This document shows positions 1-64,000 of a DNA stretch of 64,000 bases, one piece after another. The notes beneath the pieces are model-generated. The model worked only from the letters and a program-made list of their open reading frames with translations, did not search any database and was not told the DNA's origin. The position numbers were made by a program, and so were the translations under genes. This stretch comes from Achromobacter spanius (GTDB lineage Bacteria > Pseudomonadota > Gammaproteobacteria > Burkholderiales > Burkholderiaceae_B). Where the stretch lies: positions 3,038,001 to 3,102,000 of the forward strand of contig NZ_CP025030.1 in NCBI RefSeq assembly GCF_002812705.1, written 5' to 3'. Numbering within the stretch: the first letter of the stretch is position 1; every line of letters begins with the position of its first letter.

Positions 1-1
1 T

Positions 2-1399
2 CTGTACTTCGAACCGCTGACCTTGGAAGACGTGCTGGAAATCGTCCACAAGGAAAACCCGGTCGGCATGATTGTCCAGTACGGCGGCCAGACCCCGTTG
101 AAGCTGGCCCGTGCCCTGGAAGCCAACGGCGTGCCCATCATCGGCACCAGCCCGGAATCCATCGACGTTGCCGAAGACCGCGAACGCTTCCAGAAGCTGC
201 TGAACAAGCTGGGCTTGCGTCAGCCGCCCAACCGCACCGCGCGCACCGAAGGCGAGGCCCTGGCCCACGCCACCGAGATCGGCTACCCGCTGGTCGTGCG
301 CCCCAGCTACGTGCTGGGCGGCCGCGCCATGGAAATCGTGCACGAGCAGCAAGACCTCGAGCGCTACATGCGTGAGGCCGTGAAGGTCAGCAATGACTCG
401 CCCGTGCTGCTGGACCGCTTCCTGAACAACGCCACCGAAGTCGACGTGGACTGCCTGGCCGATGGCGAAACCGTCTTCATCGGCGGCGTCATGGAACACA
501 TCGAGCAGGCCGGCGTGCACTCGGGCGACTCGGCTTGCAGCCTGCCGCCTTACTCGCTGTCGGCGGAAGTCATCGCCGAGATCAAGCGCCAGACCACGAT
601 GATGGCCAAGGCCTTGAACGTCAGCGGCCTGATGAACGTGCAGTTCGCCATCCAGGGCGGTGACGTCTACGTGCTGGAAGTGAACCCGCGCGCCTCGCGT
701 ACGGTGCCCTACGTGTCCAAGGCCACCGGCCTGCAACTGGCCAAGATCGCCGCGCGCGCCATGGCCGGCCAGACGCTGGCGGCGCAAGGCATCACCAAGG
801 AAGTCGTGCCGCCTTACTTCTCGGTCAAGGAAGCCGTGTTCCCGTTCGTGAAGTTCCCGGGCGTGGACACCATCCTGGGTCCGGAAATGAAGTCGACCGG
901 CGAAGTGATGGGCGTGGGCATGAGCTTCGGCGAAGCCTTCGTGAAGTCGCAATTGGCTGCTGGCGTGCGCCTGCCGGAATCCGGCACGGTGTTCATCAGC
1001 GTGAAGAACCAGGACAAGCCCCGCGCCGTGGAAGTGGCGCGCGGCCTGCACGCCATGGGCTTCAAGCTGGTTGCCACGCGCGGCACGGCGGCCGAAATTG
1101 AAACCGCGGGCATTCCGGTGCAAGTGGTCAACAAGGTCACCGAAGGCCGTCCGCACATCGTCGACATGGTGAAGAACGGCGAAATCGCGCTGGTCATCAA
1201 CACCGTCGAAGAACGCCGCAACGCCATCGTTGATTCGCGCACGATCCGTACGCAGTCGCTGGCTGCCCGCGTCACCTTCTTCACCACCATCGCCGGCGCC
1301 CGCGCCGCGGTCGAAGGCATGCAGTATCTGCGCCAGGGCCTGGGCCTGCAGGTGTATCCGTTGCAGGAACTGCACGCATCGCTTAGCGGTCAAGGCTGA
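2..1399 (+). CDS. carB: Carbamoyl-phosphate synthase large subunit, C-terminal part (5' cut by window)
   Basis: This is the last 465 codons or so of CarB, which makes carbamoyl phosphate from bicarbonate, ammonia and two ATP for pyrimidine and arginine synthesis in the cytoplasm. The frame is open from base 2, so the gene begins before the window. Family length is about 1,075-1,080 residues, so a little over 40 percent is present. Visible are most of the second ATP-grasp domain ([23 protein letters not shown]) and the C-terminal MGS-like allosteric domain ([13 protein letters not shown] onward), where the E. coli enzyme binds UMP and ornithine. In many relatives carB is followed directly by greA; here about 9 kb separates them. 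A strong terminator follows the stop codon. Confidence 0.97.
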
Positions 1400-1439
1400 C
1401 GCGATAGCGCCAAGCCTACGGGCTTGAGGTAGGATGCCG

Positions 1440-1473
1440 GGGCGGCCCTTGATCAGGGCCGCCCTTTTTCTTT
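1440..1473 (+). terminator. Intrinsic terminator after carB
   Basis: A perfect 10-bp GC-rich stem (GGGCGGCCCT at 1440-1449 with AGGGCCGCCC at 1455-1464, loop TGATC) is followed directly by TTTTTCTTTT. It ends the carB transcript and isolates it from the dehydrogenase gene starting at 1504. Confidence 0.9.
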
Positions 1474-1503
1474 TCTATCTTCCTATTCGCTTACGACGAT
1501 CCC

Positions 1504-2268
1504 ATGAACAGAGTCTTCATCACCGGCGCCAGCAGTGGCCTGGGTCGCGCCCTGGCGCAGCAGTACGCCGCATCGGGCGCCACGCTGGGTCTCTTGGGCC
1601 GGCGCGAAGACGCGCTGCGTGAATTGGCCGACAGCCTGCCGGGCGAGCATCGTTGTTACGCGGTGGACGTGCGCGACCGCGCCGCGCTGCATGCGGCGGC
1701 GGCCGATTTCATTGCGTTTTGCCAGGGCAGGGTGGATGTCGTCATCGCCAGCGCCGGCATCAGCGCGGGCACCTTGACCGAGCACGGCGAGGACTACGAC
1801 GTCTTCAAGGCCATCGTGGACACCAACTTGCTGGCCACCGTGGCCACCTTCGAGCCCTTCGTAGGCGCCATGCGCGCCGCTGGATCGGGTCGCCTGGTGG
1901 GTATTGCCAGCGTGGCGGGTGTGCGCGGACTGCCGGGCGCAGGCGCCTACAGCGCCTCCAAATCCGCCGTGGTGACCTATTGCGAAAGCCTGCGTCTGGA
2001 ATTGGCGGCTGACGGTATCCGGGTGGTGACAATTGCCCCGGGCTACATCAAGACCGCCATGACGGCGAAGAACCCGTATTCCATGCCCTTTTTGATGGAA
2101 GCGGCCGCCTTTGCACAACGCGCGCATGCAGCGATTGCACGCGGCACGTCGTATACGGTGATTCCGTGGCAGATGGGCGTGGTGGCCAAGCTGATGCGCC
2201 TGTTGCCCAACGCGGTGTACGACAAGCTGGCGCGCAACGCGCCACGCAAGCCGCGCAAAGCAGGGTGA
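1504..2268 (+). CDS. Short-chain dehydrogenase/reductase
   Basis: A 254-residue classical SDR, an NAD(P)H-dependent oxidoreductase whose substrate cannot be told from sequence. The Rossmann glycine motif TGASSGLG is at residues 7-14. The structural ASAG motif is near 82-85, where NNAG is usual. The catalytic set is complete: Asn108, Ser136, Tyr149 and Lys153 (YSASK). A hydrophobic C-terminal stretch around the IPWQMGVVAKLMRLL segment suggests membrane association, as in SDRs acting on lipids. The start at 1504 is the first ATG giving a complete nucleotide-binding strand; the ribosome-binding site is weak. It converges on the phosphatase gene with only 15 bases between stop codons. Confidence 0.85.
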   Translation: MNRVFITGASSGLGRALAQQYAASGATLGLLGRREDALRELADSLPGEHRCYAVDVRDRAALHAAAADFIAFCQGRVDVVIASAGISAGTLTEHGEDYDVFKAIVDTNLLATVATFEPFVGAMRAAGSGRLVGIASVAGVRGLPGAGAYSASKSAVVTYCESLRLELAADGIRVVTIAPGYIKTAMTAKNPYSMPFLMEAAAFAQRAHAAIARGTSYTVIPWQMGVVAKLMRLLPNAVYDKLARNAPRKPRKAG

Positions 2269-2283
2269 TGCGTGTTGCGTGCG

Positions 2284-2928
2284 TTACGGCACCACGTCGT
2301 CGCCGACCTCATCGGCCACGTGGCCCACGTCGCCCCAATCCAGCACTTCCCATTTACGCCCCTCTACGCCGACGCGATTGATGCTGACGTTCAGCAGCGC
2401 GGCATCGCGCGCGCCGTTTAGCGGCACGCCCGAGGCATGGCGCCAGATGATGTCCAGCACGCCGCCGTGCGTGAACATCAGGATGCGCTCGCCGTCGTGG
2501 CGGCTGGCGATGTCGTCCACGGTGGAAATGACGCGCGACTGGAACTGGCCCAGCGTTTCGCCGCCATCCAGCGGCCGCAAGGGGTCGCGGCTTTTCCAGG
2601 CGGCGGCGGCTTCGGGCGCCTGCACGTCGATGTGTTCGTGGTCCAGCCCTTCCAGCACGCCGAAGCCGCGCTCGCGGATGCCGGGCTCTACCCGCACGCG
2701 CAAACCCAGTTGTTCGGATACCGGCACCGCCGTGGCGTGGGCGCGTTGCAGGTCGCTGCTGTAGATGGCGTGGATGGGCGTTTCGCGGGCCTCGTCGCGC
2801 AGGCGCGCGGCAAGCAGGCTGGCCTGGTTGACGCCGAATTCGTTCAGGGGAATGTCTTTCCAGCCTTGCAGGCGGCGCTGGCGGTTCCAGTCGGTTTCGC
2901 CATGGCGGATGAACCAGATTTCAGTCAT
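2284..2928 (-). CDS. Histidine phosphatase family protein (phosphoglycerate mutase-like)
   Basis: A 214-residue cytoplasmic protein of the histidine phosphatase superfamily, which transfers or hydrolyses phosphate through a phosphohistidine. The RHGET motif at residues 8-12 carries the nucleophile His9. Arg62 (SSDLQRA), Glu86 and the second catalytic His154 (FTHGG) are all present. The length and lack of the long insertion of dPGM glycolytic mutases favour a GpmB/CobC-like broad phosphatase over a true phosphoglycerate mutase. It is the last of a run of minus-strand genes, 76 bases after the LysR stop codon, and may be read with the ABC importer operon. Confidence 0.85.
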   Translation of the reverse strand: MTEIWFIRHGETDWNRQRRLQGWKDIPLNEFGVNQASLLAARLRDEARETPIHAIYSSDLQRAHATAVPVSEQLGLRVRVEPGIRERGFGVLEGLDHEHIDVQAPEAAAAWKSRDPLRPLDGGETLGQFQSRVISTVDDIASRHDGERILMFTHGGVLDIIWRHASGVPLNGARDAALLNVSINRVGVEGRKWEVLDWGDVGHVADEVGDDVVP

Positions 2929-3004
2929 TACGGTCGTAGTGGGGAATAAGGCAGGGAGTGGGGCAAAGCGTGGTGATCAACGCTTGTTAATCAACGCTTG
3001 GTCA

Positions 3005-3913
3005 TCAAAGCTGGGCCGGCGCGATCACCGCGCGCGGCTTCCAAATGGCATGAATGATCGAGCTTAACGCGACGAGCGCGGGCTCGCTAGCGCGCTCATA
3101 AGGCAGGATGAAGCCTAGCATGGCGTCGGCGCGGGCTTGGCCCCACACGATGAAATCATTGGACGCGGCGCCCGCCAGTGCGGTCTCTTCGCGCAACAGC
3201 GCGCAGCCCGCGCCAGCGCGTACCAGCGCCTCCAGGTTGGCCTGGTCATCGTTTTGCATGACGATGCGCGGTGTCAGGCCATGGCGTTCGAACATGTCGC
3301 GCAGCAGCAGATGCGTATGGCTGCCCGACGGCCCGTCCAGCCACGGCAACTGGGCCACTTCGCGCCAGCCGCCGCGCTTGAGCGCCGTGGCGTGTTCTTT
3401 CGGCAAGGCAATGCGATAGCGCACGCTGCGCAGCGGCAGCCACAGCACCCCGCGCGGCGGGTTGGCGGCGATGGTCAGCGCGGCCGGCAGCCGGCCGGTG
3501 CTGACCTGTTCGGCCAGCGTGGCGGTGGGCAGGGTCTGGGTCTTCAATTCCACCAGCGGCAGGCGCTGCGTCACGGCCGAGGCCAGCTCCCCCAGGCGCA
3601 GGAAGTCCGGCTTTTCGCTGGGCACGCCCAGTTCCACGACCCCATGCAGGCTGCCCTGCAACTGCTGTGCTTCAGACTTGAACTGCGCGCCCAGCACCAG
3701 CAGCGATTCCGCCGTGGGCAGCAGCACCTCGCCCGCCTTGGCCAGCGCCAGCCGGCCGCCGCTACGGTCGAACAAGGCCACGCCCAGGCTTTGTTCCAGC
3801 GCCTTGATCTGCGCGGTCACGGCGGGCTGGGTCAGGGACAGCGCTTCGGCCGCCTTGGTCAGGTTGCCCAGCCGGGCAACCGTGACGAAAGCGCGGATCT
3901 GATAGATTTCCAT
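3005..3913 (-). CDS. LysR-family regulator encoded at the end of the ABC importer operon
   Basis: A 302-residue LysR-type activator/repressor. An N-terminal winged helix-turn-helix (TKAAEALSLTQPAVTAQIK, about residues 19-37) is followed by a LysR substrate-binding domain that senses a small effector. The ATG at 3913 gives the standard start (MEIYQIRAF). An in-frame upstream ATG would add 17 residues with no similarity to the family and would overlap the end of the ABC ATPase gene. It lies 10 bases after that gene on the same strand, so it is probably cotranscribed and may control importer expression. LysR genes more often sit divergently from their targets, so this placement is uncommon. Confidence 0.88.
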   Translation of the reverse strand: MEIYQIRAFVTVARLGNLTKAAEALSLTQPAVTAQIKALEQSLGVALFDRSGGRLALAKAGEVLLPTAESLLVLGAQFKSEAQQLQGSLHGVVELGVPSEKPDFLRLGELASAVTQRLPLVELKTQTLPTATLAEQVSTGRLPAALTIAANPPRGVLWLPLRSVRYRIALPKEHATALKRGGWREVAQLPWLDGPSGSHTHLLLRDMFERHGLTPRIVMQNDDQANLEALVRAGAGCALLREETALAGAASNDFIVWGQARADAMLGFILPYERASEPALVALSSIIHAIWKPRAVIAPAQL

Positions 3914-3923
3914 GGCGGCAAGT

Positions 3924-5009
3924 TTAGGCCGCCAGCAGCCGTATCTGGGTGGGCTCCAGTCCAATGGAAACCGGCGCGCCGGCAGGAAAGGGCGACAGCC
4001 CCGCCAGGTGCGACTGGTCGGCCGTCAGGCGCTGCTCACCGATCAGCACCTGATAGCGCGTGAATTCACCCAGGAACTCGCTGCTTTCCACAATGCCCGG
4101 CAGCCACACATAGCGCGCATCGCCCAGGCCATCCGCCATTTCGATCTGCACGGTATGCGGCCGGAAGCTGGCGGCCAGGCGGCTTGCGGCGGGCGCCTCG
4201 GCCGTCAGCGGCAGATGCAGGTCGCCCACGCCCGGCACCGCCAGCACGACGCTGCCGCTGGTGCGTTCGCGCACATCGCCTTCCAGCACGTTCATCGTGC
4301 CCACGAAGTTGGCCACGAAGCGGTTCACCGGATAATCGAACAGCGTGCTGGGCGCGCCAATCTGCTGCACCACGCCGTGGTCCAGCACGGCCATGCGGTC
4401 AGCCGTGGTCATGGCTTCTTCCTGGTCGTGCGTGACGAAGATGGTGGTGATGCCCAGCCGGCGTTGCAGGCTGAGCAGGTCCTGGCGCATCTGCACGCGC
4501 AGCTTCTTGTCCAGGTTCGACAGCGGTTCATCCAGCAGCAGCACCTGCGGTTCGATGACGATGGTTCGGGCCAGCGCCACGCGCTGCTGCTGCCCGCCCG
4601 ACAATTGATTCGGCCGGCGCTTGCCAAACTGCGACAGCCCCACCAGTTCGAGCGCGGCTTCGACCTTGGCGCGGATCTCGGCCCGGGGCAGCTTGCGTTC
4701 GACCAGGCCGAACGCCACGTTGTCCCAGACCGACATGTGCGGCCACAACGCATAGTTCTGGAACACCATGCCGATGTTGCGGTTCCAGGGCGGGGTGCCG
4801 CTGATGTCCTTGCCGTCCACCAGCAACTGGCCCGCGCTGTGCCGGTTGAAGCCGGCAATCAGCCGCAGCAATGTTGACTTGCCCGAGCCCGACGGCCCCA
4901 GCAACGCGAAGAACTCCCCCGGCTCGACGTGGATGTTCACATCTTTCAGCACTTCCGTCGTGCCGTACGACAGGCGGATGTTGCGGCACTCTACGCTAAC
5001 TTTCTTCAT
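3924..5009 (-). CDS. ABC importer ATP-binding subunit, FbpC/PotA type
   Basis: A 361-residue ATPase that energises the importer encoded upstream. The Walker A motif GPSGSGKST is at residues 38-46, the signature LSGGQ at 136-140, the Walker B LLLDE at 157-161 and the switch His194 (VTHDQEEA). The C-terminal 120 residues or so form a TOBE regulatory domain as in MalK, PotA and FbpC. Its start overlaps the permease stop by four bases (ATGA), which indicates translational coupling. The family transports ferric iron, polyamines, sulfate, 2-aminoethylphosphonate and others; the ATPase alone does not reveal the substrate. Confidence 0.92.
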   Translation of the reverse strand: MKKVSVECRNIRLSYGTTEVLKDVNIHVEPGEFFALLGPSGSGKSTLLRLIAGFNRHSAGQLLVDGKDISGTPPWNRNIGMVFQNYALWPHMSVWDNVAFGLVERKLPRAEIRAKVEAALELVGLSQFGKRRPNQLSGGQQQRVALARTIVIEPQVLLLDEPLSNLDKKLRVQMRQDLLSLQRRLGITTIFVTHDQEEAMTTADRMAVLDHGVVQQIGAPSTLFDYPVNRFVANFVGTMNVLEGDVRERTSGSVVLAVPGVGDLHLPLTAEAPAASRLAASFRPHTVQIEMADGLGDARYVWLPGIVESSEFLGEFTRYQVLIGEQRLTADQSHLAGLSPFPAGAPVSIGLEPTQIRLLAA

Positions 5010-6718
5010 GCGGATTCCCCCTCAGTGCGCGCCGGACGCTGGCGCGACTGCGCGCGCTCCACCAGCAGGTGCGATACATACGTGCCGATAGCCACCGCGG
5101 CCACCGCCAGCACGCCCAGCGCGGCCCCCGGCCCCCGTCCCGCCGCGCTTTGCATATACAGATAAATGCCGTAGCTCATGGGCGCCTGGCTGTCCTTGGT
5201 GACCAGCATGATGGTGGCCGACAGCTCAACTGCCGCCGTCACGAAGCTGGTCACGAAGCCCGCCAGCATGCCGCCCGCCATCAACGGCACCACCACGCGG
5301 CGGATCGTGCTCATGCGCGTGGCGCCCAGCGATTGCGCGGCTTCCTCCAGCGACACATTGATCTGCTGCAAGGACGCCACGCAAGAGCGCAGCGCGTACG
5401 GCAGGCGCCTGACCGAATACGCAATCATGATGATGATCCACGACGAGGTCAGCAGCGTGCCGGTTCCGGGAAGCTCGATCCCGCGGAACGTGCGCAGGAA
5501 GCCGATGGCCAGCACGATGCCGGGGATTGCCAAGGCAGCGGAGGCCATGAAGTCCAGCCACTGGCGCGCCGGCAGCCGGGTGCGCAGCATCAGGTAGGCG
5601 ATGGCGGTGCCAATAATCACATCCACGCCCGCCGCCAGCCCGCAATAAAGCAGCGTGTTGGCGATCATGCCCTGCGACTCGGAAAACACCGCCGAATAAT
5701 GCGCCAACGTGTAGCCGTCGGGCAGCGGCGCAAAGCTCCAGACGCTGGCCAGCGACAGCAGCAGCACACCCATGTGCGGCGACAGCACGAGCAGCAGCAC
5801 CAGGATGATCCAGCCGTAGGCCAGCACGCTTTCCATCGGCCCCAGCTTGCGCTTCTGGATCGAATTGCCGCCCTTTTGCAGCGTGGAGTAATCACGCCCC
5901 TTAAGCACGCGCGCCGACAGCCACAACGCCAAAATCGAAAACGCGATCATGATGACGCTGATCACATAGCCCAGCGGGTCTTCCAGGCCCACCTGCGTAA
6001 TGCGCAGGTACGCTTGCGGCGCCAGCATGTTGGTGGTGCCCAGCACCAGCGGCGTACCCAGGTCGTCAAACACCTTCACGAACACCAGTGACGCGCCCGC
6101 CACGTAGCCGGGCAGGGCCAACGGAAATATCACACGGCGGAACAGGCGGAACCCGCGCGAGCCCAGGTTGAACGCGGCTTCTTCCATGGCGCCGTCGATG
6201 TTGCGCAGCGCCACCACCAGGTTCATCAGGATGAACGGGAAGTAGTGCAGGGCTTCAACGAAGATGACCCCGTTCAAGCCTTCCATGAACGGAATCGTGA
6301 AGCCGAACCAATCGTTCAGCAGCAGGTTGACGCTGCCCGATCGTCCGAAGATCAGCTGCATCGCCACCGCGCCCACAAACGGCGGCATGATCAGCGGCAG
6401 TACGCCCAGCGTCTGGATGATCAGCGCGCCCCGGAACTCGAAGCGCACCGTGAAGTACGCCAGTGGCACGGCGATCAGGGACGCCAGCAGCGCAGACCAG
6501 CCCGCCACGTACAGGCTGTTGAAGAACGCTTCCTGCATCAAAGGCTGGTTGAAGAACGCGCCGAAGTGGCCCATCGTGAAGCTGCCGTCGGCGTTCACGA
6601 AGGCACTGTAGAACACCGTGCCCACGGGCACGGCAAGAAAGAGCAGCAGAAAGCCGAACACCAGCAGCGCCGTCAATACGGGGCCGGCGGGCAGGCGTGA
6701 GTGGCCCGAAGAAGTCAT
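5006..6718 (-). CDS. ABC importer permease, fused two-copy type (FbpB-like)
   Basis: A permease of about 570 residues made of two BPD_transp_1 domains in one chain, roughly residues 65-270 and 340-555, each with about six membrane helices. EAA loops are visible (MEEAAFNLGSRGFRLFRRV in the first half, LEEAAQSLGATRMSTIRRV in the second). Such fused permeases are typical of FbpB/AfuB-type importers, so one chain replaces the usual dimer. The ATG at 6718 is preferred because it follows a GGGAA ribosome-binding site and starts just before the first helix; an in-frame start at 6781 would add 21 unlikely residues. It sits between the binding protein and ATPase genes. Confidence 0.92.
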   Translation of the reverse strand: MTSSGHSRLPAGPVLTALLVFGFLLLFLAVPVGTVFYSAFVNADGSFTMGHFGAFFNQPLMQEAFFNSLYVAGWSALLASLIAVPLAYFTVRFEFRGALIIQTLGVLPLIMPPFVGAVAMQLIFGRSGSVNLLLNDWFGFTIPFMEGLNGVIFVEALHYFPFILMNLVVALRNIDGAMEEAAFNLGSRGFRLFRRVIFPLALPGYVAGASLVFVKVFDDLGTPLVLGTTNMLAPQAYLRITQVGLEDPLGYVISVIMIAFSILALWLSARVLKGRDYSTLQKGGNSIQKRKLGPMESVLAYGWIILVLLLVLSPHMGVLLLSLASVWSFAPLPDGYTLAHYSAVFSESQGMIANTLLYCGLAAGVDVIIGTAIAYLMLRTRLPARQWLDFMASAALAIPGIVLAIGFLRTFRGIELPGTGTLLTSSWIIIMIAYSVRRLPYALRSCVASLQQINVSLEEAAQSLGATRMSTIRRVVVPLMAGGMLAGFVTSFVTAAVELSATIMLVTKDSQAPMSYGIYLYMQSAAGRGPGAALGVLAVAAVAIGTYVSHLLVERAQSRQRPARTEGESA

Positions 6719-6805
6719 CGAGATTCCCGAATGTGTTGCCAGGGGATTGCCCGCGCGGCGGGGGCATGTTGTCGCGCCCACCGCACGCGCCTTGCGACGT
6801 GTGGC

Positions 6806-8131
6806 TTAGAGTGACGCAGCCTCTCTGGCCAGCTTCACGGCTTCTTCGTAGTTCGCCCGAGCGCGGCCGTTCCACTCGCCTTCCAACTGGGTGATCTGCT
6901 GGTTCACCGAGGCGTCTTTCTTGTTGCCCGCGAAGACCGCCAGGAACGCCGGGTCGGCGGCTTTCTTGCCATCGATAAGCGGCGCCCAGGCCAGTTTGCG
7001 CGCCTGCCCCAGCAGCTCGGCGGCGCGCCCGCTATTGGCCTTGTCGCCCAGCTTGGCCTCGGCGTCGTAGATCGCCTTGGTGGCGGCCTGCAATTCCTTC
7101 AGGCGGAACGTGATGGTCTGGTCGTACAGCGATTGCACGACGTAGTAGCGGCTTTGCGACAGGTCGGCGTTGAACTGCACCTTGCTGCGCTTGGCGATCT
7201 CGGCGGGGTCAGGGTAGCCGGGCGGAATCTTGCCGGCCAAGGCCGAGTACGGCAGCACGGGCAGGCGCGAGATCTTGGGTTGCAGCAGCAGTTCCTGGCC
7301 CGCCTGGCTAAGCGTGAAGGCAATGAACTTTTTGCCTTCCTCGGTGTTTTTCGCGCCGTCGATCAGCGCAATGTTGGCCGGCACGATGGCCGTCTCGGAG
7401 GGGTAGACGAATTCCACCGGGAACTTGGAATACTTGCTGGACAGGCCAAAGAAGTCGATGACCGGGCCGGCGCCGAACTGGCCGTTGTTCACGCCGTCGG
7501 GCACGCCGAAGGACCGTTCCGTAATGGCGCTGCTGTTGCCCGACATGCGCAGCAACGTGTTCCAGCCATCATCCCAGCCTTCGCCTTGCAATATGGTTTC
7601 GACCGTCAGGTGCATCGTGCCCGACCGCGACGGCGAGGTGATGCCGACATGCCCAAACCATTTGGGCGACAGCAGGTCCTTCCATTCCACCGGCGCGGCA
7701 AGTTTGTGCGCGGCAAGGTAGCGCGTGTTGTAGACGATGCCGTAGCCCGCCAAGGCCTGGCCCAGGTACATGCCGGACGGGTCGTTGATGGGGTAGTTGC
7801 CGATCTTGTCCGGCACATCCTTGTTGGCCACGTCGGAAGACTTGGCCAGCAGCTTGTCGCGGCCCAGCACTTCGAAGGCGTCGGGCGCGCTGGCCCAGAA
7901 CACCTCGGGGCGTTGGCCCGCTGGGGTCTCGCGCACATAGGCAATGCCCGACACGGTGTTCTTGTTCAGGATTTCCAGCGTGATGCCGGGGTTGGCCTTT
8001 TCGAACGCGGTCTTGTAGGCCTGGGTCAGGTCTTTCGGGAACGACGTGATCACCGTGACGGTGCCGGCCAGGGCAGGGGCCGAGCAAACGGCCAGCAGGG
8101 CTCCTGCAAGGGCTGTGCGCATTGCATGCAT
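6806..8131 (-). CDS. Periplasmic substrate-binding protein of the Fbp-type ABC importer, with extended C-terminus
   Basis: A 441-residue secreted protein. Residues 1-22 form a Sec signal peptide (ending PALAG) and the mature part starts TVTVITSFP, the extracellular solute-binding fold of FbpA, AfuA, PotD and PhnS relatives. The usual length is about 330-360, so the last 90-100 residues, rich in Lys/Ala/Glu and likely helical, are an extension. The adjacent tyrosines that bind iron in FbpA are not evident at the expected place; a YY pair occurs only in the late part (SRYYVVQ). Iron is therefore not assured and an organic or phosphonate ligand is possible. The start has a good GGAG site six bases upstream. 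It is first in its operon, 87 bases before the permease. Confidence 0.88.
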   Translation of the reverse strand: MHAMRTALAGALLAVCSAPALAGTVTVITSFPKDLTQAYKTAFEKANPGITLEILNKNTVSGIAYVRETPAGQRPEVFWASAPDAFEVLGRDKLLAKSSDVANKDVPDKIGNYPINDPSGMYLGQALAGYGIVYNTRYLAAHKLAAPVEWKDLLSPKWFGHVGITSPSRSGTMHLTVETILQGEGWDDGWNTLLRMSGNSSAITERSFGVPDGVNNGQFGAGPVIDFFGLSSKYSKFPVEFVYPSETAIVPANIALIDGAKNTEEGKKFIAFTLSQAGQELLLQPKISRLPVLPYSALAGKIPPGYPDPAEIAKRSKVQFNADLSQSRYYVVQSLYDQTITFRLKELQAATKAIYDAEAKLGDKANSGRAAELLGQARKLAWAPLIDGKKAADPAFLAVFAGNKKDASVNQQITQLEGEWNGRARANYEEAVKLAREAASL

Positions 8132-8264
8132 GGTTTGTCTCCGTAGTTTTAATTTGTCTGGAGACAGTAATGTCAGGCCTGCTATGCGTCCAATCAGAAA
8201 TTTTGATGCGCCTCATCAGCGCGGGCACCCTGGTGGCGGCGCGCGGCTGGCGGGGCTGTGGCGC

Positions 8265-8687
8265 TTATGCCGTGGCGGACACGCCGTTGGCCTTGGCCGC
8301 CTTGGCCTGCTGGGTCAGCACCTGCTGGATCTGGCCTTGAATCTGCATGGCCTGGGCGTTCAGCGACTGCAACTGCTGCGCCTTCATCTCGTCCGACATG
8401 CCGCTGGCCTGCACCTTGGCGATCTGGTCCATGATGCGCTTGAGCTGCTTTTGCAGCATTTTGATCTGGCGGGTGAACTCGTCGTCGTTGTCGGTCTCTT
8501 CAGTGGCCTTGGCGCCGCCAATGCCCATCGCCCCGGCGTTGTTGACGCGGATCTTGCCGTCGGGCGTAACGGTCGTCGCCTCCGCGCCGGCGGATTCCTT
8601 CGCTTCTTTGTTGGCCTGAATCTTCTGGGCCCACAGCTCGGCCAAGCTGCCGATCCGGGATGTGCCGCCGATGGAATTGATAGCCAT
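8265..8687 (-). CDS. FlxA-like coiled-coil protein
   Basis: A 140-residue protein starting MAINSIGGTSRIGSL. Its second half (about residues 75-130) is a Gln/Lys-rich heptad-like region (MLQKQLKRIMDQIAKVQ, then MQIQGQIQQVL) typical of the FlxA-like family. No signal peptide or membrane segment is seen. The function of FlxA-like proteins is not established; the E. coli namesake is in the flagellar FliA regulon. The ATG at 8687 has an AGGAG site; an upstream in-frame ATG at 8768 lacks one. It stands alone between the importer operon and the divergent permease gene. Confidence 0.75.
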   Translation of the reverse strand: MAINSIGGTSRIGSLAELWAQKIQANKEAKESAGAEATTVTPDGKIRVNNAGAMGIGGAKATEETDNDDEFTRQIKMLQKQLKRIMDQIAKVQASGMSDEMKAQQLQSLNAQAMQIQGQIQQVLTQQAKAAKANGVSATA

Positions 8688-8843
8688 GATGTCTCCTGCT
8701 GCCGGGTAGTACTTCGGGGTCCCCTTGGATTTCCGGGGTTTCCCTAAGTACGGCATCGCGCGAGCCATACTTAAACGTTGCCGCCCCTTCGCAGCCCCCT
8801 TTACACTGGCGCCCGCTCACCCAACCCCTTATTTGGGATATTT

Positions 8844-10166
8844 ATGTCGAATTCGTACTTTCCGCGTTGGCGCCTGGCGGACGATGCCGAACCCGGCGTC
8901 ATCATCGCGCCTGATGAAAGGCTGTCCTGGCCCAAGAATGTGGCGATGGGCGCGCAGCACGTGGTGGCCATGTTCGGCTCGACGGTGCTGGCGCCGCTGC
9001 TGATGGGCTTCGACCCCAACGTGGCGATCCTCATGTCCGGCATCGGCACGCTGATCTTCTTCCTGTTCGTCGGCGGCCGGGTGCCCAGCTACCTGGGGTC
9101 CAGCTTCGCCTTCATTGGCGGCGTGATCGCGGTGACGGGGTATGCGGGGGGCGGGGCAAACGCCAATATCGGCGTGGCGCTGGGCGCCATCATCGCCTGC
9201 GGCCTGGCCTATACCTTGATCGGCGTGATCGTCTGGATTGCCAACGCCCGATCGGGTAGCGGCGCCAACTGGATCGATGCGCTGATGCCGCCCGTCGTCA
9301 CGGGCGCCGTGGTGGCGGTGATCGGCCTGAACCTGGCGCCCATCGCGGCCAAGGGCGCCATGGGCGCGTCGGGCTTCGACACCTTCATGGCGCTGGTCAC
9401 CATCGTCTGCGTCGGCGGCATCGCCGTCTACACGAAAGGCATGGTCCAACGCTTGCTGATCCTGGTCGGCCTGATCCTCGCCTGCGTGGTCTACGCGGTG
9501 CTGGCCAATGGCATGGGCCTGGGCAAGCCCATCGATTTTTCGGGCGTGGCCACCGCCGCCTGGATCGGCCTGCCGCATTTCGCGGCACCGGTCTTCAAGG
9601 CCGAAGCCATGGGCTTGATCGTGCCGGTCGCCATCATCCTGGTGGCGGAAAACCTGGGCCACGTGAAGGCGGTCAGCGCCATGACGGGCCGCGACCTGGA
9701 CCGCTACCTGGGTCGCGCCTTCGTCGGCGACGGCGTGGCGACCATGGTGTCGGGCGCGGTCGGCGGCACGGGCGTCACCACCTACGCCGAGAACATCGGC
9801 GTGATGGCGGTGACACGCATCTATTCCACGCTGGTCTTCGTGGTGGCTGCGCTGATCGCCATCGTGCTGGGCTTTTCTCCCAAGTTCGGCGCGCTGATCC
9901 AGACGATTCCCGGCCCGGTTCTGGGCGGCATGTCGGTCGTGGTGTTTGGCTTGATCGCGATTGCGGGTGCGCGCATCTGGGTGGTGAACCAGGTCGACTT
10001 CAGCGATAACCGCAACCTGATCGTGGCCGCGGTCACGTTGGTGATGGGGGCGGGCGACTTCACCATCAAGATCGGTGACTTCATGCTGGGCGGCATCGGC
10101 ACCGCTACATTCGGGGCCATCATCTTGTACGCCTTGTTGCGTCGCAGGAAGCCTGTTTCGGCATGA
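8844..10166 (+). CDS. rutG: NCS2 pyrimidine/uracil permease, RutG type
   Basis: A 440-residue inner-membrane transporter of the nucleobase:cation symporter-2 family with about 14 hydrophobic segments. It resembles E. coli RutG closely from memory (APDERL near the N-terminus, GGRVPSYLGSS, LVAENLGH, VTTYAENIGVMAVT). NCS2 proteins import uracil, xanthine or urate with protons or Na+. No rut catabolic genes are nearby, so it more likely serves uracil salvage. The start MSNSYFPRW at 8844 matches the family N-terminus; the upstream in-frame ATG at 8778 would add a non-conserved leader. The ribosome-binding site (GGGATATTT) is modest. RutG versus UraA is a judgement of resemblance, not of substrate. 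Confidence 0.85.
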   Translation: MSNSYFPRWRLADDAEPGVIIAPDERLSWPKNVAMGAQHVVAMFGSTVLAPLLMGFDPNVAILMSGIGTLIFFLFVGGRVPSYLGSSFAFIGGVIAVTGYAGGGANANIGVALGAIIACGLAYTLIGVIVWIANARSGSGANWIDALMPPVVTGAVVAVIGLNLAPIAAKGAMGASGFDTFMALVTIVCVGGIAVYTKGMVQRLLILVGLILACVVYAVLANGMGLGKPIDFSGVATAAWIGLPHFAAPVFKAEAMGLIVPVAIILVAENLGHVKAVSAMTGRDLDRYLGRAFVGDGVATMVSGAVGGTGVTTYAENIGVMAVTRIYSTLVFVVAALIAIVLGFSPKFGALIQTIPGPVLGGMSVVVFGLIAIAGARIWVVNQVDFSDNRNLIVAAVTLVMGAGDFTIKIGDFMLGGIGTATFGAIILYALLRRRKPVSA

Positions 10167-10320
10167 ATCGGGCCGTTTTGGCCTTCGTCAGCGGTCAAAA
10201 TGACAAAATACTATTGAAAAGTATCTTTTCAGCAACGCGGGGCGGGCGTCCCTTGCCGGGGGCCGCCGCCGCGTCTGGAAATTGTTGAGGAAATAGCCGG
10301 TTTTCGCGGGTTACAGCAGC

Positions 10321-10345
10321 GAAAACCGTGCAAAAGCACGTTTTC
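10321..10345 (+). terminator. Hairpin after the permease gene, possible weak terminator
   Basis: GAAAACCGTGC and GCACGTTTTC pair around an AAAA loop, with one unpaired C. The stem ends in TTTTCC, a poor U-tract, so termination would be inefficient. Bases 10167-10320 between the permease and this hairpin hold no gene, only a 7-bp AT-rich hairpin at 10215-10231. Confidence 0.4.
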
Positions 10346-10354
10346 CGCGGTGGC

Positions 10355-10383
10355 TTGCAATTCCGAGGGACTTTGCCCACAAT
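10355..10383 (+). promoter_or_regulatory. Candidate sigma-70 promoter for the greA leader
   Basis: TTGCAA (10355-10360) and CACAAT (10378-10383) are separated by 17 bases; each matches four of six consensus bases. Transcription would start near 10390, just before the first of two tandem hairpins. The call rests on spacing and context alone. Confidence 0.4.
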
Positions 10384-10396
10384 ATGACTTTGATTG

Positions 10397-10429
10397 CCCC
10401 GGTTCCGACCCGAGCCGGGGTTTTGTTTT
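10397..10429 (+). terminator. Terminator-like hairpin 1 in the greA leader
   Basis: CCCCGGTTC (10397-10405) pairs with GAGCCGGGG (10412-10420) around a six-base loop, with one G-T pair, and is followed at once by TTTTGTTTT. This is a classic intrinsic terminator. If the promoter at 10355-10383 is real it would release an RNA of only about 40 nt. Confidence 0.75.
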
Positions 10430-10503
10430 GGTCGTCCGCGCCGCTTGCCTCGCTTTGATTTTTGTCCCGATGGCAGGTGCGCGCCCCGGTAACGACCTTC
10501 ACC

Positions 10504-10537
10504 GAGAACGCTCCCTTCGGGGCGTTTTCTACTTTTT
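10504..10537 (+). terminator. Terminator-like hairpin 2 just before greA
   Basis: GAGAACGCTCCC (10504-10515) pairs with GGGGCGTTTTC (10519-10529) over 11 pairs, with one bulged T and a TTC loop. TTTTT follows at 10533-10537. It ends only 14 bases before the greA ATG, so read-through is required for GreA synthesis. It may act as an attenuator, as the terminator in the E. coli greA leader does. Confidence 0.6.
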
Positions 10538-10551
10538 GTTTGGGAAACGAC

Positions 10552-11028
10552 ATGTCTGCCATTCCTTTGACCGTGCGCGGGGCCGAGCGCTTGCAAGAAG
10601 AGCTCCAGCGGCTGAAAACCGTGGAACGCCCTGCCGTTATCAATGCCATCGCCGAAGCGCGAGCGCAGGGTGATCTGTCGGAAAACGCCGAATATGACGC
10701 TGCTCGCGAGCGCCAAGGCTTTATCGAAGGCCGGATTGCCGAACTTGAAGGCACGCTTTCCAATGCCCACCTGATCGACCCCACTTCCTTGGACGCCGAA
10801 GGCCGTGCCGTGTTTGGCGCAACCGTCGACATCGAAGACCTGGATTCCGGTGACCGCGTCACGTACCAGATCGTGGGCGACGTCGAGGCCGACATCAAGG
10901 CCAACCTGATTTCCGTGTCCAGCCCGGTGGCGCGCGCGCTGATCGGCAAGAGCGAAGGCGATGTGGTCGAGGTCAAGGCCCCGGCCGGCGTTCGCGAATA
11001 CGAAGTTCTGGGCGTGCGTTACATCTAA
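10552..11028 (+). CDS. greA: Transcription elongation factor GreA
   Basis: A 158-residue factor that rescues backtracked RNA polymerase by stimulating cleavage of the RNA 3' end. The N-terminal antiparallel coiled coil (residues 1 to about 75) carries the acidic tip motif [11 protein letters not shown] (about 41-51) that reaches the polymerase active site. The C-terminal FKBP-like domain ([14 protein letters not shown] to the end) anchors it in the secondary channel. Length and ends are normal. The start MSAIPLTV at 10552 is preceded by GGGAAACGAC. Two tandem hairpins in the leader suggest control by attenuation. A terminator follows at 11125. Confidence 0.97.
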
Positions 11029-11124
11029 CGCGCTCGCCTTAGCGGTAAACTGTCAAAACGCCATAGCTCGAAGCCTGATTCAGGCTGAGTGTCCGCGGAA
11101 ACCGCGCGGATCGCTATGGTGGAC

Positions 11125-11148
11125 CGGGCGCGTCAGGCGCCCGTTTTT
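11125..11148 (+). terminator. Intrinsic terminator after greA
   Basis: CGGGCGC (11125-11131) and GCGCCCG (11137-11143) form a 7-bp stem with loop GTCAG, followed by TTTTT. It lies between the convergent greA and yhbY genes. Confidence 0.85.
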
Positions 11149-11158
11149 GTGCCCGGCC

Positions 11159-11761
11159 TTAGCTTTTCGACGTCTTGCGGCTGGTACCGCTGCGTGCACC
11201 GGCGCGCAGGCTGAGCGCGCTGCCGGCGCGGCGCGGAATACCGTGGCCGCTGGCGGTAGCCCGCTTGTTGCTGGGGCGCATCGGTTTGCCGTTCTTGTTC
11301 AGTTGGTCTTGCGGCACGAAACGCGCCTTGGCCGGCTTGGGCTCTTCGGACTCGCTGCGGCGCGGACGCTTGGACAGGGTCTTGCCTTCGGCGGCCAGCT
11401 TCTTCGGCGTGTACGGCTCGGAAGCGCGGCGCTTGGCGGGAGCCTCGGGCTCCATCGCTGCCAGGGCGGCGGGCTTGATGTTGCCGGCCAGCGGGCGGAA
11501 AAGAATCAGGGTCTTGCCCAGATGGTGCACCGGGGCGCAAGACAGGGTGTCGCAAATGGTCGACAACATGGTCTCGCGGGCCTCGCGGTCATCGCCGCCG
11601 GCGCGTACCTTGATGAGGCCGTGGGAAGCCAGTGCCAGGTCAATTTCCTTGAGCACGGCTTCAGTCAGGCCATTGTCGCCAATCAGGACGACGGGGCGCA
11701 GAGGGTGAGCGGCGGAGCGAAGGTCGCTGCGCTCACGAGAGGTAAGTTCTAATATAGGCAT
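11159..11761 (-). CDS. yhbY: YhbY family RNA-binding protein with long basic C-terminal tail
   Basis: A 200-residue protein. Residues 1 to about 95 form a CRS1/YhbY (CRM) RNA-binding domain: it starts [19 protein letters not shown], and the GxxG-type loop appears as IGDNGLTE. E. coli YhbY is about 97 residues and associates with pre-50S ribosomal particles. The last 100 residues or so are an extra Lys/Arg/Ser-rich, low-complexity tail ending [10 protein letters not shown], likely disordered and nucleic-acid binding. The ATG at 11761 is chosen because everything upstream in frame runs back into rlmE. It diverges from rlmE with only 18 bases between start codons, so the promoters must overlap the coding regions. 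Confidence 0.93.
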
Positions 11762-11779
11762 GCGTGGAATTGTACGGTA

Positions 11780-12412
11780 ATGGCCAAGAATAAATTCTCT
11801 AAAGACTGGATTCACCAGCACATCAACGATCCCTATGTGAAGCTGGCGCAACAGAAGGGCTATCGCGCCCGCGCCGCCTTCAAGCTGATCGAGATCCTGG
11901 ATACCGAAAAGCTGATGCGCCGGGGCGACCTGGTCATCGATCTGGGTTCGGCGCCCGGCAGCTGGTCCCAAGTGGCGCGCGAGCGCCTGGCGGGCCCGGG
12001 CGGCATCGTGGACGGACGTATTATTGCGCTGGATCTGCTTCCGATGGAGCCGGTGGCCGGGGTGGAATTCATCCAGGGCGACTTTCGCGATGATGACGTT
12101 CTGAAACAATTGGAAGACATGGTCGGATCTCGAGCCGTGGACCTTGTAATCTCGGATATGGCCCCCAACTTGTCAGGCGTGGGTAGCGCCGACTCCGCGC
12201 GCATTCAGCATGTGTGCGAGCTGGCGATGGAGTTTTCCCGCGCCCACCTCAAGCCCAACGGGGCGCTGATCGTCAAGGCCTTCCACGGCAGCGGATTTTC
12301 GCAGATCGTGCAGTCCTTCAAACAGCACTTCAAGCGGGTAGTCGAGCGCAAGCCGAAGGCGTCACGGGATAAATCCTCTGAAACCTTTCTGGTTGCGCGC
12401 GATCTGAAATAA
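11780..12412 (+). CDS. rlmE: 23S rRNA (uridine-2'-O)-methyltransferase RlmE (FtsJ/RrmJ)
   Basis: A 210-residue SAM-dependent enzyme that methylates the 2'-O of U2552 in the A-loop of 23S rRNA within the 50S subunit. The SAM-binding motif DLGSAPGSW is near residues 54-62, and the K-D-K-E catalytic tetrad is complete: Lys35, Asp126 (SDMAPN), Lys166 (VKAFHG) and Glu201 (ETFLVA), nearly the spacing of the E. coli enzyme. In E. coli rlmE and ftsH form one operon; here 216 bases separate them, so ftsH probably also has its own promoter. Confidence 0.97.
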
Positions 12413-12628
12413 CCCGGGCCGGGGCATGTTGCCCCGCACCCCTGAAAAGTTGACCTGCTTGCCGAGACAACGACCACCATAACGACAAACCAGACGTAAC
12501 TACACGGACCCCAGGGATCCCAGGACGCAGTTGGGTCCAACAGGGTAGAATGGGCTATTGACATACTTGTGACCGTGCCATACGCGGGTGCGCGGTTGCT
12601 GGTCGGAATCAAAAGCAGGAGATCGACC

Positions 12629-14521
12629 TTGAATAATTCATTTTCGAAAGTCGCTGTTTGGATGGTGATAGCCCTGGTGCTGTTCACCGTCTTCAAACAG
12701 TTCGACGGACGCGCTCAGACCCAGGACGGCGTGAGCTACACGCAGTTCATGGACGACGCCAAGGCGGGACGTATCCGCAAGGTCGACGTTCAGGGCGATG
12801 TGCTGTACGTCACCCCGGACGCGGGCCGCGCCTATACGCTGACTTCGCCGGGCGACCTCTGGATGGTTTCCGATCTGTTGAAGTACGGCGTCCAGGTTTC
12901 GGGCAAGCCGCGCGAAGAGCAGTCGCTGTTGATGAGCATCTTCGTGTCGTGGTTCCCCATGCTGCTGTTGATCGGCGTGTGGGTATTCTTCATGCGACAG
13001 ATGCAGGGCGGCGGTAAGGGCGGCGCATTCAGCTTCGGCAAATCGCGCGCTCGCATGCTCGACGAAAACACCAATCAAATCACCTTTGCCGACGTCGCTG
13101 GCTGCGATGAAGCGAAGGAAGACGTCCAGGAACTGGTTGATTTCCTGCGTGACCCCAGCAAGTTCCAAAAGCTTGGCGGCCGCATCCCGCGCGGCGTGCT
13201 GATGGTGGGTTCGCCCGGCACCGGCAAGACGCTGCTGGCCAAGGCCATCGCCGGTGAAGCCAAGGTGCCGTTTTTCAGCATCTCGGGTTCGGACTTCGTT
13301 GAAATGTTCGTTGGCGTGGGCGCGGCCCGTGTCCGCGACATGTTCGAAAACGCCAAGAAGCACGCGCCTTGCATCATCTTCATCGATGAAATTGATGCGG
13401 TGGGCCGTCAGCGTGGCGCCGGCCTGGGTGGCGGCAACGACGAACGCGAACAGACCCTGAACCAGATGCTGGTTGAAATGGACGGCTTCGAATCCGGCCA
13501 GGGCGTCATCGTGATCGCCGCAACCAACCGTCCCGACGTGCTGGACCCGGCATTGCTGCGTCCCGGCCGTTTCGACCGTCAGGTCGTGGTGCCGCTGCCC
13601 GATATCCGTGGCCGCGAGCAGATCCTGAAAGTTCACATGCGCAAGGTTCCGCTGTCGCCTAACGTCGACGCGACCATCCTGGCGCGCGGCTGCCCCGGTT
13701 TTTCGGGCGCCGATCTGGCCAACCTGGTCAACGAAGCTGCCTTGTTCGCCGCGCGCCGTAATGGCCGCACGGTGGATATGTCCGACTTCGAAAAGGCCAA
13801 GGACAAGATCATCATGGGTGCCGAGCGCCGCTCGATCGTCATGCCCGAAGAGGAACGCAAGAACACCGCGTACCACGAGTCCGGCCACGCCATCGTTGCC
13901 CGCATGCTGCCCAAGACCGACCCGGTCCATAAGGTCACCATCATCCCGCGCGGCCGTGCGCTGGGCGTGACGATGCAGTTGCCCGAGACCGACCGTTACA
14001 GCATGGACAAGGGCCGTCTGCTGTCGACCATCGCCGTGCTGTTCGGTGGCCGTATCGCCGAAGAACTGTTCATGGACCAGATGACGACGGGCGCTTCGAA
14101 CGACTTCGAACGCGCCACCGCCATCGCTCGCGACATCGTCACCCGCTACGGCATGACTGACGAACTGGGTCCCATGGTCTACGCCGAGAACGAAGGCGAA
14201 GTCTTCCTGGGCCGTAGCGTCACCAAGACGACCCACATGTCCGAAGCCACCATGCAGAAGGTGGACACCGAGATCCGCCGCATCATCGACGAGCAATACC
14301 AAGTCGCGCGCAAGATCCTGGAAAACAACCGCGACAAGGTCGAAGTGATGACGTCCGCGCTGCTCGAATGGGAAACCATCGACGCCGACCAGATCAACGA
14401 CATCATCGAGGGCCGCCCTCCGCGCCCCCCGAAAACGCCGCAAGGCCCGTCGGATTCCACCGACACGCCGCCTCCCAGCACCGGTCTGGCGGCTGACGGC
14501 AGCACGGCTGCAGCAGTCTGA
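12629..14521 (+). CDS. ftsH: ATP-dependent zinc metalloprotease FtsH, TTG start
   Basis: A 630-residue membrane-bound AAA+ protease that degrades misfolded membrane proteins and regulators such as LpxC and sigma-32. The order is: helix 1 (about residues 7-23), periplasmic domain, helix 2 (about 103-121), AAA domain with Walker A GSPGTGKT (194-201), Walker B IIFIDEID (249-256) and the RPGRF arginine finger (311-315), then the zinc protease motif HESGH (416-420). The TTG at 12629 is chosen because AGGAG lies seven bases upstream and the protein then starts with the family sequence [10 protein letters not shown]; an ATG-type extension from 12569 has no such support. TTG initiation may lower translation. 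folP follows after 18 bases. Confidence 0.97.
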
Positions 14522-14539
14522 GGTTTTTTGTCCTGAGTT

Positions 14540-15385
14540 ATGGCAAATAACTTCCTTTGCGGGCGCTTCGAGTTTGATCTCGAGCGCCCGCTTGTCATGG
14601 GTATCGTCAATGTCACGCCGGATTCGTTTTCCGACGGCGGCCAGCACGACGATACGGATTCCGCGGTGGCGCACGCGCGCCAGTTGATCGAAGAGGGCGC
14701 GCAGATCCTGGATCTGGGCGGTGAGTCCACACGCCCTGGCGCCGATCCGGTTTCCGTGGCCGATGAGCTCGACCGCCTGTTGCCCGTGATCGAGGCATTG
14801 CGCGATTGCGGCGTGCCCTTATCCATCGACACCTTCAAGCCGGAAGTCATGCGCGCCACGCTGGACGCGGGCGCCGACATGATCAACGACATCTATGGCT
14901 TTCGCCAACCCGGCGCCGTCGAGGCAGTGGCGCAATCGCGCTGCGGGCTTTGCGTAATGCACATGAAAGGCGAGCCTCGTACCATGCAGGCCTCGCCCCC
15001 CGAATACACCGACCTGATCGGTGAAATCGGATTCTTCCTGGGGTCTCGCGCGCAGAAGCTGCGCGCGGCCTGGATAGACCCTCGCCGCATCGTGCTGGAC
15101 CCGGGATTCGGGTTCGGCAAGACGGCGGACCAAAACTTCCAATTGCTGCGCCGCTTGTCCAGTTTGCGCAGCACCGGTTATCCATTGCTGATCGGCCTGT
15201 CGCGCAAGAACATGATCGGGCAGGCCACGGGCCGACCGGTCGGCGACCGGCTGTCCGGCAGCATCGCCGCAGCGCTTGCCTGCGTGTCCCGGGGCGCTTC
15301 CATCGTGCGTGTGCACGATGTTGCCGCCACCGTGGATGCCCTTAAGGTATGGCATGCGGCTGAACAAGGAGCTATCAGTTCATGA
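14540..15385 (+). CDS. folP: Dihydropteroate synthase
   Basis: A 281-residue TIM-barrel enzyme that joins p-aminobenzoate to 6-hydroxymethyl-dihydropterin diphosphate in folate synthesis; it is the sulfonamide target. The pterin-pocket motifs are intact: [11 protein letters not shown] (starting at residue 24), [16 protein letters not shown] and a C-terminal RVHDVAAT. Length is normal. It follows ftsH by 18 bases and overlaps glmM by four bases (ATGA), the conserved ftsH-folP-glmM order, so the three are probably one transcript with coupled translation. Confidence 0.97.
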
Positions 15386-16725
15386 GTCAACGCAAGTATT
15401 TCGGCACCGATGGGGTGCGTGGTGAAGTCGGCGGTCCGGTGATCAACGCCGAATTTGCGCTGCGCCTGGGTTATGCCGCCGGCCGTGTGCTGGCGCGCGA
15501 ACACGCTGTGCGCGGCGGTAGCCGCCCGCAGGTCGTCATTGGCAAGGACACGCGCATTTCGGGCTACATGCTGGAATCCGCCCTTGAAGCCGGCTTGTCC
15601 GCCGCCGGCATCGACGTGCTGCTGGCCGGCCCCATCCCGACGCCGGCCGTGGCCTATCTGACCCGGGCATTGCGTTTGGTGGCGGGCATCGTCATCAGCG
15701 CCTCGCACAACCCGTATCAGGACAACGGCATCAAGTTCTTCTCGGCGCAGGGCATGAAGCTGCCGGACGAAATCGAAGCAGCGATCGAAGCCGCGCTGGA
15801 CGAGCCGCTGGGCTGCGTCAGTTCCGAAGGCTTGGGCCGCGCCCGCCGCATGTCGGACTCCCAAGGCCGCTACATCGAGTTCTGCAAGAGCACCTTCCCC
15901 TACGATCTGGACCTGAACGGGATGAAGATCGTTGTGGACGCCGCGCACGGTGCCGCCTATAACATCGCCCCGCACGTGTTCCGCGAGCTGGGCGCCGAGG
16001 TGCATGCCATTGGTGTGCATCCGGACGGCTTCAATATCAACAAGGGCGTGGGCGCGTTGCACCCCGAATCCCTGGCCAAGGAAGTGCAGGCGCGTGGCGC
16101 CCACCTGGGCATCGCCCTGGACGGCGACGCCGACCGGCTGCAGGTTGTGGACGGCGAAGGCCGCATCTATAACGGCGACGAACTGCTGTACGCCATCGTG
16201 CGCGAGCGCATGCAGCGCGGCAAGGTCGACGGCGTGGTCGGTACGCTGATGACCAATTTCGGCTTCGAGCGCGAGATGAAGCGCCTGGGCGTGGGCTTCG
16301 AGCGCGCCAACGTGGGCGACCGCTACGTGCTGGAGCAAATGCAGGCGCACGGCTGGCAGTACGGCGGCGAAAGCTCTGGCCACCTGCTGTGCCTGGATTG
16401 CCACTCCACGGGCGACGGCATCATCGCCGCCTTGCAGGTGCTGACCGCCCTGCGCCGCAGCGGCGAGACGATGGCGCAATGGGTGCGCGATCTGCGCATG
16501 TATCCGCAGAAGATGATCAACGTGCCGTTGACGCCCGGCCAGGACTGGAAGACCCACGCCGGGCTGACTGCCGCGCGCGAAGCGGTCGAGGCGGAACTGA
16601 ACGGCCGCGGTCGCATCCTGATCCGCGCTTCGGGTACTGAACCCAAGCTGCGCTTGATGGTCGAAGCGGAAGATGAATCCCTTGCTGTTTCCTGCGCAGA
16701 GAAGCTTGCCGCCAGCTTGGCCTAA
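15382..16725 (+). CDS. glmM: Phosphoglucosamine mutase
   Basis: A 447-residue cytoplasmic enzyme that interconverts glucosamine-6-phosphate and glucosamine-1-phosphate, the second committed step towards UDP-GlcNAc for peptidoglycan and LPS. The phosphoserine loop ISASHNP gives catalytic Ser108, the magnesium loop DGDADR is at residues 247-252, and the C-terminal phosphate-binding motif [10 protein letters not shown] is present. Length and domain order are typical. It overlaps folP by four bases and is followed by a strong terminator. Confidence 0.97.
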
Positions 16726-16750
16726 GCCCGGCCTCCTGACTGTGTCCCCG

Positions 16751-16784
16751 AAAGCCACGCACCGCCTAGCGGTGAGTGGCTTTT
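16751..16784 (+). terminator. Intrinsic terminator after glmM
   Basis: AAAGCCAC (16751-16758) and GTGGCTTT (16776-16783) form the outer stem, with an inner ACCGC/GCGGT stem and CTA loop, ending in TTTT. It closes the rlmE-ftsH-folP-glmM unit. Confidence 0.88.
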
Positions 16785-16943
16785 GTGCATTTTTGATAAG
16801 TATTGCTTTGTAAAGTTTTGTCGAGATTTGCCCTAAATTGACCTATCTCCTCCGAACTAAACTTCATAGTCACGTAACATATCGGTCAAGTCTTTGACAT
16901 ACAGGGCGTCCAAACTGACTGGACTCTCTAGGAGCTTCGCGCA

Positions 16944-17750
16944 ATGCTTGAATTAGCACGCACCACCCCAAGCCGTAATCCCGCAGAACCCTGGAAGGGC
17001 AACGCTCCAAAAGTGTTGGCGGTGGGCTTGGCGCGCACGGCTGAAGAAATCGAGCAGATCCAGCGTCTGCGTTACGACGTCTTCACCGAGGACATGGGCG
17101 CGGTGTTTCCCGACGCGCTTGACGGCATTGAGCACGACCGCTTCGACCCTTTTTGCGAACACCTGATGGTGCGCGAAATGGATACAGGTCGCGTCGTCGG
17201 CACGTATCGAATCTTGACTCCTGAAAAGGCGCGAGAAGCGGGCGGCTATTACGCGCAATCAGAGTTTGATCTTTCCGGGCTGGGTCCCATTCGTGACCAA
17301 CTGGTTGAAGTGGGCCGGTCGTGCACCCATTCCGACTACCGCAACGGCGGGGTGATCATGCTGTTGTGGTCGGGCCTGACGGAATACCTGCGGCGCGGCG
17401 GCTACGAATACGTGTTGGGCTGCGCCAGCGTCAGCCTGCGGGACGATGGCGTTACCGCCGCCGAAGTCTGGCGCACCATCATGCCGAAGCTGCCCCAGGC
17501 CGGCGAGCCCAGTGTTACCCCGCTGCACCGCTACCCGGTGGAAAAATTGAACAGCACCTTGCCGGCGCGCGTGCCGCCGTTGATCAAGGGCTACCTGAAG
17601 CTGGGGGCCAAAGTCTGTGGCGAACCCGCCTGGGACCCGGATTTCAATGCCGCCGACTTCCCGGTGCTGCTGAAGATGGAGCGGATGGACGAGCGCTACC
17701 GCCGCCACTTCGGCCTGGACCAACCGACGGCCGTCAACGGCCAGCGCTGA
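16944..17750 (+). CDS. olsB: L-ornithine N(alpha)-acyltransferase OlsB-like (GNAT fold)
   Basis: A 268-residue protein of the PF13444-type acetyltransferase group, which includes OlsB and is distantly related to LuxI autoinducer synthases. OlsB transfers a 3-hydroxyacyl chain from acyl-ACP to ornithine, giving lyso-ornithine lipid. Visible hallmarks are LRYDVFTEDMG (residues 47-57), a GTYRIL strand, the EVGRSC segment and HRYPVEKL. AGGAG upstream supports the ATG at 16944. Ornithine lipids are phosphorus-free and in several bacteria replace phospholipids in phosphate starvation, so its place beside ppx, ppk and pst is meaningful. The O-acyltransferase OlsA is not in the window. A LuxI-type signal synthase is unlikely at this length and without a luxR neighbour. 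Confidence 0.78.
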   Translation: MLELARTTPSRNPAEPWKGNAPKVLAVGLARTAEEIEQIQRLRYDVFTEDMGAVFPDALDGIEHDRFDPFCEHLMVREMDTGRVVGTYRILTPEKAREAGGYYAQSEFDLSGLGPIRDQLVEVGRSCTHSDYRNGGVIMLLWSGLTEYLRRGGYEYVLGCASVSLRDDGVTAAEVWRTIMPKLPQAGEPSVTPLHRYPVEKLNSTLPARVPPLIKGYLKLGAKVCGEPAWDPDFNAADFPVLLKMERMDERYRRHFGLDQPTAVNGQR

Positions 17751-17755
17751 TCATC

Positions 17756-17866
17756 ATGCGCCGCTTGCTCCGCCGTATGAAAATCAGGCTGATACGGCGG
17801 GCCACGCGGCCTATCCGTCTTGAGCTCAGGCAGTTGCACCGGCAGACAGATCTGTCTCCAGATTAA
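17756..17866 (+). CDS. Possible 36-residue very basic peptide after olsB
   Basis: An ORF of 36 codons begins three bases beyond the olsB stop codon and encodes a peptide starting MRRLLRRMKIRLIRR, unusually rich in Arg. It has no clear ribosome-binding site, though it could be translated by coupling to olsB. A perfect 9-bp inverted repeat (17770-17778 with 17792-17800) lies inside it, so the bases may be constrained as RNA structure and not as protein. No family is recognised. Confidence 0.25.
   Translation: MRRLLRRMKIRLIRRATRPIRLELRQLHRQTDLSPD
17770..17800 (+). repeat. 9-bp perfect inverted repeat downstream of olsB
   Basis: CCGCCGTAT and ATACGGCGG are separated by 13 bases. There is no following T-run, so it is not an intrinsic terminator on its own; it could stabilise the 3' end of olsB mRNA left by the terminator at 17881-17920. 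Confidence 0.6.
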
Positions 17867-17880
17867 GCACATAAGAACGT

Positions 17881-17920
17881 AAAAGCGGGGAGGGCGTTGC
17901 CGCCGTCACCCGCTTTTTTT
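17881..17920 (+). terminator. Intrinsic terminator after olsB, before convergent ppx
   Basis: AAAAGCGGG (17881-17889) and CCCGCTTTT (17909-17917) form a 9-bp stem followed by further Ts; the A-run on the left arm makes it usable from both directions. It separates the convergent olsB and ppx genes. Confidence 0.85.
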
Positions 17921-17983
17921 CGTCTGTGCCGTCTGCGCCACGCGCGCCGTCTGCGCCTTGTGTAGGCGCGCACGACGCCTGAA

Positions 17984-19471
17984 TCAGAACTCCAGCAGTT
18001 CGAACGAAAAGCCCACCTTGTTCCATTCCGCTTCTTCAGCGCGCAGGGTGAAGTCGCTCAAGGGGTGCTGGGTCAGCCAGTCGCGGTTGACCCGCACAAC
18101 GATGGAGCTTTCGCGTACCGACGCGGTCAGCGGCAGGGGCTCGATTTCGCCACGGCGGCGGAACAGCAGCACGGCCAGGCGCAGGCTCAGGATGGCTTTC
18201 CATTGCGCCCGGGTGCGGATCAGCGGTTCCAGCTTGGTCAGCTTGCCCTGGTGGCCCAGCGCCAACAGTGCAAGCAGTTGCTGGTCGGCGCGCGAGAAGC
18301 CCGGCATGTCGGCGTTTTCCAGCACGTAGGCCGTGTGCTTGTGATACGCATTGTGCGCAATCGACACGCCCACTTCGTGCAAGTCCGCCGCCCAGCCCAG
18401 CGCCGGACGCAGTTCCGCGCGTTCCTGGCCTTCGGGGAACATCGCGTCAAACAGCGTCAGCGCGGCATGGCGCACACGGCGCGCCTGGTTCACGTCCACG
18501 TGGTAGCGCTTCATGAACTGGCGCACCGATTCGTCGCGCTTGTCGTGTTCGTCGTCGCGGCCCAGCAGGTCATACAGCACGCCAAGGCGCAGCGCGCCGT
18601 CGCCGGTGTGCATGACGTCGATGCCCAATTCGTCGAACAGGGCGGTCATGATGGCCAGCCCGCCGGGCAGCACATCGGAACGCTCGATCTTGATGCCGGG
18701 CAGCTCGGACGGGATGACGCGGCCCGAGCGCACGATGCGGTCTTTCAGCTTGGCCAGGCCGGCGCGGGTAATGCCGCGGTCGGAAAAGCGGCTTTCGGTC
18801 AGGATGGCGAACAGCGCCTTGGCGGTGCCGGAGGAGCCATAGGCTTCTTTCCAGCCCATCTTGCGGTACTGCTTGGCGATGACTTCAATTTCACGCCGTG
18901 CCGCCAATTCAGCCTGTTTCATCTGGTGCGCGTCCACCACGCCGTCAGAGAAGAACTGACGGCTGTAGCTGACGCAACCCATGTACAGCGACGACATCAG
19001 GCCCGGCTCGTGCCCCTTGCCGATGATGACTTCGGTGGACCCGCCACCGATGTCGATGACCAGGCGCTTGTTGGGCGACGGTGGCAGCGTGTGGACGACG
19101 CCCGAAAAGATCAGGCGGGCTTCTTCGCGGCCCGCGATGACTTCAATCGGAAAGCCCAGCGCCGCTTCGGCGCGAGGCAGGAAGTCGCGCGTGTTGCGCG
19201 CCACCCGGAAGGTATTGGTGGCCACCGCGCGCACCCGGTTGGGGTGGAAGCTGCGCAGGCGGTCGCCAAAACGCTCAAGCACGGCGATGGCGCGTTCGAT
19301 CGCGTCGTCGCCCAGGCGTTTCTCGGCGTCCAGTCCGGCGGCAAGCCGGACGGTTTCCTTGAGACGATCGATCTGGTAGATCTGGGGCGTACCGTCCTGT
19401 TGAACGATGCGTCCGATAGAGAGGCGGAAGCTGTTGGACCCGAGGTCCACCGCGGCCAGAAGTTGATCCAT
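17984..19471 (-). CDS. ppx: Exopolyphosphatase (Ppx/GppA family)
   Basis: A 495-residue enzyme that removes terminal phosphates from polyphosphate. The N-terminal actin-like ATPase fold carries DLGSNSFRL (residues 9-17) and the second phosphate loop DIGGGSTE; the C-terminal part is HD-like and helical, with AADLHEVG. Length fits Ppx of about 500. GppA activity on pppGpp cannot be excluded, as the family overlaps. It diverges from ppk across 208 bases, so synthesis and breakdown of polyphosphate face each other and can be set independently. A perfect TATAAT is found upstream on the minus strand. Confidence 0.93.
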   Translation of the reverse strand: MDQLLAAVDLGSNSFRLSIGRIVQQDGTPQIYQIDRLKETVRLAAGLDAEKRLGDDAIERAIAVLERFGDRLRSFHPNRVRAVATNTFRVARNTRDFLPRAEAALGFPIEVIAGREEARLIFSGVVHTLPPSPNKRLVIDIGGGSTEVIIGKGHEPGLMSSLYMGCVSYSRQFFSDGVVDAHQMKQAELAARREIEVIAKQYRKMGWKEAYGSSGTAKALFAILTESRFSDRGITRAGLAKLKDRIVRSGRVIPSELPGIKIERSDVLPGGLAIMTALFDELGIDVMHTGDGALRLGVLYDLLGRDDEHDKRDESVRQFMKRYHVDVNQARRVRHAALTLFDAMFPEGQERAELRPALGWAADLHEVGVSIAHNAYHKHTAYVLENADMPGFSRADQQLLALLALGHQGKLTKLEPLIRTRAQWKAILSLRLAVLLFRRRGEIEPLPLTASVRESSIVVRVNRDWLTQHPLSDFTLRAEEAEWNKVGFSFELLEF

Positions 19472-19503
19472 GCGGCTCGTAATATAGGCTTTGAGGTGGC
19501 CTG

Positions 19504-19532
19504 ATTATAGAGACCCCATGTGACAGTGCCCT
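19504..19532 (-). promoter_or_regulatory. Candidate ppx promoter
   Basis: On the minus strand a perfect TATAAT occupies 19509-19504, about 33 bases before the ppx ATG. The -35 position (19532-19527, AGGGCA) is poor. A single PhoB-type half-site CTGTCAC lies between them (19526-19520), but its partner half is missing, so PhoB control of ppx is not supported. Confidence 0.5.
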
Positions 19533-19626
19533 TCGGTACGGGTTTTCGCTTATGGATCATGGGCTTGGCGAAATCACGACGTGCGCTATACGTCCCGCTT
19601 TTGACGTACGCTACGGTTTTGTCGTT

Positions 19627-19660
19627 ATGTCATAGAACCGTCACTTTTTTGCAGTAAAAC
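19627..19660 (+). promoter_or_regulatory. PHO box and -10 of ppk
   Basis: ATGTCAT AGAA CCGTCAC (19627-19644) matches the PhoB consensus CTGTCAT-N4-CTGTCAC in 12 of 14 repeat positions. Exactly 10 bases further lies TAAAAC (19655-19660), the normal place for the -10 of a PhoB-activated promoter. It points to induction of polyphosphate kinase in phosphate limitation. Confidence 0.75.
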
Positions 19661-19679
19661 TCCACGCTCCTCCCAACGT

Positions 19680-21767
19680 ATGGAATCCGGTATGCCCACA
19701 CGCCCGCCTGGCGAGCCTTTGCTCATGAATCGTGAATTGTCGCTGCTCAAATTCAACGAGCGCGTGCTGGCGATGGCGGAAAATCCGACGACACCGTTGC
19801 TGGAGCGGCTGCGTTACGTGTGTATCGTCAGTTCCAATCTGGATGAGTTCTTCGAAATCCGGATTTCCAGCCTGAAAGAGCAGCAGCTTCAGTCGCCCAA
19901 CCTGGTGGGCCCCGACGGGATGACGCCGGATCAGGCCTTTGAAAACGTCCAGCATGCCGTGCACGCCCTGGTGGCGCGCCAATACAACCTGCTTAACGAC
20001 GACATCCTGCCCGCCATGCAGGCAGAAGGCATCACCCTGCATCACGCGTCCGAATGGAACGCCGAGCAGCAGGAGTGGGCGCGCCAGGTGTTCAACCGCG
20101 ATGTGATGCCGCTGCTGACCCCCATCGGGCTGGACCCGGCGCATCCGTTTCCCCGCGTCTACAACAAGAGCCTGAACTTCATTGTGTCGCTGTCGGGCGC
20201 CGACGCCTTCGGCCGGCAGGCCTCGATTGCCGTGGTGCAGGCGCCGCGCGCCCTGCCGCGCCTGATCAAGATGCCGCCCGAGCTGTCCGGCCACCCGGAA
20301 GGCTTCATTCTGCTGACGTCCTTGCTGCGTGCCTTTGTGGGTGAACTGTTCCCCGGACTGGAAATGCTGGGCTGCTACCAGTGGCGCGTCACCCGCAACA
20401 GCGACCTGTTTGTTGACGAAGAAGAAGTCACCAACCTGCGCCACGCCTTGCAAGGCGAGTTGTCGCAGCGTAATTTCGGCGCCGCCGTCCGCCTGGAAAT
20501 CGACAAGCTCACCCCTGTCGAACTCGAAACCTTCCTGCAGCGGGAATTTTCGCTGAAGGCCGAAGACACCTACCGCGTGCCAGGCCCCGTGAACCTGTCG
20601 CGCCTGATGCAGTTGTGCAATTCCGACCTGCGGCCCGATCTGCTGTTTCCGGAATACCGCGCGCCCGTGCCCGCGCCGTTCGACAAGGTGGGCGACAAGC
20701 CGCAAGACCTGTTCGAGGCCGTGGCCGCGCAGGACCGCCTGCTTCACCACCCCTACCAGTCGTTCCAGCCCGTTATTGATTTCCTGACCGCCGCGGCGCT
20801 GGACCCCGACGTCATGGCCATCAAGCAGACCATCTACCGCACGGGCGAAGATTCCGAGCTGATGAAGATCCTGCTGGCCGCCGCGCGGGCCGGCAAGGAA
20901 GTGACGGTGGTGGTGGAGTTGATGGCTCGCTTCGACGAGCAGACCAACATCAATTGGGCGTCCAAGCTGGAAGAGGTGGGGGCGCACGTGGTGTATGGCG
21001 TGGTGGCCCACAAGACGCACGCCAAGATGGCCGTGGTGCTGCGTCGCGAAAAAGGGCGTTTGCGCCGCTATGCCCACCTGGGTACCGGCAACTACCATCC
21101 CCGCACGGCCCGCCTGTACACCGACTTTGGCCTGCTGACCGCCGACCCGAAGTTGTGCGAGGACATGGACAAGGTGTTTGCGCAGTTGACCGGGCTGGGC
21201 GCGCGCCGCTCGCTCAAGGCACTGATGCAGTCGCCGTTCACCATGCATGACGGCATGGTGGCGCTGATCCGTGCCGAGGCGCGGGCGGCCAAGGCGGGCA
21301 AGCGCGCGCGCATCATGGCCAAGATGAATTCGCTGCTGGAAGAGCAGGTGATCGAAGAGCTCTACAAGGCCAGCCAGGCCGGGGTCAAGATCGACCTGAT
21401 CGTGCGCGGGGTGTGTGCGTTGCGCGCCGGCGTGTCCGGGCTGTCTGAGAACATCCGCGTGCGGTCCATCGTGGGCCGCTTCCTGGAGCACTCGCGGGTG
21501 TTCTATTTCTATGCGGACGGCGAGGAAACGGTCTATCTGTCTTCGGCCGACTGGATGGACCGCAACTTCTTCCGTCGGGTGGAAATAGCGTTCCCGATCT
21601 ACGACAAGACCCTGAAAAAGCGGGTGATCGACGAAGCGTTTACCTACGCGCTGCGCGACAACCAACTGGCGTGGCAGCAGAAGCCGGATGGCGACTATGC
21701 TCGGGTGAAGAGCCGCCGCGAACCCTTCAACGTGCACCAATACCTGATGCAGAAGCTGGGCGTATAA
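19680..21767 (+). CDS. ppk: Polyphosphate kinase 1
   Basis: A 695-residue enzyme, close to the 688 of E. coli PPK1, that builds polyphosphate from ATP through a phosphohistidine and is peripherally membrane bound. Domains in order are the N-terminal helical domain (NRELSLLKFNERVL), the head domain, and two phospholipase D-like C-terminal domains. The catalytic His447 lies in HKTHAKM, equivalent to His435 of E. coli, and YAHLGTGNYH follows. Two ATGs, 19680 and 19692, are possible; the predicted -10 at 19655-19660 would leave only a dozen leader bases before the first, so 19692 is a fair alternative. A PHO box precedes it. Confidence 0.96.
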   Translation: MESGMPTRPPGEPLLMNRELSLLKFNERVLAMAENPTTPLLERLRYVCIVSSNLDEFFEIRISSLKEQQLQSPNLVGPDGMTPDQAFENVQHAVHALVARQYNLLNDDILPAMQAEGITLHHASEWNAEQQEWARQVFNRDVMPLLTPIGLDPAHPFPRVYNKSLNFIVSLSGADAFGRQASIAVVQAPRALPRLIKMPPELSGHPEGFILLTSLLRAFVGELFPGLEMLGCYQWRVTRNSDLFVDEEEVTNLRHALQGELSQRNFGAAVRLEIDKLTPVELETFLQREFSLKAEDTYRVPGPVNLSRLMQLCNSDLRPDLLFPEYRAPVPAPFDKVGDKPQDLFEAVAAQDRLLHHPYQSFQPVIDFLTAAALDPDVMAIKQTIYRTGEDSELMKILLAAARAGKEVTVVVELMARFDEQTNINWASKLEEVGAHVVYGVVAHKTHAKMAVVLRREKGRLRRYAHLGTGNYHPRTARLYTDFGLLTADPKLCEDMDKVFAQLTGLGARRSLKALMQSPFTMHDGMVALIRAEARAAKAGKRARIMAKMNSLLEEQVIEELYKASQAGVKIDLIVRGVCALRAGVSGLSENIRVRSIVGRFLEHSRVFYFYADGEETVYLSSADWMDRNFFRRVEIAFPIYDKTLKKRVIDEAFTYALRDNQLAWQQKPDGDYARVKSRREPFNVHQYLMQKLGV

Positions 21768-21804
21768 GCCGACCGTTTGCTTGTTGGGGTGCGTCCCCAA
21801 AATA

Positions 21805-21843
21805 CTGTGGCCGCCTTGGTTCGCCGGGCGGCCACAGGTTTTT
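21805..21843 (+). terminator. Intrinsic terminator after ppk
   Basis: An 11-bp perfect stem (CTGTGGCCGCC at 21805-21815, GGCGGCCACAG at 21827-21837) with an 11-base loop is followed by GTTTTT. It separates ppk from the pst operon promoter 40 bases on. Confidence 0.9.
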
Positions 21844-21880
21844 CCGGGGTTGGGGACAGGGCAACATGAACCGTATGTGA

Positions 21881-21914
21881 CTGTCACTATCTTGTCACGT
21901 TGGACCCCTAAGAT
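21881..21914 (+). promoter_or_regulatory. PHO box and -10 of the pst operon
   Basis: CTGTCACTATCTTGTCAC (21881-21898) is a near-consensus PHO box: two 7-bp direct repeats with a 4-bp spacer, 12 of 14 repeat positions matching. TAAGAT (21909-21914) follows after exactly 10 bases as the -10. The expected transcript starts about 70 bases before the pstS ATG at 21989. This is the strongest regulatory site in the window. Confidence 0.88.
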
Positions 21915-21988
21915 GCGAGGGTCGCTGAAAGACAGGCAGCAAAGAAAAGCCTGATACGACTTCTCCAACAAGCACTGAAGGAACCCAG

Positions 21989-23029
21989 ATGTTCAAACGT
22001 GTCTTCAAACAAGTTTCCGTGGGCGTCGCGCTGAGCGCCGCTGTATTTGCCGTGCAAGCCGCCAATGTGACCGGCGCCGGCGCATCGTTCCCGTACCCGG
22101 TCTACGCCAAGTGGGCGTCGGACTACAAGGCAGCCACCAACAACGCGATCAACTACCAGTCCATCGGTTCGGGCGGCGGCCAGCAACAGATCATCGCCAA
22201 GACCGTCGATTTCGGCGCTTCGGACGATCCCATGAAGGCGGCTGACCTGGAAAAGAACGGTCTGCTGCAGTTCCCCGCCGTGATCGGCGGCACCGTCGCG
22301 GTCGTGAACGTCGACGGCATTGAGCCGGGCAAGCTGAAGCTGTCGGGCACCGTGCTGGCTGATATCTTCCTGGGCAAGATCAAGAAGTGGGACGACAGCG
22401 CCATCAAGGCACTGAACCCCGACCTGAAGCTGCCTTCGGCCGACATCATCGTTGTTCACCGTTCGGATGGCTCGGGCACGACCTTCGGCTGGACCAACTA
22501 CCTGTCCAAGGTCTCGGCTGACTGGAAGTCGCAAGTCGGTGAAGGCAAGGCCGTCAAGTGGCCCACCGGCCAAGGTGGCAAGGGCAACGAAGGCGTCGCT
22601 GCCTACGTGGGCCAGTTGAAGAACTCGATCGGCTATGTGGAATACGCCTACGCCAAGCAGAACAAGCTGGCCTGGACGCAACTGCAGAACAAGGACGGCA
22701 AGTTCGTCCAGCCCGAGCAGAAGGCATTCGCCGCCGCGGCCGCCAACGCCGACTGGAAGAGCGCACCCGGCATGGGCGTGGTCCTGACCAACGAACCGGG
22801 CGCCGATTCGTGGCCCGTTACGGCAGCCACCTTCATCCTGATCCACAAGTCGCAAGCCAAGCCGGCGCAAGGCAAGGCCGTGCTGGACTTCTTTGACTGG
22901 GCGTTCAAGAACGGCGCCAAGTCGGCTGAAGCCCTGGACTACGTGCCGCTGCCGGAAGCCGTGACCAAGGAAATCCGCGCCGCCTGGGGCGAAGTCAAAG
23001 CCGCCGACGGCACCCCCGTCTGGAAGTAG
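21989..23029 (+). CDS. pstS: Periplasmic phosphate-binding protein PstS
   Basis: A 346-residue high-affinity phosphate receptor of the Pst ABC importer. A Sec signal peptide (about residues 1-24, ending FAVQA) precedes the mature start NVTGAGASFPYP. The phosphate ligand segments are all visible: GAGASFPYP, VDFGASDDP, and RSDGSGTT with its Arg and Ser residues. AAGGA lies upstream of the ATG. A PHO box controls it, and a strong hairpin after the stop probably keeps pstS mRNA more abundant than that of the membrane subunits, as a binding protein must be in excess. Confidence 0.97.
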   Translation: MFKRVFKQVSVGVALSAAVFAVQAANVTGAGASFPYPVYAKWASDYKAATNNAINYQSIGSGGGQQQIIAKTVDFGASDDPMKAADLEKNGLLQFPAVIGGTVAVVNVDGIEPGKLKLSGTVLADIFLGKIKKWDDSAIKALNPDLKLPSADIIVVHRSDGSGTTFGWTNYLSKVSADWKSQVGEGKAVKWPTGQGGKGNEGVAAYVGQLKNSIGYVEYAYAKQNKLAWTQLQNKDGKFVQPEQKAFAAAAANADWKSAPGMGVVLTNEPGADSWPVTAATFILIHKSQAKPAQGKAVLDFFDWAFKNGAKSAEALDYVPLPEAVTKEIRAAWGEVKAADGTPVWK

Positions 23030-23092
23030 GATGGGTGTAGCGCGAGTAAAGAGCGACAAGAAAACCGCCCTCCAACGCGCGTAACCCATCAA

Positions 23093-23138
23093 GCAGCCGC
23101 CCCTGAATTCTGCCCGTCAGAAAGAAGGGGCGGCCTGC
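23093..23138 (+). promoter_or_regulatory. Intercistronic hairpin between pstS and pstC
   Basis: GCCGCCCCT (23096-23104) and AGGGGCGGC (23126-23134) form a 9-bp GC stem, extendable by GCA/TGC across a bulge. A T7 run lies 18 bases later, too far for an efficient terminator. Such elements usually protect the upstream pstS message from 3' decay or give partial termination. Confidence 0.65.
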
Positions 23139-23186
23139 AGCAAGACCTCCCGTTTTTTTCCCAGGTTACCTAAGGAAAGTCCATCC

Positions 23187-24203
23187 ATGAGCGCGGTAAT
23201 GGATAATAGTGTGCCGCTTTCGCCCAGCGTGGCGGACTCCGTGACTACCGGCACGCCTTCGCCTATGAAGCAAAATAAAAACGCGCTGATGGATGCGCTA
23301 TTCAAGAATCTGACCCGCCTGTTCGCCTTCCTGGTGTTCATTTTGCTGGCGGCCATTCTTGTATCCCTGATCTACGGCAGCCGCGAATCGCTGGCCAAGT
23401 ATGGCCTGTCGTTCCTGTGGCTGAACGATTGGGATCCCGTCAACCAGAACTACGGCGCCGTGGTGCCCATCATCGGCACGCTGCTGACCTCGGCCATCGC
23501 CTTGATCATCGCCGTGCCGGTTTCGTTCGGCATCGCCATCTTCCTGACCGAACTGTCGCCGACCTGGCTGCGTCGCCCCTTGGGCACGGCCGTGGAAATG
23601 CTGGCGGCCATTCCGTCCATCATCTATGGCATGTGGGGCCTGTTCGTCTTCGTGCCCGTGTTCCAGCAGTATGTGCAGCCGTTCCTGATCGCCACCCTGG
23701 GCAACGTGCCCATCATCGGCGGCCTGTTCGCGGGGCCGCCGTTTGGCATCGGTATCTTCACTGCCGGCCTGATCCTGTCGATCATGATCATCCCGTTCAT
23801 CGCCGCCGTGATGCGCGACGTGTTCGAGCTGGTGCCGGCCATGTTGAAGGAATCGGCCTACGGCTTGGGCAGCACAACCTGGGAAGTCATGTGGCGCGTG
23901 GTGCTGCCCTTCACCAAGTCGGGCGTCATCGGCGGCATCATGCTGGGCCTGGGCCGGGCATTGGGCGAGACGATGGCCGTCACGTTCGTGATCGGCAACG
24001 CCTTCAAGTGGTCGGGGTCGCTGTTTTCACCGGGCAACTCGATCGCCTCGGCGCTGGCCAACGAATTCAATGAAGCGGGCGGCATTCAGAAGTCGGCGTT
24101 GCTGGAGCTGGGCTTGATCCTGTTCCTGATCACGACGATCGTGCTGGCCCTGGCCAAAGTGCTGCTGGTTCGCCTGTCCGTCGGCGAAGGCAAGAAATCC
24201 TGA
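23187..24203 (+). CDS. pstC: Phosphate ABC importer permease PstC
   Basis: A 338-residue inner-membrane subunit with six or more helices. The first lies at about residues 45-70 after a cytoplasmic N-terminal tail of about 40 residues. The BPD_transp_1 domain spans roughly 100-330. The EAA loop appears as [19 protein letters not shown], which contacts the PstB ATPase. AAGGAAAG precedes the start. It lies 157 bases after pstS, past the intercistronic hairpin, and 26 bases before pstA. Confidence 0.96.
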
Positions 24204-24229
24204 CGCGCCGCGAGCACAAGGAAAAGATC

Positions 24230-25087
24230 ATGGCTGTATCCGTACTCAATATGCAGAATGGCATTTACCGCCGGCGCCGCGTGGTCAACCGCATCATGCT
24301 GGCGGTGTCCCTGACCACGCTGGTGTTCGGGCTGTTCTGGCTGTTCTGGATCATTCTGACCCTGCTGACCCGGGGCGCCCCCGCGCTGTCCTACACGCTG
24401 TTCACCGAGATCACCCCGCCGCCCGGCCAAACGGGTGGCCTGATCAACGCTATTTTCGGCAGCGTGGTGATGGCCGGCGTGGGCACGCTGATCGGTACGC
24501 CGGTCGGCATCCTGGCGGGCACCTACCTGGCTGAATATGGCCATCGCGGCTGGCTCGCGCCCGCCACGCGGTTTTTGAATGACGTGCTGCTGTCGGCGCC
24601 GTCCATCATCATCGGCCTGTTCATCTATGCCGTGTATGTGGCGCAGGTGGGGCATTACTCGGGTTGGGCCGGCGCGCTGGCGTTGTCCATCCTGGTGATT
24701 CCGGTGGTGGTGCGCACCACCGACAACATGCTGATGCTCGTGCCCAACAGCCTGCGCGAAGCCGCGGCCGCGCTGGGGTGTCCCAAGTGGCGCATGATCA
24801 CGCTGGTGTGCTATCGCGCTGCCAAGACCGGCATCATCACCGGCGTGCTGCTGGCCATTGCCCGGATCTCGGGCGAGACCGCGCCGCTGCTGTTCACGGC
24901 GCTGTCCAACCAGTTCATGTCGTTCAACATGAACGCGCCGATGGCCAACCTGCCGGTCGTGATCTACCAATACGCCGCCAGCCCCTTCAAGGACTGGAAC
25001 GACCTGGCCTGGGCCGGGGCCACGCTGATTACGCTGCTGGTGCTGGGTATCAACATCCTTGCCCGCAACATGTTCCGCAACAAGTAA
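24230..25087 (+). CDS. pstA: Phosphate ABC importer permease PstA
   Basis: A 285-residue inner-membrane partner of PstC, with about six helices beginning at residue 20. The EAA loop is [21 protein letters not shown], followed by [25 protein letters not shown], typical of PstA. AAGGAAAAGATC lies before the ATG. It is 26 bases after pstC and 48 before pstB, all in one operon. Confidence 0.96.
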
Positions 25088-25135
25088 AGATCGCTTTGCC
25101 GGTGCGCGTGGCGCGCCGGAGCCAAGGGAAGAGAA

Positions 25136-25912
<777 letters not shown>

Positions 25913-26008
25913 TTGCCGTGCTGGGTTGATGTGGTGATGCAAGAAGGCGGCGCGCCGGGCATGGCGCGCCCCAGAAACACAGCACGGCTCCCGGAGCGGC
26001 CTGGATTC

Positions 26009-26017
26009 TGGTATAGT
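26009..26017 (+). promoter_or_regulatory. Extended -10 promoter of tRNA-Pro
   Basis: TG-G-TATAGT (26009-26017) is an extended -10 element with one mismatch to TATAAT, 10 bases before the mature tRNA 5' end. No good -35 is seen, which extended -10 promoters do not need. Confidence 0.6.
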
Positions 26018-26027
26018 TGCCACCCTT

Positions 26028-26104
26028 CGGGGCGTAGCGCAGCCTGGTAGCGCATCTGCTTTGGGAGCAGAGGGTCGTGAGTTCGAATCCCACCGCCCCG
26101 ACCA
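26028..26104 (+). tRNA. tRNA-Pro, anticodon TGG
   Basis: A 77-nt cloverleaf with encoded CCA end. The acceptor stem CGGGGCG pairs with CGCCCCG, the D-arm holds AGCGCAGCCTGGTAGCGC, and the anticodon stem TCTGC/GCAGA encloses loop TTTGGGA, giving TGG, which reads CCN proline codons. The T-loop is GTTCGAATC. It has its own promoter and terminator. No integrase or duplicated 3' end is seen nearby, so it is not marking an island here. Confidence 0.97.
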
Positions 26105-26111
26105 AAAAATG

Positions 26112-26149
26112 AAAGGCCGTTAGTGAGCATTCTCACTAACGGCCTTTTT
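26112..26149 (+). terminator. Strong intrinsic terminator after tRNA-Pro
   Basis: A perfect 16-bp stem (26112-26127 with 26132-26147) and CATT loop ends in TTTTT. The A-rich left flank makes it usable for the opposite-strand Bug gene ending at 26169 as well. Confidence 0.93.
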
Positions 26150-26168
26150 CATTTCAGAAAGCCTTTAC

Positions 26169-27155
26169 TCAGTTAGCCGTGATCTTCGCGGTCTTGACTA
26201 CCTTGCCCCAGCGGTCCAGTTCCGACTGCGTATACGCGCCCAGTTCCTTCGGCCCCATGAAGATGGCTTCCGCTCCTTGCTCGGCGGCCTTTTGGCGGAA
26301 GGCGTCGGTCTTCATGATTTTCTGGATTTCACCGGCGATCTTGTCCACGACCGGGGCGGGCGTGTCCTTGGGGGCGTACATGGCGAACCACGATGACACG
26401 ATCAGGTCGGGATAGCCGGCCTCGGCGGCGGTGGGCACGTTCGGCAGGGACGGCAGGCGGGTGTTGCCGGTGACGGCCAGCGCGCGCAGCTTGCCGGCGG
26501 CGATCTGGCCCAGCAGCGGCGGGGGCGTGGTGATGGTCATGTCCACGGCGCCGCCCAGCAGGTCGTTCAGCGCGGGGCCGGTGCCCTTGTAGGGGATGTG
26601 CGTGATCTGCGTGCCGGCCATCTGGTTCAGCAGTTCGGTGGCCACCTGTTGCAGCGAGCCGTTGCCGGACGATGCGTAGTTCAGCTTGCCCGGGTTGGCC
26701 TTGGCGTAGGCCACCAGTTCCTTGAGCGAATTGATGGGCAGGTCCGGGCGCACCACCACGACTTGCGGCGCCGACAGCACGTTGGCGACGGGGGCGAAGT
26801 CCTTGATCGGGTCCCAGCCGGCGGTGGGCGTGACGTGGGGCGTGATGACCTGGAAGCCGGAGTATTGCAGCAGCAGCGTGTAGCCATCGGCCTTGGCGCG
26901 CGCCACCGTCTGCGCGGCGATACCGCCCGAGGCGCCCGGCTTGTTCTCGACGACGACGCTCTGGCCCAGCGCCGCGCCCAGAGGCTGGGCGATCAGGCGG
27001 GCCGCGATGTCGGTGGTGCCGCCCGGCGCGGCGGACACGATCAGCGTGACCGGACGATTGGGGAAGTCGGCTTGTGCGCTGGCGGCGCTGGCGCCGAGGG
27101 TCAGGGCGGCGGCGATACCGGCGCGCAGGATGGTGGGCAGGCAGGGCAATGCCAT
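26169..27155 (-). CDS. Tripartite tricarboxylate transporter receptor (Bug protein), module A
   Basis: A 328-residue periplasmic receptor of the Bug/TctC family, which captures carboxylates for a TctA-TctB membrane carrier. The signal peptide spans about residues 1-28 (ASAASAQA). Family marks are FPNRPVTLIVSAAPGG, VVENKPGASGGIA, the YASSGNGS loop and IPYKGTGPALNDLLGG. AAGGAGA lies before the ATG. It is the last gene of a minus-strand module with a CoA transferase and an HMG-CoA-lyase-type enzyme, which suggests a dicarboxylate-type ligand. No tctAB genes are in the window. Confidence 0.92.
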   Translation of the reverse strand: MALPCLPTILRAGIAAALTLGASAASAQADFPNRPVTLIVSAAPGGTTDIAARLIAQPLGAALGQSVVVENKPGASGGIAAQTVARAKADGYTLLLQYSGFQVITPHVTPTAGWDPIKDFAPVANVLSAPQVVVVRPDLPINSLKELVAYAKANPGKLNYASSGNGSLQQVATELLNQMAGTQITHIPYKGTGPALNDLLGGAVDMTITTPPPLLGQIAAGKLRALAVTGNTRLPSLPNVPTAAEAGYPDLIVSSWFAMYAPKDTPAPVVDKIAGEIQKIMKTDAFRQKAAEQGAEAIFMGPKELGAYTQSELDRWGKVVKTAKITAN

Positions 27156-27242
27156 GGGATGTCTCCTTGGTTTTTTATAGGTGTGGTGTCAAAACAAGCG
27201 GATAAACGGCTGCACTACATCGGTACTGCACTACATCGGGTA

Positions 27243-28190
27243 CTACTCTGGAAATCTCTCGGCCAGCCAGGCGGGCGCGGCGTGGGTCGCCAGGCGGGGG
27301 CCTGCTTGTAGCAAGGCGTTGCTCAGATCGCGCTGCACCAGTGCGGGCAAGCCGCGCACGATGGCCAGCAAAGGCGTAAGCGACACGCCGGTATCCACGC
27401 CCATGCAGGCGAACATGTGCACCAGTTCTTCGGTGTTGACGTTGCCGCTGGCGCCGGGCGCGTACGGGCATCCGCCCAGGCCGCCGGCCGCCGCGTCAAA
27501 GCGGGTGATGCCGGTTTGCCAAGCGGCCATCGCATTTGCCAGCGCCATGCCGCGCGTATTGTGCAGGTGCACGGTCAGCGCCACGCCGGGCAGCCGTGCG
27601 GACGCCTGTTCACACAGGGCGGCCACTTGCGTCGGGTACGCCATGCCGGTGGTGTCGCACAGGGTGATGCCGGTGGCGCCGGCGTCCGCCAGCCGTGTGG
27701 CCAGGTCCAGCACCTGATCCACCGGCACGTCGCCATCAAACGGGCAACCGAAGGCGGTGGACAGGGACACATTGCACGGCGTGCCGCTGCGGCCCGCTGC
27801 GGCCAGCACCTGCGACAGTTCCGCATACGACTGCTCGCGCGTCATGCGCAGGTTGGCGCGGTTATGCGTCTCGCTGCACGACATGACCAGATTCATTTCG
27901 TCTGTGCCGGCTTCCAGCGCGCGTTCCAACCCGCGGATGTTGGGCACCAGCGCGGTATAGATCACGCCCGGACGGCGGCGGATGCGGCGCATCACGTCCG
28001 CCGCGTCGGCCAGCGCGGGGATGGCCTTGGGCGACGTGAAACTGGTGACTTCGATGCGCGCAAAGCCGCAGTCGGACAAGGCGTCCACGAAGGCGACCTT
28101 GTCGTCGGTGGCGACCAGGGTTTTTTCTATCTGCAGGCCGTCCCGGGGGCCGACTTCGTTGATCTCGATCTTGGTGGGGCCGGCGTTCAT
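27243..28190 (-). CDS. HMG-CoA lyase family enzyme, module A
   Basis: A 315-residue TIM-barrel lyase of the hydroxymethylglutaryl-CoA lyase family, which cleaves 3-hydroxy-3-methylacyl-CoA substrates to acetyl-CoA or a similar CoA ester and a keto acid. The N-terminal EVGPRDGLQ carries the catalytic Arg-Asp, HLHNTRG the metal-binding His pair, and GGCPYAPGASGN the active-site Cys loop. The ATG at 28190 overlaps the upstream CoA transferase stop by four bases, which settles the start; longer in-frame readings are antisense-like. Its partner suggests the substrate is made by CoA transfer. True HMG-CoA, citramalyl-CoA or another 3-hydroxy-3-alkyl acyl-CoA are all possible. Confidence 0.9.
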   Translation of the reverse strand: MNAGPTKIEINEVGPRDGLQIEKTLVATDDKVAFVDALSDCGFARIEVTSFTSPKAIPALADAADVMRRIRRRPGVIYTALVPNIRGLERALEAGTDEMNLVMSCSETHNRANLRMTREQSYAELSQVLAAAGRSGTPCNVSLSTAFGCPFDGDVPVDQVLDLATRLADAGATGITLCDTTGMAYPTQVAALCEQASARLPGVALTVHLHNTRGMALANAMAAWQTGITRFDAAAGGLGGCPYAPGASGNVNTEELVHMFACMGVDTGVSLTPLLAIVRGLPALVQRDLSNALLQAGPRLATHAAPAWLAERFPE

Positions 28191-29380
28191 GCGATTACTC
28201 CCTTGGCGCGCAGCGCGTCGCGTTGTTCGTCCGACAAGCCCGCCTGCGCCAGCACGGCATCGGTGTGCTCGCCCAGCGTGGGCGCGCGTTCGCGGACCGC
28301 GCCGGGGTTGGCCGATAGATACGGAAAGACGGCCGGCATTTCCACTTGCACGCCGGCGGCGGATTCTACGGTGGTGATGGCATTGCGGGCGCGGTAGTGC
28401 GGGTCGGCGGCAATATCCGCCACCGAATAGATGCGGCCGGCCGGCACGTCGGCTTCGCGCATCGCGGCCAATACGTCGTCGATCAGCCGGGTTTGTGTCC
28501 AAGCGCCGATGGCGGCGTCGATCTCGGCCACGCGTCGAGCGCGGCCATCGTTGTGCGCCAAGGCCGGGTCCTGGCCCAGATCGTCGCGGCCGATGCGTGC
28601 CATCAGGCGGGTGTAGATGGCGTCGCCGTTGCCGGCGATGAGCACGTAGCCGTCCTGGCACGGATAGGCGTTGGACGGCGCGATGCCCGGCAGCGCGGCG
28701 CCGGCCGGCTCGCGCACGGCGCCGAACACGGAGTATTCCGGCAACAGGCTTTCGCTCAGGTTGAACAGGCTTTCGTAGAGCGCCGCGTCGATCACTTGGC
28801 CCACGCCGCCACGCGCATCGCGTTGGTACAGCGCCATCATCACGCCCAGCGCGCCATGCAGACCCGCGATGGTGTCGCCCAGCGACAAGCCCGCCCGCAC
28901 CGGCGCGCGGCCTGGTTCGCCGTTCAGGTAACGCAGCCCGGCCATGGCCTCGCCGATGGCCGCAAAGCCCGGCTCGCGCGCCTTGGGGCCGGTCTGGCCA
29001 TAGCCCGAGATGCGCAGCATGATCAGACGCGGGTTCAGTTCACGCAGGGCTTCCCACGACAAGCCCCATTTTTCCAGGGTGCCAGGGCGAAAGTTTTCGA
29101 TCAGCACGTCGGCCTGCTGGGCCAACAGGCGCACGATGTCCTGGCCTTCCTGCTGACGCAGGTCCACACACACCGACTGCTTGTTGCGCGACTGCGCTTC
29201 CCACCACACGGACGTGCCTTCGTGCAGCAAACGCCATTTGCGCAGCGGGTCGCCTTGCCCGGGGGGCTCGATCTTGATGACCTGCGCGCCAAAATCCGCC
29301 AGAGTCTTGGCGGCGAACGGCCCTGCTATCAGTTGACCCAGCTCCAGCACGCGGATGCCAGCAAGAATCTGCCCAGCCAT
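28187..29380 (-). CDS. CaiB/BaiF family (class III) CoA transferase, module A
   Basis: A 397-residue enzyme that moves CoA from a donor such as succinyl-CoA to a carboxylic acid. The N-terminal RVLELGQLIAGPFA and the IKIEPPGQGD Rossmann segment are typical, and the catalytic aspartate is Asp169 in LSLGDT, the same number as in formyl-CoA transferase. Overlap with the lyase gene by ATGA means tight coupling, consistent with activation followed by cleavage. The regulator gene lies 133 bases upstream on the same strand. Confidence 0.92.
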   Translation of the reverse strand: MAGQILAGIRVLELGQLIAGPFAAKTLADFGAQVIKIEPPGQGDPLRKWRLLHEGTSVWWEAQSRNKQSVCVDLRQQEGQDIVRLLAQQADVLIENFRPGTLEKWGLSWEALRELNPRLIMLRISGYGQTGPKAREPGFAAIGEAMAGLRYLNGEPGRAPVRAGLSLGDTIAGLHGALGVMMALYQRDARGGVGQVIDAALYESLFNLSESLLPEYSVFGAVREPAGAALPGIAPSNAYPCQDGYVLIAGNGDAIYTRLMARIGRDDLGQDPALAHNDGRARRVAEIDAAIGAWTQTRLIDDVLAAMREADVPAGRIYSVADIAADPHYRARNAITTVESAAGVQVEMPAVFPYLSANPGAVRERAPTLGEHTDAVLAQAGLSDEQRDALRAKGVIA

Positions 29381-29513
29381 TTCGCCTCCCTGGCGACACT
29401 CGATATTGATAGGCGGCAGTGTGCGCGCAAAGCGGCGCCGGGCGGAATGGACAATCGGGGAAAGGGGGGTTCCCAGAATGAGAAACCCCGGGCAAACCCG
29501 CAGCGGCTTCGCC

Positions 29514-30410
29514 TTAGTTATCGCCGCGCAGATGGGCCAGCAACAGGCGCGCGCCTACGGTCAGCGTGTCGGCATCGCGCACGCCCAGCAGCAGCCAGCG
29601 GCGCGCCCATTCGTCGGTCAGGGGAATGAGTTTGATCGGCATCGACCGCGCATGCGGCTCGGCCGCGATGCGCGGAAGGATGCCAACGCCACGGGTCGCC
29701 GCGACCATGCGGCAGATCGCGTCAAAGCTGCGCACCTGGATGCGCAAGCGCATGGCTCGGCCCAGACGACCGCTTTCGTCGGACAAACGGGTAGCCAGCG
29801 ACGTGGCCGGCGGCAGGCCCACGTAGTCGTAGGCCAAGGTGTCCGCAAACGCCACTTGCGCCTCAGAAGCCAAGGGGTGGCGCTGTGGCACGATCACCAC
29901 CAGTTCATCCAAGCGGTAGGGGAAGGTCGACAAGCCGTCGGCGGGCGTACGGTCGGCGAATACGCCGATATCGGCGCGGTTTTCAAGCACGGCGGTGACG
30001 ATGTCGCTGCTGTTCTGCTCTTCCAGGTCGATGCGCACGGCCGGGTGGCCATCCATGAAGGCGGCCAGGTCTTCGGGCAGGAACTGCGTCAGCGACGAGG
30101 TATTGGCGGCAATGCGCACCTGCCCGCGCACGCCTTGCGCGAAATCCGACAGCGCGCCCGTCATCTGCTCCACTTCCTGCAACACGCGCAGCGCGTGGAC
30201 CAGGCAGGCCTGGCCGGCATCGGTCAGTTCCACCCCGGCGGCGTTGCGGTACAGCAGCGCGGTGCCCAGGGCGGTTTCCAGGTCGGAGATCCGCTTGCTG
30301 GCCGCCCCCACCGCCAGATGCGATTGGCGCGCGCCGGCCGAGATGCTGCCCTGGCGCGCAACGGCAACAAACAGGGCGAGTGTGACGAGGTCGATACGGG
30401 CAAGGTTCAT
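29514..30410 (-). CDS. LysR-family regulator of module A
   Basis: A 298-residue LysR regulator with N-terminal winged HTH (SISAGARQSHLAVGAASKRISDLE region, about residues 20-43) and an effector domain. MNLARIDLVTL at 30410 is the standard start; the in-frame extension to 30503 lacks a domain. It is transcribed in the same direction as and ahead of the CoA transferase, lyase and Bug genes, so it probably controls them. It lies between modules A and B, and might also serve B, though B has a GntR regulator of its own. Confidence 0.88.
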   Translation of the reverse strand: MNLARIDLVTLALFVAVARQGSISAGARQSHLAVGAASKRISDLETALGTALLYRNAAGVELTDAGQACLVHALRVLQEVEQMTGALSDFAQGVRGQVRIAANTSSLTQFLPEDLAAFMDGHPAVRIDLEEQNSSDIVTAVLENRADIGVFADRTPADGLSTFPYRLDELVVIVPQRHPLASEAQVAFADTLAYDYVGLPPATSLATRLSDESGRLGRAMRLRIQVRSFDAICRMVAATRGVGILPRIAAEPHARSMPIKLIPLTDEWARRWLLLGVRDADTLTVGARLLLAHLRGDN

Positions 30411-30581
30411 GGAAAAATCCGGCGCGGGGTATGCCAAGGCGGGCGACGGGCCGAGTGCTATAGCCGAGGCGCCAGGGCAATAATTATGTCCGAATTCTTC
30501 CATTCTTCCTTGATGGGGTCGACGGCGCGATCAGGCCCACCCGGAGCGGTCGGGTGGCGCACATCGGTGGACCGCCTGCCG

Positions 30582-31688
30582 TCACAGCATCGCGACGCGC
30601 TTTCGCTCGATCAGATCGAAGTCGATCTTCGCCCCCAGTCCGGGGCCGGTCGGTGCATGGACGTAGCCCTCGGCGTCCGGCTCTATGTCCTCGATCAGAC
30701 CGTATTTCTGTGCCCCACCGGGCAATAGCACTTCGAAGAACTCGGTGTTCTTCAGCGCCATGGCCACGTGCAGTTGCGCCACGTTGTTCAACGAATTTCC
30801 TCCGTGGTGGATTTCGTAATTCATGCGGAACGCTTCGGCCAGATGCGCCGTCTTCAGCATGTTGGTAATGCCGCCCTTCAGCGGGACATCGCCGCGCAGG
30901 AAGTCGGTCGCGCTTTGCTGTATCCACGGCACATAGGCATCCAGGACGGCGGCCGGGGCCTCGGTTGCCATGATGGGGATGTGCAGTTGCTGCTTCAGCT
31001 TTACGTAGTTGTAGATGTCCGAATCCTGCAGCGGGTCCTCGTACCAGTAGTAATCCAATTCCTCTATCGCGCGTCCTACCCGCACGGCTTCGGGATACTG
31101 ATAAGCCCAGGCGGCGTCCAGCATCAGCAGGTAGTCGTCGCCTACGGCCTTGCGCACGCCTTCGCATACGCGGATGTCCTCTTTCCAGGGGTGGGGCGGG
31201 TGGATCTTGTAGGCGGCCCAGTTCAACGCCTGATAGTGACGCGCTTCGTCGGCGTATTCTTCGACCGAGTCCAGGATCATCGAGCTGGCGTAGGCTTTGA
31301 TCTTGTTGCGGTAGCCACCGATCAACTGGTGGATGGGCAGGCCGGCGACCTTGCCCGCGATGTCCCACAACGCGACGTCGCAGGCGCCGATGGTGCGCAC
31401 CGTGGTCGTCCGCGAACGCCGCCACATGGCCTGGAACAGGCGTTCCCGGTCCAGCGGGTCCTGGCCCATCAGTATGGGCTTGAGATACTTGATCAGGTTT
31501 GGGCCGTCCAGATCGGCGGGGTAATACGCCGATCCCAGGAAGGCGTGGCCCGTCACGCCCGCGTCGGTCTGGATGGACAGTAGCCCCAGCTTGCTGGAAC
31601 CGGCAAACTTGCCGGTGTGCGCGGCATAGCTGGTTGGCGGAATGTCGTCCCAGGCGAAAAGCGTAAGACTGACGTTGTCGATTTTCAT
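30582..31688 (-). CDS. Mandelate racemase-like enolase superfamily enzyme, module B
   Basis: A 368-residue enolase-superfamily protein acting on the alpha-proton of a carboxylate, as racemase or acid-sugar dehydratase. The catalytic residues align with mandelate racemase spacing: Lys161-x-His163, metal ligands Asp191, Glu217 and Glu243, and the Asp267/His294 dyad 27 residues apart. Mandelate racemase has Lys-x-Lys, so the second base is His here. It is last in the operon after a ThDP enzyme, giving a mandelate-pathway-like pair (racemase, then 2-keto acid decarboxylase after oxidation). A dehydratase for a sugar acid is the main alternative. Confidence 0.88.
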   Translation of the reverse strand: MKIDNVSLTLFAWDDIPPTSYAAHTGKFAGSSKLGLLSIQTDAGVTGHAFLGSAYYPADLDGPNLIKYLKPILMGQDPLDRERLFQAMWRRSRTTTVRTIGACDVALWDIAGKVAGLPIHQLIGGYRNKIKAYASSMILDSVEEYADEARHYQALNWAAYKIHPPHPWKEDIRVCEGVRKAVGDDYLLMLDAAWAYQYPEAVRVGRAIEELDYYWYEDPLQDSDIYNYVKLKQQLHIPIMATEAPAAVLDAYVPWIQQSATDFLRGDVPLKGGITNMLKTAHLAEAFRMNYEIHHGGNSLNNVAQLHVAMALKNTEFFEVLLPGGAQKYGLIEDIEPDAEGYVHAPTGPGLGAKIDFDLIERKRVAML

Positions 31689-31725
31689 GAAGGCTCCCGT
31701 TCATCGCGGCGTGCGGCCGCCTGGT

Positions 31726-33285
31726 TCAACACAGCAGTTCAATCAGGTAGGGCCCTTGCGCATGCAAGGCGCGCGATAAGGCGTCGGCGAGCCCTTCCAT
31801 GGTGTCGGTGCGTTCAGCGGGCACGCCCATGCCCTGGGCCAGTCGTACCCAGTCCAGCGCGGGGTCGTTCAAGCTGAACAGCGCGTTGGACGCGGGGCCC
31901 GGCACCGCGCCGACGGCGCGCAGTTCGCCTTGCAAAATGGCATAGGCCCGGTTCGCGAAGACGATGGTCACGACGTTCAGACGTTCGCGGGCTTGCGTCC
32001 ACAGGCCTTGCAGCGAATACATGCCGGCGCCATCGGCTTGCAGGCAAATCACGGGGCGGTCTGGGCACGCGATCGCCGCGCCGGTGGCGGTGGGAATGCC
32101 CCCGCCAATGGCGCCGCCGGTGTTCTGCAGCCAGTCATGTGCGGCGGCCTGGAAAGTCGGCGTGAACAGCCCGCGTCCGGATGTGACGGCGTCTTCCATC
32201 ACGATGCCGTCATGCGGCAGAAGGCGCGCCAGCACCTGGCCAAACGCCGCCGGCGTGAACGCACCGCTGGGCATGCCCGTTTCCGGCGCGGGCAATCCAA
32301 GATCGACCTGCCGTGGCGCCCGCAGTGCTTCGGCCAGTGCAATCAGCGCTGCCTCGGCATCTTCGTCGACACCGGCCAACGGGATCACCGTCGTCCCCTG
32401 GGCGCACAAGTCGCTGGGCTTGTCGGGATACGCAAAGAAAGCCGCGGGCGCCGGTGCCCCGGCCAGGATCAACGTGCGGACGGGCGCCAGCGTGGCCAGC
32501 GCCTGGTTCACGGCATACGGCAATCGGTCGATAGGCGGCCGCCCGTGTCCGCGCGGCATGCGTGCCACGAAAGTGGTGGTGCGCAGTGCCGCACCCGTGG
32601 CGCGGGCGATACGCCAGGCGGCCAGCTGGCCCGCTTCCGTCAGCCCGCCAGTACCCAGCAAGATCATGGCGGCGCCGTCGGCGCCCTGGGCACGCAAGGC
32701 GCGCGCAGCCTGGTCGATGTGCTGGCTGCCGGCCTGACGGCGGGCCGGCACCGGGTGGGGTTGTTGCGGGCCGTCGGACTCCGTCCAGGCTGTGTCGGCG
32801 GGCAGGATCAATGTGGCCACACCGCCTGGCGCCGTGCGGGCGGCCTGTACCGCCAGCGCGGCGTCATCGGCCACGCTACGGGCATGGCGCGACAGACGTA
32901 CCCATTGCGACATGGGCCGCGCCAGGCTTTCCACGTCGGACGTCAACGGCGTGTCGTAGGCGACGTGGTAGGTGGCGTGGTCGCCCACGATATTGACGAC
33001 GGGCGTGTAGGCACGCTTTGCGTTGTGCAGGTTTGCCAATCCATTGGCCAGCCCAGGGCCGCAATGCAGCAGAGTGGCGGCGGGGCGCCCCATCATGCGG
33101 CCATAACCGTCGGCGCAGCCCGTCACGACGGTCTCGGCCAAACCCAGCACGCAGCGCATGCCGGGGACTCGATCCAGCGCCGACACAAAGTGCATCTCCG
33201 ATGTTCCCGGATTCGCAAAACATGTGGTGACGCCTGCATTGACCAACGTGCGCACCAGCGCTTCGGCGCCGTTCATCGGCGTCAT
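31726..33285 (-). CDS. ThDP-dependent decarboxylase/acetolactate synthase-like enzyme, module B
   Basis: A 519-residue thiamine diphosphate enzyme. The catalytic Glu51 (GLAETVV) activates the cofactor, His74 (LLHCGPG) occupies the place of the active-site His70 of benzoylformate decarboxylase, and NPGTSE matches the NPGS-type loop with Ser/Thr. The ThDP-Mg motif begins QADGAGMYSLQ and ends near NRAYAI; its usual GDG is ADG. The family includes acetolactate synthase, benzoylformate decarboxylase and related enzymes; the short length and His74 favour a 2-keto acid decarboxylase. It overlaps the glutathione transferase stop by ATGA. Confidence 0.85.
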   Translation of the reverse strand: MTPMNGAEALVRTLVNAGVTTCFANPGTSEMHFVSALDRVPGMRCVLGLAETVVTGCADGYGRMMGRPAATLLHCGPGLANGLANLHNAKRAYTPVVNIVGDHATYHVAYDTPLTSDVESLARPMSQWVRLSRHARSVADDAALAVQAARTAPGGVATLILPADTAWTESDGPQQPHPVPARRQAGSQHIDQAARALRAQGADGAAMILLGTGGLTEAGQLAAWRIARATGAALRTTTFVARMPRGHGRPPIDRLPYAVNQALATLAPVRTLILAGAPAPAAFFAYPDKPSDLCAQGTTVIPLAGVDEDAEAALIALAEALRAPRQVDLGLPAPETGMPSGAFTPAAFGQVLARLLPHDGIVMEDAVTSGRGLFTPTFQAAAHDWLQNTGGAIGGGIPTATGAAIACPDRPVICLQADGAGMYSLQGLWTQARERLNVVTIVFANRAYAILQGELRAVGAVPGPASNALFSLNDPALDWVRLAQGMGVPAERTDTMEGLADALSRALHAQGPYLIELLC

Positions 33286-33914
33286 GGCGACTTCCCCGTG
33301 TCGGCATGCAAGCGCATGCCCGCGATGACGCCGGGACGCTGGCTCATACGGTCAGCCCAGGCCGCCAGCGCCGGGAATGCCGCCGGGTCAAGCAGGTTGC
33401 GGCGCAGCGCGTAGTTGGGATACAGGATGAAGTCCGCATAGCTGATGCTGTTGGCCAGGTAATCGCGCTTGGCCAGATGTTCCTCGACGATGCGGAAATA
33501 GCGGGCGAAGCGCTTCTGGAACAGGTCGATGTGTTCTTGCACTTTCAGCGGCGACACCACTTCCACCTGGTTCATCGAAGCGCTGGTGCCGCCTATATCG
33601 GTGCCCGCTTGCCAGGCCCATTGCATTGCTATGGCCCGGTCGGCGGCGTTGTCGGGAACAAAGCGGCCTGCTTTCTGGCAGGCGTACAGCACGATGGCGC
33701 CCGATTGGGCCAGTACCAGCGGCTGGCCGCCCGGCCCATCCGGATCGACCATGGCGGGGATCTGGCTGGCGGGATTTATCTTCAAGTAGTCGGGCGACTT
33801 TTGCGCGCCGGCGCCCACATCGATGGGGATGACGCGATGCGGCAATTCGCATTCGGCCAGGGCAATGGTGGCACGCAGGCCATTGGTGGTGCGCCAGGCG
33901 TAGAGATCTATCAT
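33282..33914 (-). CDS. Glutathione S-transferase family protein, module B
   Basis: A 210-residue protein of the nu-class/YfcG-Ure2p-like group. The N-terminal thioredoxin fold is MIDLYAWRTTNGLRATIALAE with Thr/Asn at the glutathione site (TTN, residues 9-11), then INPASQIPAMVD with the cis-Pro, and QSGAIVLYA. The C-terminal helical domain spans about residues 90-205. YfcG-type proteins act as disulfide-bond oxidoreductases or isomerases. It may isomerise or reduce a pathway intermediate or protect against a reactive aldehyde. It sits between the Bug receptor and ThDP genes. Confidence 0.88.
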   Translation of the reverse strand: MIDLYAWRTTNGLRATIALAECELPHRVIPIDVGAGAQKSPDYLKINPASQIPAMVDPDGPGGQPLVLAQSGAIVLYACQKAGRFVPDNAADRAIAMQWAWQAGTDIGGTSASMNQVEVVSPLKVQEHIDLFQKRFARYFRIVEEHLAKRDYLANSISYADFILYPNYALRRNLLDPAAFPALAAWADRMSQRPGVIAGMRLHADTGKSP

Positions 33915-33975
33915 CGAATCTGTCCTTTATGGCAGGGCAAGCGGGTGGCTGACGGGGGGCGGCCACCTGTCACCG

Positions 33976-34941
33976 TCATTGCACTTTGATGTCGGCGCGC
34001 TTGATCAGCGCTGCCCATTCACTGGCTTCCTTGTCCAGCCAGGTCTTGTATTCGGCGGACGACTGGTACACGGGTTCCACCATCATTTTTCTCAGTGTCT
34101 CTTTGGTGTCGGGCTGGTTCATGAAGTCCTGCACGGCCTGATTCAGCTTCTGAACGGTTTCGGGGGGCGTATTGACGGGCGCGAACAAGCCTTGGGATAT
34201 CAGCGCCGAAAATCCTGGTACTCCTGATTCGCTGATCGTGGGGATCTCGGGCGCATACGGGGAGCGCTTGTCGGTAGCGATCGCCAATGCACGCAGCTTT
34301 CCGGACCGCAGCAACTCCAACACGGATGGCAATCCCGTGAACACCATGTCGATGTGGCCACCCGCGGTGTCGGTAATCGCGGGGCCGCTGCCTTTGTACG
34401 GAACGTGCACGAGTTTGATCTTCGCTTGTTCCATGAGTCTTTCAGCCGCCAAGTGCGTAATGCCGCCCGTTCCAGACGACCCGATCGACAACTTGCCCGG
34501 GGACTTGCGCGCGGTTTCCAGCAGATCCTGGAACGTCTTGAAACGCGAGTTCGCGGGCACGACCAGCACGTTCCCGAACGTGGCCAGATTGGCCACGGGG
34601 ATCAAGTCCTTGCGGGAGTACGAAAGCGGTGTGTATAGCGAGGGAATGATGGAGTAGACAGCGGAATCCGACACCAGCAGCATCTTGTTGGGAGGGGTTG
34701 CCCTGACCACCGCCTCGGTGCCGATGATGCCGCCCGCGCCGGCGCGATTTTCAACGATCACGGTTTGGTTCATGGCCTTGCCCAGCCCTGGCGCGACCAG
34801 GCGGGCGAAGAGATCGGAGCCGCCTCCCGGGTTGTAAGGAACGATCAGTTGTATGGGTTGCCCCTCTTGCGCCAGAACGGACGATGGGGCGATAGACAGC
34901 CCGAGTGCGACGCAGGTCGCGCGTAACAGTATTTTGAACAT
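33976..34941 (-). CDS. Tripartite tricarboxylate transporter receptor (Bug protein), module B
   Basis: A 321-residue Bug/TctC receptor. Signal peptide about residues 1-24 (SSVLA then QEGQP). IQLIVPYNPGGGSD and VIVENRAGAGGIIG are the ligand-loop motifs, IGSSGTGGITHLAA and VPYKGSGPAITD follow. GGAGACAACC precedes the ATG. It presumably delivers the carboxylate that the neighbouring enzymes use. Membrane subunits are absent here. Confidence 0.92.
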   Translation of the reverse strand: MFKILLRATCVALGLSIAPSSVLAQEGQPIQLIVPYNPGGGSDLFARLVAPGLGKAMNQTVIVENRAGAGGIIGTEAVVRATPPNKMLLVSDSAVYSIIPSLYTPLSYSRKDLIPVANLATFGNVLVVPANSRFKTFQDLLETARKSPGKLSIGSSGTGGITHLAAERLMEQAKIKLVHVPYKGSGPAITDTAGGHIDMVFTGLPSVLELLRSGKLRALAIATDKRSPYAPEIPTISESGVPGFSALISQGLFAPVNTPPETVQKLNQAVQDFMNQPDTKETLRKMMVEPVYQSSAEYKTWLDKEASEWAALIKRADIKVQ

Positions 34942-35002
34942 TGGTTGTCTCCGTGTTCTTTGTTCTACTGCTTATAGGTACTGCTTACAGAAGGGGAACG
35001 GA

Positions 35003-35791
35003 TCAGAACGTGCCTGGATAGGCGCCGCCATCCAGCAGAATGTTCTGCCCGGTCAGGTAGCCGGCATCCATGCCGCATAAGAATGCGCAGACGGCACCAA
35101 ATTCTGCCGGCGTGCCGAATCGCTTCGCGGGAATCGCCTCGCGCCGATGATCGGTATAGGACTCGACCGACGCATTCGCGCGCCCGGCCATCGCGGTCAA
35201 ATTGCTGCGCAGGCGGTCTGTATCGAAGGTGCCGGGCAGCACGTTGTTCAGGGTGACATTTCGTCCAGCCAGCTTGGCTTGCCGCGCCAACCCCGCGATG
35301 AACCCGGTCAGGCCGGAGCGCGCGCCGTTCGATAGTCCCAATGCCGCGATCGGCGCTTTGACGGCCGACGACGTAATGTTGATGACCCGGCCGTAGCCGC
35401 GTTTGGCCATGCCGTCGACAGTGGCCTTGATCAACGCAATCGGCGCCAGCATGTTCGCGTCCAGTGCGCGGATCCAGTCGTCGCGCGTCCAATCCTGCAT
35501 ATCGCCCGCGGGCGGTCCGCCTGCGTTGTTGATCAGGATGTCGATGGCGGGAGCTTGCGCCAGCGCGGCTTCACGGCCCTGCTCGGTGGCGATATCGCCA
35601 ACGGCGGTACGGATGTCGACATTTGGCGCCAGCATGCGCAGTTCTCTAGCTGTGCTTTCCAGCGTGTCCGGGTGGCGGGCAGTGATCACAAGATTCACGC
35701 CTTCGGACGCCAACGCTTGCGCGCATCCGCGCCCCAGTCCTTTGCTGGCGCCGCACACCAGCGCCCATTTACCCGCAATCCGCAAGTCCAT
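35003..35791 (-). CDS. SDR family protein with degenerate catalytic site, module B
   Basis: A 262-residue SDR-fold protein. The cofactor motif GASKGLG (residues 14-20), NNAGG (88-92) and the catalytic Asn/Ser region (ITSSAV, 139-144) are present, but where YxxxK should stand the sequence is SNGAR (154-158): Tyr is Ser and Lys is Arg. A known SDR subgroup related to beta-ketoacyl reductases lacks the canonical tetrad, so this is not a broken gene: length and C-terminus (TGQNILLDGGAYPGTF) are intact. It is first in the module B operon and may bind a substrate with a different chemistry. Confidence 0.85.
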   Translation of the reverse strand: MDLRIAGKWALVCGASKGLGRGCAQALASEGVNLVITARHPDTLESTARELRMLAPNVDIRTAVGDIATEQGREAALAQAPAIDILINNAGGPPAGDMQDWTRDDWIRALDANMLAPIALIKATVDGMAKRGYGRVINITSSAVKAPIAALGLSNGARSGLTGFIAGLARQAKLAGRNVTLNNVLPGTFDTDRLRSNLTAMAGRANASVESYTDHRREAIPAKRFGTPAEFGAVCAFLCGMDAGYLTGQNILLDGGAYPGTF

Positions 35792-35840
35792 CTTGATTTG
35801 TCTCCGGTGGCAGTCGTGGCTGCAATTCGTCGTTTGCGCT

Positions 35841-35872
35841 AAATTACATCATTGTTAAGTTGTAAGGCAACT
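35841..35872 (-). promoter_or_regulatory. Candidate promoter and operator of module B
   Basis: On the minus strand TTGCCT (35870-35865) and TAATTT (35846-35841) are 18 bases apart and face the SDR-Bug-GST-ThDP-enolase operon. The palindrome AGTTG-TAAGG-CAACT (35858-35872) covers the -35. It is the best candidate site for the divergent GntR/FCD repressor. Confidence 0.45.
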
Positions 35873-35982
35873 ATTTTGAAGGGTGTCCATTCAGGCCAAA
35901 TGCAGGGCACAGCTATACTGGCCGCCAATCAGTGCGTCGCCCAGCTCTGGCACCACGCGGCCATCTGATCCCCGGAACTTCT

Positions 35983-36768
35983 ATGTCCAGACCTAAGACA
36001 GACAATCGGGCTCAGGCCCCGGAAAGTGAATCTTCCGAAGCGCAAGACTTGCGCGCCCAGCGTCCGCCCCGACTGGCCGACCAACTCTACGATCGGTTGC
36101 TACAGCAGATCACCTACGGAAAATATCCGGAAGAAAGCCGGCTGCCTTCCGAGATGGATTTGTGCGCGACTTTCGGCGTCTCCCGCCCCGTGGTGCGCGA
36201 AGCGCTATTCAGGTTGCAGGCAGACGGCGTCATTATTTCCCAGCGCGGCGCCGGGTCGTATGTGCGTCGGCGGCCCAGCCCTGAACTGGTGAAACTGGCG
36301 CCGATCGGCGGGCTGGCAGAGCTGGTGCGCTGCATGGAATTGCGCAGTGCGCTAGAAGGTGACGCTGCCTGCATGGCGGCGACGCGTCGCAGCGAAGGTG
36401 ATCTGCAAGCCATGGCAACTGCGCTGGAAGACATGCGCGTCGCTTTCGATGCTCGCCAGGTGGGCAACGAAGCTGACTTCCGGTTCCACCAAGCGATTGC
36501 GAACGCCTGTGGAAATGACCTGTTCGTGACGATGCTGCAATCGCTATCCAAGCAGATATTCGATTACATGCGTGTGATGCGCAGCCTGGCGTTATCCAGC
36601 GCGGTCACTCGCGGCCAACAAGTGCAGCGAGAGCACGAGCGCATTTTTCAAGCCATCAGCAAGCAGCAGCCCGAAGAGGCGCGTGACGCGATGCGCGAGC
36701 ATATCTACAACTCCAGAATGCGGACGCTGGACGCAAGCTTTTCGCCCACGGTCGCGCGCAAGCGTTAA
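35983..36768 (+). CDS. GntR-family regulator, FadR/FCD subfamily
   Basis: A 261-residue regulator. After a variable N-terminal tail, a winged HTH (about residues 32-95, with LPSEMDLCATFGVSRPVVREAL) binds DNA, and the all-helical FCD domain (about 115-240) binds a carboxylate effector. Its metal-site residues are visible in EADFRFHQAIANACGN and REHERIFQAI. The ATG at 35983 follows GGAAC and fits; the in-frame start at 35932 has no support. It diverges from the module B operon across 191 bases, the standard arrangement for a repressor released by the pathway substrate. Confidence 0.9.
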   Translation: MSRPKTDNRAQAPESESSEAQDLRAQRPPRLADQLYDRLLQQITYGKYPEESRLPSEMDLCATFGVSRPVVREALFRLQADGVIISQRGAGSYVRRRPSPELVKLAPIGGLAELVRCMELRSALEGDAACMAATRRSEGDLQAMATALEDMRVAFDARQVGNEADFRFHQAIANACGNDLFVTMLQSLSKQIFDYMRVMRSLALSSAVTRGQQVQREHERIFQAISKQQPEEARDAMREHIYNSRMRTLDASFSPTVARKR

Positions 36769-36815
36769 GGGCACGTCCTTGGCCGGCGGTTCGCCGACGC
36801 GCCCGTCGACATGGG

Positions 36816-37037
36816 CTACTCGCTGATATGGGCGAACTGAACTGAATCAGGTGCGATACCCCCCTGGTGCAGACGCGCGTCCACGTCCTCTTGCCCACCA
36901 TCGGGAACGCCTGCTTCAGGCAACTCCAGCCAGTTCGCCAGTTCGCGCTTTGCCTGGCTCGTTTCCGAAATACCGCCATTGACCAAGGCGACACCGTCGC
37001 CGCCGTCAAGTTTGCGATAGCTGATCTGCGTTTTCAT
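36816..37037 (-). CDS. Uncharacterised 73-residue protein
   Basis: A small acidic protein starting MKTQISYRKLDGGDGVALVNG. It has a good AGGAG ribosome-binding site just before the ATG and follows the DUF305 gene by 20 bases in the same direction, so it is probably a real, cotranscribed gene. No signal peptide, membrane segment, Cys or known motif is seen. I do not recognise the family. Confidence 0.6.
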   Translation of the reverse strand: MKTQISYRKLDGGDGVALVNGGISETSQAKRELANWLELPEAGVPDGGQEDVDARLHQGGIAPDSVQFAHISE

Positions 37038-37057
37038 TTTCTCTCCTGGTGCATGGG

Positions 37058-37603
37058 TTATTCCGGCTTGGGCGCCGGCAGGCCTAGTTCTCGGTAGTCG
37101 CGAAGTTCCGGGCTGCCTTCGGGCGGCGGGTTCTTTTCCAGGTCGGCGATAAGCTGTTCCATTTCGCCTATTTCCTTGACCTGTGCCCGGATGATTCCAT
37201 CCGCCAGTTTGCGAACGCGCGGGTCGCGGATGCGCGCGCGTTCACTGGTCAGAATCGCAATGGAGTGGTGGGGGATCATGGCCCGCATGTACGAAATATC
37301 GTCCACCGTGGCTTGGCTGCGCACCAGCCACAATGCGGCGGCGAAGGCGGCAACGCTGCCGATGACGATGCCCAGGTTGATGCGCCGGTTGCGATACATT
37401 GACAGCATGAACCCCAGCATGACCACCGCCATGACGGCGCCCATGATCACCGCCATCCACAGCCGCGTTTGGCTGAAATAGATATGCGACAGGGCATAGA
37501 CGTTCAAGTACATCAAGCCGTACATGATGGTCGTCGCTACGACGATCATCAGTGCGAAGCGGGCGTAACCCCTCTTTTGAGTGTTGTTTGACGATTTGTC
37601 CAT
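37058..37603 (-). CDS. DUF305 family membrane protein
   Basis: A 181-residue protein with three or four N-terminal membrane helices (about residues 15-105) followed by a soluble DUF305 region with the signature MIPHHS (His-His) and a helical MEQL segment. DUF305 has a ferritin-like helical fold and is often found with copper or stress genes; its role is not established. The ATG at 37603 has GGGAG seven bases upstream and the upstream in-frame ATG does not. It lies in a four-gene minus-strand run with DUF2269 and the epimerase-DoxX gene. Confidence 0.82.
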   Translation of the reverse strand: MDKSSNNTQKRGYARFALMIVVATTIMYGLMYLNVYALSHIYFSQTRLWMAVIMGAVMAVVMLGFMLSMYRNRRINLGIVIGSVAAFAAALWLVRSQATVDDISYMRAMIPHHSIAILTSERARIRDPRVRKLADGIIRAQVKEIGEMEQLIADLEKNPPPEGSPELRDYRELGLPAPKPE

Positions 37604-37700
37604 GGGCCGACTCCCGCGGGTATACACATGCCCGCCGCGCAGCAAGTTCTGTTCCAAGAGGAATTGAGCGCTTGGAATCCAGGCGGTCCGGAATTGCCCT

Positions 37701-38165
37701 CTACGCCGGCTTGAACACCATCAGCCAGAAAATGCCCAGAAAAGCGCCCAGCGCGGGAAAGCCCAACACGAACCAGGCGCTGAAATAGCGCATGAATCGG
37801 GGCGACAGTGGTTGCCCGGCTTGCGCCGAGGCCGTGGCGCTGTCGCGCATCAGCATTTGCAGCCTGACCACGGGTAGCCAACATGCGATGGCGATCGCGT
37901 ACAGGATCAAGGACGCGGACAGCCACGGCGTGCTCCAGGGAAGCTGCATCAGGTGCACCAGATACCAGCCCGTCAGCGGCTGGATGACCGCCGTGGTCGC
38001 GGTGAACAACCAGTCGGCCATCACCACCAGGCGGGCCACGGCGGCGACCACCTTGGGGTCGCGGCCCCGCACCACGCAAAGCAGGTAGAAAGCCGATCCG
38101 ACGCCGGTGCCGAACAGCAGCGTCGAGGACAGGATGTGCAGCAGCTTGAACCAAAAGTAGTCCAT
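37701..38165 (-). CDS. DUF2269 family membrane protein
   Basis: A 154-residue inner-membrane protein with four hydrophobic segments, beginning MDYFWFKLLHILSSTLLFG. The His in the first helix and the WYLVHL segment are typical of DUF2269, whose function is unknown. Its ATG overlaps the upstream stop by one base (TGATG), so it is translated with the epimerase-DoxX gene. DUF2269 and DoxX-type proteins are commonly paired. Confidence 0.82.
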   Translation of the reverse strand: MDYFWFKLLHILSSTLLFGTGVGSAFYLLCVVRGRDPKVVAAVARLVVMADWLFTATTAVIQPLTGWYLVHLMQLPWSTPWLSASLILYAIAIACWLPVVRLQMLMRDSATASAQAGQPLSPRFMRYFSAWFVLGFPALGAFLGIFWLMVFKPA

Positions 38166-39463
38166 CAACGTCTCCCCACGCGGCTATCGCAGAGATACAG
38201 CAAGGCCAGCACGGCCAGCATTGGCAGGTTCTTGGAGAGGGGGCCGAATGGATGTAGCCATTGTTCGGGCAGGCGCAAGCTGATGATGGCGGAATAGCCA
38301 AGAATCAACGCTATTTGCGCCACCCAGACCCAGCGTTTGCGTCCGCCCAGATTCATCAGGGTCAGCACACCCAGCGCCAGATCCAGCCCTGCGGCGCTTG
38401 CCAGCATTGCCGGTGCGAGCGCGGGGGGGATGCCGGCGCGCGCCAGCAGCGCCAGGCTGTCGGCGATGGGGTACAAGCCCATCGATACCGCGGCCGTCCA
38501 TAGCCAGACGGCGGCAATGCACAAGCGCATGATCGGCAGCATGAGACGCAGGCTGGCCTCGGCGTGAAGCGGGCCTTGCTCTTGCGGCTTGATGAAGGCG
38601 CTTGGGGCGGTGGGGGAGCGGCCGAGCAAGGCGGCAAAGGGGGCTGGGTTGCCGGTGTTGCCACGATTCAGCATGGCAAGGCTATCGGGGTGGATCAACG
38701 ACCCCGGTAGCCATTGCGCGGCCACGGCGATGGGGTGCGCAAGGCCAGTGGGCACGGCGATGATCCATTGGCGCCCCGCGATCCCGAAGCCTTGCCGCAG
38801 CAACGCCAGGTATTTCCGAACCGTCACGGGTTCGGGGCCGCAGAACGCAATGGTGGTGGGGGCGCGCGCCGGTTGTGCGAGCATCGCCCGAACGCCATCG
38901 ACGACGTCGTCGACATAGACGGGTTGAATGCGTTGCCAGCCGCCCGCCGGCAGCGCGACGACGGGCAGGGCGGCCAACAGGTTGAATAATGCCGCGCTGG
39001 CCCCACCCGTTCCGTATACCAACGACGGCTGCACGATGTACGCGGCGGAACCTGCCGCCCGTAGCGCATCGTCCGCCACGCGCTTGCTCAGATGGAAGCC
39101 GGTACGGGCGTCGGCGTCCGCGCCCAAGGCAGAAAACTGGACGATCTGCGCGCCGCATTGCCGGGCCGCTGCGAATAGCGCGATCGCCGCGTTTCCGTGC
39201 ACATCTGAAAAGTGCGCGGTGCGGGTTTCGCGGAACACACCCACGGTGTTGATGACGGCTTGAACGCCCGACAGGTGCGGCAACCAGTCTTCAATGCGGG
39301 TCAAACGGGCAAAGTCGGCGGGCACGTATCTTGCTCGCGGCACGTTCAGATCGTCGGCGCGCGGCGTGCGCACGAGGCAAACCAGATGATGGCCGTCGTT
39401 GCGCAAGGCGTCGACCAATCGACCGCCGATAAATCCATGCGCACCAGTCAGCAGAATTTTCAT
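38165..39463 (-). CDS. NAD-dependent epimerase-like protein fused to a DoxX-like membrane domain
   Basis: A 432-residue fusion. Residues 1 to about 290 are an atypical SDR/NmrA-like domain with GAHGFIGGRL (7-16) for NAD(P) binding, FSALGADA and a HLSK motif; the Tyr of the usual YxxxK is His. Residues about 300-430 hold four membrane helices of the DoxX-like type (MRLCIAAVWLWTA, GLDLALGVLTLMNL). Such fusions recur in proteobacteria without a defined role; a quinone- or lipid-linked redox function is plausible. It leads an operon with DUF2269, DUF305 and a small protein. Confidence 0.82.
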   Translation of the reverse strand: MKILLTGAHGFIGGRLVDALRNDGHHLVCLVRTPRADDLNVPRARYVPADFARLTRIEDWLPHLSGVQAVINTVGVFRETRTAHFSDVHGNAAIALFAAARQCGAQIVQFSALGADADARTGFHLSKRVADDALRAAGSAAYIVQPSLVYGTGGASAALFNLLAALPVVALPAGGWQRIQPVYVDDVVDGVRAMLAQPARAPTTIAFCGPEPVTVRKYLALLRQGFGIAGRQWIIAVPTGLAHPIAVAAQWLPGSLIHPDSLAMLNRGNTGNPAPFAALLGRSPTAPSAFIKPQEQGPLHAEASLRLMLPIMRLCIAAVWLWTAAVSMGLYPIADSLALLARAGIPPALAPAMLASAAGLDLALGVLTLMNLGGRKRWVWVAQIALILGYSAIISLRLPEQWLHPFGPLSKNLPMLAVLALLYLCDSRVGRR

Positions 39464-39562
39464 TGGCGTTCCCTTTTGTCGCTAGGGCGGAGTCAGGGGC
39501 TGCAACGAGCAGCAATCGCCATACCCGCTAGTACCCACAAGGATCAAACTTGGGAGACTGAC

Positions 39563-40081
39563 ATGCACGAATGGCGCCAGGCTTTTCGGGAAGGAGTGCG
39601 TAGCGGCAGTGCCGCCAGCGCGTTGTCGACGTTGGCGCTGATGGCATTGTCGCGGCGGCAAGCCGGGCATATGGCTGCCGCGACCAATGCCACCAGCCAG
39701 TGGGTATGGGGGGATCGCGCGCTGCATCAGGACGACATAAGCTGGCAGCACACGGTGCCGGGCTTGCTGATTCATCACGCGGCCTCGATTTTCTGGGCGA
39801 CCCTGCACGCGCGCGCCAGCGCAAGGGCGCAGCAGACCTCGTGGGGAAAGCGGCCGTGGGTGGAAGGGGCGTTGGTGGCGGCGACGTCCTGCTTCGCCGA
39901 CTACCAGCTCACCCCCAAACGGTTGCAACCGGGCTTCGAACAGCGGCTGACGCGCGGCGCGCTGCTGTTGGTCTATATTGCGTTCGGCGCGGGCATCGCG
40001 CTGGCGTCCGGTGGCTTGTCGCGGGGCGAGTCTCGAACCCCGCGTCGTCCGCCGCGCCGAAGCCTGCGCCGAGCCCCGTGA
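39563..40081 (+). CDS. Hypothetical membrane protein
   Basis: A 172-residue protein with two or three hydrophobic segments (ASALSTLALMAL, LLIHHAASIFWATLHA, LLLVYIAFGAGIALA) and a basic C-terminal tail. GGGAGACTGAC lies before the ATG at 39563. The central ATNATSQWVWGD segment and the His pair in the second helix are striking, but I do not recognise a named family. It diverges from the epimerase operon and converges on the DUF892 gene. Confidence 0.65.
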   Translation: MHEWRQAFREGVRSGSAASALSTLALMALSRRQAGHMAAATNATSQWVWGDRALHQDDISWQHTVPGLLIHHAASIFWATLHARASARAQQTSWGKRPWVEGALVAATSCFADYQLTPKRLQPGFEQRLTRGALLLVYIAFGAGIALASGGLSRGESRTPRRPPRRSLRRAP

Positions 40082-40120
40082 CGAATGCGACGGGATTGCC
40101 CCGGCGCTGGCTTCTGCTGC

Positions 40121-40627
40121 TTATTTCGCCTTGCCCGCCTGCGCGGCTTCAGCATTGGTTTGCTGCAGGGCCAGCATGCTGAGCTTCTCGTCGGTGGCCT
40201 TTTCCTCGGCCAGCGTTTCCTTCAACAAGGTCAGCGCCTGGGTCATGCCAAGTTGTTTGGCGAAGGTGCATAAGGTGCCGTAGCTGGCAATTTCGTAATG
40301 CTCGACCTTCTGCGCCGCCGCGATCAAGGCCGCGTCGCGCACCGGGCCTTTTTCTACGTCTTCCATCACGTCGCGGCCTTCCTCCACCAAGCCTTCCATC
40401 GCCGCGCACTTGATGCGCTTGAGACGAAAATCGGCCGACTCCACAATCTTGTCGATGCGTTCCACCTGACCCCGTGTTTCCTCCAGGTGCTGAGTGAAGG
40501 CGTCTGCCAGCGAGGGTTCGCTGGCAGCGCGGGCCATCTTCGGCAGCGCTCGTGTCAGTTGCTTTTCGGCGCTGTAGATGTCGGATAGTTCGTGAATGAA
40601 GAGATCCTGCAAAGTCTTCTGCGTCAT
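40121..40627 (-). CDS. Ferritin-like DUF892 protein (YciE/YciF type)
   Basis: A 168-residue four-helix protein. It starts MTQKTLQDLFIHELSDIY, and the di-iron type Glu/His residues appear in FIHELSDIYSAEKQL, HLEETRGQ, KVEHYEIASYG and LAEEKATDEKL. E. coli YciE/YciF are RpoS/stress-induced and of unclear catalytic role. GGGAG lies six bases before the ATG at 40627; an upstream in-frame ATG has no such site. Its neighbour also encodes a ferritin-like fold (DUF4142). Confidence 0.9.
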   Translation of the reverse strand: MTQKTLQDLFIHELSDIYSAEKQLTRALPKMARAASEPSLADAFTQHLEETRGQVERIDKIVESADFRLKRIKCAAMEGLVEEGRDVMEDVEKGPVRDAALIAAAQKVEHYEIASYGTLCTFAKQLGMTQALTLLKETLAEEKATDEKLSMLALQQTNAEAAQAGKAK

Positions 40628-40716
40628 GTTCTGCTCCCGTGGGTGATAGACGGCCATGATCGGCCCAGCCGCTTTCAGCAAACACCATGCCTGTGTGCGC
40701 TTGCGGTCAAACCCGG

Positions 40717-41286
40717 TCAGCTTGCCGGGTCTTTGATCGCTTTGCGCAGCGCGCGGGCCATGTCCAGATGGCGCTTCAACAGGGGCAGCGTGTCGGCGGC
40801 GAAGCGCTTCAGATCGTTGTCCGTGGCGTGTCCGGCGGCCTCTTCGAATAGTTCGATAGCGTCCTCGTGCGCCGCCACGCCGATCTCATCGCCATAGGCT
40901 TCGTCAAAGCCGTCGTCGCGCAGCTCCAGCGCTTTCAGCTTGGCGGCCTGGACCAGCGATGGTTGCGTGGGCGTCTCGTAACCCTTCTTCTTGACCAGCG
41001 CCTGGATTTGCTCGCCCAGCCTTGTGTGCTCGTCGATCATCTTCTGGGCGAATTGCTTGATTTGGGCGTTGCGGGATTTTTTCAAGGCGAGCTTGCCGCC
41101 CGCGATTTCCATATAGCCGGATTCCGCCGCCTTGGTCAGAAAGCCTCGGTCCTCACTGTTCAATTGCGTGATCGATGCGGACGAGCCGGGTGCGCTGGGG
41201 TCGGGGGCGGGTTGCGCAAATGCGAAGCCCGGCGCGGCCAGGAATAACGCGATGCATAGGCTTGCGCTCAACACGGGCTTGTTCAT
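40717..41286 (-). CDS. Secreted DUF4142 protein
   Basis: A 189-residue exported protein: signal peptide about residues 1-24 (GFAFA), a Pro/Ser-rich linker, then a helical DUF4142 domain ([25 protein letters not shown], about 43-67, then [12 protein letters not shown]). DUF4142 has a ferritin-like fold and is common in stress and rhizosphere bacteria; no activity is established. It precedes the DUF892 gene by 89 bases on the same strand and diverges from the zinc dehydrogenase. Confidence 0.85.
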
Positions 41287-41494
41287 TTCCTATCTCCTGG
41301 GTGATACGCGCCGGCAGAACGTGGCCGCTGGTTCAGGCAGGATTTGCCGGCCGCGCACAGTGGAAGAGCAAGCCGCGTACCTGCTTGGCCAGGATCCGCC
41401 GCGGCCAACGCTGGCGAGGCACGCCAGAGGCACGATAGTTGCTGCCCATCCCCCGCGACCGCAACCCTGCGATTGCATGACAAAGGGGATACAC

Positions 41495-42664
41495 ATGAAA
41501 GCACTCTGCTGGCACGGCAAACACGATGTCCGGTACGACACCGTTCCTGATCCGACCCTCGAGCATCCAGGCGACGCCATCATCAAGGTAAGCGCCTGCG
41601 CCATTTGCGGTTCGGATCTGCATCTATTCGACGGCTTCATGCCGCAAATGAAGTCCGGAGACGTACTCGGGCATGAATTCATGGGAGAAGTGGTGGAGGT
41701 GGGCAGTGAAGCCAAGCGCCTGAAAGTGGGGGACCGCGTGGTGATTCCGTTCACCATTACTTGCGGCCAATGCGAGCAGTGCCTGCGAGGCAACTTCTCG
41801 GTCTGCGAACGCACCAACCGGAACGCGGATGCGGCGGCCAAGGTGTTTGGCCATACCACGGCCGGCTTGTTCGGATATAGCCATTTGACGGGCGGTTACG
41901 CGGGCGGGCAGGCAGAATTCGTGCGGGTACCGTGGGCTGATACCACGCACATCCCGGTGCCACCCGAACTTAGCGATGATCAAGTCTTGTTTCTGGGTGA
42001 CATCTTTCCCACGGGTTGGCAGGCGGCGGTGCAATGCGAGATTGAACCCACCGACACGGTTGCGATCTGGGGCGCCGGTCCGGTGGGCCAGATGGCGGTG
42101 CGCAGCGCGGTCTTGCTGAACGCCAAGCAAGTAATCTGCATCGACGACGTTCCCGAACGCTTGAAGATGGCCAGTGATGGCGGCGCCATTCCGATCAACT
42201 TTCAAGAAGAAAGCGTGGTCGATCGGCTGCAAGCGCTGACGCAGGGCAAGGGGCCGGAGAAATGCATAGACGCCGTCGGCATGGAATCGCACTCCAGCCA
42301 CACCATGGGCGAACTGTATGACCGGGTCAAGCAAGCCGTGGGCGCCGAAACCGACCGGCCGCACGTGCTGCGCGAAATGATCTATGTATGCCGCCCGGGC
42401 GGGGTCTTGTCGGTGCCGGGCGTGTACGGCGGCTTGATCGACAAGATTCCGTTTGGGGCATCGATGAACAAGGGGCTGACCTGGCGCATGGGCCAGACCC
42501 ATGTGCGGCGATGGACCGACGAACTGCTGGATTTGATTGTCGACGGCCGCATCGATCCGTCGTTCGTGATTACCCACCACGAACGCCTGCAAGCCGGCCC
42601 CGATATGTACAAGACGTTTCGAGACAAGCTGGACGGGTGCATCAAGGTGGTGTTGAACCCTTGA
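41495..42664 (+). CDS. Zinc-dependent alcohol/formaldehyde dehydrogenase
   Basis: A 389-residue medium-chain dehydrogenase. Catalytic zinc ligands are Cys38, His60 and Glu61 (CGSDLH, GHEFMG); the structural zinc uses Cys90, Cys93, Cys96 and Cys104 (CGQCEQC, then FSVC). The nucleotide motif is GAGPVGQM. The length and LGDIFPTGW resemble the glutathione-independent formaldehyde dehydrogenase group of P. putida, but many relatives act on other alcohols. GGGGAT precedes the ATG at 41495; an ATG six codons upstream is possible. It stands alone, 208 bases from the divergent DUF4142 gene; that gap shows nothing recognisable. Confidence 0.9.
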
Positions 42665-42682
42665 AGCAAGGCGCGCTGGCCG

Positions 42683-43591
42683 CTAGGAGTTGGACGGCAG
42701 CAATTGCATTCCCGTGCGGCGGACGAATTCCTCGTAGCTGATCGGGGCGCTTTCTTTTGCGCTGGCGTTGTTGGCCTGCCAGTGCACCCATGAGCGGCGC
42801 GTGGTGGCGTCGTACACCACCTTGTAGACGTGGCTGGGCACCGCCACGCCGAAGCCGATGGATGCAGGCTTGCCGGCGTAGTAGGGGCCGGTATAGACGT
42901 ACACATCGCCCGCCGCGCGCATGACGTACTTGCGGGTGTCTTGTTCGATGCGGCTCCAGGGGCCGGCGTTTTGCGTCTGGTCTTGCGGCACCATGTTGGC
43001 AAGCGAAAAGCTCTGCGCCATGGCGTCTCGGGAATACATGTCACCGGCGGGCGCCATGTGGCCGCGCGAGTAGCCGGATCCCTTGTAGTCGTCCAGGCTG
43101 GCGCGTTCGCCGCTGGGCAGGCGGGCTTCGGCGTAGAACTTGTCGGTGCGCTGCAAGCCCTGCGCCTGCGTCAGCAGCTTGCGGTTCAGGCGTTCGGCGA
43201 CAAACACCGGCGTTTTGGTCTGGCCGTTGTGCAGGACGGCAAAAGCTGAAAAGCACAGCTCGCGCAGCGCGGGGGCCGAGGGCACGACGGGCAGGTTGCC
43301 GGATGGGAAAAACTGCGGGCAGTCGGCGAAGCGAGTGTGGGTCAACGCCCCGGAAGGGATGGCAGCCGGGGCAAACTTTTCCTGGGCTGGCCACCCCAAG
43401 CGCGCCAGGATGGCATCCGGCGAGAACTGCGCGGGCCATTGCGGCTTCAAGACATAGGTGGTGGCGCCGAAGCTGGCCAGTGACGAAACCAGAAGCGCCC
43501 TGAAGAACCGATAGGCACGGCTCGCCGATTTGCTATTGCCCCGAGCTACCGGGCGTTTTCTTGTTGATGCTGTTTTCTTCGCGCGCGTCAT
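42683..43591 (-). CDS. Membrane-anchored DNA/RNA non-specific endonuclease
   Basis: A 302-residue beta-beta-alpha-metal nuclease. A basic N-terminus and one membrane segment (about residues 28-47, FFRALLVSSLASFGATTYVL) would anchor it with the catalytic domain in the periplasm. The catalytic motif is SRGH (175-178, family form DRGH) with His178; Asn199 and Asn208 (LANMVPQ, QNAGPW) fit the metal-binding helix. Relatives degrade foreign or environmental nucleic acids for nutrition or act in competence. It converges on the dehydrogenase with 18 bases between stops. Confidence 0.9.
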   Translation of the reverse strand: MTRAKKTASTRKRPVARGNSKSASRAYRFFRALLVSSLASFGATTYVLKPQWPAQFSPDAILARLGWPAQEKFAPAAIPSGALTHTRFADCPQFFPSGNLPVVPSAPALRELCFSAFAVLHNGQTKTPVFVAERLNRKLLTQAQGLQRTDKFYAEARLPSGERASLDDYKGSGYSRGHMAPAGDMYSRDAMAQSFSLANMVPQDQTQNAGPWSRIEQDTRKYVMRAAGDVYVYTGPYYAGKPASIGFGVAVPSHVYKVVYDATTRRSWVHWQANNASAKESAPISYEEFVRRTGMQLLPSNS

Positions 43592-43696
43592 GCTACCTGT
43601 GTGTTGCGGGCTGGGCCACCGCAGGGCCAGCGTCGCCGAATTGTAGATGACTGACTGCGGGCGACCGCAAGCTCAGTCCGCTACAACAACAGTTCG

Positions 43697-44299
43697 TCAC
43701 AACACCAGTTTCAATCCGATCGCGAACATCGCCACGCCCACGCAACCGTCCAGCACCCGCCAGGCGTTGGGGTTCGCAAACAGCGGTCGCAGCAGCCGGG
43801 CGCCATAGCCCAGCGTGAAGAAAAATGTGAACGACGCGCACATGGCGCCCAGCGCGAAGGCGGTTTTGGCGCCGTCGTACTGGCTGGAGATCGATCCCAG
43901 CAGCACCACGGTGTCCAGGTACACATGCGGGTTGAGCCAGGTGAACGCCAGGCAGGCGGCCAGCGTGGCGGCAAGCCCGGTGGTTTGGCGGGCGGAAGGC
44001 GCCAGGCTGTCGTGCTGGGCGCGCAGGGCCGACCGCAAGCTGCGCGCGGCGTAGAGGAAGAGGAACAACGCGCCCCCGTAGCGCATGGCGGGCTCCAGCC
44101 AGGGCAGTGTGTCGGCCGCCAGCCCAAAGCCCGCCACCCCCGCCGCAATCAGGATGGCGTCGGAGGCGGCGCAGGTGAGGCAGACCGCGAACACGTATTC
44201 CTGGCGCAAGCCTTGTCGCAGGACGAAGGCGTTTTGCGCGCCGATGGCGACGATCAGGCTAAGGCCGAGCAGAAACCCGGGAATGAATGCGGTCGTCAT
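43697..44299 (-). CDS. LysE/ArgO family amino-acid exporter
   Basis: A 200-residue inner-membrane exporter with about six helices. The N-terminal GAQNAFVLRQGLR motif (residues 20-32) and FTWLNPHVYLDTVVLLGS are characteristic of LysE/ArgO, which expel excess lysine or arginine. The usual ArgP/LysG regulator would be divergent; the LysR gene upstream here is on the same strand and faces the lyase module, so it is probably not the exporter's regulator. The start is the first ATG before the helix. Confidence 0.92.
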   Translation of the reverse strand: MTTAFIPGFLLGLSLIVAIGAQNAFVLRQGLRQEYVFAVCLTCAASDAILIAAGVAGFGLAADTLPWLEPAMRYGGALFLFLYAARSLRSALRAQHDSLAPSARQTTGLAATLAACLAFTWLNPHVYLDTVVLLGSISSQYDGAKTAFALGAMCASFTFFFTLGYGARLLRPLFANPNAWRVLDGCVGVAMFAIGLKLVL

Positions 44300-44417
44300 G
44301 GCAACCCTTGTGGCAACCTTTATGGAAAGGCCGACAGACTAGCCGCTGGTAGGGGATTAGAAAAACTAAATAAGCTAAATCAACATTAGTTCGTCTAAAC
44401 AGCATCGTGGCCAGGTG

Positions 44418-45326
44418 TCACACCGACGCCCGGCCCGCCGCGACCAGATGATCCAGCAACAGGCTGGCCGCCGCCGACAGCGAATGCGCGTCGCGCATGC
44501 AGATGGCGAAGCGGCGGTGGCTCCAGGGGTCATGCAGCGGCAACACTCGCAGCCCATGGGCCAGGGCGTAGGGCGTGGCTACCTCGATGGGCGCCACGCT
44601 GATTGCCAAGCCCGCCAGCACCACCCGGAAGGCAGAGTCGAAATTGCTGACGGTGACGCGGTGGCGCAGAGACTTGCCGCTTTGGTTGGCCGCGGTTTGC
44701 AGCATGCGCAGGACCGCGCCGGCGGCAGGCATGTTGACGTGCTCGTAGTCCAAGGCTTCGTCGAACCAGACCGCGTCGCGCTGGGCCAGCGGATGATCGG
44801 GCGCGGTAACGACAGCCAGGCGATCGCCCCGGTATGGCCGGGTGTCCAGCCCATGAAAGTCGGCCGCGTCCCAGCAGATGCCCAGGCTGGCGATGCCGCC
44901 CTTGACCTCGCGCACGACGTCCTGGCTGACGCGCTCTTCCATGTCCACGCGGATGTTGCGGTGGGGGGCGGCTTGCAGGAATGTTGCGATGTCCTCGGCC
45001 AGGGATTCGGCCAGGACGGACGCGGTGGCCAGGATGCGCACCTGCCCCTTCACGCCGCTGGCGTAGGCCGACATGTCGCGTTCAATGCGTTGCGAACTGG
45101 CCAATATCGCGCGTGCGTGTTCCAGCAGGGTCTCGCCGGCCTCGGTGGGTTCGACGCCCCGACGCTTGCGCGTCAACAGCTTGGCGCCCACGGTGTCTTC
45201 CAACTGCGCCAGCCGTTTGCTGATGGCCGAACCGACGATGTTGGCGCGTTGGCCGGCGCGGGCGATGTTGCCGGTTTCACAGACGGAGATGAACAGGCGC
45301 AGGGTGGTGATGTCCAGGTCGCGCAT
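44418..45326 (-). CDS. LysR-family regulator of module C
   Basis: A 302-residue LysR regulator; winged HTH at about residues 15-45 (NIARAGQRANIVGSAISKR) and a substrate-binding domain. MRDLDITTLRLF at 45326 is the standard start; in-frame sequence further upstream runs through the intergenic region and the lyase gene. It diverges from the lyase/CoA transferase/Bug operon across 130 bases that contain TTCC/GGAA palindromes. It resembles the module A regulator in general layout. Confidence 0.9.
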   Translation of the reverse strand: MRDLDITTLRLFISVCETGNIARAGQRANIVGSAISKRLAQLEDTVGAKLLTRKRRGVEPTEAGETLLEHARAILASSQRIERDMSAYASGVKGQVRILATASVLAESLAEDIATFLQAAPHRNIRVDMEERVSQDVVREVKGGIASLGICWDAADFHGLDTRPYRGDRLAVVTAPDHPLAQRDAVWFDEALDYEHVNMPAAGAVLRMLQTAANQSGKSLRHRVTVSNFDSAFRVVLAGLAISVAPIEVATPYALAHGLRVLPLHDPWSHRRFAICMRDAHSLSAAASLLLDHLVAAGRASV

Positions 45327-45349
45327 GGCAGGGCCGCCTTGTTTAGAAG

Positions 45350-45379
45350 TTCCAAAATGGAATATTAGTCGTTCCGGAA
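45350..45379. promoter_or_regulatory. Candidate LysR operator between regulator and module C
   Basis: TTCC-AAAAT-GGAA (45350-45362) and the perfect palindrome TTCCGGAA (45372-45379) repeat the same half-sites in the divergent intergenic region. The layout of two nearby dyads fits a LysR recognition and activation site pair, but the assignment is from pattern only. Confidence 0.45.
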
Positions 45380-45456
45380 TACCGCTTGTGCGTGAATCGA
45401 GAATATCTAAACTGGCTTGGTCGCTTGATGAAGCCTTACTGGATAACGCCGCTGCC

Positions 45457-46413
45457 ATGCCGATCGCCCCGTCCTCCTGTTTTCCGAACCGCGCCACGGT
45501 GCGCGAAGTGGGGCTGCGCGACGGCTTGCAGAGCTTGCCGGTCGTGATGCCCACGCAAACCAAGCTTGAATGGATCGATGCCGCCTACGCGGCCGGCCAG
45601 CGCGAGATTGAAGTGGGGTCATTCGTACCCGCCCGCCTGCTGCCCCAGTTGGCGGATACCGAGACCTTGGTGGCCCACGCCAAACGCCTGGATGGACTAA
45701 TGGTGTCGGTCTTGGTGCCCAACTTGAAAGGCGCCGAACGCGCGCTGGCCAGCGGCGCGGACCTGATGCTGGTGCCCTTGTCGGCCAGCCATGCCCATAG
45801 CTCGGCCAACCTGCGCAAGACCCCGGATGAGGTGGTGGCGATGGTGGGCCAGATGCGCGCGGCGCGCGACGCGGCCGGGTCGTCAATGTTGATTGAAGGC
45901 GGGGTGGGCACGGCGTTCGGCTGCACCTTGCAGGGCCATGTTCCGCCGCAGGAAGTATTGCGGCTGATGCAGGCCTTGCTGGATGCGGGCGCCGACCGCG
46001 TCAGCCTGGCCGATACGGTGGGCTATGCCGACCCGGCAGCGGTGCGACGGCTTTTCGACGAAGCGCGCCGCTTGGCGGGCGACCGCCTGTGCTGTGCGCA
46101 CTTTCATGACACGCGGGGCTTGGGGCTGGCCAATGTGCTGGCCGCGTTGGAAACGGGCGTGTCGCGTTTTGACGCTTGCCTGGCGGGCATCGGCGGCTGC
46201 CCGCATGCCCCCGGCGCCAGCGGCAATGTCAGCACGGAAGACCTGGTTTTCATGCTGGAAAGCATGGGCATCGCCACCGGCGTGGACATCAGCCGATTGC
46301 TGGCGCTGCGCCACAAGGTTGGCGTCTGGCTGCCGGACCAGCCCTTGCACGGCGCGCTGTGGCAGGCCGGCCTGCCCAAGACGTTCCATTCCCTATCCGG
46401 CGCGGCTGCCTGA
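45457..46413 (+). CDS. HMG-CoA lyase family enzyme, module C
   Basis: A 318-residue lyase of the same family as the module A enzyme. The REVGLRDGLQ motif carries Arg and Asp, HFHDTRG gives the metal His pair, and GGCPHAPGASGN the Cys loop. The two paralogues differ widely in the central part, so they are not a recent duplication. The ATG at 45457 gives the normal N-terminus; the ribosome-binding site is weak. It is first in an operon with a CoA transferase 32 bases on and a Bug receptor after that. Confidence 0.9.
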   Translation: MPIAPSSCFPNRATVREVGLRDGLQSLPVVMPTQTKLEWIDAAYAAGQREIEVGSFVPARLLPQLADTETLVAHAKRLDGLMVSVLVPNLKGAERALASGADLMLVPLSASHAHSSANLRKTPDEVVAMVGQMRAARDAAGSSMLIEGGVGTAFGCTLQGHVPPQEVLRLMQALLDAGADRVSLADTVGYADPAAVRRLFDEARRLAGDRLCCAHFHDTRGLGLANVLAALETGVSRFDACLAGIGGCPHAPGASGNVSTEDLVFMLESMGIATGVDISRLLALRHKVGVWLPDQPLHGALWQAGLPKTFHSLSGAAA

Positions 46414-46445
46414 TTGCGCCCGCCCAATATCTTTCGAGCTTACCC

Positions 46446-47672
46446 ATGCCACAACCGATTCAAGATACTGCTACGCCCCCGTCTCCCCGTGCATTGCCGC
46501 TGGCCGGCTTGCGCGTGGTCGAATTCACGCACATGGTGATGGGCCCGACCTGCGGCATGGTGCTGGCCGACCTGGGCGCCGAAGTCATCAAGGTGGAACC
46601 GGTGCGGGGGGATCGCACCCGGCATCTGCTGGGTGTGGGCGCGGGCTTCTTCCCGATGTTCAACCGCAACAAGAAGAGCATCGCGCTGGATATCCAAAGC
46701 CCCGAGGGCGCCGCCGCCGCGCGCAAACTGGCGGCCAGCGCCGACGTGGTGGCCGAGAACTTTCGCCCCGGCACGATGGCCAAGTACGGGCTGGACTACG
46801 CCTCGCTGTCGCAAGACAACCCCCGGTTGATCTACGTCAGCCACAAGGGCTTTCTGCCCGGCCCCTACGAGATGCGCACCGCCCTGGACGAAGTCGTGCA
46901 AATGATGGGCGGGCTGGCCTACATGACCGGCCGGCCTGGCGACCCGGTGCGCGCGGGCACCAGCGTCAACGACATCATGGGCGGCATGTTCGGCGCCATC
47001 GGCGCCATGGCCGCGCTGATCCAGCGGGGCATTACGGGCCGGGGGCAGGAAGTGCAGTCGGCCCTGTTCGAGAACAACGTCTTCCTGGTGGGGCAGCACA
47101 TGCTGCAGTACGCCATTACCGGCCAGCCGTCCGCGCCGATGCCCGATCGCGTATCCGCCTGGGCGCTGTACGACGTGTTCACCGTGAAGGATGGCGAGCA
47201 GATCTTCCTGGCGGCCGTCAGCGATGCGCAATGGGTCACCTTCTGCGACGCCTTCGGATTCGATGACTTGAAGCGGGATCCCGCCATGGCCACCAACAAT
47301 GACCGGGTGCGTCTGCGCCCCACCTTGTTGGCCGACCTGCGCGAGCGTTTGGCCGGCTACAGCGCGGCGGAACTCTCAAGCGTGTTCGAACGCATCGGCT
47401 TGCCGTTTGCGCCCATCGTCAAACCCGAAGCGCTTTATGACGACCCGCATCTGCGCGCCACGGGCGGGCTGGCCGACATCCGGCTGCCCGACGGCGAACG
47501 CGCCGGCCAGACCGCGGGCGCGGCGTTGTTCCCCTTGATGATGGACGGACACCGGCTGGGGGTGCGGCTGCACCCGCCGACCTTGGGCGTGGACACGGAC
47601 GCCGTGCTGGCGGACCTGGGTTATGACGCAACGCAGATTGCGGCGCTGCGGGAGCAGGGCGCGGTAGCGTGA
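46446..47672 (+). CDS. CaiB/BaiF family (class III) CoA transferase, module C
   Basis: A 408-residue CoA transferase. RVVEFTHMVMGPTCG near the N-terminus and IKVEPVRGDRT are the family segments; the catalytic aspartate is Asp176 in SVNDIMGG, where the preceding residue is Asn and not the more common Gly. Together with the neighbouring lyase it would activate a carboxylic acid to its CoA thioester before cleavage. It follows the lyase by 32 bases and precedes the Bug gene by 30. Confidence 0.92.
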   Translation: MPQPIQDTATPPSPRALPLAGLRVVEFTHMVMGPTCGMVLADLGAEVIKVEPVRGDRTRHLLGVGAGFFPMFNRNKKSIALDIQSPEGAAAARKLAASADVVAENFRPGTMAKYGLDYASLSQDNPRLIYVSHKGFLPGPYEMRTALDEVVQMMGGLAYMTGRPGDPVRAGTSVNDIMGGMFGAIGAMAALIQRGITGRGQEVQSALFENNVFLVGQHMLQYAITGQPSAPMPDRVSAWALYDVFTVKDGEQIFLAAVSDAQWVTFCDAFGFDDLKRDPAMATNNDRVRLRPTLLADLRERLAGYSAAELSSVFERIGLPFAPIVKPEALYDDPHLRATGGLADIRLPDGERAGQTAGAALFPLMMDGHRLGVRLHPPTLGVDTDAVLADLGYDATQIAALREQGAVA

Positions 47673-47702
47673 TGGGAAACAAAAAACCAACAGGAGACAA
47701 AC

Positions 47703-48689
47703 ATGAGCAATCAACGCGCGGGGTGGAGCCGCCGACAACTACTGGGAGCGCTGGGCGTGACGATGTTGGGCGCGCCAGCCCTGGCCAGGGCGCAGTCGGA
47801 CCGGCCCATCAAGTTCATTCTGCCCGTGGGGGTGGGTTCAGGCGTGGACACGATCACGCGGTCGGCCGGCCCGGCGCTGTCCGCCGCCCTGGGCCACACG
47901 GTCGTGGTCGAAAACCAGCCGGGCGCGGGCGGCATCGTGGGCACGTCCGCGTTGGTGCGGTCGGCGCCGGACGGCTACACGCTAAGCATGCTGTCGAACA
48001 ACCATGTGATTTTTCCCAGCGTCTATAAGTCTTTGCCGTTCGACCCGCTGACCGACATCACGCCGATCAGCATGGTGGGCATGACGCCGTTCCTGGTCGT
48101 GGCCAACCCGAAGCAGATCGCGGCGGGCAACCTCAAGGAATTGACCGCGTTGCTATCGCGCGAGCCCGGCCGCTATAACTACGCCTCGTCGGGCAACGGC
48201 ACCATCCTGCATCTGGCCGCCGAAATGTACGTGCAGCAGGCGGGCGTCAAGGCGCGCCATATTCCTTATAAAGGCGTGGGTCCTATGATGGCGGACCTGA
48301 TCGGCGGGCAGGTGGATTTCGGCGTCTTGTCGCTGCCTTCGGTGCTGCCGCAGATAAAAAGCGGTGCGCTCAAGGCGCTGGCGGCTTGTGGTGGCGAACG
48401 GATGGCGGCCTTGCCTGATTTGCCCACGGCGCGTGAGCAGGGCTTGGAAAATTACGAGATCGGTGGTTGGTTCGCTGCGGCAGGGCCGGGCAAATTGCCG
48501 GCGGCCGATGTGCGCCGCATTTACGACGCATTGGGTCGGGCGTTCAATTCGCCAGAGGTCAAGCAGGCCATGGCGGCGCAGAACAACCGTATTTTGCTGA
48601 TGCCCCCCGAACAGACGGCGGCGTACTTTCGTTCTGAAATGGCGAAGTACGCGGTCGTGGTGCGGGGGGCGGGGCTGGAGCTGATGTAG
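47703..48689 (+). CDS. Tripartite tricarboxylate transporter receptor (Bug protein), module C, Tat-type signal
   Basis: A 328-residue Bug/TctC receptor. Its N-terminus (GWSRRQLLGALGV) has the twin-arginine pattern, unlike the Sec signals of the other two Bug proteins here, so it may be exported folded by Tat. The mature part begins near SDRPIKFILPVGVGSG; VVENQPGAGGIVG, YASSGNGT and IPYKGVGPMMADLIGG are family motifs. AGGAGACAAAC precedes the ATG. It is last in module C. Confidence 0.92.
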   Translation: MSNQRAGWSRRQLLGALGVTMLGAPALARAQSDRPIKFILPVGVGSGVDTITRSAGPALSAALGHTVVVENQPGAGGIVGTSALVRSAPDGYTLSMLSNNHVIFPSVYKSLPFDPLTDITPISMVGMTPFLVVANPKQIAAGNLKELTALLSREPGRYNYASSGNGTILHLAAEMYVQQAGVKARHIPYKGVGPMMADLIGGQVDFGVLSLPSVLPQIKSGALKALAACGGERMAALPDLPTAREQGLENYEIGGWFAAAGPGKLPAADVRRIYDALGRAFNSPEVKQAMAAQNNRILLMPPEQTAAYFRSEMAKYAVVVRGAGLELM

Positions 48690-48720
48690 GGCAGGTAGCC
48701 GGTGCCGGACAGGCGGGGGG

Positions 48721-48945
48721 TTAGCCGGTGTTCTGGTCGGCTGCTCGCAGCAGGCCGTAGAGCTTGTCCTTGAGCAGCAGTTTTTCTTTTTTCAGCACCT
48801 CGATGTGGGCGCTTGAGGACGGCACCTTGCCGTCCTCCATATTTTGGATTTCCTGGTCCAGGTCGTTGTGACGCTGGAACAGGGCCGAGAAATGCGCGTT
48901 CTCGGATTTCAGCTGCGTAATGAGTTGGCGATATTCAGGGAACAT
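48721..48945 (-). CDS. DUF465 (YdcH-like) small protein
   Basis: A 74-residue helical-hairpin protein: MFPEYRQLITQLKSENAHFSALF region, then HNDLDQEIQNME, and VLKKEKLLLKDKLYGLL. This is the compact DUF465 fold; function is unknown. The ATG at 48945 has a GAGAGAGG site and gives the family start; an in-frame extension upstream is not conserved. Confidence 0.88.
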   Translation of the reverse strand: MFPEYRQLITQLKSENAHFSALFQRHNDLDQEIQNMEDGKVPSSSAHIEVLKKEKLLLKDKLYGLLRAADQNTG

Positions 48946-49196
48946 TAGGGCCTCTCTCTTGGGAACCCGTTGACGGGACCGGCACGCGCCAAGCGCGGCG
49001 AGCGTCGGCGTCCTCATGACACGCCAACGACTGTTCATTGTCAACCCGCCCCCTGCCAGGGCGGGGCAAGCGGGTTGAGCGCGCGCAAGGAAGATCCGAA
49101 CGTGCGCTGAATTTGTCGTTGATATTCACGTTTGATTACATGACCGGGGTTGAGCGGGGATACACTCTGGCCCCCGTGGTCAGTCATATCGCAGAC

Positions 49197-50345
49197 ATGA
49201 AACAGCGCGCGTCCGGTGTTCGGCAAGTTCTAGATCTTTTCAGCAAGGACGGGCGCATCAACCCGGGAACCGGCATGATCAGCGGCGTGATTGCGCTGTT
49301 CCTGGCCATTCTGGCCGTGCTGGGGGTGCTGGCTTTCCACTTTCCCGCCTATCTCACCACGCCGGAACTGCGCGCCTTCTACTCCGTGGAAGCGATGCGC
49401 ACGCTGCTGTTTTCCGCGCTGCTGGTGTCGGGCTCCATTGCGCTTGCCAATACCGTGCTGGGGCGTCAGCGCTGGCTGAACATCTCGGCCTTCGCGCTGG
49501 TTTGTTGCGCGGTGGCGGCGGGCGGCAGCCAAGTGGTGGTGACGTCGTCCAACACCGGCAACCACCCGTACCTGGGCCTGGACTGGTTCATCCTGGACCT
49601 GCTGGCGTCCAGCATGGTCTTCATCATTGTCGAAAAGCTGACGCCGTTGTATCCCGGCCAGCCCGTGTTTCGCGGGGAATGGCAGGTGGACATGAAGCAT
49701 TTCCTGTTCAATCACCTGTCGGTGGGCGCGGTGCTTCTGTGCATCAACTTCTTCATCCACCGGCTGTTTTCCTGGGCGGCGTATGAGCCCTTGCAGGCGG
49801 CCATCCAGTCGATGCCCTATGTGCTGGAACTCTTCGTGGCGGTGCTGGTGGCGGACCTGGCGCAGTACGCGGCGCATCGGGTTTATCACGAGGTGCCGTT
49901 CATGTGGCGCTTTCATGCGGTGCATCACAGCACGCGCACGCTGGACTGGCTGGCCGGTTCACGCCTGCACATCGTTGAACTGCTGATCACGCGCGTGGCC
50001 GTGTTGGGCGTGCTGTTCGTACTGGGGTTTTCGAAGGCGGTGCTGGACGCCTACATCATCATCGTCGGGTTCCAGGCCGTGTTGATCCATTCCAACGTGA
50101 AGCTGCCGTGGGGCTGGCTGCGCTACATCATCGTGACGCCGGATTTTCATCATTGGCATCACTCGTCAGACACCGAAGCCATCGACAAGAACTACGCCGC
50201 GCACTTCTCGTTTATCGATTACGCCTTTGGAACCGCCGTGCGTGGCGTGGGCAAGCGCTTGCCCGAGAACTACGGGATTCTTGATAACGACATGCCGGGG
50301 ACGTTCCTGGCGCAGCAGGTGTATCCCTTCGCGCGCAAGCGCTAG
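49197..50345 (+). CDS. Sterol desaturase/fatty acid hydroxylase family protein
   Basis: A 382-residue membrane di-iron oxygenase. Several helices precede the His clusters HRVYHE, HAVHH and HHWHH, which hold two irons and hydroxylate or desaturate lipids. FAGTA-type ends are typical (FSFIDYAFGTA). The ATG at 49197 starts just before the first amphipathic segment; an ATG at 49140 would add 19 residues, and neither has a strong ribosome-binding site. Substrate is unknown; hydroxylation of ornithine lipid or a hopanoid is conceivable in this genome but unproven. Confidence 0.88.
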   Translation: MKQRASGVRQVLDLFSKDGRINPGTGMISGVIALFLAILAVLGVLAFHFPAYLTTPELRAFYSVEAMRTLLFSALLVSGSIALANTVLGRQRWLNISAFALVCCAVAAGGSQVVVTSSNTGNHPYLGLDWFILDLLASSMVFIIVEKLTPLYPGQPVFRGEWQVDMKHFLFNHLSVGAVLLCINFFIHRLFSWAAYEPLQAAIQSMPYVLELFVAVLVADLAQYAAHRVYHEVPFMWRFHAVHHSTRTLDWLAGSRLHIVELLITRVAVLGVLFVLGFSKAVLDAYIIIVGFQAVLIHSNVKLPWGWLRYIIVTPDFHHWHHSSDTEAIDKNYAAHFSFIDYAFGTAVRGVGKRLPENYGILDNDMPGTFLAQQVYPFARKR

Positions 50346-50358
50346 GGGTAGAGGCCCG

Positions 50359-51108
50359 CTACAGCATCTTGACCGCGCGCCCGATGAATTGAATCGGGCC
50401 GGTGGGCTTGCCGATGGGCGAGCCGGTCTTGGGCTCAAGCGTCAGCTCGAAAAGCTGGTTGGGTTCCAACGGCGGCAGCTTGTCCAGCGGGATCAGGACC
50501 GGTTCGCCGGGCTTGACCAGGCCCAGCGATACGGGGCCGGCCCAGCCGTCGGCCTTGGTCCAGAATTCCAGCGCACGATCCGGCGGCACTTCCGTTGCGG
50601 TGATCGGCACCAGTTGCACGGCGCTTTGGCCGGCCTGCGCCTGCACCACCCAGCCGGGCGCCTGCGATTGCGGCGCCACCAACACCACCACATACTGCGG
50701 CGCATCGGGCGTGGCCACGGGGCGCAGCGCCAGCGTGCTGCCCAGGATCAGCACCGCCGCCATGCCGCCCACGGCCAGGCTGCGCCAGAATGCCAGGCTG
50801 TCCCAGAGCCCGGGCTTGGGGGTGGGCTTTGTGTTGGACTTTGGGCTGACAGCGGGCCGCGCCTGTGCCTGTGCCGAATCCAGTGTGCGGGTAATGCGAG
50901 GCCAAAGGCTGGTCGACGGTTCGATGGGTTCGGACAGATTCGTCAAGGGCAGGAGCCTGGCTTCCCAGCGCGCGACCGCCGCGCGCAGGTCGGCGTCGTG
51001 CGTCATGCGCGCCTGCACGTCGCGGCGTTGCGTGGCCGACAAGGTGCCCAGCACGTATTCGCCGGCAAGCTCGTCGATGTCATCGTGAGAGGTTTGCGGA
51101 GCGCTCAT
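50359..51108 (-). CDS. Anti-sigma factor, RskA-like (pair 1)
   Basis: A 249-residue single-pass membrane protein. An N-terminal zinc-finger-like or ASD helical region (ELAGEYVLGTLSATQRRDV) would hold the sigma factor, one membrane helix lies at about 113-131 (SLAVGGMAAVLILGSTLAL), and the periplasmic domain ends with the RskA-type TGPIQFIGRA segment. The ATG at 51108 overlaps the sigma-factor stop by four bases, fixing the start. It probably binds and silences the sigma factor encoded just before it. Confidence 0.88.
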   Translation of the reverse strand: MSAPQTSHDDIDELAGEYVLGTLSATQRRDVQARMTHDADLRAAVARWEARLLPLTNLSEPIEPSTSLWPRITRTLDSAQAQARPAVSPKSNTKPTPKPGLWDSLAFWRSLAVGGMAAVLILGSTLALRPVATPDAPQYVVVLVAPQSQAPGWVVQAQAGQSAVQLVPITATEVPPDRALEFWTKADGWAGPVSLGLVKPGEPVLIPLDKLPPLEPNQLFELTLEPKTGSPIGKPTGPIQFIGRAVKML

Positions 51109-51674
51109 GCCAGGCACTCCTTAAGCGCTTGCAGGCTGCGCTTGATCCAGGCCTTGACGGTGCCCAGCGGCGCGCCCAGGCGCTGGGCGATTTCGCTGTG
51201 CGTCAGCCCCTCTACGTAGGCATGCAGCACGCAATTGCGGCGTACCGGTTCCAGTTCTTCCAGGCAGGGGCCGATGCGTCCGGCGCTGGCGCGCCAGTCG
51301 AACGCGTCACGGGTGTCGTGCCAGGCTTCGATGGCGTCGCGCGCGTCCAGGGCGGCGGCCGCGTCGTCGTCAACGTCGGTTTCGCGGGCGGTGTCGCGCA
51401 GCGCATTCAACGCCAGATTGCGAGTGATGCTGTACACCCAGCCGCGTCCCGATCCGCGCGATGCGTCGAACGTGTCGGCCTGGTTCCAGATCTTGACGAA
51501 GGCGTCATGCACGATGTCCTCTGCCCAAGCGCGATCGCGCAGGAGTCGTTGGGCCACGCCCAGCAGGCGCGGGCCTTCTTGCCGATATAGGGCTTCCAGC
51601 GCGGGCCGGCGACCGGCCGCGCACGCCTGCAGGGCAGCTTCGTAATCGAAATCCGGGGTCAGGCGGTTCGGCAT
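51105..51674 (-). CDS. ECF sigma factor (pair 1)
   Basis: A 189-residue extracytoplasmic-function sigma factor with region 2 (ALYRQEGPRLLGVAQRLLRD, AEDIVHDAFVKIW) and region 4 (HSEIAQRLGAPLGTVKAWIKRSL) and no region 3. It directs RNA polymerase to stress genes when freed from the anti-sigma factor. MPNRLTPDFDY at 51674 matches the family start. It is 120 bases downstream of a DUF3455 lipoprotein gene on the same strand. Confidence 0.92.
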   Translation of the reverse strand: MPNRLTPDFDYEAALQACAAGRRPALEALYRQEGPRLLGVAQRLLRDRAWAEDIVHDAFVKIWNQADTFDASRGSGRGWVYSITRNLALNALRDTARETDVDDDAAAALDARDAIEAWHDTRDAFDWRASAGRIGPCLEELEPVRRNCVLHAYVEGLTHSEIAQRLGAPLGTVKAWIKRSLQALKECLA

Positions 51675-51794
51675 GCGAGAGCAGGGACGGTAAGGGAGCG
51701 GCCGCGCGAACCCGCCATGCGCGGTTGAAGGTTGCGCCATCTTACCGGACTCTCTCGCCACTGGCCCGCCGATGGGGGCGGCGGGCCGGCGGGC

Positions 51795-52358
51795 TTAGTT
51801 CGCCTTCCAGAAAATGTAGTCAGCCTGATACTTGACTACGCTTTTCTGGCCCAGCATCGCCGTGGTGCAAGGCGTCTTCGGCGCCACGCCGCCCTTGAGC
51901 GCGACGCGCTGGATGTAGGTCACGCCCGTCATCGCGCCCGCGCCCATGGCCGGATTCGCCTGCACCAGTTGGTAGGGGATGTTGCCGTCGCCGGCGGGCG
52001 CCACGGCCAGTTGCTTGCCGGTGACTTTCGAGCCGTCCATGGCTTCCCAGGTGGCGGGCGGGCCGTAGTACTTGCCGACTTGCTTGCCCATGCGGTCATT
52101 CAGCGCGGCGTTGGGACCGGCGAACACCCATTCGGCCTGGTCTTTCATGTCGGCCTTGGCGCGGCATTCGTAGGTGATTTCGCCCACGCCCACGGTTTCC
52201 CAGGCCACCTTGTTGCCGGCCGGCACCTGGATGCTGGCAGGCAGGCTGGCTTGGGAATAGGCCATGGATTTGGAACTCATCGAGCCGCAGGCGGCCAGGA
52301 GCGACACGGCGAACAGGCCGGTAACGACGGGGATGCGGTGCGAACGTTGGGTCTTCAT
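51795..52358 (-). CDS. DUF3455 lipoprotein
   Basis: A 187-residue exported protein with a lipobox LLAACGS (about residues 20-26), so it is probably lipid-anchored. The DUF3455 region (GVGEITYECRAK, EWVFAGPNAAL, VTGKQLAVAP) follows. GGAG lies seven bases before the ATG. The function of DUF3455 is unknown; its place immediately before the ECF sigma gene on the same strand suggests a member of that envelope-stress regulon. Confidence 0.85.
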   Translation of the reverse strand: MKTQRSHRIPVVTGLFAVSLLAACGSMSSKSMAYSQASLPASIQVPAGNKVAWETVGVGEITYECRAKADMKDQAEWVFAGPNAALNDRMGKQVGKYYGPPATWEAMDGSKVTGKQLAVAPAGDGNIPYQLVQANPAMGAGAMTGVTYIQRVALKGGVAPKTPCTTAMLGQKSVVKYQADYIFWKAN

Positions 52359-52499
52359 GAGCGGTCTCCAGCGACGTGAAAGGTCTGTAGACGACGCGCA
52401 CCATGCGCGCCGGTACAGGTACTACACGCGGGAGGCCCAATTGGATGCAGGCCGGACGCAAATATTTTTGCGGCCGGCCTGCGGGGGGAAAAATGCGGC

Positions 52500-53126
52500 T
52501 TACTTTGCCTTGCGGTTGGCCGAGTACGACGCCATCAAGTTGCGGTAATCCGGAATGTGGTTGGCGAAGAGGGTGCCCAGGCCTTCCACGTCGTTGCGCC
52601 AGTCGCGATGCAGTTCGCAGGCCACGCCGAACCAAGACATCAGTTGCGCGCCGGCTTGTTCCATGCGGCTCCAGGCGGCGTTGCGGGTGACTTCGTTGAA
52701 CGTGCCCGACGCATCGGTCACGACGAACACGTCAAAGCCTTCTTCCAGCGCCGACAGGGCGGGGAAGGCGACGCACACTTCGGTGACCACGCCGGCGATG
52801 ATCAGTTGCTTCTTGCCGGTGGCCTTGACGGCCTTGACGAAGTCTTCGTTGTCCCAGGCGTTGATGTTGCCGGGGCGGGCGATGTAGGGGGCGGTGGGGA
52901 ATTTGTCTTTCAGTTCCTGGAGCAGCGGGCCGTTGGGGCCGTCTTCGAAGCTGGTGGTCAGGATGGTGGGCAGCTTGAAATATTCGGCCAGGTCGGCCAG
53001 GGCCAAAACGTTGTTCTTGAATTGGTCCGGTTGGAAATCGCGCACCAGGGAAAGCAGGCCGGCCTGGTGGTCAACCAGCAGGACGGCGGCTTCGTTCTTG
53101 TCCAGTTTCACGTAGGGCTTGGTCAT
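52500..53126 (-). CDS. ycaC: YcaC-like isochorismatase family hydrolase
   Basis: A 208-residue cysteine hydrolase of the isochorismatase superfamily. Asp19 (LLVDHQAG) and Cys118 (TEVCVAF) form the core of the catalytic triad, with Arg84 in the basic position, and YIARPGNINAW matches YcaC. Physiological substrate is unknown. The ATG at 53126 is 117 bases after a same-strand LysR gene that may control it. Confidence 0.88.
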   Translation of the reverse strand: MTKPYVKLDKNEAAVLLVDHQAGLLSLVRDFQPDQFKNNVLALADLAEYFKLPTILTTSFEDGPNGPLLQELKDKFPTAPYIARPGNINAWDNEDFVKAVKATGKKQLIIAGVVTEVCVAFPALSALEEGFDVFVVTDASGTFNEVTRNAAWSRMEQAGAQLMSWFGVACELHRDWRNDVEGLGTLFANHIPDYRNLMASYSANRKAK

Positions 53127-53243
53127 GGTTTTTGCTCCGTTATGTCTTCAAGGTGGTGCGCGGTGTTGCGCGTTGAGTGCATGAACAGAATTCTAAATAC
53201 CAGCCTATAACCCCGGTAGTCGGTCAAATTGCGCTTCAGCGTT

Positions 53244-54236
53244 CTATTTATCGGACGATGAGGCGGGTGATGTGAGGGTTTGGGCAAGGAGTTTGGAGCC
53301 AGTAAGGCCGTAGCGCTGCTGCGTATCGCATTCGCGCTGGGCAGTTTCACGATACTCCGCCGCCATGAAATCCAATAGCTCCCGTACCGCTGGCAGCAGG
53401 CCGCGCCGCGACGGGAAGACGGCATGGACGGCGCCGGGTTCGGGCACCCAGGGCGCGCCCACCGGCACCAGCGTGCCCGCGTCCAGTTCGTCGCGGATCA
53501 TCATCAGGGGCAAGGCGGCCACGCCCACGCCGCGCAGGGTGGCTTGCTTGAGCGCCAGCATGTCATCGGTGACCAGGCGCGGCGTGAAGGGCACGCTTAG
53601 ACGCGCGCCGTCGGGCCCGTCCAGCCGCCACTGGCATTCACGCTGCTCGGTGCCCAGCGCCAAGGTGGGTAATTCGGCGAACTGGGCCACATCGGCGTTG
53701 GGGGGCAGCGAGCGCGCCAGCGCGGGGCTGGCAACCAGGCTCTGGCAGCTCATGCCCAGGTGCTTCATCACCAGGTCGCTGCTTTCCATGGGGCCGAAAC
53801 GTACGCGCACGGCCAGGTCGAACCCTTCGCGCAGCACGTCCACCGAGCGTGAAAAGCTCTTCAGGTAGACGTGTACCTTGGGGCAGCGTTCCATGAAGCG
53901 CGCCACCACATCGCCCAGAAAGTAGTAGATCAGCGCGGGTGGTGCGCTCATGCGGATGGTGCCTTGCGGCTCGGCGTGCGTGCGGTCGATGACGTCCTGC
54001 GCGGCTTCGGCCCCGGCCAGCATCGACAGGCATTGGTCGAAATATTCCTGGCCCAGTTCGGTCACTGCAAAGCTGCGGGTGGAACGCTGGATCAGGCGCA
54101 CGCCCAGCCGTTCCTCAAGCAGGGCGATGCGGCGGCTCAGGCGGGATTTGGGGATGTCCAGCGCGCGGCCGGCGGGCGCGAAGCCCCCGTTCTTGACCAC
54201 CTGGACAAAATAATAAAGATCATTCAAGTCATGCAT
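53244..54236 (-). CDS. LysR-family regulator upstream of ycaC
   Basis: A 330-residue LysR regulator of the CrgA/DmlR type (begins MHDLNDLYYFVQVVKNGGF). The HTH is at about residues 18-37 (APAGRALDIPKSRLSRRIAL), followed by an effector domain and a Ser/Thr-rich tail of about 25 residues. It is in the same direction as ycaC and downstream of the AraC gene by 105 bases. Confidence 0.9.
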   Translation of the reverse strand: MHDLNDLYYFVQVVKNGGFAPAGRALDIPKSRLSRRIALLEERLGVRLIQRSTRSFAVTELGQEYFDQCLSMLAGAEAAQDVIDRTHAEPQGTIRMSAPPALIYYFLGDVVARFMERCPKVHVYLKSFSRSVDVLREGFDLAVRVRFGPMESSDLVMKHLGMSCQSLVASPALARSLPPNADVAQFAELPTLALGTEQRECQWRLDGPDGARLSVPFTPRLVTDDMLALKQATLRGVGVAALPLMMIRDELDAGTLVPVGAPWVPEPGAVHAVFPSRRGLLPAVRELLDFMAAEYRETAQRECDTQQRYGLTGSKLLAQTLTSPASSSDK

Positions 54237-54341
54237 GACCGTTTCCGCGATTTCCGATTTCTAGACGTAGCGGCGAGCATATAACGGCGCCGGCGTTTGC
54301 CAGAAGACGGAAAGCGGAACGGACCCGCGCGGATAACCCTG

Positions 54342-55322
54342 TCAGGCCGCCACGCCCAGCGATTCTTCCTTCCAGCGCTGCTTGTCGCGCAGCGGCGGGG
54401 TGCCGAACAGGCGGCTGTATTCGCGGCTGAATTGCGACGAACTTTCATAGCCCACGGCATGCGCGGCCAGCGCCACGCCCGCGTCATCGCTCAGCATCAG
54501 GCGGCGCGCTTCCTGCAAGCGCAGGTGCTTCTGGTATTGCAGCGGGCTCATGGCGGTGGCCTGCTTGAAATGGTGGTGCAAGGACGACACGCTCATGTGC
54601 ACGTCGCGGGCGATTTCCTCCACGCGCAGCGGCTGGGCGTAGTTGTCGCGCAGGATGCGGATGGCCTTGGCCACGCGGTTCAACTGGCTGTCTTGCAGCA
54701 CCGACTGGCGCAGCACCACGCCCTGGCCATTCATCAGCAGCCGGTACAGCAGTTCGCGCTTGACCATGGGCGCCAGGATGGGAATGTCGCGCGGGTTATC
54801 CAACAGGCGCAGCAGCCGCAGCACCACGTCCAGCAGCGAGCCGCCCAGCGGATTCACGCTCAGCGCGCGTGACGCCTCCGCGGGCACCAGCGGCGGCAGG
54901 TTCTCGTCGCTGATCAGTTCGGCGATTTCCTCGGGGTTCAGATCCAGCCGCAGGCCCAGGTAGGGCAGCGTCGGGCTGGCCACCGACACCTTGGCCACCA
55001 CGGGCAGGTCCACCGAGGAAATCAGGTAATGGAAGGGGTCGTACTCGAAGCTCTCATCGCCGATCAGCAGGCGTTTGGAACCCTGCGCGATGACGGCCAG
55101 CGCGGCTTTCTGCAAGCCCGGCTTGGCGCCAGTGGGCTGCGACAGGCGGTGCAGGTAGAGGCCTTCGATGGGCGTATCCAGCGATCCTTCCAGATCGCCC
55201 GTCATCCGGTCCAGCGTGCAAAGCAGCTCTCGGCGGGCCGGTTCGTATGCGATGTCTAGCGGGGCGGCGTTGATGGCGTCTTGGCTGGGAACGGTAGCGG
55301 ATCGAGCGGTAGTAATAGGCAT
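54342..55322 (-). CDS. AraC-family regulator, YqhC-like
   Basis: A 326-residue AraC regulator with an N-terminal AraC_N (cupin) domain and two C-terminal HTHs (RVEEIARDVHMSVSSLHHHFK; LAAHAVGYESSSQFSREY). The ATG at 55322 has GGAG five bases upstream; the in-frame upstream start has none. It diverges from an aldo/keto reductase across 318 bases, matching the E. coli YqhC arrangement in which the regulator senses aldehydes and activates a reductase. Confidence 0.88.
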   Translation of the reverse strand: MPITTARSATVPSQDAINAAPLDIAYEPARRELLCTLDRMTGDLEGSLDTPIEGLYLHRLSQPTGAKPGLQKAALAVIAQGSKRLLIGDESFEYDPFHYLISSVDLPVVAKVSVASPTLPYLGLRLDLNPEEIAELISDENLPPLVPAEASRALSVNPLGGSLLDVVLRLLRLLDNPRDIPILAPMVKRELLYRLLMNGQGVVLRQSVLQDSQLNRVAKAIRILRDNYAQPLRVEEIARDVHMSVSSLHHHFKQATAMSPLQYQKHLRLQEARRLMLSDDAGVALAAHAVGYESSSQFSREYSRLFGTPPLRDKQRWKEESLGVAA

Positions 55323-55472
55323 GGAGGCTCCGGAAGGCGCGCCGACCGCGGGGCAAGCCGGCGGCGCCGCAGAGAGTAGGGCGGGGTTCAGTGTATGCGC
55401 GGTCCAGGCGCGATGCACAGTCACCATTTTCGGTCTGGAGAAATGGGCAAAAAGTCAGGAGGATCGGGCGCA

Positions 55473-55510
55473 TGCCTGATTCTCCGGAAGGCTTGCCAGA
55501 GAATCAGGCA
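55473..55510. repeat. 12-bp perfect inverted repeat between araC-type and reductase genes
   Basis: TGCCTGATTCTC (55473-55484) and GAGAATCAGGCA (55499-55510) flank a 14-base spacer in the divergent AraC/reductase region (55323-55640), which holds no gene. An A7 run follows the right arm, so it is not a terminator in either direction; a regulator-binding site or a cruciform is more likely. Confidence 0.85.
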
Positions 55511-55640
55511 AAAAAAGGGCAGGATCAAGCAGCGCGCGCCGCCGCCTGCCGACGCATACTGTTCCCACCCCGGCAAGCAGGTGTTCGGCGTCCCATCCCG
55601 GGGCGCACGGACCGGCGACGCCGCTGACAGGAGTTCAATC

Positions 55641-56687
55641 ATGCGATACAAGAAATTCGGCAGCACAGGCCTTTTCGTTTCGGAACTCTGCCTGGGCACC
55701 ATGACCTTCGGCGGCGAGGGCGAGCTGTGGAGCAAGATCGGCAGCCTGCAACAAGAAGACGCCAACCGGCTGGTGGGCCGGGCGTTGGAGGCGGGCGTCA
55801 ACTTCATCGACACGGCGGACGTTTATTCGGAAGGCCGTTCCGAAGTCATCACTGGCCAGGCCCTGCGCGATTTGAAGGTGGCGCGCGACGACGTGGTCAT
55901 CGCCACGAAAGTGTTCGGCCCGACCGGCGCGGGCGTGAATGCGCGCGGCAATTCGCGCGCTCACATTCTGGATGGCGTGAAGAAGAGCCTGTCGCGCTTG
56001 CAGTTGGATCACATCGACCTTTATCAGATCCACGGCTTTGATCCGGCAACGCCCATTGAGGAAACCGTGCGCGCGCTGGATACCTTGGTTCAACATGGCC
56101 ATGTGCGTTATGTGGGCGTGTCCAACTGGGCGGCCTGGCAAATCATGAAGGCGCTGGGTATTGCCGAACGCCTGGGGCTGGCGCGCTTTGAATCGCTACA
56201 GGCCTACTACACGATCGCGGGCCGCGACCTGGAACGCGAACTCGTGCCCATGCTGCAAAGCGAAGGCGTGGGGCTGATGGTGTGGAGCCCGCTGGCCGGT
56301 GGCTTGCTTAGCGGCAAGTACAGCCGCGATGGTTCCGTTGAGGCCGGCAGCCGCCGCGCCGCGTTCGACTTCCCGCCGGTGGACCGCGATCGCGCCTACG
56401 ACAGCATCGACGCACTCAAGTCCGTGGCCGATGCGCGCGGCGTATCCGTGGCGCAAGTGGCGCTGGCGTGGCTGCTGCATCAGCAAGTGGTCACCAGCGT
56501 CATCATCGGCGCCAAGCGGGTGGACCAGTTGGACGACAACCTGGCGGCAACCGCCATCAAGTTGACGCAAGACGAGCTCGCAGCCTTGGACAAAGTCAGC
56601 GCGCTGCCGCCGGAGTATCCCGGCTGGATGCACGTGCGCCAGGGCGAATTCCGCCGCCAGCAGTTGATCGAGTCTGGCGCGGTGTAA
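55641..56687 (+). CDS. Aldo/keto reductase
   Basis: A 348-residue (alpha/beta)8 NADPH-dependent reductase of aldehydes and ketones. The catalytic tetrad is complete: Asp57, Tyr62, Lys90 and His131, with the cofactor-binding SLIIG-like segment SVIIGAKRVDQL. CAGGAGTTCAATC precedes the ATG at 55641. It is paired with a divergent AraC regulator, which suggests induction by a reactive aldehyde. Confidence 0.93.
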   Translation: MRYKKFGSTGLFVSELCLGTMTFGGEGELWSKIGSLQQEDANRLVGRALEAGVNFIDTADVYSEGRSEVITGQALRDLKVARDDVVIATKVFGPTGAGVNARGNSRAHILDGVKKSLSRLQLDHIDLYQIHGFDPATPIEETVRALDTLVQHGHVRYVGVSNWAAWQIMKALGIAERLGLARFESLQAYYTIAGRDLERELVPMLQSEGVGLMVWSPLAGGLLSGKYSRDGSVEAGSRRAAFDFPPVDRDRAYDSIDALKSVADARGVSVAQVALAWLLHQQVVTSVIIGAKRVDQLDDNLAATAIKLTQDELAALDKVSALPPEYPGWMHVRQGEFRRQQLIESGAV

Positions 56688-56849
56688 GCACGAGGGGGCA
56701 GGGCCGGGCCGGCGAGCGCGCGTCAACAATGATCGCCGGGCCCGGCGGCCACGCATGCGGGGAAGCGCGGTGCGGATGCCGCAGCCAGCCCTCTCATCGC
56801 GATCCGTGGCTAGTAGAATCCTGGCAGCTTTAACGAATGAAGACGCCAG

Positions 56850-58079
56850 ATGACCCACCCGTTTTCCCCCGACGATGTGCGCGTCTTGCGCGAACACGGT
56901 ATTGCGCTGTTCGCCGACCGCGTGCTGATCGCGGTGCAGCCGCCCTTGTCCGACGCGCGGATCGCGGAGATTGAATCCGCCTGCGCCGGCCCCTTGCCAC
57001 AAGCCTTGCGCGACCTGTGGCGCCTGACCGCCGGCGGCGAACTGGCCTACGACTTGCACGCGCGGATGAACGGCAATGAAGAGGCCTTGAGCTGGTCCGA
57101 ACTGTTCTACGACGGCAGCGACCACTATCGCGATCTGCAAGGCTGGATCGAACACGAACAAGAGTGCGCCGAAACCGCCGCCACCGAAGACGGCGAGACC
57201 TGGAACGGCACGCTGCGCTATCTGCCCATAGGCGGCTTTGAATACTGCGACCGCATCTACGTGGCGGTGGAACCTGGCCCTCGCGCCGGCAGCATCGTGG
57301 CGTGGAAGCAGGGCCTGCCCGGCTGGACGCATGCCTTGCAACAGGATGGCATTGCAACGATTGCGCCGGATCTGCATGCCGCCTTCGCCTCGTTGTGCCT
57401 GGAGTCAGACCCGGAAGACGACCTGGATAGCCCCGGCGTGCGCGTGCTGGAATATCTGGACGAACGGGTGTCGGACCACGGCATGCCGCAAGCGCTGGCC
57501 GACGCGCTCGTCGCGTACTACCGGCGCGCACTGGTGGATTGGCGTGGCCCGCTGGCGGCCGGCACGCTGATGCAATCGCCGCGGCTGGCCGGCTTGGCTT
57601 TGCAGCACGCGATAAGCAAGGATGACGCGGCGCTGGTGCGGCAATTGGCAGAGCAGGGCATGCGCTTCGACCAGCCCCTGCGAGGCAGCGCCACCCCGGT
57701 GGAAGTGGCCTTGATGCAGCACGCCTGCGCCGCCGCCCACGCCTTGTTGCAAGCGGGCGCGGCGGTCAGCCCCACAGCCATTCATCGCTTTGATCGCAAG
57801 CCTTCGGCGGAACTCGTCGACCGTCTGCTGGCACAAGGCGCCCAAGCCGATGCCCTGGGCGTGGCCCGCTGCGTGGCCTGCGGCGCGCCCGAGGCCGCGC
57901 GCCGCGTCGCGGCAGCCTGCGGTGACGGGATTGCCGCCGCTTACGCAGAGGTGCGCGACGCCATGGCCAACAGCTACCAGGAGGACCTGCGCAAGGTGCG
58001 CGCGGGCAAACTGGGTCACTACCTGGGCGCGGACGGCCTGGCCGAACGCGTAGCCAACCTGCGGGCGTTTTCGCTGTGA
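56850..58079 (+). CDS. SMI1/KNR4 domain protein with C-terminal repeats
   Basis: A 409-residue cytoplasmic protein. The N-terminal 185 residues or so match the SMI1/KNR4 fold (ESACAGPLPQALRDLWRL, LPIGGFEYCDRIYVAV, IVAWKQGLPGW); the C-terminal half has helical ankyrin-like repeats (LALQHAISKDDAALVRQL, LLQAGAAV). SMI1/KNR4 domains are widespread as immunity proteins of contact-dependent toxins, but no toxin gene is adjacent. I cannot assign a function. Confidence 0.7.
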   Translation: MTHPFSPDDVRVLREHGIALFADRVLIAVQPPLSDARIAEIESACAGPLPQALRDLWRLTAGGELAYDLHARMNGNEEALSWSELFYDGSDHYRDLQGWIEHEQECAETAATEDGETWNGTLRYLPIGGFEYCDRIYVAVEPGPRAGSIVAWKQGLPGWTHALQQDGIATIAPDLHAAFASLCLESDPEDDLDSPGVRVLEYLDERVSDHGMPQALADALVAYYRRALVDWRGPLAAGTLMQSPRLAGLALQHAISKDDAALVRQLAEQGMRFDQPLRGSATPVEVALMQHACAAAHALLQAGAAVSPTAIHRFDRKPSAELVDRLLAQGAQADALGVARCVACGAPEAARRVAAACGDGIAAAYAEVRDAMANSYQEDLRKVRAGKLGHYLGADGLAERVANLRAFSL

Positions 58080-58211
58080 CGTTGCGGGCGGCTTGACTGC
58101 GTGGACGATGCCCGCCGTGTCGTCGTCCACCGCGCGTCGTCCCCGACTAGAATGTGCTTCGCGTTTCCGTAAGCGCGCTCTTGTTTGACGGGACGTTTTG
58201 AAGGGAAAAGC

Positions 58212-58970
58212 GTGGCCATTCCGTATCTGCGCAGACTGACGGCGGTCAGCCGTAGCCCGCAAGCCAACAGGCATCTTGCCTACTTCCTGACCTTTACCGC
58301 CGGCGCGGTCAACGCGGGCGGCTTTTTGGCCGTGCAGCAATACACCTCGCACATGTCGGGCATCGTTTCCATGATGGCCGACCACATGGCGCTGGGCGGC
58401 CTGGTGGTGGTGTTGCAGGGCGTGGCGGCGTTGCTGTCGTTCCTGGCGGGCGCGGCCAGCTCCGCGTTCCTGATCAACTTCGGGCGGCGTTCCCACCTGG
58501 CCAGCGAATACGCCTTGCCGCTGCTGCTGGAAGCCGTGCTGCTGCTGCTCTTTGGCCTGTTGGGCGCCAACCTGGAAACTCTCCGCTGGTTCTACGTGCC
58601 TGGCACCGTGATGCTGCTGTGCTACATCATGGGCCTGCAGAATGCGATGATCACCAAGGTGTCGCGCTCCGAGATCCGCACGACGCACGTCACCGGCATG
58701 GTGACCGACATCGGCATCGAACTGGGCAAGCTGTTTTACTGGAACGTGTCCAAGAGCGACACGCAACATAAGCCGCCCGTGTTCGCCGATCGCGGCAAGC
58801 TGATTGTGCTGAGCCTGATGGTTACCCTGTTCTTCGTGGGCGGCGTGACCGGCGCGTATTCGTTCTACCACTTTGGCTTCGGTTCGACCTGGCCGCTGGC
58901 GCTGCTGCTGACCTTGCTGGCCGCGGTGCCGGTCATGGACGACATCCGCAGCTTCATTCGCCGCGCCTAG
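58212..58970 (+). CDS. DUF1275 (YoaK family) membrane protein
   Basis: A 252-residue inner-membrane protein with six hydrophobic segments; FTAGAVNAGGFLAV and SHMSGIV near the N-terminus, GLQNAMITKVS and RTTHVTGMVTDIGIE define DUF1275. The function is unknown. The GTG at 58212 is chosen because AAGGGAAAAGC lies just upstream; a TTG 27 bases before would add nine unsupported residues. Confidence 0.85.
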   Translation: MAIPYLRRLTAVSRSPQANRHLAYFLTFTAGAVNAGGFLAVQQYTSHMSGIVSMMADHMALGGLVVVLQGVAALLSFLAGAASSAFLINFGRRSHLASEYALPLLLEAVLLLLFGLLGANLETLRWFYVPGTVMLLCYIMGLQNAMITKVSRSEIRTTHVTGMVTDIGIELGKLFYWNVSKSDTQHKPPVFADRGKLIVLSLMVTLFFVGGVTGAYSFYHFGFGSTWPLALLLTLLAAVPVMDDIRSFIRRA

Positions 58971-58980
58971 CGCGGCGGCT

Positions 58981-59799
58981 TCACCTTTTCGCCTTGCGCG
59001 CGACGGCGTGGCCCAGGAAGACCTGCAGCGCCGCCAAGGTTTCGTAATGCAGCTTTTCCAGCCGGGCGTCCTTGGCCGGTTCCGTGATGGCGTAGCCCTT
59101 GGCGTCCAGGGGGTAGGGTTCACCCAGCAGGCGCCCCATGTCGATCTGGTAGTAGCTGGCGTCGCCATACGGCCGCTTGCCGTCGATCAGGGGAGCGGGC
59201 CAGAAGCGGTCCCCTTCGCGTAATACGGCTTCCAGTTGTTGCGGGCTTGCTTCCCGCCAGACGGCGGCGCGCAACAAAACCAGGTGTTCGGCGCGCAGCG
59301 TGAAGCCGCCTAGCGCGTCCATGCCGCTTTGCGGAAAGTCGAACGCTTCCTTCATTTCGGTCGGCAGCGGGTAATGGCCGGGCGCGAGCTTTCCCACGGA
59401 CGCCACGAAGTCGGGCAGCACGCGGCACACTTCGGCCAGGCGCCGGATGGCCAGCGCGTCGTCCGATGTCTTCAACGCGCGGCGCGCAATGGCCAGTGTG
59501 TCCGGGCCGCCCAGCAGCGGCTGTTCGAAATCGATGCCGGGCGCGCCGGATTCGATCGGCATCCATTGCACGCGCAGCAAACGTATCAACGCGGCGTGCT
59601 GGGACGAGATCGGAATGGCGCCGGGCGGCAGGGCGAATACCTGCCGGATGATCGGCTTGCGGTCGGTGGCGGCCAGGGCGCGCAATGGCGCGATCGTCAG
59701 CCCGCCCAAGCTCAAACCCAAGCCCAAACCCATACGCAGACCCACACCCAAACTCCCACCCAGACCCAGGCTCTTCAGCAACGCACGGCGTTTCATCAT
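58981..59799 (-). CDS. Tat-exported hypothetical protein with Gly-Leu-rich signal
   Basis: A 272-residue protein starting MMKRRALLKSLGLGG, a twin-arginine pattern (RR at residues 4-5), with a low-complexity Leu-Gly hydrophobic core encoded by imperfect hexamers on 59703-59765. The mature domain (about 46-272) has TLAIARRALK, ELGGFTLRAEHLVLLRAA-type and DASYYQIDMGRLLGE segments; I do not recognise it, though alignment to sorbitol- or gluconate-dehydrogenase small subunits by size is possible. It follows the TPR gene by 10 bases. Confidence 0.7.
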   Translation of the reverse strand: MMKRRALLKSLGLGGSLGVGLRMGLGLGLSLGGLTIAPLRALAATDRKPIIRQVFALPPGAIPISSQHAALIRLLRVQWMPIESGAPGIDFEQPLLGGPDTLAIARRALKTSDDALAIRRLAEVCRVLPDFVASVGKLAPGHYPLPTEMKEAFDFPQSGMDALGGFTLRAEHLVLLRAAVWREASPQQLEAVLREGDRFWPAPLIDGKRPYGDASYYQIDMGRLLGEPYPLDAKGYAITEPAKDARLEKLHYETLAALQVFLGHAVARKAKR

Positions 59800-59809
59800 G
59801 GCTACCGGA

Positions 59810-60544
59810 TTACTTGCGCAGATCGGCCAGCGCCGACTCGGCCAGCGGGTAGCCCGGCTGGATTCGCAATGCGTCTTCGTAAGACAGGCGCGCGTCGGCT
59901 TGCCGCCCCAGGCGCCGCAGCAAATTACCCTGATTGGTCAGAATCAACGCGCTGGCGGGTTTGGCGCGCACGGCCTTTTGGTAGGCCGCCAGCGCCTCGT
60001 CTTCGCGGTCCATGCTGTCCAGCAACGAGGCTTGAAGGTTGTAGCCGATGCTCCAGTCCGGAAAGCGATTCGTCAGCGCTTGGGTCGTGGCCAAGGCATT
60101 GGGCAAATCCCCGCGCTGCGCCTGCGCGCCGGCTTTGTTGACGTATGCCCACTTAAGGTCCGGGTTCAGCTTGATGGCCTCGTCGAACAGATCTTGGGCG
60201 GCGGGCAGCTTGCCTTGCTGCGCTTGCAGCTTGCCCAGGAACAGCCGGACGTCGGCGTTGCGCGGATCTTGCTTGGCCATTTCTTCGGCTACGCGCTGCG
60301 CCTCCTGCGGATCGTTCGCCCGCAAGGCGGCCGAGATCCGCGTGTTCAGCGTTTGCATGGCGGGCGGCAGTTGCTTGATGCGGGCTTGCAGCGCCTCGTT
60401 TTCCGCGCGCAGCTCGGATTGGTACGCGTGGTCCAGTGGCGCGGCGGGTTGCGCATGGGCGGCCGACACGGCAAGGCCGATGCAGCAGGCAAGGGCCGGC
60501 CCGAGCAGGCAGGCACGCACACGGCGGCTCAGGGTTGCAAGCAT
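59810..60544 (-). CDS. Secreted TPR-repeat protein
   Basis: A 244-residue exported protein: signal peptide about 1-31 (SAAHA), a coiled-coil segment (ELRAENEALQARIKQL), then three or four TPR units (ADVRLFLGKLQAQQGKLPAAQDLFDEAI; GYNLQASLLDSMDREDEALAAYQKAV; a final SYEDALRIQPGYPLAESALADL). TPRs mediate protein contacts, so it may help place or assemble its Tat-exported neighbour. It is upstream in the same operon. Confidence 0.82.
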   Translation of the reverse strand: MLATLSRRVRACLLGPALACCIGLAVSAAHAQPAAPLDHAYQSELRAENEALQARIKQLPPAMQTLNTRISAALRANDPQEAQRVAEEMAKQDPRNADVRLFLGKLQAQQGKLPAAQDLFDEAIKLNPDLKWAYVNKAGAQAQRGDLPNALATTQALTNRFPDWSIGYNLQASLLDSMDREDEALAAYQKAVRAKPASALILTNQGNLLRRLGRQADARLSYEDALRIQPGYPLAESALADLRK

Positions 60545-60665
60545 GGCGGTCGATGGTTCCTTGAAAGAGGGATGTGCTGGCGTCAGGGCGGGGACGGATG
60601 CCTACGATACCGGAAGCGCGGCGCGCCGTAAAAAACAAAGGCGCCAAACGTAGAAAGTCCAACGC

Positions 60666-60691
60666 AAAAAGCCCGGCGCGCAGGCCGGGCT
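60666..60691 (-). terminator. Intrinsic terminator after the fasciclin gene
   Basis: Read on the minus strand, AGCCCGGC and GCCGGGCT form an 8-bp stem with loop CTGCGC, followed by TTTT. It lies 39 bases after the fasciclin stop codon and ends the sigma/anti-sigma/fasciclin run. Confidence 0.85.
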
Positions 60692-60729
60692 GGAACGCTG
60701 GCCCCGTGGGGCCGCTTTTAATCAAGCGA

Positions 60730-61278
60730 TCAGTTCGGCATCAACACGGTGTCGATCACATGGATCACGCCGTTGGACTGATAGACGTCATAAGTGCTGA
60801 TGGTGGACACGCCGCCCTTTTCGTCCTTCAGGGTCAGGTTGTGCTTGCCGTTCATCATCACCCACAGCTTGCCGCCGCTGGCGGTCGTCAACTCGGTCTT
60901 GCCGCCGCCCTTCTTGATACGTGCTGCCAGCGCGTCGAAATCCAGCTTCCCCGGTACCACGTGGTAGGTCAGGATCTTTGTCAGCGTGGCCTTGTTTTCT
61001 GGTTTGACCAGTGTATCCACGGTGCCCGCGGGCAGCTTGCCGAAGGCGGCGTTCGTCGGCGCGAACACCGTGAACGGGCCCTTGCCTTGCAGCGTATCCA
61101 CCAGGCCCGCCGCCTTCACCGCCGCAACCAGCGTGGTGTGGTCCGCGGAATTCACCGCGTTGGCGACGATATTCTTGGCGGGCATCATCGGCTGGCCGCC
61201 CACCATGACGTCCGCCGCGAACGTGGGCGACAGGGTCAGGGCCGAGCAAGCGATGGCAATCGAGGCTAGCAATTTCAT
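60730..61278 (-). CDS. Secreted fasciclin-domain protein
   Basis: A 182-residue exported protein: signal peptide about residues 1-22 (SPTFAAD) then one FAS1 domain with the H1 motif FTVFAPTNAAF and the H2 region YHVVPG. FAS1 domains mediate adhesion in many secreted proteins. AAGGAG lies six bases before the ATG at 61278. It follows an ECF sigma/RskA-like pair on the same strand, as do mpt70/mpt83-type genes in SigK systems, and is thus the likely target of that regulator. Confidence 0.9.
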   Translation of the reverse strand: MKLLASIAIACSALTLSPTFAADVMVGGQPMMPAKNIVANAVNSADHTTLVAAVKAAGLVDTLQGKGPFTVFAPTNAAFGKLPAGTVDTLVKPENKATLTKILTYHVVPGKLDFDALAARIKKGGGKTELTTASGGKLWVMMNGKHNLTLKDEKGGVSTISTYDVYQSNGVIHVIDTVLMPN

Positions 61279-61364
61279 GACGATCTCCTTTTGTGTGGCC
61301 GTCATGAGGAGATACGGGGCAAGCCTGCGATTGGATGCGTGTTCAGCCTAAGGACTAACCCTGG

Positions 61365-62063
61365 TCAGATGACCTTGCCGCTCAAGACGACCGGGCCGGT
61401 GGGGATGCCGCCGGGGGCGCCGCCCGCCGGCTCCAGCGTAATGGCGACCGTGTCGCCTTGCTGCGGCAGCAGGCTGGGGGCCAGCACCGTGGTCTGGCCT
61501 GGCTGCACCAGGCCCAGCGAGCGCGGCGCCTGTCCGGGGGTGATGGACCACAATTCCAGCGCGCGGCCATCGGCCAGCGCCACCAGGTCTTGCATGGGCT
61601 GCACGGCCAGGCGGTTGTCCGGCAGCGTGTTCACGACCATGGCGCCGGGCGCCTTGTCGCCAGACAGCACGGCAACGGTGCGTACTTCGGTCGGTGCGGG
61701 GGCCGGCTTGAGCATCAGGAAGGCCAGCACCACCACGGCGGTGGCCAAGCCGGCCGACAAGGCGCGCCACCAGGACAGGCCACGCGGCGCGGAAGGCGTG
61801 CGCGTGGCGGCGTAGTTGGGTGCAGACTTGGGCGCCGCTGCAATGCGGGCGGCAATTGCCTGCCAGACATGCGCGGGTGGCGTCTCGGGCGGCAGGGCCA
61901 TCGCCAGCGGCAACAGCCGGTCTTCCCATTCAGTAACCGCGCGGCGCAGGCCGGCGTCATCGCGCATCAGGGTAATGAAGCGCTGCCGCGCACCCGCGCG
62001 CAAGCCGCCCAGCACGTACTCGGCGGCCAGGCGGTCCTGCAGTTCGGGGTGGCGGTAATTCAT
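61365..62063 (-). CDS. Anti-sigma factor, RskA-like (pair 2)
   Basis: A 232-residue single-pass membrane protein. N-terminal helical sigma-binding region (LAAEYVLGGLRAGARQRF), one helix at about 105-122 (ALSAGLATAVVVLAFLML), then a periplasmic RskA-type domain ending TGPVVLSGKVI. The ATG at 62063 overlaps the sigma stop by four bases (ATGA). It resembles pair 1 in layout, and the two C-terminal domains share the GPxxxxGxx ending. Confidence 0.88.
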   Translation of the reverse strand: MNYRHPELQDRLAAEYVLGGLRAGARQRFITLMRDDAGLRRAVTEWEDRLLPLAMALPPETPPAHVWQAIAARIAAAPKSAPNYAATRTPSAPRGLSWWRALSAGLATAVVVLAFLMLKPAPAPTEVRTVAVLSGDKAPGAMVVNTLPDNRLAVQPMQDLVALADGRALELWSITPGQAPRSLGLVQPGQTTVLAPSLLPQQGDTVAITLEPAGGAPGGIPTGPVVLSGKVI

Positions 62064-62605
62064 TCCAGGCACCTTTTCAGCCGTTGCAAGCCACGGCGTA
62101 TCCAGCTCTTGATCGTTCCCAGCGGCGTCTCCAGGCGGGCCGCGATATCGGGATGCGCCAGGTCATCGAAAAACGCCATGGCAATGGCAACCCGTTGCGG
62201 CCCTTCCAGCTGGCCCATGCAGTCGGCCAGGCGGCGGCCTTCCTGGCTGGCTTGCAGACGGGCAAGCGGGCCGGGGCCGTCGTCGGCCATGGCCAGCGTC
62301 AGCGTGTCGTCCGGGTCCGGCACCACGACGTCGGGCCGCCTCAGGCGGTCGATGCAGCGGTTCCGGACGATGCGGGTCATCCACGTCATGGGTTGGCTCT
62401 GCTCGGCCTGGTATTGGCCGGCCTGGCGCCAGATCGATACGAAACACTCTTGCAGCACGTCTTCCGCGGCGGCCTGGTCTCTCAACATACGTCTGGCCAG
62501 GGCAAACAGATGCGGGGACGCAAGGCGATAAAGCTCAGCCAGTGCGGATTCGCGTTTTTCCGCGCACTGGACAAGCAGGGCCTGCAGGTGTTGAGCGTCG
62601 GGCAT
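62060..62605 (-). CDS. ECF sigma factor (pair 2, SigK-like context)
   Basis: A 181-residue ECF sigma factor with region 2 (ALAELYRLASPHLFALARRML, AEDVLQECFVSIW) and region 4 (HPDIAARLETPLGTIKSWIRRGL). It is the first gene of a three-gene run with its anti-sigma factor and a fasciclin protein. The same gene order is known for mycobacterial sigK-rskA with mpt70/mpt83, so it is probably the SigK-type regulator of the fasciclin gene. Confidence 0.92.
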   Translation of the reverse strand: MPDAQHLQALLVQCAEKRESALAELYRLASPHLFALARRMLRDQAAAEDVLQECFVSIWRQAGQYQAEQSQPMTWMTRIVRNRCIDRLRRPDVVVPDPDDTLTLAMADDGPGPLARLQASQEGRRLADCMGQLEGPQRVAIAMAFFDDLAHPDIAARLETPLGTIKSWIRRGLQRLKRCLE

Positions 62606-62841
62606 CGGTTCCTAAGAGGGAAGGGGCGCGCTGGTGCAGAGCATACCGGGCCAGGACGCCGACGTCACTATTGAACTGGGCCCTGATCAGCGCACTACAA
62701 TGCCCGGCACACTTGGCAGCGTCAGGCAAACCGGGAAACCCCGGCAAACTCGGCATGCCGCGTGCACAACCCCCCGGGCCCCGGCTGGCCCGGACAAAAG
62801 CGTAGAGCTTGCAATCGACACACAGGAGGAGCAGACAGGAC

Positions 62842-63504
62842 ATGGACGCAGAATTCTGGTTGGAACGCTGGCGCGAAGGGCGCACGCACTTTCATCAGGC
62901 CCGGATTACGCCGCTCTTGCAGAAGTACTGGCCCACGTTGGCCGTACCGCAGGGTGGACGGGTACTGGTACCGCTATGCGGCAAATCGCTGGACATGGTG
63001 TGGCTGGCGGCGCAGGGACACTCGGTGCTGGGCATTGAGCTTTCCCAGCTTGCGGTGGAACAGTTCTTCACCGAAAACGAGCTGCGGCCCGTGACGCATG
63101 AATCCGTCTACGGCAAGCACTACGTGGCGGGCAACATTGAAATCATCTGCGGCGACATCTTCAAGCTGGATTCGCAACTGCTGTCGCACTGCGTGGGCGC
63201 TTACGACCGCGCGGCGCTGGTCGCGCTGCCCGAAGACATGCGGGCGGACTACGTGCGTCACGTCTACGGGCAGCTATCGCCCGCCAGCCGGGGCCTGCTG
63301 ATCACGCTGGACTATCCGCAGGAAGAGATGGCGGGGCCGCCATTCTCGGTCGTGGACAGCGAAGTGCAGGCCATCTTCACCGGGGTGGCCCCGGCCGTCA
63401 TCATTGACCGCCGCGGCATCCTGGACAAGGAACCCAAGTTCCAGAGCGCGGGCGTCAGCCGGCTGGATACCGTGGTGTACCGGCTGGGCGTGCAAGACGC
63501 CTGA
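62842..63504 (+). CDS. tpm: Thiopurine S-methyltransferase
   Basis: A 220-residue SAM-dependent methyltransferase. The start [18 protein letters not shown] matches the bacterial TPMT family, and the [15 protein letters not shown] segment forms the SAM site; DRAALVALP follows. In bacteria it methylates selenite and tellurite as well as thiols, giving oxyanion resistance. The ATG at 62842 follows AGGAGCAGACAGGAC. It stands alone, 236 bases from the sigma gene; that gap shows only GC-rich sequence. Confidence 0.95.
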
Positions 63505-63552
63505 CACCGGAACCCGGATGTGGCGGCGAGGTGCGAAGTGAGCGAAGGCCTT

Positions 63553-64000
63553 TCAGGTCATCAGCCAGCCGCCCGCCACATCCAGTACCTGGCCGGTAAC
63601 GAAGCGGGCCTGATCGGACGCGAAGAACAGGCAGGCGTCGGCCACCTCTTCCGGGGTGCCCAGGCGGCGCAGCGCCGTCACCCGCGCCACGGCGTCGTTG
63701 ATTTCCTGAGGCACGCTTTTCAGCAGCGGCGTACTGATGCGTCCGGGCGCCAGCCCATTGACCGTGACGTCGAACTCGCCCAGTTCGGCGGCCCAATGCC
63801 GGGTCAGGCCGATCAGCCCAGCCTTGGTGGCCGCGTAGTGCGCCGCCACGATGTCGCAGTACGCCTTGCCCGCCACCGACGACATATTGATCACGCGCCC
63901 CTGGCGCTGCTTGACCATGTGCGGCGTGGCCAGGTGCGTCATGTAGAACACGCTGTTCAGGTTCACCGACATGACCTGGTCCCATTCGCCCGGCGGCATC
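63553..64000 (-). CDS. FabG-like short-chain dehydrogenase, N-terminal part cut by window
   Basis: The C-terminal 149 residues or so of an SDR of the 3-oxoacyl-ACP reductase type. Present are the Asn (VNLNSVFYM), Ser (NMSSVAGK) and YAATK catalytic positions, and the C-terminal TGQVLDVAGGW. The frame is open at base 64000, so the start lies beyond. The family usually runs about 250 residues. It converges on tpm with 48 bases between stops. Confidence 0.92.
   Translation of the reverse strand, partial: MPPGEWDQVMSVNLNSVFYMTHLATPHMVKQRQGRVINMSSVAGKAYCDIVAAHYAATKAGLIGLTRHWAAELGEFDVTVNGLAPGRISTPLLKSVPQEINDAVARVTALRRLGTPEEVADACLFFASDQARFVTGQVLDVAGGWLMT

Follow-up and report, generated by a model that had tools for sequence, protein, structure and literature searches.

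The mandelate pathway consists of mandelate racemase, (S)-mandelate dehydrogenase and benzoylformate decarboxylase (BFDC). The racemase bears a K-x-K motif at the end of strand 2, its second Lys acting as base, and BFDC is recognized by Ser26, His70 and His281 plus a ThDP-activating Glu. In the non-phosphorylative sugar-acid pathways, served by galactonate, arabinonate, fuconate and rhamnonate dehydratases, dehydration by an enolase-superfamily enzyme gives a 2-oxo-3-deoxy acid. Enolases of the mandelate racemase (MR) type are also found in SAR202, which belongs to the class Dehalococcoidia. Two differing proposals have been made for these SAR202 paralogues, racemase first (PMC6946804) and then, for cultivated SAR202, sugar-acid dehydration (PMC10444878). 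At arylmalonate-decarboxylase loci of Proteobacteria, MR/MLE genes occur with genes for tripartite tricarboxylate transporters (TTT; PMC4996985).

Here we describe a six-gene locus of Achromobacter spanius, lying in a window of 64,000 nucleotides (the whole stretch of DNA analysed), that resembles each of these systems in part. As in the mandelate pathway, an enolase of the MR subgroup is combined with a BFDC-like ThDP enzyme within a single operon, but the locus lacks a mandelate-type dehydrogenase, the second-strand base of its enolase is His rather than Lys, its ThDP gene is optional, and a glutathione S-transferase (GST), a Bug receptor and an SDR are extra. It shares with the sugar-acid pathways the enolase fold, with metal ligands and a His-Asp dyad like those of DgoD, whereas its enolase scores below the cut-off of every curated dehydratase model, no aldolase or kinase is present, and a ThDP enzyme and a GST are unusual partners. 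As at the arylmalonate-decarboxylase loci, an MR/MLE gene lies near a gene of the TTT (Bug) type; however, none of the six genes encodes an arylmalonate decarboxylase, and the account of those loci in PMC4996985, as far as it covers their gene content, mentions neither GST nor ThDP enzymes. The enolase belongs to the same MR-type subgroup as the SAR202 paralogues (PMC6946804, PMC10444878) and has family members (61-65% identity) in nine metagenome-assembled genome records of Chloroflexi/Dehalococcoidia, although the titles of these records do not say SAR202 and neither a GST nor a ThDP match was seen in their enolase loci. No description of this gene set was found in the open-licence papers searched. 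A compact, movable and probably inducible operon that brings along a receptor and a regulator offers a practical route to the substrate of the enolase family, and a cultivable host with a binding protein would make the choice between racemase and dehydratase testable for this enolase branch.

Gene organization and regulation

Domain matches to Pfam and NCBIfam place all six genes where the sequence-only reading had put them and in the families that it had named (Table 1). Five lie on the minus strand in the order SDR, Bug receptor, GST, ThDP enzyme, enolase, with the GntR/FCD gene divergent beside them. The successive intergenic gaps are 61, 61, -4 and 37 bases, with no intrinsic-terminator-like site in any of them, and the five genes are presumably cotranscribed. 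A simple consensus scan of 29400-37100 gave no sigma-70-like promoter, and no gene for a membrane TctA or TctB component is present in the operon.

Table 1. Features of the cassette, in window coordinates
Feature	Position	Strand	Details
MR/MLE-type enolase (ENO)	30582..31688	-	368 aa; Pfam MR_MLE_N + MR_MLE_C
ThDP-dependent enzyme, BFDC-like	31726..33285	-	519 aa; Pfam TPP_enzyme_N + _C
YfcG-like glutathione S-transferase	33282..33914	-	210 aa; GST domains
Bug (TctC-type) periplasmic solute receptor	33976..34941	-	321 aa; Pfam TctC 237 bits
SDR-fold protein	35003..35791	-	262 aa
Conserved 33-base block, probable GntR operator	35840..35872	-	kept in 8/8 loci
GntR/FCD regulator, divergent	35932..36768	+	Pfam GntR and FCD; second possible start at 35983
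Extent of mobile block (best reading)	30498..36812	.	missing from same-genus genome G168

In the region separating the GntR gene from the operon's first gene lies a 33-base block holding AGTTG-n5-CAACT. In the seven loci that were scored it shows 0-3 mismatches, the next-best match having at least 14, and it contains no match to the sigma-70 consensus. It is probably the GntR operator. The operon is probably inducible.

Distribution and mobility

The whole set is missing as one block from G168, a genome of the same genus that has ~130 bases in its place, while the flanks (26060-30497 and 36813-37619) match that genome at 95%. The six neighbouring genes thus seem to have been acquired together as one unit, and the best reading of the block is a horizontally moving catabolic cassette under GntR/FCD control, the interval being almost exactly one mobile unit.

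Orthologues of the GST (E up to 1e-60) occur in 8 of 268 family genomes, always within the enolase cluster, adjoining the enolase gene in five loci and one gene apart in three. All eight loci share the Bug, GST and enolase genes on the operon strand and the divergent GntR/FCD orthologue. G228 and Bordetella genomosp. 5 show the full six-gene order as well, and with our own are the three loci having the SDR within the cassette; in the other five, GntR-Bug-GST-enolase alone makes up the unit. The ThDP enzyme and the SDR, absent from those five, are therefore optional in the cassette, and decarboxylation is accordingly not a fixed part of its chemistry. Neighbourhood comparison, which the sequence-only reading had proposed as the way to see whether the set travels together, finds four genes kept in all eight loci and the full order in G228 and Bordetella genomosp. 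5. Together with the confinement of the GST orthologue to this cluster and the absence of the block from G168, this speaks against a chance grouping.

The enolase

Both MR_MLE domains exceed their Pfam cut-offs and alignment gives the metal ligands D191, E217 and E243, a K161-x-H163 motif, a D267-H294 dyad and E319, which place the protein in the MR subgroup of the enolase superfamily. D191, E217, E243, H294 and D267 line up with those of Escherichia coli DgoD and are conserved, as is E319, in all 23 aligned orthologue rows. The second-strand motif, K161-I-H163 here, reads Y-K-[IL]-H-P in all 23, so that the K-x-K of mandelate racemase proper is replaced by K-x-H. The nearest solved chains carry no functional name, among them 1rvk (201 bits); galactonate dehydratase 5olc scores 131 bits and mandelate racemase chains ~86 at best.

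No curated NCBIfam cut-off is reached. The three top models are all dehydratases, and all lie far under cut-off: arabinonate (138 bits against 650), talarate/galactarate (133 against 500) and mannonate (119 against 550), followed by galactonate (102 against 311) and rhamnonate (94 against 393). As no mandelate racemase model is among those listed, the leaning of this library towards dehydratases is weak evidence. The alignments and scores together suggest that a sugar-acid dehydratase is likelier than a mandelate-type racemase; the earlier reading had allowed the acid to be either racemised or dehydrated, and it is the second option that gains, even though a dehydratase was also half of what that reading had said would refute it.

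Proposed pathway and a mandelate-like alternative

Since a Bug receptor, an enolase and a BFDC-like ThDP enzyme occur in one unit, it is reasonable, and probable, that the cassette serves to import a hydroxy acid and break it down. Our preferred reading, which we hold tentatively and a little short of even confidence, is that the substrate is a polar carboxylic acid and most probably of the 2,3-dihydroxy (sugar-acid-like) kind, that the enolase dehydrates it and that the ThDP enzyme decarboxylates the product in the extended version. The Bug protein would bind the acid outside the cell; the enolase, with its metal site and with H163 and H294-D267 as bases, would take the alpha proton, and loss of the beta hydroxyl would leave a 2-oxo-3-deoxy acid, from which the ThDP enzyme, where present, would form an aldehyde. 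The SDR would bind NAD(P) and may convert the product at its unusual Ser/Arg site, and the GST may handle an electrophilic intermediate or isomerise it. Inferred here are the choice of dehydration over racemisation, the decarboxylation, the sequence of the reactions and the class of substrate.

The SDR keeps its Rossmann motif (GASKGLG), the Asn and S141, but S154 and R158 replace the Tyr-x-x-x-Lys pair, so that it departs from classical SDRs, which combine a glycine-rich Rossmann motif with Asn-Ser-Tyr-Lys. The operon is thus without a dehydrogenase having an intact catalytic site, as had been claimed from the sequence. Because a dehydratase makes the 2-oxo acid directly, a separate oxidation may not be needed, and, if the enolase is one, the lack of a dehydrogenase calls for no special explanation. 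Chains 5vps and 1o5i align with the SDR and show the same Tyr/Lys replacement. No SDR with a Ser/Arg site was recognisable in the literature searched; YwfH/BacG may be a comparable case. Seven of 15 listed places with SDR paralogues were fetched; an IlvD/EDD dehydratase of sugar-acid type lies within ~4 kb in two and in none of the other five, and one such protein, beside an FCD regulator and the SDR, exceeds the L-arabinonate dehydratase cut-off (1098 bits against 882).

By similarity, then, the higher score of 5olc over mandelate racemase, the dehydratases at the top of the curated models and the SDR kin near IlvD/EDD genes point to dehydration, and the sugar-acid role argued for the enolases of cultivated SAR202 (PMC10444878) agrees with it. 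Against it are the bases on both enolase faces, the lack of any curated dehydratase model reached and a GST left unaccounted for; the kinase, aldolase and semialdehyde dehydrogenase typical of sugar-acid pathways are absent from the cassette.

In the mandelate-like alternative, the enolase acts as a racemase on a 2-hydroxy acid, which is then oxidised to the 2-oxo acid by an oxidase or dehydrogenase from another locus, and the ThDP enzyme removes CO2 from the 2-oxo acid. Mandelate racemase has a His and a Lys on its two faces (PMC5467563), and H163 and H294 of our enolase, the latter paired with D267, also suit a racemase, which was the first proposal for the SAR202 enolases too (PMC6946804). 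The ThDP enzyme is BFDC-like and retains the His70 equivalent. D-2-hydroxyacid dehydrogenase genes, a cluster with Pfam run on one member, lie near 7 of the 74 enolase loci analysed, which fits racemisation followed by oxidation at least as well as dehydration, and in 2 of the 12 ThDP-relative loci fetched such a gene (Pfam on one) is adjoining or one called ORF away, a finding counted in favour of both readings. For these counts, nine of 100 enolase loci had been removed beforehand as duplicates of named ones, and 17 of the remaining 91 were left out, the enolase gene being uncalled there; another gene caller, which found it in only 60 of the 91, was replaced by the one that found it in 74. 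For most neighbour clusters the name was taken from a single representative, for some by BLAST to window proteins only. The K-x-H motif, the better match to galactonate dehydratase, the absence from the cassette of a dehydrogenase with a normal catalytic site and the five loci without a ThDP gene nevertheless make this alternative unlikely. What survives of the mandelate logic first proposed is the joining of Bug receptor, enolase and BFDC-like ThDP enzyme in one operon-like unit; as the core of the system it is not supported, ThDP enzyme and SDR being optional.

The glutathione S-transferase

In the Bordetella and Achromobacter loci the GST is the enzyme most constantly found with the enolase. 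It has T9 and N11, the residues of YfcG-type GSTs, but scores 112 bits against a cut-off of 332 with the YfcG model and is thus not YfcG itself. These residues, the restriction of its orthologues to enolase clusters and the constant Bug-GST-enolase set would fit a core of thiol chemistry, in which an unsaturated or halogenated acid gains or loses glutathione through the GST, elimination or epimerisation at the carbon adjoining the carboxylate falls to the enolase, and the ThDP enzyme and SDR joined the unit later. To this we give little credence: we know of no enolase-superfamily enzyme that acts on glutathione conjugates, and 24 of the 32 family genomes in which the enolase is matched have no such GST (E up to 1e-60), so that the enolase reaction is not generally GST-dependent.

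A broader idea, speculative and improbable, is that K-x-H enolases with a full His-Asp dyad, which occur in Alpha- and Betaproteobacteria as well as in Dehalococcoidia, form a new reaction family in the MR subgroup. If true, the enolase and GST of the Bordetella/Achromobacter cassette would perform a glutathione-dependent two-step conversion of a hydroxy or unsaturated acid, used by no described pathway and extended by ThDP enzyme and SDR to an aldehyde and a further product.

The ThDP enzyme

E51 and H74 (the His70 equivalent) are present in the ThDP enzyme, while T28 replaces Ser26 and Y286 replaces His281 of BFDC, two of whose diagnostic residues are thus not kept. For acetolactate synthase, the other half of what the sequence-only reading had said would refute it, the evidence points both ways: the protein scores 730 bits (cut-off 363) with NCBIfam PRK07586, 'acetolactate synthase large subunit', while Pfam finds no central TPP_enzyme_M domain and the best PDB matches are benzoylformate decarboxylases. 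A carboligase of this type, which would couple the enolase's 2-oxo acid product with another molecule, would suit the T28 and Y286 replacements too, but is an improbable reading; the model name is an annotation and not a test, and the operon has no gene for a regulatory subunit. Relatives at 59-63% identity, examined at 12 loci taken from the 18 other genomes with a match, have no constant partner gene and so do not reveal the substrate. The paralogue in the same genome sits near an arginase-family gene; visual inspection around its relatives in three other genomes revealed none.

Neighbouring genes

Gluconate-2-dehydrogenase-like genes (GMC oxidoreductase, cytochrome c and subunit 3; Pfam on one) lie beside the cassette in four loci. 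They might have hinted at sugar acids but were rejected as evidence: all ten genomes tested have a GMC relative, which lies elsewhere in the cassette carriers G228, G163 and G103, and occurs also in G005 and G047, which belong to the genus-level group of the four loci and are outside the 32 enolase-match genomes, so that these genes are most likely resident neighbours. The downstream LysR, CoA-transferase, lyase-like and Bug genes (26169-30503) were rejected as part of the system, being present in G168, which has no cassette; in Bordetella genomosp. 5 the LysR and CoA-transferase genes are not beside the enolase. Neighbouring DUF188, RNase T and M48 peptidase genes were taken as unrelated residents.

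Operon layout and control region

The window occupies 3038001-3102000 of the A. spanius genome (G000). Five gene families on one strand with a divergent GntR/FCD gene had been described in the sequence-only reading, and all are present, the five on the minus strand (see table). The gaps between the five, in transcription order, are 61, 61, -4 and 37 bases, and 140 bases separate the GntR and SDR genes. Scanning window 29400-37100 by a simple method turned up neither a sigma-70-like site nor, in the gaps between genes, a terminator-like one; the sole minus-strand terminator-like site lies inside the GST gene.

Features of the cassette, its neighbours and a ThDP paralogue (window coordinates unless stated)
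Feature	Position	Strand	Length (aa)	Transcription order
Cassette, six genes	30498-36812
SDR		-	262	1st
Bug receptor		-	321	2nd
GST		-	210	3rd
ThDP enzyme		-	519	4th
MR/MLE enolase		-	368	5th
GntR/FCD gene		+		divergent from the five
Adjoining gene set	26169-30503	-
Lyase-like gene (reading frame)	within 27243-28661	-
ThDP paralogue, same genome	L180 8909-10468 (G000 2966908-2968461)

The spacer separating GntR from the operon's first gene has diverged, save for a block of ~33 bases that is kept in 8/8 loci and includes AGTTG-n5-CAACT. Among the seven loci scored, the block has no mismatch in five, one in one and three in one, and the next-best matches have at least 14. Three loci have SDR directly behind the block and five have Bug, so the putative control element is independent of the optional genes.

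Mobility and gene content

The same-genus genome G168 matches the window at 95% over 26060-30497 and 36813-37619, with only ~130 bases between these flanks, so the cassette segment was gained in A. spanius or lost in G168. It contains the six cassette genes and no further called gene; the cassette is one mobile unit. Gain is likelier than loss, because the enolase is present in 32/250 family genomes, and the same-genus genomes listed comprise two with it (A. spanius and G228) and 20 without. GC content does not differ between block (0.632) and window (0.640), and the block ends share no repeat longer than 8 bases within ~110 bases of either end, leaving no trace of the movement route. A separate set, composed of LysR, CoA-transferase family III, lyase-like and second Bug genes, adjoins the cassette, and is also found in G168, which lacks the cassette.

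Six cassette proteins and three neighbours were searched by tblastn against 100 loci (nine of them duplicates). The complete six-gene order recurs in G228 and Bordetella genomosp. 5, and five further loci (Bordetella genomosp. 4, Achromobacter sp. HZ34, A. aloeverae, Bordetella sp. LUAb4 and G100) have GntR-Bug-GST-enolase with no SDR or ThDP gene in the cluster. Matches to the GST at E up to 1e-60 occur in 8/268 genomes, exactly the eight cassette carriers. A ThDP enzyme sharing at least 78% identity is found in 3/250 genomes, always within this operon; remoter relatives (~46-58%) are common, and 128/250 genomes, A. spanius included, have a match at E of 1e-100 or below. Protein clusters matched by equal size of their longest contig, an indirect inference standing in for the contigs themselves, suggest further ThDP and GST sets on contigs of 334764 bases (Bordetella sputigena), 117891 bases (Orrella sp. 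JC864) and 6954 bases, a ThDP, GST and enolase set on one of 14855 bases, and a GST and enolase set on one of 2925 bases.

The mandelate-type interpretation finds partial support: a hydroxy-acid uptake and breakdown operon is plausible, but mandelate-type steps as its core are not supported, as the ThDP and SDR genes are absent in 5/8 loci. Judged from sequence, the cassette is a real, mobile catabolic operon of a familiar kind, uncharacterised, whose enolase has no assigned reaction.

The enolase

The orthologues (23 rows) were aligned against DgoD, RhmD and GudD from E. coli. D191, E217, E243, D267, H294, E319 and Y-K-[IL]-H-P are kept in 23/23 orthologue rows; the His of K-x-H presumably occupies the place of the second Lys of K-x-K in mandelate racemase. 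The nearest solved chains, 1rvk (201 bits) and 4jhm (148), likewise have K-L-H, and their deposited names give no function; aligned with the enolase, 1rvk carries Gly where D267 lies and 4jhm carries Gln where H294 lies. The galactonate dehydratase 5olc (131 bits) has K-M-K, so K-x-H with the full dyad occurs in none of the three. Mandelate racemase scores at most 86 bits, and the enolase stays below the cut-off of every curated model.

The wider family extends far beyond the orthologues (of 8000 candidates scored, 5869 have an E-value of 1e-3 or lower). A genome scan gave, as the best 80 of 191 loci, enolases at 61-94% identity. Nine Chloroflexi/Dehalococcoidia MAG contigs (L110, L119, L122, L127, L129, L130, L132, L133 and L137) carry the same family at 61-65%, each with one or two more enolase-like genes nearby.

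Neighbours within seven called genes were counted at 74 of 91 loci analysed. They include a Bug-like cluster (26 loci), a carboxylesterase immediately upstream (15), an Amidohydro_2 gene (8), second enolases of one kind (11; representative's nearest chain 3bjs, 742 bits) and another (10), and a D-2-hydroxyacid dehydrogenase (7: L046, L056, L064, L065, L067, L074 and L075), several of these seven also with a 3bjs-like second enolase and a Bug gene. These settings point to carboxylates, with no single substrate. The carboxylesterase and Amidohydro_2 genes possibly provide an ester- or lactone-opening step ahead of the enolase; in Reyranella-like loci (L084, L097 and others) the enolase often follows a carboxylesterase, in some then Amidohydro_2. 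PMC4996985 describes arylmalonate decarboxylase loci in which MR/MLE and TTT genes lie close together.

Proposed chemistry

In the sequence-only reading, the oxidation step had no intact dehydrogenase within the operon. Were the enolase a dehydratase, it would yield a 2-oxo acid with oxidation unneeded, removing that gap, and the ThDP enzyme could act next on this product; we infer this order of steps. Alternatively the enolase may be a racemase, in keeping with a base on both faces. Published views of SAR202 MR-type enolases split likewise, one proposing racemases with beta-elimination as the alternative (PMC6946804) and another sugar-acid dehydration (PMC10444878).

The ThDP enzyme and SDR

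The top solved relatives of the ThDP enzyme are benzoylformate decarboxylases (BFDC). It has Glu51 and His74, the latter equivalent to H70 of BFDC, with T28 in place of S26 and Y286 in place of H281 (BFDC numbering). The NCBI name, acetolactate synthase, is a model-derived label and not an assay result. A D-2-hydroxyacid dehydrogenase is adjacent or one called ORF away in 2/12 relatives fetched (Pfam on one). In the same genome, ABC-transporter-like genes and a gene of the arginase family lie upstream of a 54% identical paralogue.

The SDR has the Rossmann motif, Asn and Ser, with S154 and R158 replacing Tyr and Lys. Paralogues (52-62%) occur in 11/11 genomes tested; 17 places were listed, two being the cassette gene itself; seven of the other 15 were fetched. 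Three of these seven have no IlvD/EDD, DHDPS-family or ThDP/Bug/FCD partners, one adjoins a DHDPS-family gene, at one a further ThDP enzyme is accompanied by Bug and FCD genes, and two have an IlvD/EDD dehydratase within ~4 kb. At one of these last two (L279 2663-6022) the IlvD/EDD gene scores above the L-arabinonate dehydratase cut-off and lies beside an FCD regulator.
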